DNA from: Thermosynechococcus vestitus BP-1
GTDB lineage: Bacteria > Cyanobacteriota > Cyanobacteriia > Thermosynechococcales > Thermosynechococcaceae
Direction of reading: 5' to 3'
DNA: 64,000 nucleotides
NCBI RefSeq assembly: GCF_000011345.1
Contig: NC_004113.1
Span: 1,550,001 to 1,614,000 of the forward strand
In this document: one piece after another, positions 1 to 64,000 of the stretch
How positions within the stretch are numbered: the first letter of the stretch is position 1
Layout: each line of letters starts with the position of its first letter
Program-made: the position numbers and the translations under genes
The notes under the pieces: generated by a model
The model's input: the letters and a program-made list of their open reading frames with translations, nothing else
Told to the model about the DNA's origin: nothing
Database searches by the model: none

Positions 1-72
1 GTGGAACCTGAACCAGTAGCTGCACCAGCCCCTGAACTGCCTACGTTGTTTCCCCATTCCGATGTCTCATGA
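1..72 (+). CDS. C-terminal end of an upstream gene (partial)
   Basis: The window opens inside a reading frame that ends at the TGA at 70-72. The 23 visible residues are rich in Pro, Ala and Glu and end in PHSDVS. The stop overlaps the ATG of the next gene (ATGA), so the two are probably translationally coupled. In cyanobacteria a DUF3038 gene often precedes a DUF4335 gene; that this is the DUF3038 partner is inference from context only. Confidence 0.5.
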   Translation: MEPEPVAAPAPELPTLFPHSDVS

Positions 73-1211
73 GTACTACCCTCAGCTATTCTCAGCCCAC
101 CTGCCAACTGGATGTTGCTGCTGAATTTTTTCCCTTTAGTCAGAAGCTGCGCCGGGCACCGGTGCGATCGCTCCACTTTACGCTGTCTGTGGCAGAAAAA
201 CTCAGGGTTGAGGGCAACGATCGCCAGCTCTATCAACTAAAAACACTCGTCAACGAGTATATTGAGGCTTTCCTGAGGCATCACCAAACACCGACAGAAG
301 TGACCGCAGCGGGTGTTGTCCTGCGATCGCGATCGCTCCTCGAACATGAACTCCATCTACCCGATGGGCGGGTGATTCCTCTGCAGCTGACAGAACTATA
401 CGACTTGGTAACCGTTCTGGACAACTGGTCTGCCGTCATGGAGCCCTTGCCAGAACTGGTGGAGCAGGCCCAATCCACCTTTGCTCAGATTCCAATCTGG
501 GCCAAAAGTGCAGCGGTGGCCCTGGCCGTGGTTGCTGCCTTGACCCTGGTCACCCAACGCTGGCAAATAGCCCCAGCTCCGATGGCGGTCACTTCAGCGA
601 CCCGTGAGGAACCCAACCTGCCCCCCCTGGCAATGCCATCACCGTTGCCAGCCCCTGCGGAAACCCCACAACTTGCTCCCCTACCTAGCCCGCCGCCCGC
701 TCCCCCTGAAACTTCTACGCTTGTGCCGCTGCCTTCACCCCCAGAAATGCCACCGCCAGCGATCGCGCCCGCGCCACCCCCACCCCCTGTTGTTCAAGAG
801 GCACCTCCCCCTCAGCTCCCTGATCAAAATCCTGATCAAAATAACGTGGTGGTGCAAGCTCCCCCTAAGCGCGCGCCTGCTGATATTGAACCTGCCCCAA
901 TGATCCTTCCCCCAGCTGAAACAACTCCCATCCCTGCAACTACCCTGCGGGAGGTGCAAACCTATTTTCAAGACCGTTGGCGCCCGCCCGCCAGCCTAGA
1001 CACGAGTCTGGAGTACCGCATTGTCCTCAATCCCGATGGCACCCTTGCCCAAGCACTGCCCCTTAATGGTGCAGCGGTTCGTTTTATTGATCGCACCCCA
1101 ATACCTCTACAGCAAAGTCCTCTAGCCAGTCCCTTTGGGGGCGATCGCCCGATTTTGTTGCGGTTAGTCTTGATGCCCTCTGGAAGCGTGCAAGTGTTTG
1201 CTGAAAATTGA
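69..1211 (+). CDS. DUF4335 domain-containing protein with Pro-rich linker
   Basis: The product is 380 residues. Residues 1 to about 120 match the pattern I remember for DUF4335, a cyanobacterial family of unknown function: it opens with SYSQPTCQLDV and has a conserved block around LRVEGNDRQLYQLKTLV. A hydrophobic segment near residues 140-160 (SAAVALAVVAALTLV) could be a single membrane span. It is followed by a long Pro/Ala-rich stretch (about 175-285) and a compact C-terminal domain with TYFQDRW and YRIVLNPDGTL. The start overlaps the stop of the upstream gene, which supports the ATG at 69. Biochemical role unknown; a membrane-anchored protein with an extended linker is inference. Confidence 0.75.
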   Translation: MSTTLSYSQPTCQLDVAAEFFPFSQKLRRAPVRSLHFTLSVAEKLRVEGNDRQLYQLKTLVNEYIEAFLRHHQTPTEVTAAGVVLRSRSLLEHELHLPDGRVIPLQLTELYDLVTVLDNWSAVMEPLPELVEQAQSTFAQIPIWAKSAAVALAVVAALTLVTQRWQIAPAPMAVTSATREEPNLPPLAMPSPLPAPAETPQLAPLPSPPPAPPETSTLVPLPSPPEMPPPAIAPAPPPPPVVQEAPPPQLPDQNPDQNNVVVQAPPKRAPADIEPAPMILPPAETTPIPATTLREVQTYFQDRWRPPASLDTSLEYRIVLNPDGTLAQALPLNGAAVRFIDRTPIPLQQSPLASPFGGDRPILLRLVLMPSGSVQVFAEN

Positions 1212-1215
1212 TGTA

Positions 1216-2610
1216 CTATGAAGCACTTGAAGAGACTGGGGGCGTAGTAGGCGTAATAGTTGCAATTTCCTGCAAGCGCCTCTTGACTTCGGCGGCATTG
1301 GGATAGCGCTCCCGAGGATCGGGGTGGGTCAAGCAGTTAATCAAATCCACCATCAGCGGATGCAAATGGGGAATGTCCTCGGCATAGAGACGATACTCGC
1401 GCAGACCCCAGCGGAAATAGGTCTCCGGTTCATAGCCCGTGAGTAAGTACACCATTGTTGCTCCCAAGGCAAACAGATCTGAAGCCGGTTCGGGTTTTCC
1501 CTCCTGCTGTTCTGGCGCCGAATAGCCCACAGTACCAATAAACGTTCCAGATGCAGAGGTTAAGACAGATGCTTTGCCCCAGCCCACGAGCACGAGTTCT
1601 GTGGTTTCCCGTTTGACGTAGGTGTCAAGACCCGTGACATTATCTACCCTTGAAACGAAGAGGTCTGGTCGCTCAGTTTGCCACCATCGCAGTTTCTCAA
1701 TGGGAGTCATGTGGCCCAAAACGCGTTGGGGAATGCGGTGATTGTACGCCCAAAGGTATCGCGTGAGCGTCTCTTGCAAGTCGGCTGCCGAGACAAAGCG
1801 TTCAGCGCGCAGAATCTCCGCAATGCGGCCGTTGAAGCGTTCCACCATCCCGTTGGTTTGCGGATGGCGGGGTTGGATGAGCCGATGGGTGATGCGCTTT
1901 TCACGACAGAGCTGATCAAACGGATGGTGTCCCGTGGGTTGGCGTTCGCCTGCGGAGGAGAAACGGTCGGTAAACTCCTTGCCGTTATCAGTCAGCACCG
2001 TACGCACCACGAAAGGAGCGTTGGCAAGGACATTTGCAAGAAAGCGCGTTGCCGATTCTGCGCTCTTCTCCTCGTGGATTGCCAAATAGACCCAGCGCGT
2101 TGCCCGATCAATCGCGACAAAGAGGTAGCGGCGCTGCTCCTCATCCGGCATTTGTGGCAGGTATTTGACGTCGATGTGGATGAACCCAGGTGCGTACGCT
2201 TTGAACTGCCGCGTGGTGCTTTTGGGACTGCCTTCGAGGCTTTCGCGTTCCTTTTGCAGTATCCTGAGGTTCGAGACTCCGTGGCGACGCAGGCAGCGAT
2301 CCAGCGCTGAGCGGCTCAGATTGGGGTTGAGGAACGTCCGGGCAAGAACGAGAAGGTCATCAAGAGGCAGCAAAAGGAGCTTACGCACCTCAACGATCAC
2401 AAGCTCTTGCGCTTCCGTAAGCGTCGTTTGCAGGCGGTGCGGGCGGGTGCTTTTGTCTTCAACGGTTGCGCGCTTACGCCATTTCGCTACCGTGTGCCGG
2501 TGGATCCCGTAACGTCTGGCAAGCTCGCGATGACTGATCGAAGCCGGTGCTTGTTGGATTTCACGGCGAATTCGGGGTGTCGTTCGGGCGTTGGCATGAA
2601 TACGTGGCAT
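1216..2610 (-). CDS. IS481-family transposase whose frame runs into the host pseudokinase C-lobe
   Basis: The start ATG at 2610 follows a GGAG ribosome-binding site. Residues 1-55 carry a helix-turn-helix (HRELARRYGIHRHTVAKWRK). The DDE core has Asp in HIDVKYLPQ, Asp in LTDNGKEFT and Glu in HPQTNGMVERFNGR. About 329 residues lie inside the element, the usual length for IS481 transposases. No stop codon is present before the left end: the frame crosses the inverted repeat (VDNVTGLDT) and continues for about 134 residues into the kinase C-lobe, ending at 1216. A chimeric protein of about 464 residues is predicted if translated. Confidence 0.85.
   Translation of the reverse strand: MPRIHANARTTPRIRREIQQAPASISHRELARRYGIHRHTVAKWRKRATVEDKSTRPHRLQTTLTEAQELVIVEVRKLLLLPLDDLLVLARTFLNPNLSRSALDRCLRRHGVSNLRILQKERESLEGSPKSTTRQFKAYAPGFIHIDVKYLPQMPDEEQRRYLFVAIDRATRWVYLAIHEEKSAESATRFLANVLANAPFVVRTVLTDNGKEFTDRFSSAGERQPTGHHPFDQLCREKRITHRLIQPRHPQTNGMVERFNGRIAEILRAERFVSAADLQETLTRYLWAYNHRIPQRVLGHMTPIEKLRWWQTERPDLFVSRVDNVTGLDTYVKRETTELVLVGWGKASVLTSASGTFIGTVGYSAPEQQEGKPEPASDLFALGATMVYLLTGYEPETYFRWGLREYRLYAEDIPHLHPLMVDLINCLTHPDPRERYPNAAEVKRRLQEIATITPTTPPVSSSAS
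1617..1622. repeat. Target-site duplication CGTAGG, left copy
   Basis: CGTAGG directly abuts the TGTCA terminus of the IS481 element and is repeated at 2724-2729 on the other side. It is the host TAC-GTC/TAC-G codon region of the interrupted gene, so joining across one copy keeps the frame. Confidence 0.9.
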
Positions 2611-2723
2611 GGTGATACTCCATCGTTGAACGCTTTCCGACCTTGGAACAAGCACTCAAGGAGCCGGTACGCTTCGAAGAGTTTAGCACGACTTCTGGGA
2701 ATATAATGATGCGGGACCTGACA
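1623..2723 (-). mobile_element. IS481-family insertion sequence, 1101 bp
   Basis: The ends are imperfect inverted repeats that begin TGTCA (TGTCAAGACCCGTGACATTAT at the 1623 side; TGTCAGGTCCCGCATCATTA read inward from 2723). Direct copies of CGTAGG lie immediately outside, at 1617-1622 and 2724-2729, and look like the target duplication. The single gene inside is a DDE transposase on the minus strand. Size, TGT-type ends and a 6-bp duplication fit the IS481 family. The intact duplication and open reading frame suggest a fairly recent insertion. Confidence 0.9.
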
Positions 2724-2729
2724 CGTAGG
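2724..2729. repeat. Target-site duplication CGTAGG, right copy
   Basis: Second copy of the 6-bp duplication, directly next to the TGACA terminus that ends at 2723. Confidence 0.9.
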
Positions 2730-3792
2730 GATGAATGAGATTGGAGGGACGAATATGTAAATGCAACACAGGGGGGTCTTGCTGGTGCAGCACTTCAAGC
2801 AACTCACACACAGGAATGAGCCAACGACTGACCTCAATCATGTTCATTGACCCTTGTTCCTGAACCCGCTGCTTTAGGGATTGGCCATAGATCATTTCCG
2901 AAACCAAATAGGAATCGCTGCCGCACTGAAAGGCTTCCCAAAATTGGGGTAAGACGGGATGTTGGATTTTGCACAATTGCTGCGCTTGGCGCTGAAAGGC
3001 ACGGATTTCATCCCGTGAGGCAGCAAGACTATGTCCCCTAATCACAGCCGTCAAGCCACTGCGCCACCCCAAATAAATGTTGCTTTGACCAAGGGCACGA
3101 ATAATCTGGTAGTTACCGAGGGTTTTCCAGACCCGCAGCGGCACACCGCAATCAATGCAAAAAACATCGTTCTCTTGGGCATGGTTGTGCTGGCAATCGG
3201 GGGGAGCACGCCACTCGCTGAGTAAATGAACCGGCAGTTGACCTGTCACTGCAAACTCAGCCTCTTCCTCCTCTTGGGCAGTGACACTGCTACTACTAGA
3301 GGCGGGAGTGCTTTCTTCGGCCTGGGATGGGGGGTTGACCGCTGTACCAATGGCTTCTTCTTCCCCTGCATAGGTGCCCTTCTCAACATCGACCAAGCGA
3401 CCTTCAGGCACCGTTTCCATGCGGGCACTGGGAGTGGTAGGACGCTGATCAGAACCGAGGCGAATTTGAATATTGGGGCCAGAGCGTGCCAAGCGCAGGA
3501 TGCCACCATCTGTCAAGGTTGCCTGCTGAATGCGTTTGCCATCCAAATAGGTGCCGTTAGTGCCAAGGTTGACCACTTCCCATTGCAAGCCATGACGACG
3601 GAGCTCCACATGGTGACGCGACACTACCGCGCTATAGAGCACGACATGATTATCAACTGCTCGGCCAATGCGGATGACATTTTCATTCTCAAAGGTCCAG
3701 CTTTGGACGGGGGTGGCTTGAACCGGATGGAGCAATGTCAATGTAATCACGTTGTCTAACCGCCTCTTCCTACCTGAATATACTCTAAAGAA

Positions 3793-4437
3793 CTAGGAGA
3801 TACGTTCATAGATAAAAGTGACTAAATCTCCCTTGCCCAATGCAATGCGATCGCCCGATTGCAGGCGGTGACGATTGCCCGGATATAGGGGAGTATTGTT
3901 AATGTAAGTTCCATTGGCACTTCCCACATCTTCAATATAGTGGTCATTCCCCTCAATGCGCAGATCCGCGTGGATACGGGAGACAATTTCTGAGTTGGGA
4001 AAGCCCGCCACATCAATATCGGGGGGAATACGATCGTTGGGCTTACCAATATGAATAACGGGACGCCCCGTGGGAATTGGCAGTTCTGTGCGAGTTTGCA
4101 CATGAATCAGCTTGGCTTCAATGGTGGCAACCTCAACGGAGAAGACATGAGCCGGGGGTGGCGGCGGCGGGGATAGCGTTAGCAGGCGGCCTTGGTGGGC
4201 AACGGCTCCCACTGTTGGTGCAGCACTGGCTGTGTGGTGCCTCACCTCTGGCATTGGCGGCGGGCTGACGGCAACGCGACGCAAATTGAAACCGCATTGG
4301 CCACAAAAATTAGCCTCTGGTTGAACTGGGGCACCACAATTTGGACACGAAGTCATACTGGGCATGGGCGAAAAGCACGCTTCACATTGAACAGCACCAA
4401 CACGATTGGGATGGAAACACTCGGAACAGATAATCAT
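3793..4437 (-). CDS. Zinc-ribbon and FHA domain protein
   Basis: The product is 214 residues. The N-terminal 55 residues hold four CxxC pairs (CSEC, CEAC, CPNC, CGQC), a double zinc-ribbon. A Pro-rich linker with an eight-proline run follows, then a C-terminal FHA domain (about 115-214) with phosphothreonine-binding motifs: HIGKPN for GR, SRIH and GSANGTYINN. FHA domains bind phosphothreonine peptides, so this is probably an adaptor in Ser/Thr kinase signalling. It lies upstream of the broken FHA-pseudokinase gene on the same strand. Its partner cannot be read from the sequence. Confidence 0.85.
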   Translation of the reverse strand: MIICSECFHPNRVGAVQCEACFSPMPSMTSCPNCGAPVQPEANFCGQCGFNLRRVAVSPPPMPEVRHHTASAAPTVGAVAHQGRLLTLSPPPPPPAHVFSVEVATIEAKLIHVQTRTELPIPTGRPVIHIGKPNDRIPPDIDVAGFPNSEIVSRIHADLRIEGNDHYIEDVGSANGTYINNTPLYPGNRHRLQSGDRIALGKGDLVTFIYERIS

Positions 4438-4511
4438 AGGTATGATGCCCTATTCCACGACCCATCCAACCAACCTAAGATTCCCATGGTTTATGCTCTA
4501 TTTTCCAGGGT

Positions 4512-4553
4512 AAAGCTAAAAAAGCTAGCTTTCGCTATATTTAGGTTAGCTTT
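4512..4553. repeat. Nested inverted repeats upstream of the zinc-ribbon/FHA gene
   Basis: AAAGCTAA at 4512-4519 is the reverse complement of TTAGCTTT at 4546-4553. Between them lies a perfect 12-bp palindrome, AAAGCTAGCTTT, at 4521-4532. It sits 75-116 bp upstream of the minus-strand start at 4437, so it could be an operator or a cruciform. No regulator is identified. Confidence 0.45.
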
Positions 4554-4705
4554 TCCACCCCAATTCTATACGGGTTCATTGCCAAACGGCTGTTCATCTT
4601 TACCTCCGAGAGACCCCTCCTTTAGGGAGGGGAGGGATAAGAGCGGCAGTCTATGACTGCCGAGTATAGTTGTGCTACTTACAAAATAACAAATATAATA
4701 TAGGC

Positions 4706-5878
4706 GTGGAAAAGGCTTTCAGTTACCGCTTCTACCCAACGACCGAGCAGGAATCCCTGCTTCGGAGAACATTGGGCTGTGTTCGGTTGGTTTATAACCG
4801 AGCACTGGCAGCCAGAACAGAAGCCTGGTATGAACGAAAAGAGAGACTTGACTACGTTCAAACCTCTGCCTTGCTTACTCAGTGGAAGAAGCAAGATGAC
4901 CTTCAGTTTTTGAATGAGGTTAGCTCTGTCCCCTTGCAGCAGGCATTGAGACATCTGCAATCTGCTTTCACTAACTTTTTTGCAGGTCGGGCAAAATATC
5001 CCAACTTCAAAAAGAAACGCAATGGCGGTAGCGCAGAATTCACCAAGTCTGCTTTTAGGTGGAAAGACGGAAAAGTATTCTTGGCAAAGTGCAACGAACC
5101 GCTGAATATTCGCTGGTCGAGACGGCTTCCAGATGGTGTTGAACCATCCACGGTGACCATCAGGCTTAACCCTGCTGGACAGTGGTACATCAGTCTGAGG
5201 TTTGATGACCCCAGAGATTTGAAACTGCAGCCCGTCAACCAGGCGGTTGGTTTGGACGTAGGGATTAGCAGTCTCATTACCCTGAGTACAGGGGAAAAGA
5301 TTGCCAACCCCAAGCACTTTAACCGCTACTACAAACGACTCCGTAAGGCGCAGCGGTCTTTGAGTCGCAAACAAAAAGGCTCTCGCAATTGGCATAAGGC
5401 GCGGTTGAAAGTTGCCAAGATTCACCAGAAAATCTCTGATGCCAGAAAAGACCATTTGCACCAGTTGACGACTCGATTGATACGTGAAAACCAAACGATC
5501 ATAATCGAGTCGTTGGCTGTGAAGAATATGGTCAAGAACCGTCAGCTTGCCCGATCCATCAGTGATGCTGGATGGGGCGAACTGGTACGGCAATTGGAAT
5601 ACAAGGCCCAGTGGTATGGTCGGACACTGGTGAAGATTGACCGATGGTTTCCCAGTTCTAAACGCTGTGGACAGTGTGGTCACATTGTTGAGCGGTTGCC
5701 ATTGAGCGTCCGAGAATGGGACTGTCCTAAGTGTGGGGCGCACCATGATCGGGATATAAATGCCGCTCGGAATATTTTGGCCGTGGGACACACGGTTACA
5801 GTCTGTGGAGCGGGTGTAAGACCTGATAGACATACGTCTGGAGGGCAACTGCGAAGAAGCAGAAAGTCCCAAAAGTGA
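4706..5878 (+). CDS. tnpB: TnpB, RNA-guided endonuclease of an IS605-type element
   Basis: The GTG at 4706 gives a 390-residue protein starting MEKAFSYRFYPT, the usual TnpB opening; upstream in-frame codons lie in the left end. The RuvC-like catalytic residues are present: Asp184 in GLDVGISS, Glu268 in IIIESLAV and Asp350 in HDRDINAARN. A zinc finger of two CxxC pairs (CGQCG, CPKCG) lies between the last two. Length and motifs fit an active TnpB, the nuclease that uses an omega-RNA from the right end of its element. It has no tnpA neighbour. Confidence 0.92.
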   Translation: MEKAFSYRFYPTTEQESLLRRTLGCVRLVYNRALAARTEAWYERKERLDYVQTSALLTQWKKQDDLQFLNEVSSVPLQQALRHLQSAFTNFFAGRAKYPNFKKKRNGGSAEFTKSAFRWKDGKVFLAKCNEPLNIRWSRRLPDGVEPSTVTIRLNPAGQWYISLRFDDPRDLKLQPVNQAVGLDVGISSLITLSTGEKIANPKHFNRYYKRLRKAQRSLSRKQKGSRNWHKARLKVAKIHQKISDARKDHLHQLTTRLIRENQTIIIESLAVKNMVKNRQLARSISDAGWGELVRQLEYKAQWYGRTLVKIDRWFPSSKRCGQCGHIVERLPLSVREWDCPKCGAHHDRDINAARNILAVGHTVTVCGAGVRPDRHTSGGQLRRSRKSQK

Positions 5879-5919
5879 TTTTGGGAGTCTCCCTGCTTTA
5901 GCGGGGGGAGGATGTCAAG
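5757..5919 (+). ncRNA. Putative omega-RNA (reRNA) scaffold at the tnpB 3' end
   Basis: In known IS605 elements the guide RNA scaffold overlaps the 3' end of tnpB and runs to the right end; the guide is the host DNA just outside. Here the segment holds stable hairpins, including one across the tnpB stop (TCCCAAAA/TTTTGGGA) and a GC-rich terminal one. It is almost identical to 28001-28164, where the rest of tnpB is gone, which suggests the segment itself is conserved. The 5' boundary is a guess; the 3' boundary is the element end. Confidence 0.55.
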
Positions 5920-5972
5920 AGAAAGCTGAAGTTTGCAATAATGAGGCAAAGAGCAATCTGAGGCAGTCAGCT

Positions 5973-6335
5973 ATGGGTCTAAACGTGGTTCATCTGGTCG
6001 GTCGTGTGGGTGGTGATCCGGAGGTGCGCTATTTTGAGTCGGGGAGTGTGAAGTGTCGGCTGACGTTGGCAGTGAATCGCCCGAGCAAGGATGATCAACC
6101 CGATTGGTTTAACTTGGAAATTTGGGGCAAAACGGCTCAGGTAGCTGCTGATTATGTGCGCAAAGGCACGCTCTTAGGCATTAAGGGCAGTCTCAAGTTC
6201 GATCGCTGGCAAGACCGCAATACGGGTGTCGATCGCTCCTCACCGATCATCTTGGTTGAGCGCATGGACATCCTAAGTTCCAAGCGGGACACCGACCCCA
6301 ATGCTGTGCCAGCCGGCTATGTCCCAGAAATCTAG
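5973..6335 (+). CDS. ssb: Single-stranded DNA-binding protein
   Basis: The product is 120 residues and one OB-fold: MGLNVVHLVGRVGGDPEVRYFESG, then LAVNRPS, DWFNLEIWGKTAQVAADYVRKG and GSLKFDRWQD, all typical SSB blocks. It binds single-stranded DNA during replication and repair. The protein ends shortly after the OB-fold (PNAVPAGYVPEI) and lacks the acidic tail ending in DDDIPF that recruits partners in many bacteria. It is read in the same direction as tnpB just upstream, but the two are separated by the element end. Confidence 0.93.
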   Translation: MGLNVVHLVGRVGGDPEVRYFESGSVKCRLTLAVNRPSKDDQPDWFNLEIWGKTAQVAADYVRKGTLLGIKGSLKFDRWQDRNTGVDRSSPIILVERMDILSSKRDTDPNAVPAGYVPEI

Positions 6336-6386
6336 GAATCACAATCTGTTACCCGTACGTGCCGTCACGCCGTCCCTGTTGCGACC

Positions 6387-8621
6387 ATGCCTAATCCTGC
6401 CCGAGATCTTTGGCAGTCGGTGACCCAAACCGTCACCCAAGCGGTGCAGACGGTTCACTCTCGCTTTGATTGGCAACAGGTCTCCCTGCGGGAAAATGCC
6501 CGCACCCCTGAACTATGGGTGGAGTACCGAGGTCAACGGCAAGTCTTTCCCTTAGTTGGCGATCGCTACATTCTTGGCCGTAGTCAGAGTCGCGCCGACA
6601 TTATGATTGACGCGGAGATTGTCAGTGGCACCCATGCCCGCCTCAAGCGACTCACTCCCACCGGTGTCTTTGAAATCCAAGATCTAGATTCCACCAATGG
6701 CATCTATCGCCAACGGCAGCGCCTGCAAATGGGTGAGCTGCACCATGGCGATGTGATCACCCTAGGGCCACCAGAGGTCAAAGGCGCCGTTACCCTCCGC
6801 TTCCACAATCCACCGCCCCGCTGGGTTTCTCGTCTCACCTATGGCATTTGGGGGGTCATGGGTCTCAGTGCCCTTGGGATTGCCTTAGTGAGCATTGAGG
6901 CCAACAAAGTGGCGGTGCGTCCCCTACCTCCCCTGGAGCAAGGTCCCATTATTCTCCGCGATCGCCAGGGGGAACTGATCAATCCCCTTGAAGATCGCCC
7001 CCACCGTGAACTCAAGACGCTCAATGATTTTTCCCCCTACTTGGTTCATGGGGTTCTGGCCTCTGAGGATGTTCGCTACTATTGGCACTTTGGTGTCGAT
7101 CCCATGGGCATGGCGCGGGCAATGGTCACCAATGTACTCACGGGGCAAACCCGCGAAGGGGCCAGTACCCTCTGCCAGCAACTGGCACGTACCCTCTTTC
7201 GCTCCCAAGTCGGCACGGAGGATAGTTTAGGCCGCAAATGGCGAGAAATGGCGGTTGCCCTGAAATTGGAATTTTTCTACAGCAAAGATGAGTTGCTTTT
7301 GGCCTACCTGAACCGTGTCTATTTGGGCATGGGCAATCGCGGCTTTGAAGATGCGGCTCAATTCTACTTTGATAAGTCCGCCAAAGACCTGACGCTGAAT
7401 GAGGCGGCCACGCTGGTGGGGATTCTGCCTGCACCCAACCGTTTTAATCCGGTGCGCGACTACGATGCGGCGGTGGATTATCGCAATCGGGTCATTTTGC
7501 GCATGGTGCAGCAGGGCTACATCAGCAAGGAAGAGGGCGATCGCGCCCGGCGCTCCCGGATTGAAATTAGCCCCAAGGCGCGCAAATTCCTTAGTGCCCA
7601 ACGCTTTCCCTACTACACGGATCATGTCTATCAGGAGCTTGCCCAACTCCTGGGGGATGAACTGGCTCACGAGGGCAACCTCATTGTCGAAACTGGCCTC
7701 GACCCCCGCTGGCAAGAACTGGCCGAAACCAGTCTGCGCAATTTCATCAGTAGCACAGGTAGTGCCTATGGGGTGCAGCAAGGAGCCTTAATGACCCTCC
7801 AGCCCAGCAGTGGTCTCATTCGTGCCCTTGTGGGGGGTGTCGACTACCAAAAAAGCCAGTTTAATCGTGCCACCCTGGCCCTGCGCCAGCCCGGTTCGAC
7901 CTTCAAGGTGTTTGTCTACACCGAAGCACTCATCAAAGGACACACCGCCGGCGAAGTGTTTTCCTGTGCCCCCGTTTTCTGGCAGGGACAACAATTCGAG
8001 GGGTGTCGTGGCGGGGGTGGCGCTATGGATCTCGCCACGGGCTTGGCGCTTTCTGAAAATCCTATTGCCTTACGCCTTGCCCAAGCCGTTGGTTTAGAAG
8101 CTATTATCCGCTTGGCCAGAGCAATGGGAATTACGACACCGCTGCAAGCTGTGCCCGGCCTTGTCCTTGGTCAAAGTGAGGTAACCCTTCTGGAAATGAG
8201 TGGGGCCTTTGCCGTGCTCGCCAATGGGGGGCAGCGCATTCCGCCCCATGCCATTCTCGCAGTTCGCGATGGCGGCGATTGCAGCCAACCCAATGACTGG
8301 CAAACCTGTCGCCTCATTTATGCAGCCAAGGAGGAAACGCCCCAACAAGTTCTCGATCCTGCGATCGCTAACGAAATGACGATCCTCTTGAGTGCGGTTG
8401 TCAGTCGCGGCACTGGGCGTGCTGCCGCCATTGGTCGCCCTGTTGCTGGCAAAACCGGCACGACGAATGATGGCCGCGATCTCTGGTTTATTGGTTACGT
8501 GCCCACCGCCGATGTCCTCACCGGTATTTGGCTAGGCAATGATGACAATAGCCCCACCCAAGGTAGTAGTGGGCTGGCGGCGGCCCTTTGGGGTGAGTAT
8601 ATGGGACGCGCCCTAAATTAG
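6387..8621 (+). CDS. FHA-fused class A penicillin-binding protein (PBP1A-type)
   Basis: The product is 744 residues. An FHA domain (about 55-135, YILGRS, SGTHARL, DSTNGIYRQ) lies before one membrane segment (about 150-168), so it should be cytoplasmic. The periplasmic part has a GT51 glycosyltransferase (EDVRYYWHFGVDP, GASTLCQQLART) and a transpeptidase with catalytic S504TFK, S556EN and K689TGTT motifs. It polymerises and cross-links peptidoglycan. The FHA fusion suggests control by threonine phosphorylation. It converges on the ABC ATPase downstream with a 4-bp overlap at the stops. Confidence 0.92.
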   Translation: MPNPARDLWQSVTQTVTQAVQTVHSRFDWQQVSLRENARTPELWVEYRGQRQVFPLVGDRYILGRSQSRADIMIDAEIVSGTHARLKRLTPTGVFEIQDLDSTNGIYRQRQRLQMGELHHGDVITLGPPEVKGAVTLRFHNPPPRWVSRLTYGIWGVMGLSALGIALVSIEANKVAVRPLPPLEQGPIILRDRQGELINPLEDRPHRELKTLNDFSPYLVHGVLASEDVRYYWHFGVDPMGMARAMVTNVLTGQTREGASTLCQQLARTLFRSQVGTEDSLGRKWREMAVALKLEFFYSKDELLLAYLNRVYLGMGNRGFEDAAQFYFDKSAKDLTLNEAATLVGILPAPNRFNPVRDYDAAVDYRNRVILRMVQQGYISKEEGDRARRSRIEISPKARKFLSAQRFPYYTDHVYQELAQLLGDELAHEGNLIVETGLDPRWQELAETSLRNFISSTGSAYGVQQGALMTLQPSSGLIRALVGGVDYQKSQFNRATLALRQPGSTFKVFVYTEALIKGHTAGEVFSCAPVFWQGQQFEGCRGGGGAMDLATGLALSENPIALRLAQAVGLEAIIRLARAMGITTPLQAVPGLVLGQSEVTLLEMSGAFAVLANGGQRIPPHAILAVRDGGDCSQPNDWQTCRLIYAAKEETPQQVLDPAIANEMTILLSAVVSRGTGRAAAIGRPVAGKTGTTNDGRDLWFIGYVPTADVLTGIWLGNDDNSPTQGSSGLAAALWGEYMGRALN

Positions 8622-9688
8622 TTTTCCTTCGGGAAAAAGCGCACCGCCTCAGCCGCCACTTTCACAGCAGTACCAATGGGAATATCCACAGCGAGGGGCT
8701 GGCGAGCATGGAGTTCTTGGCCGGAAGGCAGTTGAATACAGTAGCGATACTCGCGACCGAGAAACTGGCGATCGCGAATCACAAAGCAACTACTGGCTTC
8801 AGGATCGGGCTGCAACTGGAGATCTTCTTCGCGAATCATCAGCTCTCCTTCCCCCTTCGCCAAAGCTTCCAAAAGGGGAAACGTGCCAACATCGGTGCGC
8901 ACCTGAGCCCCTTCGGCACAGGCAGGCAAAAAGTTGGCTTGGGTAATAAACCCAGCCACAAATCGTGAGGCAGGACAGCGATAGATCTCCTCTGGGGTAC
9001 CCACCTGCTCAATTTTGCCCTGGCGCATCACCGCCAAGCGATCCGACAGACTCAGAGCCTCTTCCTGATCGTGGGTAACAAAAATGGCCGTTGTCCCCGT
9101 TCCCTTAAGGATCTGGCGCAATTCCTGCCGCAATTGCAGTCGCACCTGGGCATCAAGATTACTCAGGGGTTCATCGAGGAGGATCACGGCTGGTTGGGGG
9201 GCGATCGCCCGTGCCAAGGCCACTCGCTGCTGCTGTCCCCCAGAAAGTTCATGGGGATAGCGCTTTTGCATTCCCTCTAGGCGCACCAGGGCCAAAACCG
9301 CTGCTACTCGCTCCTGAATTTGCGGCTTACTAAGGCGTTGTTGTTGCAAACCAAAGGCAATATTCTCAGCCACCGTTAGATGGGGAAACAGGGCAAAGTC
9401 CTGAAAAACCATGCCCAAGGACCGTTGTTCTGGCGGTATAAACACATTTGCCCCTGCGACACAGCGATCGCCCACCCTAATTTCCCCAGCATCTGGCGTG
9501 TCCAGACCGGCAATTAGGCGCAGTAACGTTGTCTTGCCGCAACCCGACGGCCCCAATAGACCCAGAATTTCCCCCTCCTGGACCCAGAGGCTGAGATCGC
9601 GAATTGCCAGAAAACGCCCAAAGGACTTGTGTAAATGGGCAACCTGGACAGCCGTTTTCAGCGTTGGCATCAGGGAAAGTGTCGTCAT
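8618..9688 (-). CDS. ABC transporter ATP-binding protein, FbpC/FutC-like
   Basis: Starting at the ATG at 9688 the product is 356 residues; an in-frame start at 9769 would add 27 residues with no family match. Walker A is GPSGCGKTT, the signature LSGGQQQRVALARA, Walker B VILLDEP, and the H-loop Asn-like FVTHDQEEA. The C-terminal third (about 235-356) is a TOBE-like regulatory domain. It resembles the ATPases of ferric iron and polyamine/sugar importers; the iron assignment (FutC) is the likeliest but unproven, as no permease is adjacent. Confidence 0.85.
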   Translation of the reverse strand: MTTLSLMPTLKTAVQVAHLHKSFGRFLAIRDLSLWVQEGEILGLLGPSGCGKTTLLRLIAGLDTPDAGEIRVGDRCVAGANVFIPPEQRSLGMVFQDFALFPHLTVAENIAFGLQQQRLSKPQIQERVAAVLALVRLEGMQKRYPHELSGGQQQRVALARAIAPQPAVILLDEPLSNLDAQVRLQLRQELRQILKGTGTTAIFVTHDQEEALSLSDRLAVMRQGKIEQVGTPEEIYRCPASRFVAGFITQANFLPACAEGAQVRTDVGTFPLLEALAKGEGELMIREEDLQLQPDPEASSCFVIRDRQFLGREYRYCIQLPSGQELHARQPLAVDIPIGTAVKVAAEAVRFFPKEN

Positions 9689-9952
9689 CGGCACCCAGAA
9701 AGTGAACTGTCTGCAATGCAGCCCTTTGGCCAGAAACACCGCCAAAGGAGTCAAAGCCAGTGCTGGCAAGAAGTGTTTCCCCTTGAGGTCTCCCCTACTT
9801 CAGCCAAGGGCGCTCAGGGAAATCCAAGCACCCCCACTGCGTTGGAAATTATTTGCAGTAATCAGCGCTACCCCTAATTCTGGCACAAAAGTGCTCACTT
9901 GTTGCAGAATTTTGGCAATTGCCCCAGTCTCTTTCTAGGTTGCCACTTTCCC

Positions 9953-10420
9953 CTAGCTGGCATTGAGAATTCGCTGCACAATTTGTAGACCCGTCACCGC
10001 TTGCCAACCAAAAAGGATCACCAAAAACAGATTTAGGGTCATGTGCAAGGCACGAGCAGCCTCACTGCCCTTTTGCATGAAGGGGGTTAAGCTCGCAGAA
10101 ATGGCAACCAATGCTGTCATCGCTAGCCCCACAATCAAGTGCGGCCCGACAAAGAGCTTGCCATTATTGATGTAGGTGACGGCCATCCCACCAATCGTAC
10201 CCATGACCATTAAGGCCAGTAAGATAGCGCCAACTTGGTGGTGTTTCACATTGACCTTGGCTTGGATCAAGGCTTTCTTTTCCTCACCGCTGAGGGTGCG
10301 CAGGCGACGGGTTTGGATCCCTAAATACATGGCGTAGAGCGTGAGCGCAAAAAGAATCCACATGAGTACCGGGTGAGCAAAGGTGATCACCGGCTGAAGA
10401 GGCTCAGGAATTTCAATCAT
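9953..10420 (-). CDS. DUF4079 membrane protein
   Basis: The product is 155 residues with four likely membrane segments: about 15-35 (VLMWILFALTLYAMYLG), 65-85 (ILLALMVMGTIGGMAV), 93-112 (LIVGLAMTALVAISA) and 125-148 (LHMTLNLFLVILFGWQAVTG). Conserved His residues (KHHQVG, ARALHM) are the kind that could bind haem, as in cytochrome b561-like folds. It matches the DUF4079 family as I remember it. Function unknown. Confidence 0.8.
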   Translation of the reverse strand: MIEIPEPLQPVITFAHPVLMWILFALTLYAMYLGIQTRRLRTLSGEEKKALIQAKVNVKHHQVGAILLALMVMGTIGGMAVTYINNGKLFVGPHLIVGLAMTALVAISASLTPFMQKGSEAARALHMTLNLFLVILFGWQAVTGLQIVQRILNAS

Positions 10421-10681
10421 TGTTTTTGTGAACAGAACTCGGCAGGCAAAGCATTCAGCGAAAGTTTGCTTCTTATATCGTAATATAGGCCCTTTCTCAA
10501 ATATGGCCTACCCAAATAGGGATAAGAGCCTCTCGAATGTTGACCGCTGCCAGGGTGTCCCCTCTACGGGAAAAGGGTCTTCGGGTTTGATTGGACCTCA
10601 CCCTCTGTTCTCTGGATAACAAAACGTTAGACTGAGAGCAGGACATCTCCTTCGGTGTGTCAATCCTTGGGAACACAATTT

Positions 10682-11614
10682 ATGATGAAAACTTTTTGGC
10701 AACGTCTCAAGTCTATTACAGCAATTGTGGTAGTGGGGGTATTCATTGCCCATCTTGTCCTTGACAGTGGTACCGCATGGGCAGCCCGCAGTGGCGGACG
10801 TATCGGGGGTGGCTCCTTTAGTCGTCCAGCGCCTAGCCGTTCCTACCGTGCCCCCCGCACTGATTACGGCTATGCTCAGCCCGTTCCAGTCTATGGCGGT
10901 GGTTTTGGCTTTCCCTTCCTGATTCCCTTCTTTGGTTTTGGCGGTGGCTTTGGCGGCCTATTCACGATCATTATGCTCGGGGTGCTTGCCAATAGTTTGA
11001 TCTCCGCCTTCCGCAACTTCCGCAACAGTGGGGATGACTCAGAAATCGACCAAGACAACCCGGTGGTCTCACTGCATACGCTCCATGTCGGACTCCTAGC
11101 CCAAGCTCGCGAACTCCAAGCGGAACTGAACCAACTGGCACTCACTGCCGATACCCAAAGTCCCGAAGGTCTGACCAAGGTCCTTCAAGAGGCAACCCTT
11201 GCGCTGCTGCGGCATCCCCAATACTGGGTCTATGCCCACGCCAGTAGCCAAGAAACAAAACTACTGCAGGCGGAAACGGCCTTTAACCAACTGGCGCTTG
11301 CGGAGCGCAGCAAACTCAGTGCTGAAACCCTCTCCAACTACCGCCGTGAGATTAAGCAGACGGCGATCGCCCCTGTGGTGAGCAAGGATGTGGGGGAATA
11401 CATTGTCGTGACCTTGGTGGTGGCTGCCACTGGCCGCTTGAAATTGCCCGCAGTCAATAATGATCTAGAACTGCGGCAAGCACTGCAAGAGTTGGGGGGC
11501 ATTGGGAGCGATCGCCTCCTGGCCGTTGAAGTTCTGTGGCAACCCCAAGCCATTGGTGATACCCTCACTGCCGATGAACTGCTAGTGGCCTATCCGCAAC
11601 TGAAGCACCTCTAA
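10682..11614 (+). CDS. DUF1517 family protein with signal peptide
   Basis: The start is placed at the ATG at 10682 (the next codon is also ATG); an upstream GTG at 10655 is possible. The N-terminus has a signal sequence or membrane anchor (SITAIVVVGVFIAHLVLDSGTAWA, cleavage likely after AWA). A Gly/Arg/Ser-rich stretch, a Phe/Gly-rich hydrophobic segment (about 85-105) and a soluble DUF1517 domain of about 190 residues follow. DUF1517 proteins occur in cyanobacteria and plastids; their function is not established. Confidence 0.85.
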   Translation: MMKTFWQRLKSITAIVVVGVFIAHLVLDSGTAWAARSGGRIGGGSFSRPAPSRSYRAPRTDYGYAQPVPVYGGGFGFPFLIPFFGFGGGFGGLFTIIMLGVLANSLISAFRNFRNSGDDSEIDQDNPVVSLHTLHVGLLAQARELQAELNQLALTADTQSPEGLTKVLQEATLALLRHPQYWVYAHASSQETKLLQAETAFNQLALAERSKLSAETLSNYRREIKQTAIAPVVSKDVGEYIVVTLVVAATGRLKLPAVNNDLELRQALQELGGIGSDRLLAVEVLWQPQAIGDTLTADELLVAYPQLKHL

Positions 11615-11617
11615 CCC

Positions 11618-12601
11618 CTAGACCCCCTGAGCAGCTAAATGTACCGCGCCCCGTAATCCCACCTCAGGATTGATGATCACAGCAACGTACAACTGCTCCA
11701 TCAGGGGGCGAAACCGTCCCTTATTCACAAACCCTTGGAGAAAGGTGCCATCGGCCATTTTTGCCAAAATTTTGGGGGCAATCCCCCCAGCAATAAGTAC
11801 CCCGCCGAGGGGTAAACTTTTGAGGGCAAGGTTGCCCGCCTCTGCGCCGTAGGCTTCGACAAACATCCGCAAGGCTTCTGCACACAGGGGATCCCCCGCG
11901 AGGCCGTACTGACTCACGACGGCGGCGGGATCCTCTCCCCTTGCCATTGCTGCTGCCACCCCTGCTGACTCGGCAGCGAAGTGGACACTCTTGAGATAGT
12001 CGTAAATGGCCACCAGCCCTGGGCCAGAGACCACCCGCTCCACAGAGACTCGTTCGTAGGTTTGCCAGAGATAGCGCAGTAGACCCACTTCCTCTTCGTT
12101 GCGGGGAGGAAAATCGGTGTGACCACCCTCAAGGGGCATGACTTGGTAGCGATCGCCCTGCCAAATGAGCAGTGCTTCCCCCAAGCCAGTACCGGCTCCC
12201 AGTAGGGCAATAGGCGCTTGGGGACGGCGCGGCCGCTCCTGAAGAACAACAAAATCCGTCGGCGGTAGCACCAATGCGCCATAGGCCACGGCCGCAAAAT
12301 CATTCAGCAGCGTCACGCCAGGAATCTGTAATGCCGTCTCTAATTCGGCAGCACTGACCCGCCAGCCCAAATTGGTTACCTGAGCGACTTGGTCAATGAC
12401 TGGGCCTGGAATCCCCAGACATGCCCGCTGTGGATGGGCAGGACTTTCCTTGAGGAACATTTGCAAAAGGGCTGTCAAGTTAGGGAAATCGCGGCTAGGG
12501 TATTTCGCCCGGTAGAGCAACTGCCAATCACGACCCCCCACCTCCCACAACTCCACAAGGGTTTTTGTGCCGCCGACATCGGCGCCAAGGACAACCGTCA
12601 T
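11618..12601 (-). CDS. glk: Glucokinase
   Basis: From the ATG at 12601 the product is 327 residues; an AAGGGG ribosome-binding site lies 5 bp upstream, which favours it over the GTG at 12607. The phosphate-binding GADVGGTKT motif opens the protein, LLNDFAAVAYG and LGAGTGLGEALL follow, and EGGHTDFPPRN carries the sugar-binding residues. It phosphorylates glucose to glucose 6-phosphate with ATP. purC ends 13 bp upstream on the same strand, so the two may be co-transcribed. Confidence 0.93.
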   Translation of the reverse strand: MTVVLGADVGGTKTLVELWEVGGRDWQLLYRAKYPSRDFPNLTALLQMFLKESPAHPQRACLGIPGPVIDQVAQVTNLGWRVSAAELETALQIPGVTLLNDFAAVAYGALVLPPTDFVVLQERPRRPQAPIALLGAGTGLGEALLIWQGDRYQVMPLEGGHTDFPPRNEEEVGLLRYLWQTYERVSVERVVSGPGLVAIYDYLKSVHFAAESAGVAAAMARGEDPAAVVSQYGLAGDPLCAEALRMFVEAYGAEAGNLALKSLPLGGVLIAGGIAPKILAKMADGTFLQGFVNKGRFRPLMEQLYVAVIINPEVGLRGAVHLAAQGV

Positions 12602-12613
12602 TGCCACCCCTTG

Positions 12614-13345
12614 CTAACTCACGCTATGGGCTAACACTCGCTGCATCACGAGGGCATAGGCCTCTTCAATGGCCCCCAAATCTTGACGAAATCGATCTTT
12701 GTCAAGAATACGCTTCTCAGGATCACTTTCATCCCGATTCCAGAGGCGGCAACTGTCGGGGCTAATTTCATCCGCCAAAAGAATCTCACCGGTCGGCCGC
12801 CGGCCAAACTCTAGCTTAAAGTCCACTAGGGTAATGCCACACTCGGCAAAAAAGTGACTGAGATGGGTATTGACTGCCAAGGCCATTTGCCGGATCTGGA
12901 TCACTTCCTCATCCGTTGCAACCTGTAATAAACGCAGGCGATCTGGGGTCAGCAGTGGGTCACCGAGATCGTCATTTTTGAGGTAAAACTCCACCAAGGG
13001 GGGATTGAGGGCTAATCCCAAGGGTAATCCTGTTTGCCGACAGAGGCTTCCCGCCGCCTGGTTGCGCACCACCACCTCAAGGGGAATAATCTCCACTCGC
13101 CGAATGTGCATCTTGTTGGGAGCCACTTGGGCAATAAAATGATTGGTGATGCCCTGAGCCGCCAAATACTGAAACAAATGGCTGGCGATCGCGCAGTTCA
13201 TTACTCCCTTGTTTTGGATCGAGCCGCGTTTCTGAGCATTAAAGGCAGTGGCATCATCCTTGAACTCTGCCAATAGCACGTCTGGATCTGCGGTGGCATA
13301 AATAATTTTTGCCTTGCCTTCGTACAAGGGAGAAAACTGAGTCAT
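12614..13345 (-). CDS. purC: SAICAR synthetase (phosphoribosylaminoimidazole-succinocarboxamide synthase)
   Basis: The product is 243 residues with the family opening LYEGKAKIIYATADPDVLL, the VEIIPLEVVVRNQAAGSL block, FELGRRPTGEILLADEISPD-type C-terminal core and the RLWNRDESDPEKRILDKDRFR motif. It joins CAIR and aspartate in purine synthesis. glk follows immediately on the same strand. purH lies at the far end of the window, so purine genes are dispersed. Confidence 0.96.
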   Translation of the reverse strand: MTQFSPLYEGKAKIIYATADPDVLLAEFKDDATAFNAQKRGSIQNKGVMNCAIASHLFQYLAAQGITNHFIAQVAPNKMHIRRVEIIPLEVVVRNQAAGSLCRQTGLPLGLALNPPLVEFYLKNDDLGDPLLTPDRLRLLQVATDEEVIQIRQMALAVNTHLSHFFAECGITLVDFKLEFGRRPTGEILLADEISPDSCRLWNRDESDPEKRILDKDRFRQDLGAIEEAYALVMQRVLAHSVS

Positions 13346-13485
13346 AAAAAGAGGTGTGTCTAAAAGCCAGATCTAGCCTAGCAAAGGCAGTCCCCTAATC
13401 CACAGGAGCTTGCTATAGGATCATCCCAATGGCTAAACCCCTCTTCCGTAAATTGGCATAGACTGACGGCAGGAGATAGACAACA

Positions 13486-14292
13486 ATGCCTCACCTCAGT
13501 AATCAACAGGCAGAAAAACTGGCAGAAATTGGCGCCTTTCTCCACGACAAGCGACTCGAACTGGGTCTGAGCCTTGAGGAGGTGGCCGCCAAAACGTTGG
13601 TGCGCCAGTCAATCCTTGCAGCCATTGAAAATGGCAGTCTCAATGAGTTGCCCGAACCCGTCTATACTCAAGGATTTATTCGCCGCTTTGCCGATGCCCT
13701 TGGTCTTGACGGCAAAACTATTGCCGCAAATTTTCCAACGGCCGCTGACCCTGTGGAGCGCTCCGATAAGCCCAGTATTGGCAACGACGGACTTGGTTGG
13801 CAGTTGCGGCCAATTCACCTTTATCTGATTTACTTTGCCCTCGTGGCAGCAGCAGTGACTGGGTTGGCCTATCTCTTTCGTCCCTCAGCCCAAAGCATTA
13901 CTGATCTACCCCCCGCCCCTACCCCTACCGCGTCCCCCAGCCCCACACCCACTCCCACAGCAGCGGCAACGCCGACGCCTAGTCCCACTCCCCTTGCAAT
14001 GGTTGAGGTCAAGTTGTCCCTCTCCGATGCCTCCTGGCTAGAGGTAGAAGCCGATGGTCGAGTTGTCTATGCCGGTATTTTGGAGTCGGGAACAGAGCGC
14101 GGTTGGCAAGCCAAGGAACGTTTAATTGTCCGTACGGGCAATGCCGGCGCTGTCAAAGTGAGTGTCAATAATGGCCCATTCCAACCCATGGGACAACCGG
14201 GAGAAGTGACAGAAAAACAATTTCTTCCTAGTCAGGCGACTTCCGAGACCACGACCACGTCAACAGCACCGGAGCGTACCGTCTCAAACTAG
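13486..14292 (+). CDS. RodZ-like helix-turn-helix membrane protein (DUF4115)
   Basis: The product is 268 residues. Residues 10-80 form an Xre/RodZ-type helix-turn-helix (GAFLHDKRLELGLSLEEVAAKT, FIRRFADALGLDG). One membrane segment lies near 110-130 (LYLIYFALVAAAVTGLAYLF). A Pro/Thr-rich linker of about 40 residues leads to a periplasmic DUF4115 domain (LSDASWLEVEADGRVVY). In rod-shaped bacteria RodZ links MreB to the cell wall. The large AAA/WD40 gene starts 10 bp downstream, so they may be co-transcribed. Confidence 0.85.
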   Translation: MPHLSNQQAEKLAEIGAFLHDKRLELGLSLEEVAAKTLVRQSILAAIENGSLNELPEPVYTQGFIRRFADALGLDGKTIAANFPTAADPVERSDKPSIGNDGLGWQLRPIHLYLIYFALVAAAVTGLAYLFRPSAQSITDLPPAPTPTASPSPTPTPTAAATPTPSPTPLAMVEVKLSLSDASWLEVEADGRVVYAGILESGTERGWQAKERLIVRTGNAGAVKVSVNNGPFQPMGQPGEVTEKQFLPSQATSETTTTSTAPERTVSN

Positions 14293-14302
14293 GTTCAAAT
14301 CT

Positions 14303-17300
14303 ATGGATGCGGCAGCCACCTATCAAGTGGGGGGCAGTTTACCCACCACATCGGCAGTCTATGTCCGACGGCAAGCGGATGCCGATCTCTTGGCCGCCCT
14401 CACTGCTGGTGAGTTTTGTTATATTCTCAATTCGCGGCAAATGGGTAAATCCAGCTTGCGGGTGCAGGTGACGCAGCAACTGATGACAAGGGGGTGCCGC
14501 TGTACTGCCATTGACATTACCAAAATTGGCAGCCAAAATATTCAGCCTGAGCAGTGGTATGCCAGCTTTGTTGGCGCTCTGATTCAGGGATTCCAGTTAA
14601 CCGATGTGGTCTCGTTGCGCGCTTGGTGGCGCGATCGCCAGCTTGTGTCGCCGATTCAACGCCTCAGCGACTTTGTAGAAACGGTGCTCCTTGCCTACAC
14701 CCGCGAACCCCTCGTGATTTTCATTGATGAAATTGATAGTCTGCTGAGCCTGCCCTTTGCCACCGATGATTTTTTTGCTTGGATTCGGGCTTGTTACAAC
14801 CAACGGGCGGATTGCCCCGAATATCGGCGCTTAACCTTTGCCCTTTTTGGCGTGGCCACCCCCGATCAACTGATTCAGGATAAGCAGCGCACTCCCTTTA
14901 ACATTGGCTGTGCCATTGATTTACAGGGGTTTACCCTTGCGGAAGCCACTCCCCTACTCAAGGGCATTGCCCATCTTAGCGACAACCCCGATCAACTCTT
15001 AGCAGAGATCCTCAAGTGGACGGGCGGCCAACCCTTCTTGACCCAAAAACTCTGTCGGCTCCTGCAACAGCACGGGTCATTCATGCCAGCGGCAATGCTC
15101 TCCCAGCGGTTAGCCCAGTTTGTCCAAGAGCATATTCTTCAGGATTGGGAGCGCCAAGATGAACCAGAACATCTAAAAACCATTCGCAATCGCTTGCTGG
15201 CCGATGAACAGCGCATCGGTCGTCTTTTAGGTCTCTATCAGCGGATTTTAGAAGGGGGGGGCGTTCCCCTCGATGGCAGTACTGAGCAGCGCGCCCTAGC
15301 TTTGACGGGATTGGTGTGTCAGCGCCAAGGTAAGTTGCAGGTGTTTAACCCCATCTATGCCCAAGTTTTTGATGCCCAGTGGGTTGAGCAACAATTGGCC
15401 CAACTGCGCCCCTATAGTGAAGACTTCCAAGCATGGCTGCGCTCTGGGGGGAGGGATAGCTCTCGTCTTCTGAGGGGACAAGCGCTGGAGGAAGCATTGG
15501 TCTGGGCCAGTGGCAAAAGTCTCAGCGATCTGGATTATCAGTACCTTTCTGCTAGTCAAGAAGCGAACCAAAAGGCAATTCAAGATACTCTCCTCCTTGA
15601 GCGCCAAGAAAAAGAAGCCATCAGTGCCGCCAATCGAATTCTGGAGGCAGCTCGCCACAAGGCCAATCGCTTGACCCAGCGGGCTTTCATGGCGCTGGGT
15701 ATTGTTTCTGTGATTTCCTTGGGGGTCGCCGCGATTTTGGCCAAAACCTACGCCGATTTGCAGGCCAGCCAAGAAAGTTTGGTCCTTGAGCAAACCAGCA
15801 ACGATCTCCTAGAACAGTTTCAAAGGCAGGAATTGTCCGCTCTGTTGGCAGGGATTCAGGCAGGACGGGACCTAAAACGATTGGTGGGCGATCGCCCCCT
15901 GAGCCAATACCCCACTACGCGGCCTCTTTTTGTGCTCAATTTTTTCCTCGATCACATTCAAGCCCGCAACCAATGGCAGAGTAAACATACCCCCCTGATG
16001 GCTGCCTTTTTGACTGCCGACGGTCAGCAGTTAAGCATTAGTGCAAGCGGCCTTGTGGAGTTTTGGCGGGTGAACGGCGAGCGACTCAAGGCCCAGTCTT
16101 TGGAGATGGGCAATGTCAAACTGGCGCGGATTAGCCCTAGGGGCGATCGCCTGGGCCTGCTCAATGACAAGGGGGAAATTTCCCTGTGGCGTATCGAGCC
16201 GCAAAAACTTGTCCTTGAGCGGCGTTTGCCTGCCCTACCCATCAACAACTTTCGCTTTAGTCCGAAGGGGCAAGAGTTGACGGCCACCACAACCACGGGT
16301 AATATCCTGCGGTGGAGCCTTGGGGGCGAATTACTGGCCACGATCGCCACCCCTAGTCAGAGTATCAATAGCTTGAGTTATGCCATCCATGGCGATCGCT
16401 TGGCCACTGCCGATGAGGAAGGCTGGATTCGGGTTTGGTCCCGTCAGGGGAAACTGCTCCAAGCGTGGCAAGTCCAAGGTGATCTTCCTGTTCCCCAAAC
16501 GAGTTTGACGTATCTGAGCAATGGTCAACTGGCCACGGTGGGCAAAGATGGCACCCTCCGCCTTTGGAACACCAAAGGGCAACAAATCAATCAATGGTGC
16601 GTCAGTGCAGCTCCAGTGTATTTCGTGGGCACGTCTCCTGTGGGCTATCGTCTATTGACCCTGAGCACAGATAACACCCTGCGTCTGTGGCAGCCAACGG
16701 GTGAACTGATTGCTGAGTTGGGGGGGCATGAACGCCTGATCAATACCGTCAGCTTTAATCCAACGGGATCAGTTCTCCTCAGTAGCGATCGCGGCGGGCA
16801 AATGACGCTGTGGTACCTCGATCATTACCGCACGGAATACTGGCTTGCCAATCAAGAAAGTATTTGGACAGTGGCCCTCGATCCTCAAGCCGCTACGCTG
16901 GTCACAGGGGGTAAAGATGGCCGCGTCAAGCACTGGCGAAGAGATGGCACCCTTCTAGCCACAACCCCAGTTCTCGATCCCCAAGGCATCAACCAAGTGC
17001 TCTTTAGTCCCAGGGGTCAACGGGTGGCGATCGCCACCGAAGGGGGAAAATTGGTGATCTGGAACCTGGCAGATCAGTCCCAACGGACCTGGCAACTCCC
17101 CATCAAGGTTCCGCTCTACACCCTGTCTATGGATTCCCAAGGGCGGTACTTGGCGGCAGGCGATGAAAAAGGCACCATTTATCTCATTGACCTCCAGCGG
17201 CCAGAGAAAATTCAACAGCGCAAAAGTGAAGGTGAAGTTTGGAGCCTCAGCTTTCATCCGGCACTCCCCTTGCTCGCGAGTACGGGGTCGGTGGGCACCA

Positions 17301-17794
17301 TTGAGGTCTGGAATTTTGAGAGCGATCGCCTTGCCTATCGCCTGAACCCTGGTGCAGGATGGCTTGCCAGTCTTGAATTCAGTGCCAATGGCCAATTCCT
17401 TGCGGCGGCTGGTGAAAGTGGCTCAGTCTATTTGTGGTCAATTCATGGCAAAAATCCCCCCCCTTACCCCCGTGTGTTTCGTGCTCACCAGCGGAGTATT
17501 GTCAGTCTCGGTCTGAGTCCTGATGGTGAAATGATTGCCACCGCCTCCTCCGATCGCAGCGTGCGGGTTTGGAACCAAAGAGGCCAGCTCATTATGCTCC
17601 TTGACCGCATTTCTGCCATTCCCTACAGCATTGATGTGAGTGGCCACGATCAACTTTATGTAGCGATCGGCACTGAGGATGATGAGGTCTGGATTAGCCC
17701 GCTGGCTAGCCTAGGACAGTTATTAACAAGCGCCTGTGATTGGCTCAAGGACTACCGTCACCAAAATCCCGCGGTTGTTCAAGCCTGTCCCTAG
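14303..17794 (+). CDS. AAA-like ATPase / WD40 repeat protein, 1163 residues
   Basis: Residues 1 to about 330 form an AAA-like (AAA_35-type) NTPase with a P-loop variant SRQMGKSSL, a Walker B LVIFIDEIDSLL and a winged-helix-like part. A coiled region and a possible membrane helix (about 465-490, FMALGIVSVISLGVAAILA) follow. The rest, about 550-1150, is WD40 propeller blades, visible as repeated GxDGTLRLWN, DNTLRLWQ, SDRSVRVWN units, enough for two propellers. Such proteins are common in cyanobacteria and are thought to be signalling or conflict-type STAND-like machines; substrate unknown. The stop overlaps that of ycf54 on the other strand. Confidence 0.85.
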   Translation: MDAAATYQVGGSLPTTSAVYVRRQADADLLAALTAGEFCYILNSRQMGKSSLRVQVTQQLMTRGCRCTAIDITKIGSQNIQPEQWYASFVGALIQGFQLTDVVSLRAWWRDRQLVSPIQRLSDFVETVLLAYTREPLVIFIDEIDSLLSLPFATDDFFAWIRACYNQRADCPEYRRLTFALFGVATPDQLIQDKQRTPFNIGCAIDLQGFTLAEATPLLKGIAHLSDNPDQLLAEILKWTGGQPFLTQKLCRLLQQHGSFMPAAMLSQRLAQFVQEHILQDWERQDEPEHLKTIRNRLLADEQRIGRLLGLYQRILEGGGVPLDGSTEQRALALTGLVCQRQGKLQVFNPIYAQVFDAQWVEQQLAQLRPYSEDFQAWLRSGGRDSSRLLRGQALEEALVWASGKSLSDLDYQYLSASQEANQKAIQDTLLLERQEKEAISAANRILEAARHKANRLTQRAFMALGIVSVISLGVAAILAKTYADLQASQESLVLEQTSNDLLEQFQRQELSALLAGIQAGRDLKRLVGDRPLSQYPTTRPLFVLNFFLDHIQARNQWQSKHTPLMAAFLTADGQQLSISASGLVEFWRVNGERLKAQSLEMGNVKLARISPRGDRLGLLNDKGEISLWRIEPQKLVLERRLPALPINNFRFSPKGQELTATTTTGNILRWSLGGELLATIATPSQSINSLSYAIHGDRLATADEEGWIRVWSRQGKLLQAWQVQGDLPVPQTSLTYLSNGQLATVGKDGTLRLWNTKGQQINQWCVSAAPVYFVGTSPVGYRLLTLSTDNTLRLWQPTGELIAELGGHERLINTVSFNPTGSVLLSSDRGGQMTLWYLDHYRTEYWLANQESIWTVALDPQAATLVTGGKDGRVKHWRRDGTLLATTPVLDPQGINQVLFSPRGQRVAIATEGGKLVIWNLADQSQRTWQLPIKVPLYTLSMDSQGRYLAAGDEKGTIYLIDLQRPEKIQQRKSEGEVWSLSFHPALPLLASTGSVGTIEVWNFESDRLAYRLNPGAGWLASLEFSANGQFLAAAGESGSVYLWSIHGKNPPPYPRVFRAHQRSIVSLGLSPDGEMIATASSDRSVRVWNQRGQLIMLLDRISAIPYSIDVSGHDQLYVAIGTEDDEVWISPLASLGQLLTSACDWLKDYRHQNPAVVQACP

Positions 17795-18111
17795 ACACTC
17801 GCAAGGGAAGCAAGGGGATTCGGAACCTCCTCGCTGGTGAATTGCCCCATGAGGACGTACTCCAAGCGCAGCTTTAGCCATTGGATAAATTGCTGATTGG
17901 TAGAGATAATGGCTGCGGCAGGCTGCGGACAACGCGCCTTCTGTTCAGCAAACTGGGGTTGCTCTAAAAAGGCAGGCTCTGGCACCAGCCAAAAATCAAT
18001 CTCTTTACCCTGCTCCCGGTAGTGACGCTGCCGCTCGCGAAACACTTCCTCAAGGGGTTCTTCCTCAGTTAAAAACTTTTTGCTTGCGAGAATGTAATAG
18101 TACGTCGCCAT
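17791..18111 (-). CDS. ycf54: Ycf54, subunit of the Mg-protoporphyrin monomethylester cyclase
   Basis: The product is 106 residues and matches Ycf54 along its length: MATYYYILASKKFL, EEPLEEVFRERQRHYREQ, IDFWLVPEPAFLE, CPQPAAAIISTN and WLKLRLEYVLMGQF. The protein assists the aerobic oxidative cyclase that makes protochlorophyllide in chlorophyll synthesis. Its 3' end overlaps the AAA/WD40 gene by 4 bp. Confidence 0.93.
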   Translation of the reverse strand: MATYYYILASKKFLTEEEPLEEVFRERQRHYREQGKEIDFWLVPEPAFLEQPQFAEQKARCPQPAAAIISTNQQFIQWLKLRLEYVLMGQFTSEEVPNPLASLASV

Positions 18112-18243
18112 AGAGATCTATGCAAAACCACAACATATTTTATTCATTCCTCAGCTTACCATAGGGGAAATCCCTGCCTACATAGCCCTTTAGTCCTCAA
18201 GTTTTCTACAGTTTCTGGTCGGAGCGATCGCTCTACCTCGCCC

Positions 18244-19089
18244 ATGCGCCGCGACTCCCTCTTTTATCAACTCTTTGCCCAACTACCCCAGACCCTCTTT
18301 GACCTCTTGGGCATAGACACCCCTGAGGGGTATCGTTTTGACTCAGTTGAGCTGAAGCAAACCGCCTTCCGCATCGATGGCGTCTTTGTGCCCCCTGACC
18401 CTGCAGGCACGGTTTATTTCTGTGAGGTGCAGTTTCAGCGGGATAACACCTTCTATGAACGCTTCTTTGCGGAGATTTTTCTCTATCTGCGCCTGTATCG
18501 CTCCACCTTTGCAGATTGGCAAGCGGTGGTGATTTATCCGAATCGGCAAACGGAGCAAGAGTCTTTTGCCCCCTATGACCTGTTGGTCCATAGTCCCCGT
18601 CTGCGGCGAGTGTATCTCAATGAGTTGGGGTCACCGGACAACTTGCCATTGAGCCTGGCCCTAATGCAGCTTACGGCATTATCCGAAGCAGAGATGCCAA
18701 GAGTGGCAAGGTTATTGGCTGAGCGCACTCACACAGAGGCGGTGCCAAGGCCAGAAGTCATAATAGAGTTAATCACGACGATTGTGCTGTACAAGTTCAC
18801 GGAGCTGAGTCGGGAGGAGGTGTTGCGGATGCTGGGGTTTACCACTGAGGAACTGAAGCGGACACGGTTTTATCGGGAGGTGTATGCGGAGGCACGGAAG
18901 GAAGGATTGCAGCAGGGAGAAGTGCTAGTTGTCTTGCGCCAGTTAAGGCGGCGATTTGGGAGTGTGCCTAGTGAGCTGGAGGAGCGGATTCGGCGGCTCT
19001 CTGCTCCTCAGATCGAGGCTTTGGCGGAGGCGCTGCTTGACTTCAGGGAGCTGGAGGAAGTGGCAGCATGGCTAGAGCAGACTTCATAA
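18244..19089 (+). CDS. DUF2887 / Rpn-type PD-(D/E)XK nuclease-like protein, copy 1
   Basis: The product is 281 residues. A PD-(D/E)XK-like core is seen as Asp in FRIDGVFVPP followed by VYFCEVQFQ (E-x-Q). These proteins are related to Rpn/PDDEXK transposase-like nucleases and are abundant in cyanobacteria. The C-terminal part is charged and ends in a helical segment. It is nearly identical in DNA to the next gene through the first 650 bp; the two differ at the C-terminal linker, where this copy has only KEGLQQGEV. Confidence 0.85.
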   Translation: MRRDSLFYQLFAQLPQTLFDLLGIDTPEGYRFDSVELKQTAFRIDGVFVPPDPAGTVYFCEVQFQRDNTFYERFFAEIFLYLRLYRSTFADWQAVVIYPNRQTEQESFAPYDLLVHSPRLRRVYLNELGSPDNLPLSLALMQLTALSEAEMPRVARLLAERTHTEAVPRPEVIIELITTIVLYKFTELSREEVLRMLGFTTEELKRTRFYREVYAEARKEGLQQGEVLVVLRQLRRRFGSVPSELEERIRRLSAPQIEALAEALLDFRELEEVAAWLEQTS

Positions 19090-19096
19090 CTCACCC

Positions 19097-20038
19097 ATGC
19101 GCCGCGACTCCCTCTTTTATCAACTCTTTGCCCAACTACCCCAGACCCTCTTTGACCTCTTGGGCATAGACACCCCTGAGGGGTATCGTTTTGACTCAGT
19201 TGAGCTGAAGCAAACCGCCTTTCGCATCGATGGCGTCTTTGTGCCCCCTGACCCTGCAGGCACGGTTTATTTCTGTGAGGTGCAGTTTCAGCGGGATAAC
19301 ACTTTCTATGAACGCTTCTTTGCGGAGATTTTTCTCTATCTGCGCCTGTATCGCTCCACCTTTGCAGATTGGCAAGCGGTGGTGATTTATCCGAATCGGC
19401 AAACGGAGCAAGAGTCTTTTGCCCCCTATGATCTGTTGGTCCATAGTCCCCGTCTGCGGCGAGTGTATCTGAATGAGTTGGGGTCACCGGACAGCTTGCC
19501 ATTGAGCCTGGCCCTAATGCAGCTTACGGCATTATCCGAAGCAGAGATGCCGAGAGTGGCGAGGTTATTGGCTGAGCGCACTCACACAGAGGCGGTGCCA
19601 AGGCCAGAAGTCATAATAGAGTTAATCACGACGATTGTGCTGTATAAGTTCACGGAGCTGAGTCGGGAGGAGGTGTTGCGGATGCTGGGGTTTACCACTG
19701 AGGAACTGAAGCGGACACGGTTTTATCGGGAGGTGTATGCGGAGGCACGGGAGGAAGGATTACAAGAGGGGCGACTGGCGGGAAGACAAGAGGGAAGACA
19801 AGAAGGACGAGAAGAAGGACTTCAGGAAGGCTTGCAGCAGGGATTGCAACAGGGATTGCAACAAGGAGAAGCAGCCGTTGTCCTACGGCAGTTAAGGCGG
19901 CGATTTGGCAGTGTGCCCAGTGAGCTTGAAGAATGCATTCGTCACCTCTCTCTGAATCAAATCGAAGCTTTGGCAGAAGCACTTCTAGACTTCACTCACT
20001 TAGAGGAAGTATTTGCGTGGCTAAATCGCTCCGCCTAA
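19097..20038 (+). CDS. DUF2887 / Rpn-type PD-(D/E)XK nuclease-like protein, copy 2
   Basis: The product is 313 residues and starts 8 bp after the stop of copy 1. The first 215 or so residues are almost identical to copy 1. The linker is expanded to about 40 residues of short charged repeats (RQEGRQEGREEG, then LQEGLQQGLQQGLQQG), encoded by 12-15-bp direct DNA repeats at about 19750-19870. The last 45 residues have diverged (LEECIRHLSLNQIEALAEALLDF). Product function is unproven; family members show nuclease activity linked to recombination. Confidence 0.85.
   Translation: MRRDSLFYQLFAQLPQTLFDLLGIDTPEGYRFDSVELKQTAFRIDGVFVPPDPAGTVYFCEVQFQRDNTFYERFFAEIFLYLRLYRSTFADWQAVVIYPNRQTEQESFAPYDLLVHSPRLRRVYLNELGSPDSLPLSLALMQLTALSEAEMPRVARLLAERTHTEAVPRPEVIIELITTIVLYKFTELSREEVLRMLGFTTEELKRTRFYREVYAEAREEGLQEGRLAGRQEGRQEGREEGLQEGLQQGLQQGLQQGEAAVVLRQLRRRFGSVPSELEECIRHLSLNQIEALAEALLDFTHLEEVFAWLNRSA
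19755..19872 (+). repeat. Short in-frame tandem repeats in DUF2887 copy 2
   Basis: Repeated GAAGGA/AGACAAGAGGGA and TTGCAGCAGGGA-type units encode EGR/QEG/LQQG repeats. Copy 1 has only one such unit at the same place, so the difference of 32 codons between the genes lies largely here. Slippage or unequal exchange would explain it. Confidence 0.7.
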
Positions 20039-20154
20039 CAATACTGCCTCGATTGCTGATCAATTGCCATAACATGCCCTAGCCCCAAGAGGGGTAACGT
20101 CCGCTGTTAAAATTTGTGGTGGGTTATTCATAGGTGTAGCATTTTTGCCCTTAG

Positions 20155-20904
<750 letters not shown>

Positions 20905-20929
20905 GCGCCTTGGAGTAGTTCAGAAACCC

Positions 20930-23671
20930 ATGACCGACGCGATTACCCTCCCCAGTCAATACGATCCCAAGCAAACGGAGGCCAAGTGGCAACAGCTCTG
21001 GGAAAGCAGTGGTGTCTTTCACGCAGACCCCAACCACCCTGGTAAACCCTATTGCATTGTCATTCCGCCTCCTAATGTCACCGGTAGCTTGCACATGGGG
21101 CACGCCTTTGAGCATGCCCTGATTGATGTTCTGATTCGCTATCACCGCATGATTGGCCGCAATGTTCTCTGGCTACCGGGGACGGATCATGCCAGTATTG
21201 CCGTTAGCACGATTTTAGATCAACAGTTGCAGGCGGAGGGCACCAACCGCTTTGCCTTGGGACGGGAGGCCTATCTAAAGCGAGCTTGGGCATGGAAAGA
21301 GTCCTCAGGGAAGACGATTGTCGGCCAAATTCGCCGCTTGGGGCTGTCGGTGGATTGGTCGCGGGAACGCTTTACGATGGATGAGGGGCTGTCGCGGGCG
21401 GTTCTCACAGCTTTTAATCGGCTTTATGAAGCGGGACTCATCTATCGCGGTCAGTATTTAGTGAACTGGTGTCCCGCCAGTCAATCAGCGGTCTCGGATT
21501 TAGAGGTGGAAAACCGTGAGGTGCAGGGGCATCTCTGGTATTTGCGCTATCCACTGACGGATGGCTCGGGGTATTTGGAGGTAGCCACAACCCGTCCAGA
21601 AACGATGCTGGGGGATACGGCAGTGGCGGTTCACCCAGAAGACGATCGCTATCGCCATTTGATCGGCAAAACACTGCGCCTGCCGCTTATGAATCGGGAG
21701 ATTCCGATTATTGGTGATCCCTTGGTGGATCCCACCTTTGGCACCGGCTGCGTCAAGGTCACCCCTGCGCACGATCCCAATGACTTTGTCATGGGGCAAC
21801 GCCATCGCCTACCGATGATGAACCTGATGAACAAAGATGGCACACTCAACGAGAATGCCGGGGAGTTTGCGGGTCTAGATCGCTTTGTGGCTCGTAAACA
21901 GGTGGTGGCTCGTCTAGAGGCAGAGGGCTTTTTAGTGCGGGTAGAGGACTATAAGCACACCGTTCCCTATAGCGATCGCGGCAAAGTCCCCATTGAACCG
22001 CTCCTGTCTACCCAATGGTTTGTGAAAATTCGTCCCCTGGCGGATGCCGCCCTCAAAGCCTTAGATAGACAGCATTCCCCTCGCTTTATTCCGGATCGCT
22101 GGGCAAAGGTCTATCGCGATTGGCTGGTCAACTTACGGGATTGGTGTATTTCACGGCAACTGTGGTGGGGGCATCAAATTCCCGCTTGGTATGTGGTTAG
22201 TGAAACCAATGGCGAAGTGCGCGATGATACCCCCTTTGTGGTGGCAATGGATGAGACTGCTGCCCGTGCCAAGGCGATCGCCCAATTTGGCGAGGACATT
22301 GAACTCCAGCAGGATCAGGACGTATTGGATACGTGGTTTTCCTCTGGCCTATGGCCCTTTTCTACGCTGGGTTGGCCCGATGATACACCAGACTATCGCC
22401 GCTATTACCCCAACACCACCCTTGTTACCGGGTTTGACATTATCTTTTTCTGGGTGGCACGGATGACAATGATGGGGCAGTACTTCACCGGTAAAATCCC
22501 CTTCCGCGATGTCTATATCCACGGCTTGGTCCGGGATGAAAACAACAAAAAAATGTCTAAGTCCGCCAATAATGGCATTGACCCGCTGATTTTAATTGAA
22601 AAATACGGCACCGATGCGCTGCGCTATAGCTTGGTCAAGGAAGTTGTGGGCGCTGGTCAGGATATTCGCTTGGCCTACAACCGCAAAACGGATGAATCGG
22701 CAACTGTCGAGGCGGCGCGCAACTTTGCCAATAAACTTTGGAATGCCTCCCGCTTTGTGCTGCTAAATCTAGAGGGACAAACCCCCGGCCAGTTAGGAAC
22801 CCCGCGACGCCAAGACTTGACCGCTAGCGATCGCTGGATTCTCAGTCGCTACCACACGGCTATTCAAACCACGCGCGAACGCATTGAAAGCTATGGACTG
22901 GGGGAGGCGGCCAAGGGACTCTACGAATTCATCTGGGGAGATTTTTGCGACTGGTATATTGAACTGGTAAAACCCCGTTTGCAAGGGGAAAACGCCAAAG
23001 CCAAGCGCACTGCCCAGCAGGTACTCGCCACGGTTCTCGATGGCACCTTGAAACTCCTCCATCCTTTCATGCCCCACATTACAGAGGAGATTTGGCACAC
23101 GCTGCATCAGGTGGCGGACAATGAAGTTTTAGCGGTACAACCCTACCCGAAAGCGAATCGCCGCGCCATTGACCCTGACCTTGAAGCCCAATTTAGCCTT
23201 TTGATTGAAACCATCCGCACAATTCGGAATCTGCGGGCAGAGGCAGGGATTAAGCCGGGATTGTATATTGCCGCCCTGATTGAGGCGAGTGCTGAGGAAG
23301 CCCCCATCTTTGAAGCGGGAGCCGCTGATATTCAACACTTGGCGCGCCTCGAGTCCCTAACGATCGGCAGCGGACTACAAATTCCGCAGCGGGTCTTTAG
23401 CGGTGTCGTTGGCAAGAGCGAGGTACTCATTCCCCTAGCGGGGGTCGTAGATCTGGAGGCCTTGGTAAGCAAGCTCCAGAAGGAAGGCGATCGCCTGAGG
23501 AAAGAGATTCAATCTTTAACCGCTCGCCTCAACAACCCTAATTTTGTCAACAAAGCCCAACCAGAGGTGGTCGCTGCGGCTCAGGCGCAATTGGCGGCTG
23601 CCCAACAGCAACTGGCGATTATTGAGCACCGACTCCAATCCTTGGGTGTCGATGACAAAACCCAACCCTGA
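20930..23671 (+). CDS. valS: Valyl-tRNA synthetase
   Basis: The product is 913 residues. The class I signature is [17 protein letters not shown] (HMGH) and the second is [13 protein letters not shown]. The editing domain ([23 protein letters not shown]) and a C-terminal coiled coil (about 845-905, [19 protein letters not shown]) are present. It charges tRNA-Val. Full length for the family. Confidence 0.97.
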
Positions 23672-23743
23672 CGAGCAAAAAACAGTACAGCACGCTATCG
23701 TGTCGAAATTGCTACCCTGTCAAACGTGGCAGGATGGCTAGAC

Positions 23744-23770
23744 AAAAAATAGGGGGGCATTTCCCCCCTA
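23744..23770 (-). terminator. Rho-independent terminator of the rbcLXS operon
   Basis: On the minus strand an 8-bp perfect stem (TAGGGGGG/CCCCCCTA, 23763-23770 and 23750-23757) with a 5-nt loop is followed by six T residues (A run at 23744-23749). It lies 42 bp after the rbcS stop and also close to the end of valS from the other side. Confidence 0.9.
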
Positions 23771-23811
23771 ACCCTTCATTCAACTACAATGCACTGAAGA
23801 AGATCTCAGCC

Positions 23812-24168
23812 TTAATAGCGATAACCGCTGTAGCCGCTGTTGGCCTGATTGGGCTTATAGACAATAAAGCTCATCACTTGGCACTGTTTGATGTTGTCAA
23901 AGGCAACAACACGGATGAAACAATTGGGATATTCCGAGCGGCACTGCTGTACTTCATTGAGCACGTCTTGGGCGTTGGTGCAGTTAAAAAGCGGCAGTTT
24001 CCACATTGTCCAGTAGCGGATTTCAGCATTGGAGGTCTCGTTGAACTCCACACAGGGGTGATAGCCCTGATCAATCGCATACTGGATTTGGCGAGCAATT
24101 TGGGCATCACTGAGGGGAGGTAGGTAGGAGAAGGTTTCGTAACGACGCTCTTTGGGCAGTGTTTTCAT
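23812..24168 (-). CDS. rbcS: RuBisCO small subunit
   Basis: The product is 118 residues: [24 protein letters not shown], then [12 protein letters not shown] and a C-terminal [21 protein letters not shown]. It caps the L8 core of RuBisCO. It is the last gene of rbcL-rbcX-rbcS and is followed by the terminator. Confidence 0.97.
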
Positions 24169-24198
24169 AGCTTCCTCAATTGGTTCACAATCAACAAA

Positions 24199-24579
24199 CT
24201 ATTCAGGGGTTTCTAGGTTGCTGTTTTCAACATTGGCTTCAGAGACTTGGGTCATCCGCTCCAGTTGTTGACAGCGTTGTTGCAAGTTGGCCTGCTGGAT
24301 GCCTGCCCGTAGCATTTCCGGGAGATAGTCCGCCACCATTTCCGCAAGATGTTCGCGTACCGTGAGAATGCGAAAACCGAGATCGGGCTGTTCGCGAAAG
24401 AGAGCTTCCAAGTAGCGTTCACCATCTTGGATACTTTCTTGACTCGTGAACTGGTGTAGCCAGAGCGATCGCGGTGGATCGGTTTCGGCCAGTTGCCCAA
24501 TCACGGTTCGCACGGCCTGATAGGTGAGATAACTAATCAGGGTTTTGGTGGTTTGCTTGGCAATGTGCTTGACATCCAT
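24199..24579 (-). CDS. rbcX: RuBisCO assembly chaperone RbcX
   Basis: The product is 126 residues and all-helical, with the RbcX opening MDVKHIAKQTTKTLISYLTYQAVRTV and the RILTVREHLAEMVADYLPEM block. RbcX binds the C-terminal peptide of RbcL and helps form the L8 core. Its place between rbcL and rbcS is the classic cyanobacterial order. Confidence 0.95.
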   Translation of the reverse strand: MDVKHIAKQTTKTLISYLTYQAVRTVIGQLAETDPPRSLWLHQFTSQESIQDGERYLEALFREQPDLGFRILTVREHLAEMVADYLPEMLRAGIQQANLQQRCQQLERMTQVSEANVENSNLETPE

Positions 24580-24632
24580 AGACCGACGGGGAAATCGTTG
24601 CCTTAGCTCCGATTAAACCCCAACTCCACCAA

Positions 24633-26060
24633 CTAGATCGTGTCTTGCGCTTCAAACTCGAACTTGATTTCTTTCCAGAGTTCGCAGGCGGCAGCCAGTT
24701 CTGGACTCCAGCGAGCTGCTTCGCGGATAATGTCGCCGCCTTCGCGCATGAGGTCACGACCTTCATTACGAGCTTGGATACAGGCTTCAAGGGCGACCCG
24801 GTTGGCAGTTGCCCCCGGTGCATTCCCCCAGGGGTGCCCCAAGGTACCACCACCAAATTGCAGCACTGCATCATCACCGAAGATGTCCACGAGGGCAGGC
24901 ATGTGCCAGACGTGAATCCCACCGGAGGCCACGGCCATCACTCCGGGCATCGAGGCCCAGTCTTGGGTGAAGTAAATACCACGGGAGCGATCCTGCTCAA
25001 TGTAGTTTTCCCGCAGCAGATCGACAAAGCCGAGGGTAACGGCTTTATCCCCTTCGAGCTTACCAACAACGGTACCGGTGTGGATGTGGTCACCGCCAGA
25101 CATCCGCAAACATTTGGCCAAGACACGGAAGTGGATGCCGTGGTTTTTCTGACGGTCCATCACGGCGTGCATAGCACGGTGAATGTGTAGCAACATGCCG
25201 TTGTCACGGCACCATTTCGAGAGGGTGGTGTTGGCCGTGAAGCCAGCGGTGAGAAAGTCGTGCATGATGATGGGCATTTCCAGTTCTTTAGCGAACTCTG
25301 CCCGTTTCAACATTTCTTCACAGGTGGGAGCGGTGACGTTCAAATAGTGCCCTTTGATTTCACCGGTTTCCGCCTGGGCTTTGTGAATGGCATCAGCAAC
25401 AAACAGGAAGCGATCGCGCCAGCGTTGGAAAGGCTGGGAGTTGATGTTTTCGTCATCTTTGGTGAAGTCCAAACCACCGCGCAAGCATTCATAAACGGCA
25501 CGGCCGTAGTTTTTCGCCGACAGACCCAGCTTCGGCTTAATGGTGCAGCCCAAGAGCGGACGACCATATTTGTTCAATTTGTCGCGTTCCACTTGGATAC
25601 CGTGGGGTGGCCCTTGGAAAGTCTTCAGGTAAGCCACAGGAATGCGCAGGTCTTCAAGGCGCAGGGCTTTGAGGGCTTTGAAACCAAACACGTTCCCCAC
25701 AATGGAGGTCAGCATGTTGGTGACAGAGCCTTCTTCAAAGAGATCCAGCGGGTAGGCAATGTAGGCGATGAACTGATTGTCTTCACCCGGCAAGGGCTCG
25801 ATGTCGTAGCAGCAGCCTTTGTAGCGATCCAAGTCGGTCAGCAGGTCAGTCCAGACAGTGGTCCATGTACCTGTTGAGGATTCTGCAGCAACGGCAGCCG
25901 CCGCTTCTTCAAAGGGGACGCCCGGCTGGGGGGTCACACGAAAGGCCGCTAGAATATCGGTATCTTTGGGGGTGTAATCCGGGGTGTAGTAGGTCAGGCG
26001 GTAGTCTTTTACCCCTGCCTGATACCCAACTTTCTGGGATTTGGATTGCGTATAGGCCAT
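24633..26060 (-). CDS. rbcL: RuBisCO large subunit, form IB
   Basis: The product is 475 residues. Active-site elements are visible: [16 protein letters not shown] with the Lys/Asp/Asp/Glu metal site, [41 protein letters not shown] (loop 6) and [15 protein letters not shown]. An AGAGGAAC ribosome-binding site lies 9 bp before the ATG. First gene of rbcLXS. Confidence 0.98.
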
Positions 26061-26472
26061 AGACGTTGTTCCTCTTTAACAGTGACTGTGCCGAATAGAG
26101 CAATCTCTACGGGCAACCTTTGCAATGGGTAGTGTGAACGCTACGATTCCCCGCAAATGGGGCAAAATTGAGCAGTGCAAAACTCAGCGAGATGATGCAA
26201 CCATCCGCAAGCCTGTGATATTGTCGTAGGTCTTATGCTTAGGATCAGCTTAGTTGATACCCAATGCAATAACTGTTGCTTTGGAGATTCTTAATTATTC
26301 TATAGGTTTGGGTTATCAATCTTTAGAGTTGTTTATAGGTTTCTAATTAGAGGTGTACAACTATAGTCTCCCTTCTATTCAACAGGCACTGATGATTGCC
26401 TGAAATCAATTTAATGGTCCTCATGGGGGGCGATCGCTCTATTGTTTTTGAAAAAAAGGGGGTGGAATTTCT
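26061..26472. promoter_or_regulatory. Divergent upstream region of rbcL and ylqF
   Basis: This 412-bp non-coding gap serves rbcL on one side and ylqF on the other. It is AT-rich in its right half. TATAGGTTT occurs twice, at 26301-26309 and 26334-26342, 33 bp apart (about three helical turns), which could be paired regulator sites. No promoter hexamers could be assigned with confidence. Confidence 0.5.
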
Positions 26473-27330
26473 ATGAGTCCGATCATTCAATGGTATCCTG
26501 GCCACATTGCCAAGGCAGAACGTGCCCTCAAGGAACAATTGAAACAGGTGGATGTGATCTTTGAGGTGCGGGATGCACGCATTCCCCTTGCCAGTTGCCA
26601 TCCCCAAATTCGTCAGTGGGCGAGTGGCAAGCAGCGCCTCTTAGTGCTCAATGGAATGGATAGGATTAGCGATCGCGATCGCCAGCAGTGGCTGACATGG
26701 TTTGAGACCCAAGGGGAAACGGTTTTTTTCACCAATGCACAGCGGGGTGAAGGGATTCGCCGACTCGAACAGGCGGCGGTACGGGCGGGAGCGGCCATTA
26801 ATCAACGCCGTCAACAGCGGGGCATGCAAGTAAGAGCCGTACGAGCTGTGGTTTTAGGGTTTCCCAATGTGGGCAAATCAGCCCTCATTAATCGCCTCTT
26901 GCAGCAGCGGGTGGTGGAGAGTGCAGCGCGTCCGGGGGTGACGCGGCAACTGCGCTGGGTGCGCTTGTCCCCCGTCCTTGAACTCTTGGATGCCCCAGGG
27001 GTGTTGCCCATGAATTTCAAGAATCAAGAGGCGGCGGTAAAACTGGCCATTTGCGATGACATTGGTCAAGCTGCCTACGATCCCTGTCGGGTGGCCCCCA
27101 TGCTTGTGGAGATCATGCAACAGTTGGGGTACGCCGAGCGCCTTAGGGATCGCTACGGTCTAGCCCTTACCGACACCGGTGAGACCTACCTTTATGACCT
27201 TGCTGCTCGCCGCTACCATGGCGACTTGGAACGGGCAGCCAGGCAACTCTTGCAGGACTATCGCCGTGGTTACCTGGGGGCGATCGCCCTTGAGCATCCT
27301 CCTCAATCCAGAAACAGCACCATCCCATAG
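26473..27330 (+). CDS. ylqF: Ribosome biogenesis GTPase YlqF/RbgA
   Basis: The product is 285 residues with circularly permuted G motifs: G4-like LVLNGMDRIS comes first, then the P-loop GFPNVGKSALINRL, G2 RPGVTRQLRWVRL and G3 LLDAPGVL. The Lys of NKxD is replaced by Gly. The C-terminal part (about 195-270) is the RNA-binding helical region. It acts in assembly of the large ribosomal subunit. Confidence 0.93.
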   Translation: MSPIIQWYPGHIAKAERALKEQLKQVDVIFEVRDARIPLASCHPQIRQWASGKQRLLVLNGMDRISDRDRQQWLTWFETQGETVFFTNAQRGEGIRRLEQAAVRAGAAINQRRQQRGMQVRAVRAVVLGFPNVGKSALINRLLQQRVVESAARPGVTRQLRWVRLSPVLELLDAPGVLPMNFKNQEAAVKLAICDDIGQAAYDPCRVAPMLVEIMQQLGYAERLRDRYGLALTDTGETYLYDLAARRYHGDLERAARQLLQDYRRGYLGAIALEHPPQSRNSTIP

Positions 27331-27337
27331 TCCTTAC

Positions 27338-27369
27338 GTAGCTTTATCTAGAATGTAGCTTTATCTAGA
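27338..27369. repeat. Tandem 15-bp direct repeat upstream of the pseudogene
   Basis: GTAGCTTTATCTAGA is present at 27338-27352 and again at 27355-27369, 17 bp apart, ending 20 bp before the ATG at 27390. Each copy includes TCTAGA. It may be a regulatory site or a replication-slip product. Confidence 0.6.
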
Positions 27370-28000
27370 TATTGCCAAATCAAGTTTTTATGAAAACACT
27401 CATCATTACTGTGGGCAATCGGCAAGTTGGCTGGCGGTGCCGCGATGGCATTGTTCGCAGTTTTGGGGCGGACGGCAGTCACAAGACTCCCCCTCACCTG
27501 GATGAACTGGATCGGGAATTTGGCGTTGCCCGAGGTTTCCATGATCCTGAGGGAAACTACCGCCACAGTGTGCGCTATTACAGTGTGCGCTATTTAAGTG
27601 AAATTGTTTATCAGCATTGTCACGCCAAGAGTGGCTTTTCACCCGTAGTTTTGCTGCTAGATGAGCAAATCTTGGCAAAACACTATGCCACGCCAACGGA
27701 AACCGCTGACGTGATTCTCTGGGGCAGCGATCAGCCGGAAACCGTCAGTTGGCAATTTCCTTCCATGGATACCTGCTGGCTAGGGGAGTTAATGGCAGGG
27801 GTGATTCGGCAGTGCTATCCCCACCTCAACGTCATGGTCTGGAACTGTCGAGTTGATCTGAACCACAGGCAACACCTATGGGACTTAACGGAAAAACAGT
27901 TAGAGCAATATATTGAGAGTTTGCCAGACAAAGCTGCTGGCAATTGGCAGTTGCAAATTCAAACCAAGGGGTCTGTGCCCCAAATTGCAGATGCTCTGAA

Positions 28001-28164
28001 CTTGACATCCTCCCCCCGCTAAAGCAGGGGGATTCCCAAAATCACTTTTGGGACTTTCTGCTTCTTCGCAGTTGCCCTCTAGACGTATGCCTATCAGGTC
28101 TTACACCCGCTCCACAGACTGTAACCGTGTGTCCCACGGCCAAAATATTCCGAGCAGCATTTAG
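28001..28164 (-). ncRNA. Orphan omega-RNA-like scaffold in the IS605 remnant
   Basis: This right-end segment is nearly identical to the putative omega-RNA of the intact element and keeps the TCCCAAAA-GTGA-TTTTGGGA hairpin. The adjoining host bases, which would be the guide, begin TTCAGAGCATCTGCAAT on the minus strand. Whether it is transcribed is unknown. Confidence 0.45.
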
Positions 28165-29013
28165 TCGGGTAGCAGGGGGGCATTGCTGCCCCCTAGCCCC
28201 CTAGGAACCGGACGTGCAAGTTTCCCCGCATCCGGCTCGAGCCCCCCAAGACCCCTCATTTAAGAGGAACCGGTTGTGCATGCAACCTTTACGATACTCA
28301 TCTACAGCCTCTCTACCTTTGGTGGAAGGTTTGGTGGAAGGTTGGTGACCGCACCAGTGACTCAAGATCACCGCCATTTGCTTTGTCACCATTAGGGAGG
28401 TTCTGTAGGTTTTCCCGTAATCGGGGACCAGCGGGAAGTCTGCCCTCTTTCGAGTCGGATGATGTTGAATGTCCTGCCAACATTCTCAATCCCTATCTAG
28501 CCCATTACAGGCTAGCATTCGCTTTTTCCCGCCTCCTCTACCCGCACCCTCATCAGCTTTCCTTGCGGTTTGCCTGCCTTGAATGTTCAAGGCGAAGATA
28601 CGGGCTTACCACGTTCCGCTTAGTTGACACGAGGGGTTAGGTGCTGACTATGCCCCGACGGATCAACATCCCCGTACACCGACGTGGAAGCGTTGTATCT
28701 TGTCCGCTTGCCGTTTTGGCTCAGGCCTGTCAGCGTCTTTGGCCTGTATGTGATAACGGGGCTTCTAACGTCACTTCACTTGCGTTCACCATACCCTTAA
28801 GCCTAGCTCCCTATCACCTGACGCTGGTGAAGTTGCTTCCTCCTCACGGATTCAGCTCCAACCTTACGGTTCGGGCTACGTTGTCGGGAGGGCTTCATAC
28901 CTGACCGTTGCCAGTCACGCATGCCTCCCTAGGCTACAGCTGGGGGAACAACCGGTCCCATTCTAGCTTGTTGGGCTAGTGGGTCCATCAACTTAAGCGG
29001 CTTCGTGTCGCAC
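28165..29013 (-). mobile_element. ORF-less group II intron, 849 bp
   Basis: The 5' end is GTGCGAC (29013 downward), fitting GUGYG. Domain V is at 28205-28238 and matches the 34-nt consensus, from GAGCCGGATGCG through GAAA to GCACGTCCGGTTC. A G/C-rich domain VI hairpin and a CCCGAC 3' end follow. The 8 nt before the 5' splice site (GGCGTGGA) can pair with TCCACGTC inside domain I (complement of 28681-28688) as IBS1/EBS1 with one G-U pair. No reverse-transcriptase reading frame is present, so mobility would need a maturase in trans; such ORF-less introns are known in Thermosynechococcus. Confidence 0.85.
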
Positions 29014-30010
29014 TCCACGCCTCACATTATAGCGATTATTCTGTGAGTAACACAACTATACTTGGCAGTCACAGACTATCGCTCCTATCCCTCCCCTCCC
29101 TAAAGGAAGGGGTCTCTCGGAGGTAAAGATGATTCCTACAGAGCCGCAACCGTTCTTTGATCTCGCTCATCCATCTGCGCGTGGCGCTGAATATTTTGAA
29201 GTGGTGTCTTTAGGTGCGGTCTTTTGGCCACTGGAGCAACAGCGGATTGCCGAAGTATGGAAACGGGGTGACTTTACTGCCGAAAAGGTACTCCTGGCCG
29301 CCCATCGCGATCGCTATGAGGCGCTCTATCAATTGGCCGATCGCCTTTCATTAGTAACCAACTGGAGGATTCAGGATTTTCTCGAGGGAATTCAGGGGAA
29401 AGGCTGGCTGGATCAAAAGCCTACCAAAGCAGTGATTCACAAAGATCAACGACAGCAGTGGTGTGAGGCAACGGTCAATCGTTGTCCCAATAGTGCAACA
29501 GCCAACAGCAAGTTCCTGAAAATTTGGGAATTTGAGCTACTGTCTGAGCTTGCAGCAGGAGAACGATACCCTAGCCTTTATGCAATTTGCCCAGATGCTT
29601 GAGCGGCTCCTGTTTTGGCAATGCGAACAGGAAGATTGGCGCACTCAGGGGCACTTAGGTGAGGAATTCTTGGGGGAAGGCAACTATTCGGGATCCAACA
29701 TTGGGGGTGCTTTGGCAAGCATGGATAAAAGTGGAGCAGCGATCGCCAGATGATTCTTTTGTGAAAAAGCTAAGGACGGTCAATGAATATCGCAATGGCG
29801 TCGTTCACCGCAACCGGGCGCTCAGCCCTGCAGAGTTGAGTCAGTTGGCAGATGTTTCCCCAGAGGTATCCCCCGCAGACATTCACCACGGGCTGTTAAA
29901 CATCCTTCGCGAAGTTCTCAAAAAGCCAATGGGTGAAGAGCAAATGCATCAAAAAGGGGTGGCGCGATCGCTCTACGAGTGGGGACTAGAGCAATTGCAA
30001 TCATCGTAGC

Positions 30011-31078
30011 CTAGGTCGCAATCTCCACCCCAAAAACCTCTTGGAAGACTTTGCCGACCTTGTAGCCGGAGTCAATAGACTCTAGGGGATCCTTGCGCAA
30101 TCGGTGCCGCAGACAGAGAACAATCACCCGCGCAATATCCTCAACAGTGACCTCCGTGCGTCCCTCAAAGGCCGCCAAGGCCTTGGCCGCGCGGTTAGTG
30201 ACAATGTCTCCCCGCAGGCCGTCCACATCCAGCTCAGCACACACTTGGGAAATTTTCACTCGCAGCTCGTGGTCAATGGTGACCTTGGGCAATAGGGCTT
30301 GGGCAGCGACCAACTTGGCTTGCAGGGCTTCCTGTTGCGCCTGGTATTTCGCCAAAAAGGCCTCGGGATTTTGATCAAATTGCGATCGCTGTTCCACAAT
30401 TTCCACCCGCAGGGTTGGGTCCTTGACGGTGCGAATCTCAGCGTGCATGCCAAAGCGATCTAGCAGTTGGGGTCGCAATTCCCCTTCTTCAGGATTACCA
30501 GAGCCAACTAGGACAAAGCGGGCTGGATGACGAATTGAAATCCCCTCACGCTCAACGGTATTCCAGCCGGAGGCAGCGGCATCCAGGAGGACATCCACTA
30601 AGTGATCATCCAGCAGGTTCACCTCATCCACATAGAGAATGCCGCGATTTGCCTTGGCCAACAGTCCCGGCTCAAAGGCTTTCACCCCCTCAGCAAGGGC
30701 TTTTTCAATGTCAATCGTGCCGCACACCCGATCTTCTGTGGCTCCCAGGGGCAGATCCACCATGGGTACCTTTTTCTTGATGGTGTGAATGGGTTCACCG
30801 GCTGCCACAGCCACCTTCACGGCATCGCTCATGAGATCGGGATCACTGGGGTGACTATTGAAGGGGTCATCGGCAACCACCTCAATTTCTGGCAGCAAAT
30901 CCGCTAGGGCACGAATAGTGGTTGATTTGCCCGTGCCGCGATCGCCCATGATCATCACCCCACCAATTTTGGGGTCAATGACATTGAGCAACAATGACAG
31001 TTTCATTTCGTCTTGACCGACAATTGCCGCAAAGGGAAAAACAGGCCGACGAGGGACAGCAGTCGCAGTCACAGGCAT
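30011..31078 (-). CDS. chlI: Magnesium chelatase subunit ChlI
   Basis: Starting at the ATG at 31078 gives 355 residues ([16 protein letters not shown]); an upstream in-frame start at 31114 adds 12 Cys-rich residues unlike the family. The AAA+ motifs are clear: P-loop [15 protein letters not shown], Walker [18 protein letters not shown], sensor 1 [11 protein letters not shown], and the Arg finger [11 protein letters not shown]. With ChlD and ChlH it inserts Mg into protoporphyrin IX. Its stop lies 1 bp past the end of the pseudogene on the other strand. Confidence 0.96.
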
Positions 31079-31419
31079 CACATCGCAAAAACAGCATTGA
31101 CTATTGTGCCACATTGCGTTTGTGCTGCCACAGCAAAATTTTTCCGCAAAATCCTAGCCCTAGGGGGAGAAAGCGTGGTACCCTAGCTAGAGATAACTGA
31201 AGAGCTAAGTGCACCCATTTGCCGTGCTCTGCTCCACCCACCAAGGTTCTCAATTAGCAACAATCGCTGTGAACCAGTTGAGCCATTCTACACCACTAAC
31301 AAAAGCCGGGTCTTTACATGCCAGTCTTGGCTCTAGGCCTTGGTTACGAGCGGTTTCTCACGCCCGAGTGTCCATTTTTCAACCATGTTGTTTTTAAGCT
31401 GCCTAAGGGAGGTTTCTTT
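31079..31419. promoter_or_regulatory. Divergent region between chlI and the RRM gene
   Basis: This gap of about 340 bp separates divergent genes, so it must carry both promoters. The half nearest the RRM gene is likely its 5' leader, since it runs uninterrupted to the ribosome-binding site. I see no clear promoter hexamers, riboswitch or terminator in it. Confidence 0.35.
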
Positions 31420-31899
31420 ATGTCTGTGCGTTTGTATGTGGGCAATCTGCCGCGTGATTTGAGCCGCGAAGAGTTAGAAGCCCTATTTAACCAGGAAGTG
31501 GGCGAAGTGGGTACCACTAAACTGATTACGGATCGTAAGACTGGCAAGTGCCGGGGATTTGGCTTTGTCACTGTCGAATCCGAAGAAGTGGCGGATCAGG
31601 TGATTGAGAAACTCAACGGCTACACTTTTAAGGACAATCCCCTCAAGATTGAAAAGGCCAACGACAAGCCCAAGTCTGAAGCTAAAGAAAAAGAAGAAGC
31701 AGCGGCAGAAAAATCCACTCCCAACAGCCGCAGCAATAACCGCAAAAATAACAAAAATAATGGGCGGCGTACTCAAGTCAATTCTGCGCCGACTGAATAT
31801 AGCTCCATGGACACGGAAGCCGCTCAACCCGATCCCCGCTGGGCAGATGCCTTAGCACAGCTCAAAGAACGGCTCCTCGCTCAAAGCAGTAACGCTTAA
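31420..31899 (+). CDS. RRM-type RNA-binding protein
   Basis: The ATG at 31420 follows AAGGGAGG at about 31405-31412 and gives 159 residues. One RRM occupies 1-85, with RNP2 LYVGNL and RNP1 RGFGFVTV. A low-complexity tail of Glu/Ala, Asn and Arg follows, and a short helical C-terminus (WADALAQLKERLLAQ). Cyanobacterial Rbp proteins are often induced by cold. The non-coding stretch upstream to 31079 could hold a long leader. Confidence 0.93.
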   Translation: MSVRLYVGNLPRDLSREELEALFNQEVGEVGTTKLITDRKTGKCRGFGFVTVESEEVADQVIEKLNGYTFKDNPLKIEKANDKPKSEAKEKEEAAAEKSTPNSRSNNRKNNKNNGRRTQVNSAPTEYSSMDTEAAQPDPRWADALAQLKERLLAQSSNA

Positions 31900-31917
31900 G
31901 GGTTTTAGGCTGTTTCT

Positions 31918-32520
31918 ATGACGGTGGATCCCTGGCCATTTGTTACTCCGGGTATCCCCGACGGTCTCTTTGAGCGATTACCAGGTATTCCCCTCACCCA
32001 ACGGGAAACGCGGTTATTGATGCTCTCCTATTTGCGGCTTGAACCGGACTCTTGCCTTTGGGATGTGGGAGCAGGCACAGGTACAATTGCTGTTGAGGCA
32101 GCACGCTTGGCAAAGCGGGGACAGGTGATTGCCATTGAACGGGATGAGGAAGTCGTTGATCTGATCCAGCGCAATTGCGATCGCTTTGGCGTCAAGAATG
32201 TACAGATTGTTGCCGGTTTGGCTCCAGACTGCTTTCCTCAGCTACGTCGCAGACCGCAGCGGATTTGCCTGGAGGGGGGGCGCCCCATCAAAGAAGTTTT
32301 ACTGCGAGCGTGGGAGTATCTTGCCCCCGGTGGTCGCTTGGTGGCGATCGCCAGTAGCTTAGAAAATCTCTATGCCCTCTCTGAGGGTTTCGCAACAGTC
32401 CAAGCCCGCAGCCTAGAGGTGGTGCAATCGGTGATCAATCGTCTGGAAACGCGGGGCGGCCATCAAATTTTTGCAGCCGTGGAACCAATCTTTATTCTCA
32501 GTGGAGAAAAAATCGCCTAA
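31918..32520 (+). CDS. cbiT: Cobalt-precorrin-6B C15-methyltransferase (decarboxylating) CbiT
   Basis: The product is 200 residues with an SAM-binding Rossmann fold: WDVGAGTGTIAVEAARL (motif I), VIAIERDEEVVDLIQRN (motif II). The opening GIPDGLFERLPGIPLTQRETR is typical of CbiT/CobL C-terminal domains. It acts in cobalamin synthesis. Its stop overlaps the start of rsmI by one base (TAATG). Confidence 0.9.
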   Translation: MTVDPWPFVTPGIPDGLFERLPGIPLTQRETRLLMLSYLRLEPDSCLWDVGAGTGTIAVEAARLAKRGQVIAIERDEEVVDLIQRNCDRFGVKNVQIVAGLAPDCFPQLRRRPQRICLEGGRPIKEVLLRAWEYLAPGGRLVAIASSLENLYALSEGFATVQARSLEVVQSVINRLETRGGHQIFAAVEPIFILSGEKIA

Positions 32521-33365
32521 TGGGTATTGGGCAATTGTGGGTGGTGGGCACCCCCATTGGCAACCTTGAGGACATGAGCGCTCGTGCCCTACGAATTCTC
32601 AAGGAAGTGGATCTCATTGCTGCCGAGGATACACGCCACACTGGCCGCCTCCTACAGCATTTTGGCATTACCACTCCCCAACTGAGTCTCCATGAGCACA
32701 ATACCCAACAGCGAGTCCCCCAATTGCTTCAGCGCCTAGAGGCGGGTCAACAGATCGCGCTCGTCAGTGATGCGGGCCTACCGGGGGTGTCAGATCCCGG
32801 CTATGAACTCATTGCTGCCTGTATTGCTGGAGGGATTCCCGTGACGCCGATTCCCGGTGCGAATGCTGCCTTAACGGCTTTGATGGCCGCAGGATTACCG
32901 ATGAATCGCTTTTGTTTTGAAGGGTTTTTGCCGACTAAGGGGCGCGATCGCCAGCAGCGACTCGCAGCATTGCAACAGGAAACGCGCACGATGCTTCTCT
33001 ATGAAGCCCCCCATCGCCTGGTGCAAACGGTAGCAGAATTATGTCAGGTCTTGGGGAGCGATCGCCCTGTTGTACTTGCCCGCGAACTGACCAAGCGCCA
33101 CGAAGAATTTTGGCGGGGCACCCTCGGTACTGCCTGCACTTATCTCCAGGAGCATCCCCCCCGGGGCGAATACACACTGGTTTTAGCCGGTGCCCCTGAA
33201 CATTCTCTGGCCGTGAACCCCAATCATCTCGCCGACGAATTGGCAACACTGCTCAACCAAGGTCTTTCGCTTACCCAAGCCAGCCGTCAACTGGCAGCTC
33301 TGACGGGGCTTTCGCGGCGTGACATCTATCAACTAGGGCTCCAGCTTAAACAGGAATCTCCTTAA
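32520..33365 (+). CDS. rsmI: 16S rRNA (cytidine1402-2'-O)-methyltransferase
   Basis: The product is 281 residues. Typical blocks are LWVVGTPIGNLEDMSARAL, AAEDTRHTGRLLQHF, LVSDAGLPGVSDPGYEL, PIPGANAALTALMAAGLP and FEGFLPTKGRDRQQ. It methylates C1402 of 16S rRNA with SAM. It starts within the stop of cbiT and converges with cofG, overlapping it by 20 bp. Confidence 0.95.
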   Translation: MGIGQLWVVGTPIGNLEDMSARALRILKEVDLIAAEDTRHTGRLLQHFGITTPQLSLHEHNTQQRVPQLLQRLEAGQQIALVSDAGLPGVSDPGYELIAACIAGGIPVTPIPGANAALTALMAAGLPMNRFCFEGFLPTKGRDRQQRLAALQQETRTMLLYEAPHRLVQTVAELCQVLGSDRPVVLARELTKRHEEFWRGTLGTACTYLQEHPPRGEYTLVLAGAPEHSLAVNPNHLADELATLLNQGLSLTQASRQLAALTGLSRRDIYQLGLQLKQESP

Positions 33366-34293
33366 CCTTCTCCTTTAAGGGTGGCGGCAACCAATCCACA
33401 AACTGCGGATAAACTGGCAGTCGTGGCACTAATTCCCACCCCCAGGCCTGTAATTGTTCCTTGAGCACGGCTAGATCGGTGTGGGGATAGTCTGGATTGA
33501 CATGATCCAAGGGGACAATGCCCCCCAAGTCGCGAGCACCGGCTTCTAGGCACGCCCGAAAGACCTCTGGTTCTGTGACTAGATTTGCAGGAATTTGAAT
33601 CGTGATGTCCTCAGGCAAGAGCGATCGCGCCCACTGCACCACTTGGGGTAATTGCTTTAGATCAAAAGGGGGTAGCCTCTCTGCCTGCTGCTGGCCGGGA
33701 CTGTGGGGCTGCAGAATCACCTCCTGAATATGTCCCCAGCGCCGATGACCCTCAGCAATGGCCGTGAGAGTCTCTGCCCAATCCTGGGGCGCTTCACCAA
33801 TGCCCAAGAGCAATCCCGTCGTGAAGGGTATGCCCAGTTCCCCGGCCTGTTCCAGTTGGTGTAAACGAAGTTGCGGATCCTTACTGGGGGCATGGCGATG
33901 GACACCTTGTAACAACTTGGGGGTCAACTGCTCCAGCATCAGCCCCATTGAGACATTTACTGCCTTGAGGGCGGTCATTTCTGCTCGAGTTAGGGGGCCC
34001 GCATTGGTATGGGGCAAAAATCCCTGATCCAACGCTAAGGCTGCTAGATCGTAGAGACGCTCTAACCATTTGGAACGCTGGGGACTGTTGGGGGCAACTT
34101 CGCCACTGAGAATGAGAATTTCCCGTACCCGTTGCGGATCCAGCTCTGCTAACTGCTTGGCCGCCGCCTTCAAAGTCAGCCAACCCCTCGTGCCAATGTC
34201 CTGCCGGAAATTACAGTAGGTACAGCGATTAAAACACTCATAGGTCGGCACAAGGGTGAAGGCTGGACTGTAGGTGATGGTGCGATCGCCCAT
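33346..34293 (-). CDS. cofG: FO synthase subunit CofG (7,8-didemethyl-8-hydroxy-5-deazariboflavin synthase)
   Basis: The product is 315 residues and a radical SAM enzyme with the cluster motif CFNRCTYC near residue 20. LILSGEVAPNSPQR, HTNAGPLTRAEM, MGLMLEQ and GLLLGIGEAPQDW match CofG. With CofH it makes the deazaflavin FO. In cyanobacteria FO is used as a photolyase antenna, not for F420. No cofH lies in this window. Confidence 0.93.
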   Translation of the reverse strand: MGDRTITYSPAFTLVPTYECFNRCTYCNFRQDIGTRGWLTLKAAAKQLAELDPQRVREILILSGEVAPNSPQRSKWLERLYDLAALALDQGFLPHTNAGPLTRAEMTALKAVNVSMGLMLEQLTPKLLQGVHRHAPSKDPQLRLHQLEQAGELGIPFTTGLLLGIGEAPQDWAETLTAIAEGHRRWGHIQEVILQPHSPGQQQAERLPPFDLKQLPQVVQWARSLLPEDITIQIPANLVTEPEVFRACLEAGARDLGGIVPLDHVNPDYPHTDLAVLKEQLQAWGWELVPRLPVYPQFVDWLPPPLKEKVKEIPV

Positions 34294-34353
34294 AGGAGAC
34301 TAACGAAAAAGTGCGCTTAATCTCAGCACCACTGCGTTCAGGGTGATGATTTC

Positions 34354-34587
34354 TTAATAACGGGCGATCGCGAAGACGTAGAGGGCATGGCCTGCCAACA
34401 ACGTGAACCACAGGAGTGTGACTGTGGGCATAAAGGGTACCGCCGTGGGTTGTACCTGATGCCAAAACCAGCCACCGGAATTCAACGCAGCAAAAAGGGC
34501 AACATGGACAGCAAAATTCATGCGATCGTCCAAGCGGCGATAGCTCGGATCGCGACGATCGGGCTTACGGGGCCAACGGGGAGGCAT
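34354..34587 (-). CDS. Small 2TM-type membrane protein
   Basis: The product is 77 residues. A basic N-terminus (MPPRWPRKPDRRDPSYRRLDDR) is followed by two hydrophobic helices, about 24-42 and 52-73 (MPTVTLLWFTLLAGHALYVF). The arrangement resembles 2TM-domain proteins. Function unknown. It sits 11 bp downstream of ftrV. Confidence 0.7.
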   Translation of the reverse strand: MPPRWPRKPDRRDPSYRRLDDRMNFAVHVALFAALNSGGWFWHQVQPTAVPFMPTVTLLWFTLLAGHALYVFAIARY

Positions 34588-34598
34588 AGAGAGCGTAC

Positions 34599-34844
34599 CT
34601 AAATCACTTCCAGCTCGTCGGGGTGCAAGTGGGCAACAAACTTGGGACTAAACCGCACTTGAATCGGGTAGTTGGGACTAATGGGACGGCCTTGCCAGTC
34701 GCTGAGAACAGCGCAAATTTCCCCCTCCATCCCTTGAATATCAAAAGGTTCATTGCGGTGATCGGGATGGTGATAGACAATGGTGGGGGTCTTGACGCGG
34801 ACCCGCAGTCCAACACTTAAAGCTTGTTGCTCCATAACGCTCAT
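34599..34844 (-). CDS. ftrV: Ferredoxin-thioredoxin reductase variable (alpha) chain
   Basis: The ATG at 34844 gives 81 residues; a start at 34937 would add 31 residues not typical of the family. VGLRVRVKTPTIVYHHPDHRNEPFDIQG, GEICAVLSDWQGRPISPNYPIQV and KFVAHLHPDELEVI are classic FTR alpha motifs, an SH3-like barrel. It pairs with the catalytic FeS beta chain to pass electrons from ferredoxin to thioredoxin. Confidence 0.93.
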   Translation of the reverse strand: MSVMEQQALSVGLRVRVKTPTIVYHHPDHRNEPFDIQGMEGEICAVLSDWQGRPISPNYPIQVRFSPKFVAHLHPDELEVI

Positions 34845-34963
34845 TTGTTGTTTGCTCTCCTCGACTGGCAGGGGTTTTATTTTTATCGTCGCATACGGAC
34901 TGGCAAGGGCGATCGCCCTAGGACAATTGAAAATCAATTGTTACCATTACCCACCAACCTCTG

Positions 34964-35956
34964 TCAGTTGGCAGAGGAGATCATTGGATAATCGAGGGAG
35001 CTGCCATTGGCGCTCATTGTCATTGGTGGCCTCAGGAGCAGTGAGCGCACTTGATGGCGTTTTTCGGGGCTGAGGTATTCCTGTTGGATACAGCGCCAAG
35101 TTTGCCACTGGCGTGTTTGCTCAAGGGCAATCATTTCTGCCAGGCAAGGAGAGGCTTGACGGAGATTGAGGCCGAGTTGGGTACGGAAAAAGTCATCAAG
35201 GACAACACCATCGTGAAGTGTTCCTAGGAGTTCTTGCAACTGCGCAAAAGCACTCACCTGTTCGTTGAAGGCGTCTCCATAGACACCGCTAAAGAGTTCC
35301 ATTTGATAGCGTACCCGTTTGATTTGCTTGCGCAGATCGTGGAGATCCTCACCCGCCGTTTGCAGCCACTGGGGCGGGTGACTGACTGTCAGGAAGAGGG
35401 GGCGATCGCCCTGCCATTCAATCGCCACTTGCCACCCCGGATGCAGCAGGAGCGCACACACCAAGGGCAATAGGATGTCGGGGGCAATCAGTTCCGTGGG
35501 TAAGTTGGCAATTGCACGATATTGAGGGGCAGCGAGCCATTCTTCTAGACCCTGTTGCAATTTGCGATAGCGATCGCTGCGCAGCAATTGAAGCGCTTTT
35601 TGCAACAGTTCTGCCCGTTGCTTTTCGAGCTTTTTAATGAGCTTGGCCAGTTGTTGTTGCTCAGAGCGGGGCAGGTGAGGGTAATACTGCTCTTTGAGCG
35701 CCAGCATCATCACATCCAAATCCCGTACGGGACTGAGGCTGCCGGCGATCGCCCGTACCCGCTCAATGGAGACCCCCTTAGGCAAACGTACCGTATTACG
35801 AAACACCTCCAGAGCGGTGCGCAGGCGGCGCAAACCCACGCGCATCTGATGAATCGCCTCAACATCGCGATCGCGAATCACTCCCGGCTCGTGTTTGCTA
35901 ATTTTGCGGTAGTACTTTTCAAAAGCAGCGTATGCGATATGCTCTAGGGTCTCCAT
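34964..35956 (-). CDS. CHAD domain protein
   Basis: The product is 330 residues, all helical. Conserved His/Arg/Lys positions typical of CHAD are seen: AIHQMRVGLRRLRTALEVF, then SPVRDLDVMM and LRKQIKRVRYQMELF. CHAD domains bind polyphosphate. A role in polyphosphate handling is inference from the family. Confidence 0.9.
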   Translation of the reverse strand: METLEHIAYAAFEKYYRKISKHEPGVIRDRDVEAIHQMRVGLRRLRTALEVFRNTVRLPKGVSIERVRAIAGSLSPVRDLDVMMLALKEQYYPHLPRSEQQQLAKLIKKLEKQRAELLQKALQLLRSDRYRKLQQGLEEWLAAPQYRAIANLPTELIAPDILLPLVCALLLHPGWQVAIEWQGDRPLFLTVSHPPQWLQTAGEDLHDLRKQIKRVRYQMELFSGVYGDAFNEQVSAFAQLQELLGTLHDGVVLDDFFRTQLGLNLRQASPCLAEMIALEQTRQWQTWRCIQQEYLSPEKRHQVRSLLLRPPMTMSANGSSLDYPMISSAN

Positions 35957-36096
35957 AAAACGCCCTCCCTGCTCAACGCCCGAAGGAATACCACCATCAA
36001 ACTAACGTTTATTAACCAAGGCTACTTTTTTCTTAATTTTAACTTCACTATATTCGACTATATTCTACGGTTGTGGCTAAATCACTGCTTGGCAAC

Positions 36097-36126
36097 AAAA
36101 AACCCCCCTCAACCGGAACGGGGGTT
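36097..36126 (-). terminator. Rho-independent terminator of sodB
   Basis: On the minus strand AACCCCC (36120-36126) pairs with GGGGGTT (36101-36107) around a 12-nt loop, followed by T residues (A run 36097-36102). It lies 43 bp after the sodB stop. Confidence 0.88.
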
Positions 36127-36169
36127 CAGTGAAGTCATTCAGTAACCGCCAAATAAACAATTGGGAATC

Positions 36170-36772
36170 TTAGGCAGCCGCCAAGTTCTTAGCAACAAAA
36201 TCCCAGTTCACCAATTGGTTCAGGAAGTTATCAATAAAGTCGGGACGACGGTTTTGGTAGTCGAGATAGTAGGCGTGCTCCCAAACATCAATCGTCAGTA
36301 GGGGCACTTGACCGTGAACTAAGGGGTTTTCGGCATTGGCAGTTTTAGTCACCTTCAGTGTGCCAGCTTCGAGCACCAGCCATGCCCAACCACTGCCAAA
36401 TTGGGTCGCCGCGGCATTTTTGAACTGGGCTTTGAATTCGTCGTAGCTCCCAAAAGCACTGTTGATCCGAGCGGCCACATCACCCGTAGGCACACCACCG
36501 CCACCTGGCTTGAGGCTATTCCAGAAGAAGGTGTGATTCCACACTTGAGCGGCATTGTTGAAGATGCCCACTTTGGCAGCATCGCCATAGGTTGTGCGAA
36601 TGACATCTTCAAGGGATTTGTCAGCGAGTTCGGTATCTTGAGTCAGCTTATTGAGGTTATCCACGTAGCCCTTATGGTGTTTGCCATAGTGAAATTCAAG
36701 GGTTTTCGCAGACATGCCATAGGGTTCAAGGGCACCCGGATCAAAGGGAAGGGGTTCTTGTACAAATGCCAT
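36170..36772 (-). CDS. sodB: Superoxide dismutase [Fe]
   Basis: From the ATG at 36772 ([11 protein letters not shown]) the product is 200 residues; an in-frame ATG at 36781 is the alternative. Metal ligands are visible in [22 protein letters not shown] and [27 protein letters not shown] has the Gln-Phe-Gly pattern of Fe-SOD. It removes superoxide in the cytosol. A strong terminator follows. Confidence 0.96.
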
Positions 36773-36963
36773 AGTGTTCAATACCTCTCTGAAGGTGATG
36801 CAAGTTTAGGCTACTAGAGATCAGTCATTGCCAAAAGGCACCTAGCAGCAGTGCCCATCGCCTAATTAACAATTCGCAATAATTATATCATCCTCCTTTC
36901 CCCTTCGGAAAAGGCCTGAGCCGCAGCATGATATGTTCAGAAGAGTTTTGGGTCTTAGGCTCT

Positions 36964-38442
36964 ATGGTTGGTTCTGTCCTGCGCCTAGATCAAGTGTTGA
37001 TTCCTGAGGATGCCCCAATTCGCTTTGGTACCGATGGTTGGCGCGGCATCATTGGGGCTGAGTTTACCTTTAACCGTCTGCTGCGGGCAGCCAAGGCAGC
37101 GGCGGCAGTACTTTATCAAACCTATGGCGATGGCAGGACGCCGCGAATAATTGTCGGCTACGATCGCCGGTTCTTAGCGGAACACTTTGCTACAGCCGTT
37201 GCCCAATTCCTCACAAGCCAAGGCTATGAGGTTTGGCTTTCTAACTGTGCGGCACCCACACCGGCCTTTAGCTGGGCTGTCAAAGCGGAGGGAGCCATTG
37301 GTGGCTTGGTCATTACGGCCAGTCACAATCCCGGTATTTATGCAGGACTCAAGGTGAAGGGCGCCTTTGGTGGATCAGTACCCACGCCTGTTACCGAAGC
37401 TATTGAGGCGCAGTTAGCTCAAGGGGAGCCGCCACCTGTGGGTGAGGCCAAAACAGACTATCAAACCTTTGATCCGTGGCCCAGCTATTGTGCGGCGTTG
37501 CGCACCCATGTTGATCCTAGCCCCATTCGTGAGGCGATCGCCACGGGTAAACTGCACGTTTGTGCTGATGTCATGCATGGGGTTGCTGCTGGGGGACTAG
37601 AGCGATTGTTAGATTGGCCCATAGAAGAGTTTCGGCGCGATCGCGATCCCCTCTTTGGCAGCGGCGCCCCTGAACCCATTGGCCGTTATTTAGCCGCTAC
37701 CCAAGAACGACTGCGGCAACAGCACAGTGCCACCCCCACAGTGTGCTTAGTCTTTGACGGTGATGCTGATCGCCTAGCAGTCATTGATGGCGAGGGGGTA
37801 TTGTACACTGCCCAAGAAATGATTCCCATCTTGATTGACCATTTAGCACAGCACAGTCCCTATCGGGGGGCAGTGATTAAATCCATTAGCAGTTCCGATC
37901 TGGTGGCGCGAGTGGCAGCCCACCATGGGTTAGCGGTGATTGAAACGCCCATTGGCTTCAAGTACATTGGCGATCGCATGCTGGCCGGGGAAGCGGTCCT
38001 CTTAGGCGGTGAAGAATCAGGGGGAATCGGCTACGGCCACCACCTTCCTGAGCGAGATGCTCTGCTGTCGGCACTGTACCTCCTACAGGCCCTGGTGACC
38101 TCCGGCTTAAGTGTGGGGGAATACTATCAGCAGCTGCAGTTAACCACAAACTTTTACAGTGCCTACGATCGCGTTGATCTCACCCTCACCTCTTTGGCGC
38201 AGCGGCAAAAACTAGAAGCACTCCTAGGGGAGCATCCCTTCACCCAGATTTTGGATAGTCCTGTGAGCCACTGGGACACCATTGACGGCTACAAGTTCCA
38301 TCTGGCCGATGGCGGTTGGTTACTGATTCGCTTTAGTGGCACCGAACCCCTGCTACGCCTCTACTGCCAAGGGAAAACCCCTGAACAGGTCCAGCACATT
38401 CTACAATGGGCCAGTCAATGGGCAGTTGCAGTTACTGGCTAA
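36964..38442 (+). CDS. Phosphoglucomutase/phosphomannomutase family protein
   Basis: From the ATG at 36964 the product is 492 residues; a start at 36928 adds 12 more. Alpha-phosphohexomutase motifs are present: FGTDGWRGIIG, catalytic serine loop VITASHNPGIYAG, metal loop DGDADRLAVID, sugar-binding GGEESGGIG and phosphate-binding RFSGTEPLLRLY. It interconverts hexose 1- and 6-phosphates. Exact sugar not readable. Confidence 0.93.
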   Translation: MVGSVLRLDQVLIPEDAPIRFGTDGWRGIIGAEFTFNRLLRAAKAAAAVLYQTYGDGRTPRIIVGYDRRFLAEHFATAVAQFLTSQGYEVWLSNCAAPTPAFSWAVKAEGAIGGLVITASHNPGIYAGLKVKGAFGGSVPTPVTEAIEAQLAQGEPPPVGEAKTDYQTFDPWPSYCAALRTHVDPSPIREAIATGKLHVCADVMHGVAAGGLERLLDWPIEEFRRDRDPLFGSGAPEPIGRYLAATQERLRQQHSATPTVCLVFDGDADRLAVIDGEGVLYTAQEMIPILIDHLAQHSPYRGAVIKSISSSDLVARVAAHHGLAVIETPIGFKYIGDRMLAGEAVLLGGEESGGIGYGHHLPERDALLSALYLLQALVTSGLSVGEYYQQLQLTTNFYSAYDRVDLTLTSLAQRQKLEALLGEHPFTQILDSPVSHWDTIDGYKFHLADGGWLLIRFSGTEPLLRLYCQGKTPEQVQHILQWASQWAVAVTG

Positions 38443-38475
38443 TCGTTAAACAACAATTGCAATGGACAAAGCATC

Positions 38476-39909
38476 ATGCCACTAGACCCATCCAGTCAAA
38501 ATGCCGCTGCCACTGGTGCCCCTCCCTCCCTTTCCCTATGGACAAAACTCGCCTTTGGCGCCGGCGATCTTGGAGCTGCCATCACTGCCAATCTACAGGT
38601 GTTTTTCCTGATGGTGTTCTTGACCAATGTCGCTGGACTCAATGCTGGCTTGGCGGGAAGTGTGCTAATGATTAGCAAAATTTGGGATGCCATGAATGAC
38701 CCGATCATCGGCTACCTCAGCGATCGCACCCCCGTGGGCAAGTGGGGACGCCGCCACATCTGGATGATGGCAGCTGCGATTCCCTTTGGTTTGAGTTTTT
38801 TCTTGAACTGGTGGGTACCAACGACGGATCAAGGGTTGCTCTTTGGCTACTACGTCCTCATTGGCCTATTGTTTAACACGTTTTACACGGCAGTAAACCT
38901 GCCCTATACCGCCCTCACACCAGAGCTCACTGAAGATTACAACGAACGCACCACCCTTAATAGTTTTCGCTTTGCCTTTTCCATTGGGGGTAGCATTGGC
39001 TCCTTACTCCTTGCTCAGGTTGTGTTCCAGAACATTTCCGATCCCCAAGCCCAGTACTTGATCCTCGGGGGCATTGCCGCCGTCTTGTCGGTTTTGCCCA
39101 TCTATTGGTGTGTCTGGGGAACACGGCAGCAGGTGCAGGCCTTTGAACGCGGTATCCACAACCCTGAGCAACGCCCCTTACCACTGCAAACGCAACTGCG
39201 GCTCGTGTTTAGCAATCGTCCCTTTCTTTATGTGATGGGAATCTACCTGTGTTCTTGGCTGGCGGTGCAAATGACTGCCTCGCTGATTCCCTTTTTTATT
39301 GGCGATTGGTTGCAGATGTCCGCCGCGGCCTATACCCAAGTGGCGCTGACGGTTCAAGCAACCGCTATGATCATGCTCTTTGTCTGGAGTGCTGTGAGTC
39401 GTCGCCTGGGTAAGAAGGCAGTGTACTTTATGGGGATGAGCCTCTGGATCATTGCCCAGGGTGGGCTCTTTTTGTTGCAGCCAGGACAGACAGCGCTGGT
39501 ATATGTCTGTGCAATTCTGGCGGGCTTTGGGGTTTCGACCGCTTATCTTATCCCTTGGTCAATGATTCCGGATGTGATTGATCTGGACGAACTCCAGAGT
39601 GGCCAGCGGCGGGAGGGGATTTTCTATGCCTTTATGGTGCTGCTGCAAAAAATTGGTCTTGCCCTCGGTCTATTCTTAGTGGGTCAGGCTTTGCAGTGGG
39701 CGGGTTATATTTCCACTGTTGCCGGTGCTCCACCCCCAGTGCAGCCTCCCTCGGCACTCTTGGCAATTCGCATTGCCATTGGACCTTTGCCAACGCTCTT
39801 TCTTATGGTGGGTATGATTTTGGCCTATCTCTATCCCATTACCCACGCTGTCCATCAAGAGATTGTTTTGCAGTTGCACGCCAGACGCCAAGGAGGGACT
39901 GAGGCATGA
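38476..39909 (+). CDS. MFS transporter, GPH-type glycoside/cation symporter
   Basis: The product is 477 residues with about 12 membrane segments. The GPH signature appears as NDPIIGYLSDRTPVGKWGRRHIWMM, and PYTALTPELTEDYNERTTLNSFRF follows. A second half begins near FSNRPFLYVMGIYL. Likely a sodium- or proton-linked sugar symporter in the plasma membrane; substrate unknown. folP starts 4 bp before its end. Confidence 0.9.
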   Translation: MPLDPSSQNAAATGAPPSLSLWTKLAFGAGDLGAAITANLQVFFLMVFLTNVAGLNAGLAGSVLMISKIWDAMNDPIIGYLSDRTPVGKWGRRHIWMMAAAIPFGLSFFLNWWVPTTDQGLLFGYYVLIGLLFNTFYTAVNLPYTALTPELTEDYNERTTLNSFRFAFSIGGSIGSLLLAQVVFQNISDPQAQYLILGGIAAVLSVLPIYWCVWGTRQQVQAFERGIHNPEQRPLPLQTQLRLVFSNRPFLYVMGIYLCSWLAVQMTASLIPFFIGDWLQMSAAAYTQVALTVQATAMIMLFVWSAVSRRLGKKAVYFMGMSLWIIAQGGLFLLQPGQTALVYVCAILAGFGVSTAYLIPWSMIPDVIDLDELQSGQRREGIFYAFMVLLQKIGLALGLFLVGQALQWAGYISTVAGAPPPVQPPSALLAIRIAIGPLPTLFLMVGMILAYLYPITHAVHQEIVLQLHARRQGGTEA

Positions 39910-40748
39910 AGGGTTGGTCTGTAGGCGATCGCACCTTTGTGTGGGGAGAGCGCACCTACATTATGGGCATCTTGAATATCACCCCCGACAGTTTTAGCGA
40001 TGGTGGTGACTTTTTTAATCCTGCCAGTGCCGTTGCCCATGGCCTAGAAATGGTTGCCGCCGGCGTTGATGTCATTGATGTAGGGGGGGAGTCCACGCGT
40101 CCGGGAGCGAGTGAAGTGCCCATTAGCGCTGAGTTGGCTCGGGTATTGCCTGTGATCGAGGGCATCCGTCAGCAGTCCCAAATTCCCATTTCCATTGATA
40201 CCACCCATGCGGTGGTTGCTCAGGCAGCGGTGGCCGCAGGTGCCAATATCGTTAACGATGTTTCAGGGGGACAGGCGGATCCTGAGATGTTTACCACGGT
40301 AGCGGCATTGGGGGTGCCCTATATCCTCATGCATCGGCGGGGAACCCCAGCCACGATGCAGCAATTCACGGACTACGAGGATTTGATTGGCGATTTGCTT
40401 CGCTATTTTCAGGAACAGACCCAGCGGGCGATCGCCAGCGGCATTCCTCCTGAGCACCTGATGATTGATCCCGGCATTGGCTTTGCGAAAACCACGCCCC
40501 AAAACCTCACCCTTTTACGGGAATTGCGGCAATTTCACACCCTTGGCTACCCGATCCTCCTTGGCCCTTCGCGCAAACGCTTTATTGGCGATGTCCTGAA
40601 CCTGCCCCATCCTAAAGACCGAGTTTGGGGTACCGCAGCAGTCTGCTGCCATGCCATTGCCCAAGGGGTGGCGATGGTGCGTGTCCATGATGTGGCAGCC
40701 ATGGTGCAGGTGTGTCGGATGGCCGATGCGCTCTGGCGATCGCCCTAG
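39906..40748 (+). CDS. folP: Dihydropteroate synthase
   Basis: The product is 280 residues. Pterin-binding and catalytic motifs: MGILNITPDSFSDGG, VDVIDVGGESTRPGA, ISIDTTHAVVA, NDVSGG, LMHRRGTP, DPGIGFAKT and GPSRKRFIG. It joins pABA to the pterin precursor in folate synthesis. Overlaps the MFS gene by 4 bp (ATGA), so it is likely co-transcribed. Confidence 0.96.
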   Translation: MKGWSVGDRTFVWGERTYIMGILNITPDSFSDGGDFFNPASAVAHGLEMVAAGVDVIDVGGESTRPGASEVPISAELARVLPVIEGIRQQSQIPISIDTTHAVVAQAAVAAGANIVNDVSGGQADPEMFTTVAALGVPYILMHRRGTPATMQQFTDYEDLIGDLLRYFQEQTQRAIASGIPPEHLMIDPGIGFAKTTPQNLTLLRELRQFHTLGYPILLGPSRKRFIGDVLNLPHPKDRVWGTAAVCCHAIAQGVAMVRVHDVAAMVQVCRMADALWRSP

Positions 40749-41339
40749 GGAGACTCAAACCATTTGAGGACACCAACGGCTATCAGAAAAAGTCGCGGCT
40801 GCAACCGCAGAAACCTTTGACGCCCTCGGCGCCGGCTTGGATGTGCGGCTCACCCATCCTGAAGTCATGGGTGGGGGCAGCGGGTCGTGCACTAGAGCGC
40901 TTTTCTTAGGGAAATTGGCCAATGGACGCTCGCCCTGAGCGCTGCCGGCTTGATTAGTTGACAGCCTCACCGATCTAAAGGTACGGCGATTCTTCGCCAC
41001 CTCACTTGCTTAGAGCGATCGCTGAATGGGGTTGACGCTTCACAAAGATGTGCTGCCAAATCGAAAGTCTGACCTTCTCTCCACGTCCGTTTTAAGTGTC
41101 GGAATGCCCTGCCGCCACTAAGTAAAATCGTTTTGTGCGTTGTTTTTTGCACTCAAGGATAGATGGATACCATTGCCTTGCTTGCGCTTCCCCGATTTCT
41201 GTTCTCAACTCTTCAAGGACTTTCAACGTTGCTATTTATTTTTGGAGTATTTTTGAACCGGCTGGGTCAGGACTACCTGTGTTCTCATACAAAGCCGTCC
41301 CAGAAAGACGGGGCTTGAGACTCATTGGCTCGGTCAGCC
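40749..41339. other. Non-coding stretch with a possible decayed reading frame
   Basis: This gap of about 590 bp has no convincing complete gene. A 56-codon stop-free frame at about 40762-40938 has cyanobacterial-looking codon use (EKVAAATAETFDALGAGLDV, then THPEVMGGGSGS) but no start codon, so it could be the end of a decayed gene. Near 41296-41315 AAGCC-GTC/GAC-GG-GGCTT could form a weak hairpin downstream of the ExbD-like gene on the minus strand. Nothing else is recognised. Confidence 0.35.
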
Positions 41340-41810
41340 TTAGGAGCAATTGCCCTGCCCCGGAGCAGGCACGCACAGTTTCCACTCGGCATTAAAGGGT
41401 TCATAGCCCAGAGCCACTCCTGCTTGTTCCGCTTGGTAGCGCACCTCCTCAAAGCAGTCAAAGCCATCGGGGCGAACGGCAATGATAATGTACTCGCGAT
41501 CGCCCTGACGACGTAGATTAGCCAACAAAATACCCAAGGTGGAGGTGGGCTGGTCCAGGTCTGCTTTGGGCACAAGCACCTTTTGGGGATGAATGATCAC
41601 CCCCTCGCGACGGCACTCTAAGTAGTGAGGGGTACGTTCCCCGTTTTGGGCATTTTCCCGTGCCAAAATTTGCACATTGCTGCGTTCTCGCCCAAGGCCA
41701 CTGGCACTGATGACCACCACCAGTAGGATCAAGGTGCCAATGGTACAGGCCAAGATCGAGAGGAAGGGAAATAAGTCCAGTTGCAAAGGGTGGGATTGAC
41801 GCCGCCGCAC
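41340..41810 (-). CDS. ExbD/TolR-like single-span membrane protein
   Basis: The product is 156 residues. The N-terminus QLDLFPFLSILACTIGTLILLVVVIS is one membrane segment preceded by a short cytoplasmic tail, as in ExbD/TolR. The C-terminal part (TLGILLANLRRQGDREYIIIAVRPDG) resembles the periplasmic domain in layout. No ExbB partner is next to it. Function not known; relationship is by layout and weak pattern. Confidence 0.6.
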   Translation of the reverse strand: MRRRQSHPLQLDLFPFLSILACTIGTLILLVVVISASGLGRERSNVQILARENAQNGERTPHYLECRREGVIIHPQKVLVPKADLDQPTSTLGILLANLRRQGDREYIIIAVRPDGFDCFEEVRYQAEQAGVALGYEPFNAEWKLCVPAPGQGNCS

Positions 41811-41821
41811 AGACTGATGCC

Positions 41822-42115
41822 TTACATGATTTTGGGCACACGGAAAAAGTCATCCTCGCGCTCGGGGGCGATCGCTAGCAAGTCCTCCCGATTTGGCCAA
41901 GGTGCCAACACATCAGGACGGGTCACATTACTCACCTCAATGGCTCGCGTTGTTGGCGGTACCTCCGTAACATCCAGTTCACTCAGTTGATTAACATAGT
42001 CGAGGATGCTATCTAGTTGCTGTGTCAGTGCTTCAATTTCACTTTCATCAATGGCGAGGCGAGCTAAATGAGCCACCTTGCGCACATCCTCTGCAGTAAT
42101 GACTTTGGTTGTCAT
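41822..42115 (-). CDS. gatC: Asp/Glu-tRNA amidotransferase subunit C
   Basis: The product is 97 residues: [38 protein letters not shown], then a C-terminal [17 protein letters not shown] tail, the usual GatC layout. With GatA and GatB it amidates Glu-tRNA-Gln (and Asp-tRNA-Asn). It lies between ycf3 and the ExbD-like gene on the same strand. Confidence 0.95.
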
Positions 42116-42144
42116 TGGTGCTCCTTTAGAATTCCGAGACGTTT

Positions 42145-42666
42145 TTAGAAATACACATCGATATTGGAGCGGCCAGTGGTTTTCAGCCAGTTCTGCGCCT
42201 CAATATAGTTATTGGGCGCCAGTTGAATTGCCCGCTTCCAATAGTCAGCGGCACGATCAAAGAATTGTTCAGCCTCCTCCAAACGCTGCTGCTCTTCTGC
42301 CTGGGTCCCCAAGTAGTGGTAGATCACTGCGATATTATTGAGGGCTTGGGGCATGCGAGGATTGAGTTCAAGGGCTTGGTGGTAATACTCTAGGGCTTTT
42401 TCATGCTCGCCATTGCTGGCATGGATCAGGCCAATATTGTAGAGAATGTAGCTGCGATCGGTGGGGTCTTCCTCTAGTTCTAGGGCGGCCTGGTAGTTCT
42501 CCAGCGCCTCTGCATATTCCCCATCCGCTTGGGCAGACATACCATCGCGATAATAGGCAAAGGCAGTTTTTGACTGTGAACTGGTGGGCAAGACCTTGAG
42601 AATGAGGTCAGCCATGACCGTAAAGGTTTTGTCAATAAAATTGTCGTTCCGTTGCGATCGCGGCAT
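42145..42666 (-). CDS. ycf3: Photosystem I assembly protein Ycf3
   Basis: The product is 173 residues. It opens [27 protein letters not shown], then three TPR repeats ([65 protein letters not shown]), the standard Ycf3 architecture. It helps assemble photosystem I. First of ycf3-gatC-ExbD-like genes on this strand. Confidence 0.95.
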
Positions 42667-42840
42667 AGGGCTTCCTTGAACGGCCTCTTGCCTAGTGTAT
42701 CAAAAGCACCACCAGCGATCGCTCCTCTAGCCAATGCCTAAGATTTGTAGCGTTCCCCCAAGAAGCTCCTACCCCAGCCTAAGATCGTCCTAGGGGCCCT
42801 CCGTGCCGTGATGCTCACCAGCTTTGGGAGTTTAAGATTT

Positions 42841-43695
42841 ATGATTGAAAATATTCTATTGGCAGACTCAGGAACTGGACAATCCGAACAAATGCTCAAG
42901 TCGCTGATGGAGTTGCCAGCGATTCAACGGGCTGCCGTCACGGTTTTGCACGTGATTCCACCGAAAATTACTGCCGAGGAGATGGCCGAACAACGTCAAG
43001 CCGGTGCCAAACTCCTAGCGGAAGCTGTTGCCCGACTGCACCTTGACCCCGTCATTAGCGTCAATACTATGCTGCGGGAGGGCGATCCCAAGGATACAGT
43101 GCTCCACGTGGCCGATGAAATCAATGCTGACTTGATCATTATGGGATCGCGGGGACTCAAGCGCCTGCAATCCATTCTCGAAAACTCCGTGAGTCAGTAT
43201 GTGTTTCAACTGTCTTCGCGGCCGATGCTCCTTGTGCGCGATGACATCTACGTCAAGAAAATCAACCGCATCATGGTGGCACTCAATAATTCTGCTGCAG
43301 CCAAAGCCTCCTTGGACTTAGCAGTGCGCCTCATAGAGGGGGTCAAGGGCGGCAAACTCATTCTTGCCCACGTCAATCCCGACCTCAAGGGTCATGCCGA
43401 TACCCCCAGCAGTGCTGCCGAAAAAGACCCGCTTCTTGCCGAAGCTGCAACGGTAGCTAAGCAGCGGGGTGTGGAATACCAGTGTGTCCTGACCACCGGC
43501 AAACCCGCTGAAGAAATCTGCCGCATTGCTGCTGATACCAATGCCGATCTCCTGGTTCTGGGTTCCCCGGATCGGCGGCCCTCGATCGCTCGCAGTTTAC
43601 CCGACTTGGATCGCCTTTTGGGCACCTCCCTTTCTGACTATGTCCGGGTCTATGCCGAGTGTCCCGTGCTCTTTGTGCGACAATCGGAGGCGTAG
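42841..43695 (+). CDS. Tandem universal stress protein
   Basis: From the ATG at 42841 the product is 284 residues (MIENILLADSG). Two Usp domains are seen, each with an ATP-binding type end: MGSRGLKRLQSILENSVSQYV and the more degenerate LGSPDRRPSIARSL. VLHVIPP and LAHVNPD mark the strand pairs. Likely a nucleotide-binding stress regulator; role unknown. The DUF4129 gene follows 15 bp downstream. Confidence 0.9.
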   Translation: MIENILLADSGTGQSEQMLKSLMELPAIQRAAVTVLHVIPPKITAEEMAEQRQAGAKLLAEAVARLHLDPVISVNTMLREGDPKDTVLHVADEINADLIIMGSRGLKRLQSILENSVSQYVFQLSSRPMLLVRDDIYVKKINRIMVALNNSAAAKASLDLAVRLIEGVKGGKLILAHVNPDLKGHADTPSSAAEKDPLLAEAATVAKQRGVEYQCVLTTGKPAEEICRIAADTNADLLVLGSPDRRPSIARSLPDLDRLLGTSLSDYVRVYAECPVLFVRQSEA

Positions 43696-43710
43696 ACTGG
43701 TCTAGCGGCG

Positions 43711-44334
43711 GTGACCTTTTTCGATAATTTGCGCTGGCAGAGCGATCGCCAGTGGCAACAAGTGCGTGAAACCCTTGAGTACACCTTTCTCCAACTCTTC
43801 CGCCAGCAAACGGAGCCATTTTGGCAAGACTCCCCCTCCCTAGAGGCATGGCTGCGCTGGTTCCTTCAGGGGGTCTTGCTGATGGGCCTCGGCGGAGGCC
43901 TCTATTTCCTAGGACGCAGCCTCTGGCGATGGTGGCAACGACGATCCCGCTCCTCCTCACCAACAGCACTTTCTACCCTTGGCGAGCGACCCCGACCCGT
44001 GCGGGAATGGCTGGAACTTGCCCAAAACCTAGAATGGGCGGGGGACTATAGGGGGGCCTGCCGGGCCCTTTACATGGCCTTGCTGTATCGGTTGCAGGCG
44101 GCAGGCTGGCTGCGGCTGCAGACCCACTGGACCAATGACGACTACCTGAGGGAATTGCAGCGGCTCTTTCAACTGGGGGAGCGATCGCCAACGGTAGGGC
44201 GGAGCATCCAGCACCTCTTTCAAGTTCACAGTCGCACTTACTATGGCGCCGAGCCAGTGGATGCCCAAACCCTAGCCAGCTGTCAAGCAGCCTATTTTGA
44301 GGTGGAACCCTTCCTGCAGGAGACCCAGCAATGA
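43711..44334 (+). CDS. DUF4129 membrane protein
   Basis: The start is GTG at 43711; the product is 207 residues. One membrane segment lies near 50-70 (WFLQGVLLMGLGGGLYFLGRSLW). The C-terminal domain, LEWAGDYRGACRALYMALLYRLQAAGWL and YLRELQRLF, is DUF4129-like. It overlaps the DUF4350 gene by 4 bp; the two families are commonly linked with a MoxR ATPase operon, absent here. Confidence 0.85.
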   Translation: MTFFDNLRWQSDRQWQQVRETLEYTFLQLFRQQTEPFWQDSPSLEAWLRWFLQGVLLMGLGGGLYFLGRSLWRWWQRRSRSSSPTALSTLGERPRPVREWLELAQNLEWAGDYRGACRALYMALLYRLQAAGWLRLQTHWTNDDYLRELQRLFQLGERSPTVGRSIQHLFQVHSRTYYGAEPVDAQTLASCQAAYFEVEPFLQETQQ

Positions 44335-45458
44335 TCGCGCTCAAGCGTCGGCAGGGGTTTTTCCTTGGCTTCGCTGTCCTGGTGCTGTTGGTGATCGGCC
44401 TCCTGATTGCGGCGGTGGCTCCCAGTCGCCGTGCTGGCTCCTCCTTTGATTCCTCCCCTTGGGGCACGCAGCAGTTTTATACCTACTTAAAGCAGCAGGG
44501 GTTGCGAGTGGAGCGCTGGCAGCATCACTATAGCAACCTCAAGGGCAAAGGGCACATTCTCATTCAAATCAGTGGTCGTCCCATCGGTTGGCCACCGTCC
44601 CTGGTGGCGTGGCTGGCTCAGGGCAATACGCTGGTGCGCTTTTACGGGCACGGTGAACCCACAGCAGCCCCCTTTGAGACACGGCTCTCAATGCCCCAGG
44701 GAACTGTCTTGATTGAAACCCGCCGCCGCATGCCTTTCCGGCAGGGCGATCGCTCCCTCCTCAAGGATGATTACGGTTTGATTGTCTATCTCAGACACTC
44801 TCATACTCCCCATAACCATGAACAGCGCATCCTTGGCGTCTATCCCTGGTTGGTGGCCAATGCCTATGGCAGTGAAACAGGTCTTGCCAACTTTGCGGTT
44901 GTCGCTCAGCTCTTGCAGGAGGTGGCCGAACCGGGAACAACACTATACTTTGATGAATGGCTCCACGGCTACCGCCAACCCACTGCAGAGGATGCGCTTA
45001 GGGAGAGGGTACCGCAAACCCTCTTCGAGTACTTCAGTCGCACCCCTTGGTTGGCGGTGGGGTTGCAGTTTGGCCTCTTGCTCCTCTTTTTGCTATGGCA
45101 GCAAAGTCAGCGTTTTGGGCCACCTCTGCTGGAAAAGGAACCGGTCACCAGTAATAGTGCTGCCTATATTGAAGCCCTCGCAGGGGTTCTTCAGCGGGCA
45201 CAGCAGCGGCAGTTTGTCCTAGAACAGCTTCAAGATCGCTTTCGCTACGACTTAGCTCGGCAACTCGGCCTTGCCACCCGTCCCCACCATCTACCTCAAG
45301 ATTCTGAACTCCTTCAAGGATGGCAGAGGGCAACGGGGCGATCGCCTGACTGCCTTCAAGACCTCCTCCGGATCCGCCCTAGCATTGATGATGCTCAGTT
45401 GCTCAGGTGGTTAGAGCAGGCTGCGAGTGTCCTACAAACTCTGAAAACGGTTGTTTGA
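44331..45458 (+). CDS. DUF4350 membrane protein
   Basis: The product is 375 residues. A membrane helix near the N-terminus (FFLGFAVLVLLVIGLLIAAV) is followed by a Rossmann-like DUF4350 domain (SSPWGTQQFYTYLKQQGLRVERW). A second helix lies near 240-258 (LAVGLQFGLLLLFLLW). The cytoplasmic tail is helical. Unknown role, paired with the DUF4129 gene. Confidence 0.82.
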   Translation: MIALKRRQGFFLGFAVLVLLVIGLLIAAVAPSRRAGSSFDSSPWGTQQFYTYLKQQGLRVERWQHHYSNLKGKGHILIQISGRPIGWPPSLVAWLAQGNTLVRFYGHGEPTAAPFETRLSMPQGTVLIETRRRMPFRQGDRSLLKDDYGLIVYLRHSHTPHNHEQRILGVYPWLVANAYGSETGLANFAVVAQLLQEVAEPGTTLYFDEWLHGYRQPTAEDALRERVPQTLFEYFSRTPWLAVGLQFGLLLLFLLWQQSQRFGPPLLEKEPVTSNSAAYIEALAGVLQRAQQRQFVLEQLQDRFRYDLARQLGLATRPHHLPQDSELLQGWQRATGRSPDCLQDLLRIRPSIDDAQLLRWLEQAASVLQTLKTVV

Positions 45459-45462
45459 TGAC

Positions 45463-45789
45463 CTAGCCCTTTGGCTTTGTCTTCACAGACACTGGCCCAT
45501 AGACAAGGGTTTGACAAGCCAAACGATAATTCTCGGGCTTGCGGCGGAGCTTGCGCTCTTCCACGGGGGTACGGGGTGAGAGGTGTTCCATGCCTTCAAC
45601 AATCTCAACAATACAGGTGCCACACTGCCCATAGCCCCCACAATTAAAGAGCTTGCCCTTAAGGGTGTAGAGGTCAACCCCCGCTTCCATTGCTTTTAAG
45701 CGCAGATTCGCACCGTTGGCAGCAACAATTTCTTTGTTTTCGTTAACAAACTTAATATTTGTGCCCACGAATTCAGCTTTGCTTGCCAT
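45463..45789 (-). CDS. 2Fe-2S ferredoxin
   Basis: The product is 108 residues. Cluster ligands are in [18 protein letters not shown] and the distant LACQTLVYG, the pattern C-x5-C-x2-C...C. It is a plant/adrenodoxin-type fold but not the main photosynthetic ferredoxin PetF. It is an electron carrier with an unknown partner. It faces away from psbB. Confidence 0.88.
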
Positions 45790-45978
45790 AGGAACCTACG
45801 CTAGTTACCATTCTTAATACATTCTCATTTTGGCAGAAAAACTGCCCAACCGTAGCTGAAGTTACGGGTAAATTGGCCGTTAAACTCTTAGTAGGGAAGC
45901 GGTTGTTACCGTGATCCGGCTGCTTAATAAAATTTGTTCATGCAAACGCTAAATTTTTGTATAGGAGGAGCGTAGTCA

Positions 45979-47511
45979 ATGGGACTACCCTGGTACCGAG
46001 TCCACACTGTCCTGATCAATGATCCAGGGCGGTTGATTGCGGCCCACCTGATGCACACGGCACTGGTCGCCGGTTGGGCAGGGTCGATGGCTCTTTATGA
46101 GCTTGCTACTTTTGATCCCAGTGATCCCGTTCTCAACCCAATGTGGCGGCAGGGAATGTTTGTGCTGCCCTTTATGGCACGGTTGGGGGTCACGGGGTCT
46201 TGGAGCGGTTGGAGCATTACTGGCGAAACGGGGATTGACCCCGGCTTTTGGAGCTTTGAGGGGGTTGCCCTAGCCCACATCGTCCTGTCGGGTCTGTTAT
46301 TCTTGGCGGCCTGTTGGCATTGGGTCTATTGGGATCTCGAACTCTTCCGTGATCCTCGCACCGGTGAGCCTGCCCTCGATTTGCCGAAAATGTTCGGGAT
46401 TCACCTCTTCCTTGCGGGTCTGCTCTGCTTTGGCTTTGGCGCTTTTCACCTGACGGGTCTCTTTGGCCCTGGAATGTGGGTTTCTGACCCCTACGGCTTG
46501 ACGGGCAGTGTCCAGCCTGTTGCCCCCGAATGGGGACCCGATGGCTTTAACCCCTACAACCCCGGTGGTGTTGTGGCTCACCATATCGCCGCAGGCATTG
46601 TCGGTATTATTGCTGGTCTCTTTCACATACTGGTGCGTCCACCCCAGCGGCTTTACAAAGCTCTGCGCATGGGGAATATCGAAACCGTGCTCTCCAGCAG
46701 TATTGCTGCCGTCTTCTTTGCTGCCTTTGTCGTTGCTGGCACGATGTGGTATGGCAGTGCCACCACACCCATTGAACTCTTTGGGCCAACTCGCTATCAG
46801 TGGGATAGTAGCTACTTCCAACAGGAAATTAACCGGCGCGTGCAGGCCTCCCTCGCCAGTGGCGCCACCCTGGAAGAGGCTTGGTCGGCTATTCCAGAGA
46901 AACTGGCCTTCTACGATTACATTGGCAATAACCCCGCTAAAGGGGGTCTGTTCCGTACTGGCCCGATGAATAAAGGGGATGGAATTGCCCAAGCTTGGAA
47001 AGGCCATGCCGTCTTCCGCAACAAAGAGGGTGAAGAACTCTTTGTCCGTCGGATGCCTGCCTTCTTTGAAAGCTTCCCCGTCATCCTCACCGATAAGAAT
47101 GGCGTTGTCAAAGCCGACATTCCCTTCCGGCGTGCGGAGTCGAAGTATAGCTTTGAGCAACAGGGGGTTACCGTCAGCTTCTACGGTGGTGAATTAAACG
47201 GCCAAACCTTCACCGATCCACCCACCGTCAAGAGCTATGCCCGTAAGGCCATCTTCGGTGAGATCTTCGAATTCGATACGGAAACGCTGAACTCCGACGG
47301 GATTTTCCGCACCAGTCCCCGTGGCTGGTTCACCTTTGCCCATGCGGTGTTTGCCTTGCTCTTCTTCTTTGGTCACATTTGGCACGGTGCCCGTACCCTG
47401 TTCCGCGATGTCTTCTCTGGGATTGATCCAGAACTGTCGCCGGAGCAAGTGGAATGGGGCTTCTACCAAAAAGTGGGCGATGTCACCACTCGCCGCAAGG
47501 AAGCTGTTTAG
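45979..47511 (+). CDS. psbB: Photosystem II CP47 chlorophyll protein
   Basis: The product is 510 residues with six membrane helices. The start [30 protein letters not shown] is diagnostic of CP47, and the large lumenal loop lies between helices 5 and 6. It binds antenna chlorophyll in the PSII core. A GGAGGAG ribosome-binding site lies before the ATG. psbT follows 19 bp downstream. Confidence 0.98.
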
Positions 47512-47530
47512 TCATTCCTAGGGGACTACT

Positions 47531-47629
47531 ATGGAAACCATCACCTACGTTTTCATCTTTGCCTGCATTATTGCGCTGTTCTTCTTTGCCATCTTCTTTC
47601 GTGAGCCCCCTCGGATCACCAAGAAGTAG
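47531..47629 (+). CDS. psbT: Photosystem II reaction centre protein T
   Basis: The product has only 32 residues, METITYVFIFACIIALFFFA followed by IFFREPPRITKK: one membrane helix and a basic tail, as in PsbT. It helps stabilise the PSII dimer. It follows psbB on the same strand, and a strong terminator lies 36 bp later. Confidence 0.97.
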   Translation: METITYVFIFACIIALFFFAIFFREPPRITKK

Positions 47630-47665
47630 CCTCTGACCGATCACTAAATAGGTCTTTAATATGTG

Positions 47666-47691
47666 CCGATCGCGCCCGCGGTCGGTTTTTT
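47666..47691 (+). terminator. Rho-independent terminator after psbB-psbT
   Basis: An 8-bp stem, CCGATCGC (47666-47673) with GCGGTCGG (47678-47685) and one G-T pair, closes a GCCC loop and is followed by six T residues. Confidence 0.92.
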
Positions 47692-47830
47692 AATGTTGGT
47701 TTGATCTTCAAGGAGATGAGGGGCGCCGATTCCTGAATCTTTCGCTCCCAACGCCGCGGTTTCTGGTACAGTCTTTATGGCACAGTGGGATGGCCAAGTT
47801 TGTTGTCTGTCAATCGCTAAGGAGAAACCT

Positions 47831-49183
47831 CTGAGTACCCGAGTCATTATTGTCCGCCACGGTGAAAGCACGTTTAATGTCCAAGAGCGGGTGCAAGGTC
47901 ACAGTGATGCCTCGTTGCTCACGGAGCGGGGTCGTTGGATGGCAGCCCAGGTGGGTCTAGCGCTGCGGGGTATTCCTATTCGCAAAATTTACACCAGTCC
48001 CCTGAAACGGGCACAGGAAACCGCAGAGGTTATCCATGCTCAGCTCCAAAACCCCGAACTCAAGCCACCCCATGCCCTTGATCTCCTCAAAGAGATTGCC
48101 CTGCCAGCTTGGGAAGATCTCCCCTTTGCCGAAGTGAAGGCACAGTTCCCAGAGGACTATCGCCGCTGGCAGGAAGCCCCAGAAACCTTGATGATGAAAA
48201 TCACCACAGAAAGTGGCCAAACGAAGGAGTTTTTCCCGCTACTGGATCTCTACGATCGCGCGGGCATGGTCTTGGAAACGCTGCTAGCGGCTCACGCCAA
48301 TGAAACGATTGTCATTGTGGGTCACAGTGGCATGAACCGTGCCCTGATCTGCACGGGCCTCGGCTTGGGGGTCAAGGGTTACCTGCGGCTCCAGCAGGCC
48401 AATGGTGGCATTAGTGTCTTAAATTTCAGCAATGGCCTGCGGCAACCTGCTCAACTGGAAGCGCTCAATCTCACTAGCCATCTTAATGATCCTTTTCCAC
48501 AGCCCCGCTTCAAGGAACAAACGCTGCGGGTCTTTCTTGTCCGCCACGGTGAAACGGACTGGAACCGCGAAGGACGCTTCCAAGGGCAAATTGATGTGCC
48601 CCTCAATGAAAATGGCCGTGCCCAAGCAGCGGCGGTGGCTGAGTTTCTCAAGGATGTCCCCTTCCACCATGCCGTGAGCAGTCCCCTGCTGCGTCCCAAG
48701 GATACGGCCTTGGCGATTTTGCAGTATCACCCCCATGTGCAGCTGGAGTTAGAGCCAGCCCTTGCAGAGATTAGCCATGGGGACTGGGAGGGCAAGTTTG
48801 AACCTGAGGTGGAGGCGGCCTACCCCGGTGAACTGGAACGTTGGCGGACAACACCAGCCCTAGTGCAAATGCCCAATGGCGAAAACCTCGAGCAGGTGCG
48901 CGATCGCGTGGTCAAAGCCTGGGAACTCTGGCTGAAGCGCTGGAAAACTAATGCTCCCACTCCCCACAATGTCTTGGTTGTGGCCCACGATGCCACCAAT
49001 AAGGTGTTGCTCTGCCACATTGTTGGTCTTGGCATTGAAAACTTCTGGCTCTTTAAGCAGGGCAATGGCAGTGTCACGGTGATTGACTATCCCCTCAAGG
49101 GGGGTCTGCCGCGCTTGCAGGCAGTGAATATCACCACCCATTTGGGAGGGGTACTGGATCGGACGGCGGCGGGAGCGCTATAG
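47831..49183 (+). CDS. Double histidine phosphatase family protein
   Basis: Two phosphoglycerate-mutase-type domains are present: the first RHGESTFN near residue 10, the second RHGETDWNREGRFQG near 235. Each has a second catalytic His (VGHSGMNRALI and VAHDATNKVLL). The proposed start is CTG at 47831, 6 bp after AAGGAG, giving 450 residues beginning with STRVIIVRHG; an in-frame ATG at 47777 would add 18 residues with no family match. It may be a broad phosphatase. Substrate not readable. Confidence 0.85.
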   Translation: MSTRVIIVRHGESTFNVQERVQGHSDASLLTERGRWMAAQVGLALRGIPIRKIYTSPLKRAQETAEVIHAQLQNPELKPPHALDLLKEIALPAWEDLPFAEVKAQFPEDYRRWQEAPETLMMKITTESGQTKEFFPLLDLYDRAGMVLETLLAAHANETIVIVGHSGMNRALICTGLGLGVKGYLRLQQANGGISVLNFSNGLRQPAQLEALNLTSHLNDPFPQPRFKEQTLRVFLVRHGETDWNREGRFQGQIDVPLNENGRAQAAAVAEFLKDVPFHHAVSSPLLRPKDTALAILQYHPHVQLELEPALAEISHGDWEGKFEPEVEAAYPGELERWRTTPALVQMPNGENLEQVRDRVVKAWELWLKRWKTNAPTPHNVLVVAHDATNKVLLCHIVGLGIENFWLFKQGNGSVTVIDYPLKGGLPRLQAVNITTHLGGVLDRTAAGAL

Positions 49184-49186
49184 GGG

Positions 49187-50476
49187 ATGGTGTGGCGATT
49201 GTTGCAACAGGTGCGGCTGCTGGATCCCGTCAACCGCCAAGATCAACACGCAGATGTTCTCCTAGAAGAGGATCAACTGGTGGCGATCGCCCCCGCAGAG
49301 ATTCCTCCGGCTGCCGAAGTGATTGATGCCTCAGACTGGGTTTTGGCACCGCCTCTGGTGGATCTCTACAGCCACAGTGGTCAGCCGGGTTACGAGGCAC
49401 GAGAAACCCTAGACAGCCTTTTGGCCGCTGCTGCTGCCGGGGGAGTGCAGTATTTAAACCTATTGCCCACCACGGAACCCGTGATCGATGATCCTGCCCC
49501 TTGGCAAGCACTACAACGGCAAATACCCCCCACCGCCTGGTCACAGGTACGGGTTTGGGGGGCACTCACCCAAGGATGCAAGGGAGCAGCCCTAACGAAT
49601 TTAGCGGAACTGGCGGCCAGTGGTGTGGTTGGTTTTTGTGATGACCGCGGATTGACCCATTGGCCCTTGCTACAGCGGGCACTGACCTATGTCCAGCCCC
49701 TGGAAAAACCCGTTGCCCTTTGGCCCTTTGACTCGGCCTTGGCGGCCAGTGGTGTGGCGCGGCAAAGTGGGGTCGCCACGCGTCTAGGATTGGTGGAGCA
49801 ACCGGTCTGCTGTGAAACCATTCCCCTATTGGCGATTTTGGAATTGGCACGCACGGTCTCAACACCGATTCACCTCATGCGCCTGTCCACTGCTCGCAGT
49901 GTCGAGATTCTCGCTCAGGGCAAACCCGAACAGGTGAGTGCCAGTGTGTCTTGGCTGCATCTACTTTTTGAGGTTGAGGATTTAGCCAACTATGATCCGA
50001 ATCTCCGCCTTGACCCACCCCTAGGAACGGCCAGCGATCGCCAAGCGTTGATTGAAGGAATCAAAACCGGGATCATTGAGGCGATCGCCATTGACCACAC
50101 CCCCCTGCTCTACGAAGAAAAAATGGTTTCCTTTGCCGAGGCCCTCCCCGGCGCCATTGGCCTTGAATTAGCCCTACCGGCTCTGTGGCAGGAACTGGTT
50201 GCCAAGGAGTACCTGAGTGCCCTCGAGCTTTGGCACGCCCTCAGCACGGCACCAGCGCGTATTTTGGGCATTGAGCCCCCCCGCCTAGAACCCCACAGTC
50301 GTAACTTTGTTCTCTTTGATCCCAGCGCTACTTGGACAGTCACGCACCAAAGCCTGCGATCGCGCGCCCGTAACACCCCCTTTTGGCAGCAATCCCTGCG
50401 GGGTCAACTGGTGCCCTTTTCGCCAAGCATCAGCTCTAGTCGTACCCAGCGGTCAAACTCCTCAGCAGTGAGATAG
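49187..50476 (+). CDS. Dihydroorotase-like protein, metal site degraded
   Basis: The product is 429 residues of the amidohydrolase fold. Expected dihydroorotase residues are altered: the DxHxH metal motif reads [14 protein letters not shown] reads LPTT, the His of HxxHVST is Arg in HLMRLST, and DHAPH reads DHTPL. It therefore looks like a non-catalytic PyrC-type partner of aspartate transcarbamoylase. This form may be common in cyanobacteria. The last 73 bp overlap fumC on the other strand. Confidence 0.8.
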
Positions 50477-51807
50477 CCCAATTCCACAGCTGCTTCCTTG
50501 AGGGTTTTACCCTCACTGTAGGCCTTTTTCGCGACTGCCGCCGCCTTGTCGTAGCCTATGTGGGGATTGAGAGCCGTCACCAACATGAGCGATCGCTCCA
50601 CATAGGCTTGAATTTGCTGCCGATTGGGCTCAACTCCCACTAAGCAATGGTCGGTAAACGATTGAGCTGCATCACTCAGAAGGGCAATAGATTGCAGCAC
50701 ATTGTAAATGATCAAGGGCTTATAGACATTTAACTCAAAATTTCCTTGACTGCCCGCTATTCCCACGGCTGCATCGTTGCCCATCACCTGCACACACACC
50801 ATCGTTAAGGCTTCGCATTGGGTGGGGTTCACCTTGCCGGGCATAATTGATGACCCCGGTTCATTGGCGGGTAACCTCAATTCCCCCAGACCACAACGCG
50901 GTCCCGATCCCAACCAACGAATATCGTTGGCGATTTTCATCAGGGCGGCAGCCAGGGTTTTTAGAGCACCACTGAGCATCACTAGGGGATCGTGGGCTGC
51001 CAAGGCGGCAAAGGGGTTTTCAGCTTTACGAAAGGGATACCCCGTCATTTGCGCTAATTCTGCTGCCACGCGATCGCCAAAACCAGCGGGTGCATTCAAC
51101 CCCGTCCCCACCGCTGTAGCGCCAATGGCAAGGGGATACAGATGCTGCAGGGCATATTCAATATGGGCTTGAGCGGCCGCAATTTGACTGGCGTAACCGC
51201 TGAATTCCTGGCCTAGGGTCAAGGGAACGGCATCCATTAAATGGGTACGGCCAATTTTGATAATCTCTGCAAAGGCAGCCGCTTTTTCCTGCAAGACCGT
51301 CAAGAGATGGCGTAGCGTTGGCAGCAGGCGCTCCTGTAGGGCAAGGACTGTGGCAACATGCATGGCCGTGGGAAAGGTGTCATTGGAGGACTGGCTACAA
51401 TTCACATGATCGTTGGGATGGATGGGGCTTTTGCTCCCCTTAACGCCTCCCGCCAGCTCAATGGCACGGTTAGCAATGACCTCATTGACATTCATATTCG
51501 TTTGGGTGCCGCTACCCGTCTGCCAGATGGCGAGGGGAAACTGATCATCCCACTGTCCGGCAATAACTTCATCGGCGGCTTGAATGATCCATTTGGCTTT
51601 CTCAGGGTCTAAAACTCCTAAATCACGGTTGGCGATCGCCGCCGCCTTTTTGAGCCGTGCCATGGCATGGATCACCGCTAGGGGCATTCGCTGACTGCCA
51701 ATGGCAAAGTGCTTGAGGGAACGCGCCGTCTGAGCACCCCAATAGCAGTCCGCAGGCACCTCAACGGCACCGAGGGAATCGTATTCTAGGCGAGTGTCAG
51801 TTGTCAT
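50404..51807 (-). CDS. fumC: Class II fumarate hydratase
   Basis: The product is 467 residues. Family signatures: [47 protein letters not shown] and the signature loop [16 protein letters not shown] with catalytic Ser. It interconverts fumarate and malate. The C-terminal end overlaps the dihydroorotase-like gene by 73 bp in antisense. Confidence 0.97.
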
Positions 51808-51910
51808 GCAGAACTATTCAACCAATCGTTAATAGAAAATTAACCCAACTAACTGCCAATTACTTCCTTAAGGGACGGCATCGCTGACACCATGACGCTT
51901 AAGACTGGCC

Positions 51911-51955
51911 ATTAATACACGATTAATACGGACAATATTAATACAGAATTAATAC
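51911..51955. repeat. Four ATTAATAC repeats upstream of fumC
   Basis: ATTAATAC occurs at 51911, 51922, 51937 and 51948, spaced 11, 15 and 11 bp, some 104-150 bp before the fumC start on the minus strand. The even spacing suggests cooperative binding sites. No regulator is identified. Confidence 0.55.
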
Positions 51956-51961
51956 AGACAA

Positions 51962-52140
51962 TGTGGCATCCTTCTTTAAAGGCTCTAAATCGCTGGGCAA
52001 TCCTTGCCCCCTATCAGCTGGCACAGGCGGTTGATACTGTGCGAAGCTAAGTAGGGGGTCAACCCGTTTGCAGTCCTCAACCCCATCCTCAGGCGTCCGA
52101 AGGGGAATGGTTGTCATCGGCAGACGCCTGCTTAGCCACT
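51962..52140. ncRNA. Candidate structured RNA between fumC and hisH
   Basis: In about 180 nt there are several good hairpins: GGGCAA-TCC-TTGCCC (51995-52009), GCACAG/CTGTGC (52021-52042) extended by AGCT/AGCT, and CAGGCGTC/GACGCCTG (52090-52130). GCTAAG (52046-52051) can close on CTTAGC (52131-52136), or GTGGC (51963) on GCCAC (52139). Length is near that of 6S RNA, but I do not recognise the sequence. Strand is unknown. Confidence 0.4.
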
Positions 52141-52354
52141 TTTGAGCACTTCAGGGTTCATAGTACAGCCCTTTTCCCCGGGACGAAACAGGCTCAAAAT
52201 TCTAAGAATCACTAGAGGGCAGATTGATTTACATCCCCTTTGTATTCCATAGTTTTAGACCAGGGCTGTCTTCCCACTCCTTGGCTGTTGCTCTGGCAAC
52301 CGAGATGAGCCGAATCATATCCTAAAAGGATTTTGAGAAAGTCAATATCAGACT
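52141..52354. other. Non-coding stretch upstream of hisH
   Basis: No gene is seen here. The sequence has no strong repeat; short C/G-rich and T-rich tracts occur. It continues the 880-bp gap between fumC and hisH. Confidence 0.4.
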
Positions 52355-52603
52355 GTGGAGGTAGGGCGCGGGCGACCGATGGTGGCGATCGCTCCCCTGG
52401 AACTGCTGACCAATAGCTACGGCCTTTATGGGATTGCTAAACATCGGCAAGGAGAGGTTCCCATGGGTGCCCGTCGGATTTTTAGCCAAAATGACGCGGT
52501 TACCAATGTCAGTGGCACGATCGCCGGCGGGCGGGTTGTCCCCTTCCAGTCCCCCTATTTTGATTGGATGGTGGGGGTTGGCATTGCTGGCTTTGTCCTT
52601 TAG
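52355..52603 (+). CDS. Small hypothetical protein or gene remnant
   Basis: A frame of 82 codons whose better internal start is the ATG at 52379 (MVAIAPLELLTNSYGLYGIA). The C-terminal end is hydrophobic (WMVGVGIAGFVL) and stops abruptly as if cut at a membrane helix. I do not recognise it. Codon use looks genuine, so it may be the shortened remains of a membrane-protein gene. hisH follows 85 bp later. Confidence 0.35.
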   Translation: MEVGRGRPMVAIAPLELLTNSYGLYGIAKHRQGEVPMGARRIFSQNDAVTNVSGTIAGGRVVPFQSPYFDWMVGVGIAGFVL

Positions 52604-52687
52604 GAAGGTGCCATTGTGGGGGTGCAAGGGAAGCGGTGGTGAACCCCCCTGTAGAATTAGGTAGGGTTACTTTTGGGGAAATCGCCT

Positions 52688-53317
52688 GTGAGCGCACCAG
52701 CGATCGCCATCATTGACTATGATATGGGAAATCTGCACTCCGTCAGCAAAGCCCTTGAGGTCGTCGGCGCGAGGCCCCTCATTAGCGATCGCCCCGCGGA
52801 GATTTTCGCAGCGGATGCCGTGGTACTTCCCGGCGTTGGGGCCTTTGATCCCGCCATGGCTCGGCTTCAAGAGCGAGAATTGGTACCCGTCATTGAGCAG
52901 ATCATTGAGCAGGGGATGCCCTTTTTGGGGATTTGCCTTGGTCTCCAAGTGCTCTTTGAATGTAGTGAAGAAGGAACAGAACCTGGTCTTGGCATTTTTG
53001 CAGGTAAAGTCAAACGCTTTCAGTCTGAACCTGGCCTTACAATTCCCCACATGGGCTGGAACCAACTGACCTTGAGGCCATCTGCCTCTCCCCTTTGGCA
53101 ACATCTACCCCCGAGCCCTTGGGTTTATTTTGTCCACTCCTACTTTGTTGCCCCTGAGGATCCGTCATTAGTGGCCGCAACGGTGTGCCATGGTCAGCAA
53201 ACGGTCACGGCAGCGATCGCCCGCAACAACCTATTTGCTTGTCAATTTCACCCCGAAAAGTCCGGCGCTGTGGGTCTGCAATTGCTGCGCAACTTTGTTG
53301 CCTTGGTTAAAGATTGA
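52688..53317 (+). CDS. hisH: Imidazole glycerol phosphate synthase subunit HisH
   Basis: The GTG at 52688 gives 209 residues beginning SAPAIAIIDYDMGNLHSVSKAL; an in-frame TTG at 52673 is possible. The glutamine amidotransferase Cys is in LGICLGLQVLFE, and His-x-Glu in CQFHPEKSG. It supplies ammonia to HisF in histidine synthesis. Confidence 0.95.
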   Translation: MSAPAIAIIDYDMGNLHSVSKALEVVGARPLISDRPAEIFAADAVVLPGVGAFDPAMARLQERELVPVIEQIIEQGMPFLGICLGLQVLFECSEEGTEPGLGIFAGKVKRFQSEPGLTIPHMGWNQLTLRPSASPLWQHLPPSPWVYFVHSYFVAPEDPSLVAATVCHGQQTVTAAIARNNLFACQFHPEKSGAVGLQLLRNFVALVKD

Positions 53318-53378
53318 TACCGAATGCTCTTGAGTCTTAAATCTATTGACTCTATTGAAGAAGCGGCAGGCCGTTGGC

Positions 53379-54689
53379 CTAACGGTACCCATAAAAGCGA
53401 GTGGCAAAGTTCTGCGATCGCGTGGGAGACAGTTGACGTGCTTTCAAAATAGCAGCAGTGAGAAAGACATAGGCGACACTCCCCACCACTGCCAAACCCA
53501 TCGGGCCAAAACGGGCAGCAGCCGTGTTCCAAAGGGCGTGGAGGCCGGCGGCAAGACCAAGGCCAACGGTTAAAATCAAGGCAGCGCGACGGGGTCGCAA
53601 GACACTCAGCCCCACACAATAGCCTAAATAGCCCGTGTAGGCCATATGCCCCGTCAATGACCCCAACACCCGCGGAATGAGCACTTGCAAACCGGCTAAA
53701 TCACCAAATTGACCCGCAATACTGGGGACGTACTGCCCAAGGGTTTCTGTCCAGGTAAAACCGAGGCCGGCAGCCGCTCCCAAAAGAATGCCATCTAGGG
53801 GTTCCCATACCCCCACCTTTTGTTTCCAGGGGCGAGGGAGCCATCGCCCCAAGCCGTAGGCCACAACAATGGGTAAGGCCTTGAGTAGCTCTTCCATTAA
53901 CCCGGCACCAATAAAGTTACGGCTGAATAACACCCAAAATGAAGGATGGGGGGGAAGCCGTTGAGCGGATAAGACTGTGCGGAAGAGATAGATCATCGCT
54001 GGCAAAATTGGGCTTTGGAGAATTAAAATTTCCAGCGTCAACGTGCCAAGTAAAACCCATATCGGTTTGGGTTTGCCACAGAGTTGATAGATGAAGTAAT
54101 AGGCAGCACTCCCTAAGTAGAGCGCCAAGATGACTTTGAAGGCATCGGGGGAGCCAGCGGTGGCAAAGAGGAGGATGACCGCAACAACAGTAACCATCCC
54201 CGGAGCTAGATAGGCTTTGCGTACCCAGTCGGGATGAACCGCAAAAACGGGCAGAAGTTGGGTGAGGGTGAGGGGTGGATCCGGCTGGGTGCTCACGACT
54301 TCGGTGAGGGGGAGGTATTCGAGGACAAATTCGGGTCCTTGGCGCCCTAATTGAATGCGATCGCCCGCATTCAGCACCGTTAAGGTCTCCACCCGCTGTT
54401 GATTGACATAGGTACCATTGACACTCCCCAGGTCAGCGATCGCCCACACGGGAATCGCGCCCCGCTTTTGACAGGTGAGTTGGGCATGGTGGCGAGAAAC
54501 AGAGGTATAGATGTGAGCGTCAAGGACAATATGACAGGTATTGGGATCACGGCCAATAATCGTCACATCCTCTTGGGAGAGCCAAAACTGCCCCATTTCT
54601 GGGGAGACTTGTCGCAGCACACCCGCATAGGTCAGCCTTGGATTGAGGGGAGAGCGATCGCGATTCATCAGTACCCGTGTCAACTGCAA
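53379..54689 (-). CDS. FHA-fused PrsW-type intramembrane protease
   Basis: The product is 436 residues. An FHA domain (about 35-110; TIIGRDP, SRHHAQL, GSVNGTYVNQQ) precedes about eight membrane helices. PrsW motifs are visible: EELLKA (EExxK type) near 264, TWTETLGQY, HMAYTGYLGY and GLHALWN. PrsW proteases cleave anti-sigma factors in Bacillus. FHA fusion suggests recruitment or control by threonine phosphorylation. Substrate unknown. Confidence 0.87.
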   Translation of the reverse strand: MQLTRVLMNRDRSPLNPRLTYAGVLRQVSPEMGQFWLSQEDVTIIGRDPNTCHIVLDAHIYTSVSRHHAQLTCQKRGAIPVWAIADLGSVNGTYVNQQRVETLTVLNAGDRIQLGRQGPEFVLEYLPLTEVVSTQPDPPLTLTQLLPVFAVHPDWVRKAYLAPGMVTVVAVILLFATAGSPDAFKVILALYLGSAAYYFIYQLCGKPKPIWVLLGTLTLEILILQSPILPAMIYLFRTVLSAQRLPPHPSFWVLFSRNFIGAGLMEELLKALPIVVAYGLGRWLPRPWKQKVGVWEPLDGILLGAAAGLGFTWTETLGQYVPSIAGQFGDLAGLQVLIPRVLGSLTGHMAYTGYLGYCVGLSVLRPRRAALILTVGLGLAAGLHALWNTAAARFGPMGLAVVGSVAYVFLTAAILKARQLSPTRSQNFATRFYGYR

Positions 54690-54895
54690 GGGGACAATGC
54701 GAATCCCAAAGTCCTACCTGCTCAGCACTCACACTCACTATACACTGGCTGCTTCATGCTTCCTTTGATCGGCAGGGCGATCGCGCCAGCACAGGGAAGG
54801 GGAAAACTTGGCTAGTGCTTCCGAGGAGGGGTTTGCTTTGTACTAGCAGTTGACAAAGGTCAGTCCTTTGGGTGATGATAGAAGTCTGCTGATTC

Positions 54896-54968
54896 GGGGC
54901 TATAGCTCAGTTGGTAGAGCACTTCAATGGCATTGAAGGGGTCAGCGGTTCGAATCCGCTTAGCTCCA
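54896..54968 (+). tRNA. tRNA-Ala (GGC)
   Basis: A 73-nt cloverleaf: acceptor GGGGCTA pairs with TAGCTCC, the D arm has AGCTCAGTTGGTAGAGC, the anticodon stem CTTCA/TGAAG encloses loop ATGGCAT with anticodon GGC, and the T arm has GGTTCGAATCC. The discriminator is A and the CCA end is not fully encoded. Confidence 0.96.
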
Positions 54969-54982
54969 TCCAACTTAAAAAC

Positions 54983-55909
54983 TTAAACAGTCTGCTGGCG
55001 CAATCGCTGTAGTAACCTTTCTAAGTGATCTGGTAAAGGAGCGATCGCCACAATCTCTTGGCCACTACGGGGATGCTGCAATTGTAAGCGATAGGCATGG
55101 AGAGCTTGGCCAGGAAGCTTTACTTTTAGGGGGCTGCCGCGGCCATAGAGGGGATCCCCCAACAGCGGCCAACCTAAATGGGCGGCATGGACGCGGATTT
55201 GATGGGTGCGCCCCGTTTCTAGGCGAAACTCCACAAGCGCACAGTGGCGAAAGCGCTCCTTTACGTACCAATGGGTAATGGCAGTGCGGCCTTTTTCAGG
55301 GGGCACCACCGCCATCTTTTTGCGATCCACTGGGTGACGACCCAGGGGGGTGATGACGGTTCCACGGTCCTCACGGGGCTGGCCATAGACAACACCAAGG
55401 TAGTGGCGCTGCATTTGCCGTGTTTTCAATTGTTGTTGCAGATGGTGTAGGGCAAACTCGGTTTTAGCAACAACCATCACCCCAGAGGTGTCTTTGTCGA
55501 GGCGATGCACAATCCCTGGCCGCTGGACACCGCCAATGCCGGTCAAATCAGGACAATGGGCCAATAAGCCGTGAACGAGCGTACCGTGGCTATGACCGGG
55601 GGCAGGATGCACCACTAAGTCCACGGGTTTATTGAGAATCAGTAACTCCTCATCCTCATAGAGAATACTCAGGGGTAGGGGTTCAGGGACTAAATCCAAT
55701 GGCTCTGGCGTAGGGAGCACGACCTCCAGTACCTCACCACCACTGAGGGGCTGATTTTTGCGATCGCAAACTTGGCCATTCAGGCGGACGTGCCCCTGTT
55801 GGATCAACTGCTGCCAGCGCGATCGCGAGAACTCAGGATGCTGTTGGGCAAGGAATGTATCGAGGCGATTGCCCCCCTTTTCGACCTTGAAGGTTAGCGA
55901 TGTCGTCAT
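54983..55909 (-). CDS. RluA/RluD-family 23S rRNA pseudouridine synthase
   Basis: From the ATG at 55909 the product is 308 residues (MTTSLTFKVEKG); an upstream start at 55918 adds three. An N-terminal S4 domain (about 15-60, LDTFLAQQHPEFSRSRWQQLIQQGHVRLNG) precedes the catalytic motif HRLDKDTSGVMVVAKT with its Asp. RluD is the likeliest assignment. chlG lies directly upstream on the same strand. Confidence 0.92.
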   Translation of the reverse strand: MTTSLTFKVEKGGNRLDTFLAQQHPEFSRSRWQQLIQQGHVRLNGQVCDRKNQPLSGGEVLEVVLPTPEPLDLVPEPLPLSILYEDEELLILNKPVDLVVHPAPGHSHGTLVHGLLAHCPDLTGIGGVQRPGIVHRLDKDTSGVMVVAKTEFALHHLQQQLKTRQMQRHYLGVVYGQPREDRGTVITPLGRHPVDRKKMAVVPPEKGRTAITHWYVKERFRHCALVEFRLETGRTHQIRVHAAHLGWPLLGDPLYGRGSPLKVKLPGQALHAYRLQLQHPRSGQEIVAIAPLPDHLERLLQRLRQQTV

Positions 55910-55918
55910 GCCCCCCAA

Positions 55919-56914
55919 CTACACCAGCGTATGCCCAAGGGCTAAACCCACTACTAGCATCCCTAAGACGAGAAAGGGTTGAGCACTGGCTTGGTACTTC
56001 ACATCGTTTTTTAGGGGATCCCGCAGGAAGTACATATCCTGAAAGACAATTTGGGGAATAATCAGCAAAATCAGCAGCACCGCATAAAGATTGGCATGGA
56101 TCGCCATCAGGTAGCCCGCAATCCCCAACTGGAAAATGTCAATCATCAGGACACAAATCCAAGCTGCCGTGGTAATGCCAAACATCACAGGTAGAGACGC
56201 CAAACCCAGTTGGCGATCGCCCTCAACACTTTTGAAGTCATTGACAATGGCAATCCCCAAGCCCGCCAGACTGTAAATCAAGGTCAAGATCACAATCGTT
56301 GGCGTCAATTCACCAAAAAGGGCGTGACCTGCCCACCACGGTAAGGCAATGTAGCTTGCCCCGAGGGCATAATTTCCCAGCCAACCATTCTTTTTCAGTT
56401 TCAGGGGCGGTGCAGAGTAAATATAGGCCAGAAAGCCGCCCAGTAAGGCAATTTTGGTCACCGGGAACGTGGCATGGTCAGACCATAGATCGAGTAGAAC
56501 CGCTAGAGTCAAACCCGCAACCAAAAGGAAAATAATTTGGGCACGCACTTGATTAAGGGAAATGGCTCCCGAAGGAATGGGACGGTAGGGTTCATTGATG
56601 GCATCAATCTCGCGATCGTAGTAATCGTTGAGCGTTTGCGTATAGCCAGCCATCAAAGGCCCCGACAGGAGCATACAGGTGGCTGCCTTGAGAATATCCT
56701 CCAGACTCCATGTAAATCCCCCCGAGGAGGCCGCACCACAGACCACCCCCCAAATGAGGGGAATCCATGTAATCGGCTTCATCAATTGCAGGCGAATTTT
56801 CCAGATATTGGTCTCACCGCTTTTGGCACCCTTCATGCCCAGCAGTTGACGTGCCGCTGCTGTTGTACTTTCTGAAGAGGTGGACGTCGTCGTTGAATCG
56901 GGGGTTTCCGTCAT
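55919..56914 (-). CDS. chlG: Chlorophyll synthase
   Basis: From the ATG at 56914 the product is 331 residues (MTETPDSTTTST); an upstream ATG at 56971 is less likely. The prenyltransferase signature NDYYDREIDAINEPYRPIPSG and second Asp-rich VNDFKSVEGDRQLG are present, with about eight membrane helices. It attaches the phytyl or geranylgeranyl tail to chlorophyllide in the membrane. Confidence 0.96.
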   Translation of the reverse strand: MTETPDSTTTSTSSESTTAAARQLLGMKGAKSGETNIWKIRLQLMKPITWIPLIWGVVCGAASSGGFTWSLEDILKAATCMLLSGPLMAGYTQTLNDYYDREIDAINEPYRPIPSGAISLNQVRAQIIFLLVAGLTLAVLLDLWSDHATFPVTKIALLGGFLAYIYSAPPLKLKKNGWLGNYALGASYIALPWWAGHALFGELTPTIVILTLIYSLAGLGIAIVNDFKSVEGDRQLGLASLPVMFGITTAAWICVLMIDIFQLGIAGYLMAIHANLYAVLLILLIIPQIVFQDMYFLRDPLKNDVKYQASAQPFLVLGMLVVGLALGHTLV

Positions 56915-57117
56915 AGGGCTTGTTGTGCTCAGCAATACCTCAATGATTATAGTCCTTTCACTTTCTTCCACCTAGGGGGATAATGTTGCCCTCTGACGTG
57001 GGGAGGATGTTAAGAGTTGTTCGCCTCAATTTGCCAATCGCCCGCAGTGTAGGTCAGGATAGAACCGAAACTGCCTTTAGCATCTTTCAGCGTCAGCGCA
57101 AGAGCCCCAATTGTGCC

Positions 57118-60100
57118 ATGAGCCCTATCTCCATCCCTGATCCTCTTAAACGTGCTTTACCAGTGGTTATGGCAGCGGCGATCGCCACGGTTGGTGTCCT
57201 TGCCCTGCGGGTGGGTGGCTTTCTGCAACCCTTGGAATTAAGAGTCTATGACCAATGGCTGCGCTGGCGATCGACACCCGCCACTTCCCAGCGACTGCTG
57301 ATTGTTGAGATTACCGAGGCCGACATTCAAACCCTCAAGCAGTACCCCGTTCCTGACGAAGTGCTCATTCAAGCGGTCAATGAATTGCAGGAGTATCAAC
57401 CCAGGGTCATTGGCATTGATATTTTTCGCGATTTTCCGGTTCCCGATCGCTTCAAATTGCCAACCAATGGGTTGCCCTCCCTCGGACGGGTGATGATGAC
57501 CCAGCCGAACACCGTCATTGTCTGTAAGGCAGGAAGCGAAGGGGATCCTGGAATTGCCCCCCCCGCTGGACTGCTAAATGATCAAGTGGGATTTGCTGAC
57601 ATTCCCATTGATGATGATAGCGTGGTGCGCCGTGCTATTTTAGCAACTCAACCAGAAGCTAATGATCGCTGTTCTACCCCTCAATCCTTTGCCCTTGCCT
57701 TGGCGCGTCTTTTTCTGGGGGTTAATCCCCAAGCCGTGACTGAGAATCGCCTTGAGTTGGGGACGGCTCGCTTTCAGTCCTTAACTCGCAACTGGGGAGG
57801 CTACAACAACCTAGACGCTGCCGGGTTTCAAATCCTGATCAACTATGCCCGCCCGACCCAGCCCTATGAAACAGTGACTCTGAGCGAAGTGCTAAGGGGT
57901 GAGGTGCTGCCCTCCAAGGTGCGCGATCGCGCCGTACTCATTGGCCTTACTGGCAGCAGCAGTAACGATAAGTTTTTGATCCCAATTACCCTGCCGGAGT
58001 ACACCAACCGCCTTACCCCCGGTGTTGTGGTTCAAGCAGCTATCCTTGAAGATCTGCTAGCAGCAGCTCTTGATCATCGCTCCCCCATGGGTACATGGCC
58101 CCAGGAGGCGATCGCCCTTTGGATTCTCGCTTGGTCTGGCCTCGGTGCCTTGATCATCGCCAAAGGACACCGCTGGGTGATGGTGCCGCTATGGGTTGCT
58201 GGGGGACTGGGTCTTAGTGGCCTCACCTTTGTGCTCTTTTTACAGGGGACTTGGATTCCGCTAGTGGCCCCTCTCATTAGCTTTGGCAGTGGGGCAGTTT
58301 TGATGCTTGGCTACCGTGCCTTAAGTTCTGCCGAATCAATGTCTACCCCCTCTACGCCAACGGCTGTCCCCAATGGAACCTCCGCAACTCCCTTGGAGTT
58401 CATTACTGAAGGCATTAGTCAATCAACGACAGCTGAATCAGCCCCCATTTTGGAAATTTCCGAAGTCTTGCCAACGGAAGTTTCTCGCCTAAAGACGGAT
58501 ACCAACGCAACGGTCCTGCAACCGGAAACGGCAATTCCCTTCACCCCCATTGAACCCACCCCACCCCCTGGGGATAAATCCTCCACAGCACCCACTCTCC
58601 TCACCGCCATCGTGGATCAAATTTCGCCCACAGAAATTCCTGAGACACCACCCCAACCCATTAATGAGAGGGAAACCTTCCTACTGGTTCACCCTGACGA
58701 CGCTGCAACGTCTGCCACCGAATTGCCAAAAACCCCTGAACCCACCCCCGTTGATCTTCCTGAAACCCAGGTGGGGGTTCCTGCCCCGCCGCCAACAGTC
58801 CCCTCAGGGATACCCTCACCACTGCCCCCTGATTTACCAGAAACCCAACTGCCGGTTCCCGAAGCCTTGAGAACAATGCCGCAGACCCCTAGCGTCCCCA
58901 GTCTCGATTTGCCTGAAACGCAACTGACGCTACCAGAGCCACCGACCACGCCAGAACTGCCCTCGACGCCACCAACTCAATTCACAACCAGTGCGGACTT
59001 GCCTGAAACCCAATTGTCGGTGCCTGAGTCCGTTCGTCCAGGAGAAGTTATCTCAAATCCCGTTACCCATGGGCACATCCCCGAAACGCTACCGGAGATC
59101 CCTGCAACGCCGCCGCAATTTGCAACCAGAGCAGACTTGCCTGAAAGCCAATTGTCAACGCCAGAGGCCCCCAAGGGAGGGCAACCGGAAAGACAGCCCT
59201 CTCACCCTGACTCCTTGACCTCGATGCCTGCGGATGCCACCCCGATTCCCCCTAGGACAGTCCCCTCACCTCCATCTCCAACCACAGAGACGGCAACACC
59301 GATGGGCACCGAACCCAAAACCACTGCCATTTCTGACATCACCGCAGAACCCAGTGAACCGCTGCCACAAACGGTTGGCGGACGCTACCGAATCCTAAGT
59401 CAACTGGGGCAAGGGGGATTTGGGCGCACGTTCTTGGCTGCGGATTTACACCTGCCGGATCATCCGATTTGCGTCGTCAAGCAGTTGGTGCCCTCCCGTA
59501 AGGATGAACGTTTTTTGGCCATTGCCCGTCGCCTCTTTCAGCGGGAAGCAGAAACCTTAGCCCAATTGGGTCAGCACCAGCGCATCCCTCGACTACTGGC
59601 CTACTTTGAGGAGGGGGGATATTTCTATCTCACCCAAGAGTATGTGGATGGCGAATCCCTCAAAGAGGAGTTTGAAAAGAAAATTACCCTCTCCCAAGGG
59701 GAAGCGATTGCGATTCTCAAGAGTATTCTGGAAATTTTGCAGTACGTGCATCAGTTTGGCGTCGTGCATCGGGACATTAAGCCCGCCAACATCATACGCC
59801 GCCGCAGTGATCAACAGCTGTTTTTGATTGACTTTGGCGCAGTCCGCCATGTCCAGCCAGAGGATTTGCTCCGGCATGGCAAATATACGATCTCGATTGG
59901 TACCCGTGGTTATGCTCCTAGCGAACAAATGGCAGGACGACCCGTAATTGCCAGTGACATTTACTCTTTGGGCATGGTGATTGTTGAAGGTCTGACGGGA
60001 CTTGCCCCGATGGATTTGCCCTCTGATCCCGACAGTGGGGATCTTATCTGGCAGCCGGGACGGCATCTTTCACCGCAGTTTGTTGCCATTATCAATAAAA

Positions 60101-60177
60101 TGATCAAGTATAACTTTCGCGATCGCTACCAGAGCGCTAGGGAAGTGCTCACTGACCTCGCCAAAGCTGGCCTATAG
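57118..60177 (+). CDS. CHASE2-domain Ser/Thr protein kinase with DLPETQ repeats
   Basis: From the ATG at 57118 the product is 1019 residues. Order: a helix near the N-terminus, an extracytoplasmic CHASE2 sensor (about 30-325), three membrane helices (about 330-405), a Pro/Thr-rich linker of about 330 residues and a C-terminal kinase (about 755-1019). Kinase motifs are intact: GQGGFG, VVKQL, HRDIKPANI with Asp886, and DFG with Asp905. The linker has five DLPETQ/DLPESQ units. It is a probable membrane sensor kinase; signal unknown. Confidence 0.9.
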   Translation: MSPISIPDPLKRALPVVMAAAIATVGVLALRVGGFLQPLELRVYDQWLRWRSTPATSQRLLIVEITEADIQTLKQYPVPDEVLIQAVNELQEYQPRVIGIDIFRDFPVPDRFKLPTNGLPSLGRVMMTQPNTVIVCKAGSEGDPGIAPPAGLLNDQVGFADIPIDDDSVVRRAILATQPEANDRCSTPQSFALALARLFLGVNPQAVTENRLELGTARFQSLTRNWGGYNNLDAAGFQILINYARPTQPYETVTLSEVLRGEVLPSKVRDRAVLIGLTGSSSNDKFLIPITLPEYTNRLTPGVVVQAAILEDLLAAALDHRSPMGTWPQEAIALWILAWSGLGALIIAKGHRWVMVPLWVAGGLGLSGLTFVLFLQGTWIPLVAPLISFGSGAVLMLGYRALSSAESMSTPSTPTAVPNGTSATPLEFITEGISQSTTAESAPILEISEVLPTEVSRLKTDTNATVLQPETAIPFTPIEPTPPPGDKSSTAPTLLTAIVDQISPTEIPETPPQPINERETFLLVHPDDAATSATELPKTPEPTPVDLPETQVGVPAPPPTVPSGIPSPLPPDLPETQLPVPEALRTMPQTPSVPSLDLPETQLTLPEPPTTPELPSTPPTQFTTSADLPETQLSVPESVRPGEVISNPVTHGHIPETLPEIPATPPQFATRADLPESQLSTPEAPKGGQPERQPSHPDSLTSMPADATPIPPRTVPSPPSPTTETATPMGTEPKTTAISDITAEPSEPLPQTVGGRYRILSQLGQGGFGRTFLAADLHLPDHPICVVKQLVPSRKDERFLAIARRLFQREAETLAQLGQHQRIPRLLAYFEEGGYFYLTQEYVDGESLKEEFEKKITLSQGEAIAILKSILEILQYVHQFGVVHRDIKPANIIRRRSDQQLFLIDFGAVRHVQPEDLLRHGKYTISIGTRGYAPSEQMAGRPVIASDIYSLGMVIVEGLTGLAPMDLPSDPDSGDLIWQPGRHLSPQFVAIINKMIKYNFRDRYQSAREVLTDLAKAGL
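58755..59160 (+). repeat. Five DLPETQ-type repeats in the CHASE2 kinase linker
   Basis: DLPETQ begins at about 58756, 58831, 58906 and 58996, and DLPESQ at about 59134. Each is followed by a short Pro/Thr-rich spacer of differing length (25 to 46 residues). The ETQ/ESQ core with hydrophobic +2 residue is kept in all. Confidence 0.75.
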
Positions 60178-60258
60178 CCTCAAAGAGGGCATCATCTCGT
60201 CTGAGGGAACAGCTTTGGGCTTCGGATGGCCAACGTCAATCCTTGTGAAAAAAGGCTG

Positions 60259-60264
60259 TATGAT
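60259..60264 (+). promoter_or_regulatory. Possible -10 element of psbEFLJ
   Basis: TATGAT lies 53 bp before the psbE start in an A/T-rich setting. A matching -35 could not be identified, so the call is weak. Confidence 0.35.
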
Positions 60265-60316
60265 AGAGAGTACCGTTTCCTTTTTTTAGCATTAGACACT
60301 TTGGAGGCATTGCAAC

Positions 60317-60571
60317 GTGGCTGGAACGACAGGAGAACGACCATTTTCCGACATTATTACCAGTGTCCGTTATTGGGTGATTCATAGCATCACCATTCCG
60401 GCGTTGTTCATTGCTGGCTGGCTCTTTGTCAGCACCGGTTTGGCCTATGATGTGTTTGGCACCCCACGCCCCGATAGCTACTATGCTCAGGAACAGCGGT
60501 CGATTCCTCTTGTGACCGATCGCTTTGAAGCCAAACAACAAGTCGAAACCTTCTTAGAACAGTTGAAGTAG
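60317..60571 (+). CDS. psbE: Cytochrome b559 alpha subunit
   Basis: The start is GTG at 60317; the product is 84 residues. [21 protein letters not shown] holds the haem-ligand His before the membrane helix. It forms cytochrome b559 with PsbF in photosystem II. First gene of psbEFLJ. Confidence 0.98.
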
Positions 60572-60578
60572 GATTGCC

Positions 60579-60716
60579 ATGACCAGTAACACACCCAATC
60601 AAGAACCGGTTTCTTACCCAATTTTTACGGTCCGCTGGGTGGCCGTTCACACTCTTGCTGTGCCCACGATTTTCTTCCTCGGGGCGATCGCGGCAATGCA
60701 GTTTATCCAACGTTAG
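60579..60716 (+). CDS. psbF: Cytochrome b559 beta subunit
   Basis: The product is 45 residues: [20 protein letters not shown], then [19 protein letters not shown] with the haem-ligand His. It starts 7 bp after psbE behind an AGGA site. Confidence 0.98.
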
Positions 60717-60728
60717 GAGGGTGCACCC

Positions 60729-60842
60729 ATGGAACCGAATCCCAATCGTCAGCCGGTCGAACTGAATCGCACATCCCTGTACCTAGGGTTGCTGCTGATC
60801 TTGGTTCTTGCGTTGCTCTTTTCAAGCTACTTTTTTAACTAA
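60729..60842 (+). CDS. psbL: Photosystem II protein L
   Basis: The product is 37 residues: [20 protein letters not shown], then a single membrane helix ending SSYFFN. An AGGAGGG site precedes the ATG. PsbL sits in the PSII core near the dimer interface. Confidence 0.98.
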
Positions 60843-60881
60843 ATTTCTTCACCTATAACTGAATCTGCTTAGGAGGAATTG

Positions 60882-61004
60882 ATGATGTCTGAAGGCGGAC
60901 GCATTCCCCTCTGGATTGTGGCTACAGTGGCCGGCATGGGAGTGATTGTGATTGTGGGCTTGTTCTTCTACGGTGCTTATGCTGGTCTTGGCTCCTCTCT
61001 CTAG
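60882..61004 (+). CDS. psbJ: Photosystem II protein J
   Basis: The product is 40 residues from ATG at 60882 ([20 protein letters not shown]), with one membrane helix and ending [11 protein letters not shown]. An AGGAGG site lies upstream. Its stop overlaps the end of the permease gene on the other strand. Confidence 0.97.
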
Positions 61005-61897
61005 AGATGGGGGTCTTGGCGCGTGCGCAATTGTAGCCAGAGGAGTCCAAGGGTAACCCCCAAAAGTAGCGTTGCTGCAGCAGCGGCATAGCCAAAGTCA
61101 AATAACCCAAACGCCTGTTGGTAAATATAAAATACCAGCAGGTTTGTTGTATTCAGGGGGCCACCACCCGTTACCACATAGACTTGCTCAAAACTGCGTA
61201 ACGTGAAAATCGTTGTTGTTACAAACACTAAAACTAAAGTGGGTCGCAGCCCCGGCAACGTAATGTAGCGAAATTGTTGCCAAGCATTGGCGCCATCGAG
61301 GAGGGCGGCTTCATAGCGATCGCGGGGAATCGTTTGCAACCCCGCCAAAAAGACGACCAAATTAAATCCCAACTGCTTCCAGCTACTGAGCAAAATCAGC
61401 ACTGGCATCGCCCAGGTGGGATCACTGAGCCAAGCAATAGGTTGCCCCCCAAAGGCTTGTACCAGTTGATTCACGGGGCCGTCGGTTTGAAACAGCCAAC
61501 GAAACCCTAACCCTACGGCCACAATTGAGGTCATAGTGGGTAAAAAGTAGGCCGTACGGAGCAGATCTCGGCCCTTGATCCCTTGGTTGAGACCTACCGC
61601 CAAGAGTAGGGGGAGCACCATCGTCGGTAGCACCGTTGCCACTGTGAAATAGAGAGTGTTGCCAATCACCTGCCAAAAGTCTGGACTTAGGAGCAACTGT
61701 TGATAATTCTGCAGGCCAACCCAACGCACCCCCTCTTGACTAAAACTACCCGTCGTAAAACTGAGATAGACAAGGTACAAAATTGGCAAAAAAACAAAAA
61801 TTGTCAGAAACAAAAGTGCAGGTAAAAGGAATAACCAAGCTACCCCTATCGATGACAAAAAAACATCCCCCAATCGTAGGAATTGCGATCGCGCCAT
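61001..61897 (-). CDS. Sugar-type ABC transporter permease (MalF/UgpA-like)
   Basis: From the ATG at 61897 (MARSQF) the product is 298 residues; an upstream start at 61918 adds seven. Six membrane helices are likely. The EAA loop [25 protein letters not shown] is characteristic and contacts the ATPase. No solute-binding protein or partner permease lies beside it. Substrate unknown. Confidence 0.87.
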
Positions 61898-62016
61898 TGG
61901 TAAAGATGATGACCTCAAAATTTCCTCTTGCTATAAATTCAATCCTAGGGGAGTGGCTCCCGAAATTGGAAATGATAAGATCAAAATCAAAACGCACGCC
62001 ATCTTGGGGAGATGCT

Positions 62017-63006
62017 GTGATTCACACTGCGCCATTGCCCACGACGACCCCCTCTCACACTTCTGATCATAGTCGTCTAAAGCTGTTTTCGGGTTCTGCC
62101 AACATTGCCCTTGCTCAGGAAATTGCCCGCTACCTTGGTATTGATCTCGGCCCAATGGTGCGTAAGCGATTTGCCGATGGCGAGCTCTATGTGCAGATTC
62201 AAGAATCGATTCGCGGTTGTGATGTTTATCTGATTCAGCCCTGTTGCCGACCGGTCAATGACCACCTGATGGAACTGCTGATCATGGTGGATGCTTGCCG
62301 CCGCGCCTCAGCTCGTCAAGTGACTGCAGTGATTCCCTACTATGGCTATGCCCGTGCCGATCGCAAGACGGCAGGCCGCGAATCCATTACCGCCAAACTA
62401 GTGGCCAACCTGATTACCCAAGCGGGTGCCAGTCGGGTCCTGGCCATGGACCTGCACTCAGCCCAAATTCAAGGCTACTTTGACATTCCGGTGGATCACG
62501 TCTATGGTTCACCCGTGCTCCTGGACTACCTGCGCAGCAAAAATCTTGAGGATATTGTGGTGGTCTCACCGGATGTGGGTGGGGTAGCCCGCGCCCGTGC
62601 CTTTGCCAATAAGCTGGATGATGCCCCCCTAGCAATTATTGATAAGCGCCGCCAAGCCCACAATGTGGCTGAGGTCATGAATGTGGTGGGTGATGTTAAG
62701 GGCAAAACAGCGGTACTCGTGGATGACATGATTGATACAGCCGGCACCATTTTAGAGGGGGCGCGACTCCTGCGTCGCGAAGGTGCCAAAGAAGTCTATG
62801 CCTGTGCCACCCATGCTGTCTTTTCGCCACCGGCGATTGAGCGACTCCAAGGGGGCGATTTTGAAGAGGTGATTGTCACCAATACGATTCCTGTGCCGGA
62901 AACCCAACGCTTTCCCCAACTCACGGTGCTCTCGGTGGCTAGTATTCTGGGAGAAACCATTTGGCGAATCCATGAAGATAGCTCTGTGAGCAGCATGTTC
63001 CGCTAA
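62017..63006 (+). CDS. prs: Ribose-phosphate pyrophosphokinase
   Basis: The GTG at 62017 gives 329 residues; an open frame extends to 61783 but overlaps the divergent permease gene and is unlike the family. Signatures: LKLFSGSANIALAQEIARYLG, DLHSAQIQGYFDIPVDH, and the PRPP-binding loop VLVDDMIDTAGTI. It makes PRPP for purine, pyrimidine, His and Trp synthesis. purH follows 36 bp later. Confidence 0.95.
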   Translation: MIHTAPLPTTTPSHTSDHSRLKLFSGSANIALAQEIARYLGIDLGPMVRKRFADGELYVQIQESIRGCDVYLIQPCCRPVNDHLMELLIMVDACRRASARQVTAVIPYYGYARADRKTAGRESITAKLVANLITQAGASRVLAMDLHSAQIQGYFDIPVDHVYGSPVLLDYLRSKNLEDIVVVSPDVGGVARARAFANKLDDAPLAIIDKRRQAHNVAEVMNVVGDVKGKTAVLVDDMIDTAGTILEGARLLRREGAKEVYACATHAVFSPPAIERLQGGDFEEVIVTNTIPVPETQRFPQLTVLSVASILGETIWRIHEDSSVSSMFR

Positions 63007-63042
63007 AATAGGGGTTCTTGGTCGCCGAGGAGGATTGCAGGC

Positions 63043-64000
63043 ATGGGGCGAATGGCCTTGCTCAGCACCAGTAATAAGCAGGGACTGGTGGAGTTGGCTA
63101 GGGCCTTGGTGCAGGAGTTTGGCTTTACGCTCCTGAGTAGTGGTGGCACCGCAAAGGCCTTGCAGACCGCGGGGATTCCTGTGACAACAGTCTCTGAGTA
63201 CACAGGGGCACCAGAAATTCTGGGTGGGCGGGTCAAGACCCTGCACCCGAAAATCCATGGCGGCATTTTGGCACGGCGCGATCGCCCCCAAGACGAGGCC
63301 GATCTGCAAGCCCAAGCCATTCATCCCATTGATTTAGTGGTTGTTAACCTCTACCCCTTTGCCGAAACAATTGCCCAACCCAACGTCACCCTTGCCGAGG
63401 CGATCGAGCAAATTGATATTGGCGGGCCGACTTTGATTCGCGCTGCTGCGAAAAACCATGCCCATGTAACAGTGCTGGTAGATCCGAGTCAGTACGAAAC
63501 TTACCTTCAGGAATTACGATTATACGGGGACGCCCAACCTGCCTTCCGCCTAGCCTGTGCCCAACAAGCGTTTGCACTGACAGCCCATTACGATCAGGCG
63601 ATCGCTGAGTATCTCCAAAAAGTAACGGCCGCGGGTACTGAACCAGAAATTCTCCCCCCCGTTTTTCACCTCACGGGACGGCAAAAACAAGTCCTGCGCT
63701 ATGGCGAAAACCCCCATCAACGGGCTTCTTGGTACGTCTGTGGGGCACACCCCAGGGGTTGGGCAGCCGCCCACCTGCTCCAGGGCAAAGAACTCAGTTA
63801 CAATAACCTGCTGGATTTAGAAGCCGCACGGGGAGTGATTAGTGAATTCCTAGGGGACAGCCCCCCCGCTGCCGTCATTATTAAACACACCAATCCCTGT
63901 GGCGTTGCCGAGGGCAAAACCCTTGTGGAAGCCTACGAACGTGCCTTTGCAGCCGATAGGGTCTCTGCCTTTGGCGGCATTGTTGCCCTCAATCGCCCCT
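63043..64000 (+). CDS. purH: Bifunctional AICAR transformylase/IMP cyclohydrolase (partial)
   Basis: The ATG at 63043 follows GAGGAGG and the gene runs off the window end. The N-terminal MGS-like IMP cyclohydrolase domain (LLSTSNKQGLVELARAL, LLSSGGTAKALQ, GGRVKTLHPKIHGGIL, NLYPF, IDIGGPTLIRAAAKNH) is complete. The AICAR transformylase domain begins (LRYGENPHQRAS, KELSYNNLLDLEAAR, IKHTNPCGVAEG) and is cut. It makes the last two steps to IMP. Confidence 0.96.
   Translation, partial: MGRMALLSTSNKQGLVELARALVQEFGFTLLSSGGTAKALQTAGIPVTTVSEYTGAPEILGGRVKTLHPKIHGGILARRDRPQDEADLQAQAIHPIDLVVVNLYPFAETIAQPNVTLAEAIEQIDIGGPTLIRAAAKNHAHVTVLVDPSQYETYLQELRLYGDAQPAFRLACAQQAFALTAHYDQAIAEYLQKVTAAGTEPEILPPVFHLTGRQKQVLRYGENPHQRASWYVCGAHPRGWAAAHLLQGKELSYNNLLDLEAARGVISEFLGDSPPAAVIIKHTNPCGVAEGKTLVEAYERAFAADRVSAFGGIVALNRP

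Follow-up and report, generated by a model that had tools for sequence, protein, structure and literature searches.

An ISEL1 insertion sequence of Thermosynechococcus vestitus BP-1 carrying a group II intron in place of tnpB, with a probable origin in intron recombination

We describe a chimera of two mobile elements in the genome of this hot-spring cyanobacterium; it lies in the window, the whole stretch of 64,000 nucleotides analysed here (NC_004113.1, positions 1,550,001 to 1,614,000, forward strand). In this chimera, an ISEL1-type element of the IS200/IS605 group has lost 1046 bp of its tnpB gene and holds an ORF-less group II intron exactly where the missing segment had been. A second copy of the chimera lies elsewhere in the same genome, as does an element with the same intron in an otherwise whole tnpB. 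The account we find fairly probable is that a second intron had entered tnpB downstream of the first, that recombination between the two introns deleted the gene, and that the product was then copied between ISEL1 loci. The locus is instructive because its history is legible: a pair of group II introns lodged in the same transposon gene seem to have served as recombination sites, removing the gene between them without a scar. Elements without an intron, with one, and with the gene deleted are all present in this genome, which allows the succession of events to be argued from sequence. The case further suggests that group II introns can spread as DNA, with an insertion sequence as their carrier.

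The window element, locus L001, spans positions 28002-29127 on the minus strand (1126 bp) and consists of a 114-bp left end, an 850-nt group IIB1 intron and a 162-bp right end. Its parts, together with the host gene and an intact copy for comparison, are as follows (window coordinates).

4599 to 5918, plus strand: intact ISEL1 comparison copy, TnpB open, no tnpA
27390 to 28001, plus strand: csx1-like CARF-HEPN gene, 5' part (PADLOC PDLC01805, E 3.9e-63, profile positions 1-196)
28002 to 28163, minus strand: right end of ISEL1 (162 bp), running from the tnpB RuvC-III motif as far as the terminus; structured and resembling an omega-RNA
28163 to 28164, minus strand: junction of the intron 3' end with tnpB, GAC|TAAATGC, where 1046 bp of tnpB are gone (identical junction in L002)
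28164 to 29013, minus strand: ORF-less group IIB1 intron, 850 nt, family F4 of Mohr 2010, GUGCG...CUACCCGAC (Rfam RF02012 and RF00029; alignment with the other introns of the genome; PMC2882425)
28683 to 28688, minus strand: EBS1, TCCACG, intron domain I
28748 to 28753, minus strand: EBS2, TCACAT, intron domain I
29014 to 29127, minus strand: left end of ISEL1 (114 bp), including a subterminal hairpin and reaching GTGGA at the start of tnpB (alignment to 19 intronless copies)
29014 to 29019, minus strand: IBS1, CGTGGA, 5' exon, pairing with EBS1 at 6/6
29022 to 29027, minus strand: IBS2, ATGTGA, 5' exon, pairing with EBS2 at 6/6
29128 to 29132, minus strand: target pentamer TCATC adjoining the left end
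29128 to 30009, plus strand: csx1-like gene, 3' part, with a further frameshift near 29602-29659 (PADLOC PDLC01805, profile positions 209-341 and 378-481)

An earlier, sequence-only reading of this DNA had proposed a three-layer nest, with a group II intron inside an IS605 remnant inside a broken gene, and each layer is borne out: by Rfam, by alignment of the copies and by the interrupted csx1-like gene. A model search of the kind it had recommended matched both parts of the intron on the minus strand, group-II-D1D4-7 at 28955-28806 (RF02012, 125 bits, E 5.9e-26) and domains V-VI of Intron_gpII at 28240-28164 (RF00029, 60 bits). Two of its measurements needed adjustment. The intron, a group II intron by its Rfam domains, is 850 nt long (29013-28164), one more than the 849 bp given, and the element, real as drawn, ends at 28002, with base 28001 belonging to the flank. 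Its estimate of about 1046 bp of replaced tnpB is exact and corresponds to positions 113-1158 of the intact element.

At the 5' junction, which falls after GTGGA at the tnpB start, the IBS1/EBS1 pairing recognised in that reading is complete (CGTGGA/TCCACG, 6/6), and IBS2/EBS2 pairs equally well (ATGTGA/TCACAT, 6/6). At the 3' junction, the last intron base directly joins TAAATGC, which encodes part of the RuvC-III motif DRDINAARN. The intron of the window copy is probably still able to splice. In L002 and L003 the IBS2/EBS2 pairing has one IBS2 mismatch. The L002 intron starts with GTGCC and not GTGCG (L002:1615-1619), so splicing of that copy may be impaired. The introns of L001 (window 28318-28341, minus strand) and L002 contain a 12-bp tandem duplication, CCTTCCACCAAA, that is missing in L003.

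The host gene pieces (window 27390-30009) match one PADLOC CARF-HEPN profile in order. Uninterrupted csx1-like homologues stand at the corresponding site in two relatives, with 506 aa in G004 and 499 aa in G007. Some 42 nt that G004 has next to this position are lacking here, and the second half has a frameshift, so the csx1-like gene is a pseudogene carrying multiple lesions.

We surveyed the whole 2,593,857 bp genome for ISEL1 copies by their right end, which is present 22 times. Nineteen copies are intronless (1321-1323 bp, tnpB open), one carries both the intron and tnpB (L003), and two are tnpB-less chimeras (L001 and L002). The ends of the window element agree, as the sequence-only reading had stated for a single intact copy, with the element at 4599-5918, and likewise with the 18 other intronless copies. 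The second chimera, at C1:2169454-2170579, has flanks unrelated to those of L001. L003, 2160 bp long, shares both the intron and its insertion site with the chimeras; AAAGGC... and the remaining tnpB follow, and this tnpB is open after in silico removal of the intron; the intron in an intact tnpB that the earlier reading had proposed looking for is thus present in the same genome. A short layout lacking the intron, which that reading had named as evidence to the contrary, was found neither among the 22 copies in this genome nor in 10 other species of the genus.

ISEL1 shows the traits of IS200/IS605 elements, namely subterminal hairpins and insertion 3' of a fixed short target without target duplication; TCATC or TTATC adjoins the left end in 21 of the 22 copies. 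It has no tnpA. Thirteen Y1 transposase matches lie elsewhere in the genome, and none of the four tnpA loci that we inspected showed ISEL1 ends. One intronless copy (L050) has the outer 39 bp of its left end replaced by unrelated sequence, and beside another lies a 3' fragment of a group II intron (L042:263-377).

The insertion is lineage-specific. Across 11 genomes of the genus, the window's own included, the intron occurs in this genome only and was not found in the other ten, of which just one had a domain V-VI match, to a sequence of a different kind (G010, L112:277-353). The L002 site is uninterrupted in all ten. Its insertion point was compared nucleotide by nucleotide in five relatives, those with rows in the right orientation, the five reverse rows being left out. 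In these five, the empty site reads TCATC in two (L099 and L103) and CCATC, TCATT and GCATT in the other three. Farther afield, an exact-pattern scan of GTDB for the chimera junction returned 7 matches, which we take as chance since none contains a group II intron according to Rfam. The group II introns recovered by a plasmid search were all distant, with coverage of the query below 80% in each case.

Insertion of the intron at this ISEL1 site is already known. In the accessible part of their paper, Mohr, Ghanem and Lambowitz (2010, PMC2882425) describe F4 as three introns at one conserved ISEL1 site; our survey finds the same site and the same number, and we equate their three introns with L001, L002 and L003. 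The 28 domain V-VI matches in the genome equal the count of introns given there for T. elongatus BP-1. The labels F1-F6 used here were assigned by matching EBS groups to the descriptions in that part of the paper. The same portion of its text makes no mention of tnpB loss in two of the three F4 hosts, or of a 3' junction elsewhere in tnpB. Our literature search yielded nothing specific on a tnpB-deleted ISEL1 with an intron, or on group II introns in tnpB, and, within these sources, no publication describing the tnpB loss came to light. The view of the sequence-only reading that so exact a deletion is unusual is upheld.

How could the chimera have arisen? An ORF-less F4 intron would first have entered an ISEL1 copy just after the tnpB start, leaving tnpB whole, as at L003. 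Next, the RuvC-III codons downstream in such a tnpB (CGGGATA|TAAATGC) would have received a second intron, most probably an F6 member. The two introns would form direct repeats of about 850 bp, and recombination between them would remove the intervening 1046 bp. The product would combine the 5' junction of the first insertion with the 3' junction of the second around a hybrid intron, without a scar. Since both IS ends are kept, the chimera could later have reached two ISEL1 loci through transposition in trans or through gene conversion between IS or intron copies.

Several observations favour two recombining introns over a chance deletion. Between the junction, GAC|TAAATGC, and its putative parents, GAC|AAAGGC and ATA|TAAATGC, there is no microhomology. 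The downstream tnpB site suits family F6, whose EBS1 pairs there at 6/6 (3 wobble) and EBS2 at 4/6, a fit equalled by only 0.63% of 1103 tnpB positions; as six families were tried for an EBS match, the corrected weight is about 4%. The F6 member L013 naturally resides at GGAATA|T, a near-match to the GGGATA|T of the downstream site. F4 itself was rejected as the second intron, given that its EBS1 pairs at only 2/6 there, compared with 6/6 for IBS1 at the tnpB start. The 3' tail of the L002 intron, described below, is identical to that of an F6 intron. The earlier reading had offered two routes, recombination of two intron copies or a deletion ending at the intron 3' end, and the former is the better backed because of the missing microhomology, the downstream site fitting another local family and the F6-identical tail. 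The anatomy of the element, its junctions, the survey of copies and the lineage-specific insertion are directly shown, and we infer the second intron, the recombination and the manner of copying. Against the two-intron route, the genome retains no tnpB copy whose downstream site is occupied by an intron.

The competing route, in which one illegitimate deletion ran from exactly the last base of an F4 intron in an intact tnpB to the RuvC-III codons, has the merits of a single event and of a precursor state that exists at L003. We nevertheless regard it as unlikely: its endpoint must hit one exact base of roughly 2000 possible, its junction lacks microhomology, and it leaves unexplained both the F6-identical tail of L002 and the F6 fit of the second site. 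Microhomology at AAA was rejected, as it predicts GACAAATGC, and the observed sequence is GACTAAATGC. The order of events might also be reversed, with tnpB deleted first to give GGCGTGGA|TAAATGC and F4 homing into the shortened element afterwards. This is conceivable because IBS1 and IBS2 remained, and an F4 target requires little 3' exon sequence, the two sites sharing GGA. Yet the 19 intronless copies include no short one, G007 has ISEL1 ends only at the spacing of full-length elements, and the left end of the deletion must coincide exactly with the intron insertion point, the same coincidence that burdens the simple deletion; we therefore hold this order to be very improbable. We attach similarly little credence to partial reverse splicing, in which intron RNA joined the downstream site by its 3' end only, recombination with the intron already at the tnpB start then completing the partial cDNA. 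Such a course would account for the exact junctions equally well, with no need for a full second insertion, and would give a 3' tail derived from the incoming intron. No sequence feature sets it apart from the two-intron route, of which it is a variant.

The intron sequences, above all their tails, speak both for and against the two-intron route. Over its last 86 alignment columns the L002 intron is identical to L013; it differs there from L003 at 4 positions, all 4 in the state of L013 (permutation p 0.00024 and 0.00045, uncorrected for the nine donors tried). F3 introns carry three of these four bases. The tail of L003 could itself be the converted one, as it resembles ORF-containing introns (p 0.003-0.004). 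L001 is likewise mosaic toward F6/F3 when compared with L003 (permutation p about 5e-5), with part of this signal consisting of bases derived in L002 and L003 and not of an F6 donor. Its tail is not purely F6: at alignment column 799 the A specific to F6 is absent, and column 777 has T.

A simple tree of the three intron-bearing copies was rejected. L001 and L002 agree in the junction, the start of the right end, the 12-bp duplication and a right-end substitution of C by T. Derived sites in the left end and the intron instead unite L002 with L003 and are absent in L001; one of them is the IBS2 base mismatching EBS2. This conflict implies at least one exchange between copies, and such conversion blurs the order of events. 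The chimera thus appears to have been copied by transposition or gene conversion, two processes inseparable here.

Non-autonomous, MITE- or PATE-like derivatives of IS200/IS605 elements retain the subterminal hairpins and have lost the transposon genes. The chimera resembles them in keeping both hairpins without the genes, and differs in having a complete ribozyme in the gene's place. With neither a tnpA nor a tnpB ORF, and a longest stop-free stretch of 94 aa, it is expected to be a defective IS derivative. IStrons, in which a group I intron at the 5' end is fused to IS605 or IS607 (PMC4227781), similarly unite a ribozyme and IS200/IS605 ends in one element placed after a pentanucleotide. In contrast to IStrons, the intron of the chimera is of group II and internal, and no ORF is left, which sets the element outside that class; as the intron is internal, splicing leaves the IS ends in the RNA. 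The twintrons of T. elongatus, as presented in the accessible part of PMC2882425, are also mobile elements within mobile elements from the same intron burst; unlike in these, the outer element here is a DNA transposon, partly lost. We think it improbable that the chimera is a working composite, that is, a non-autonomous IS605 moved by TnpA in trans and maintained by the omega-RNA-guided TnpB of intact copies, with a self-splicing group II intron as its sole cargo. If true, it would be the group II counterpart of IStrons.

The ISEL1 right end, retained in the chimeras, has a strong fold (z -5.0), with ten predicted pairs showing changes on both sides across three species. This predicted structure fits an omega-RNA or TnpA hairpins.
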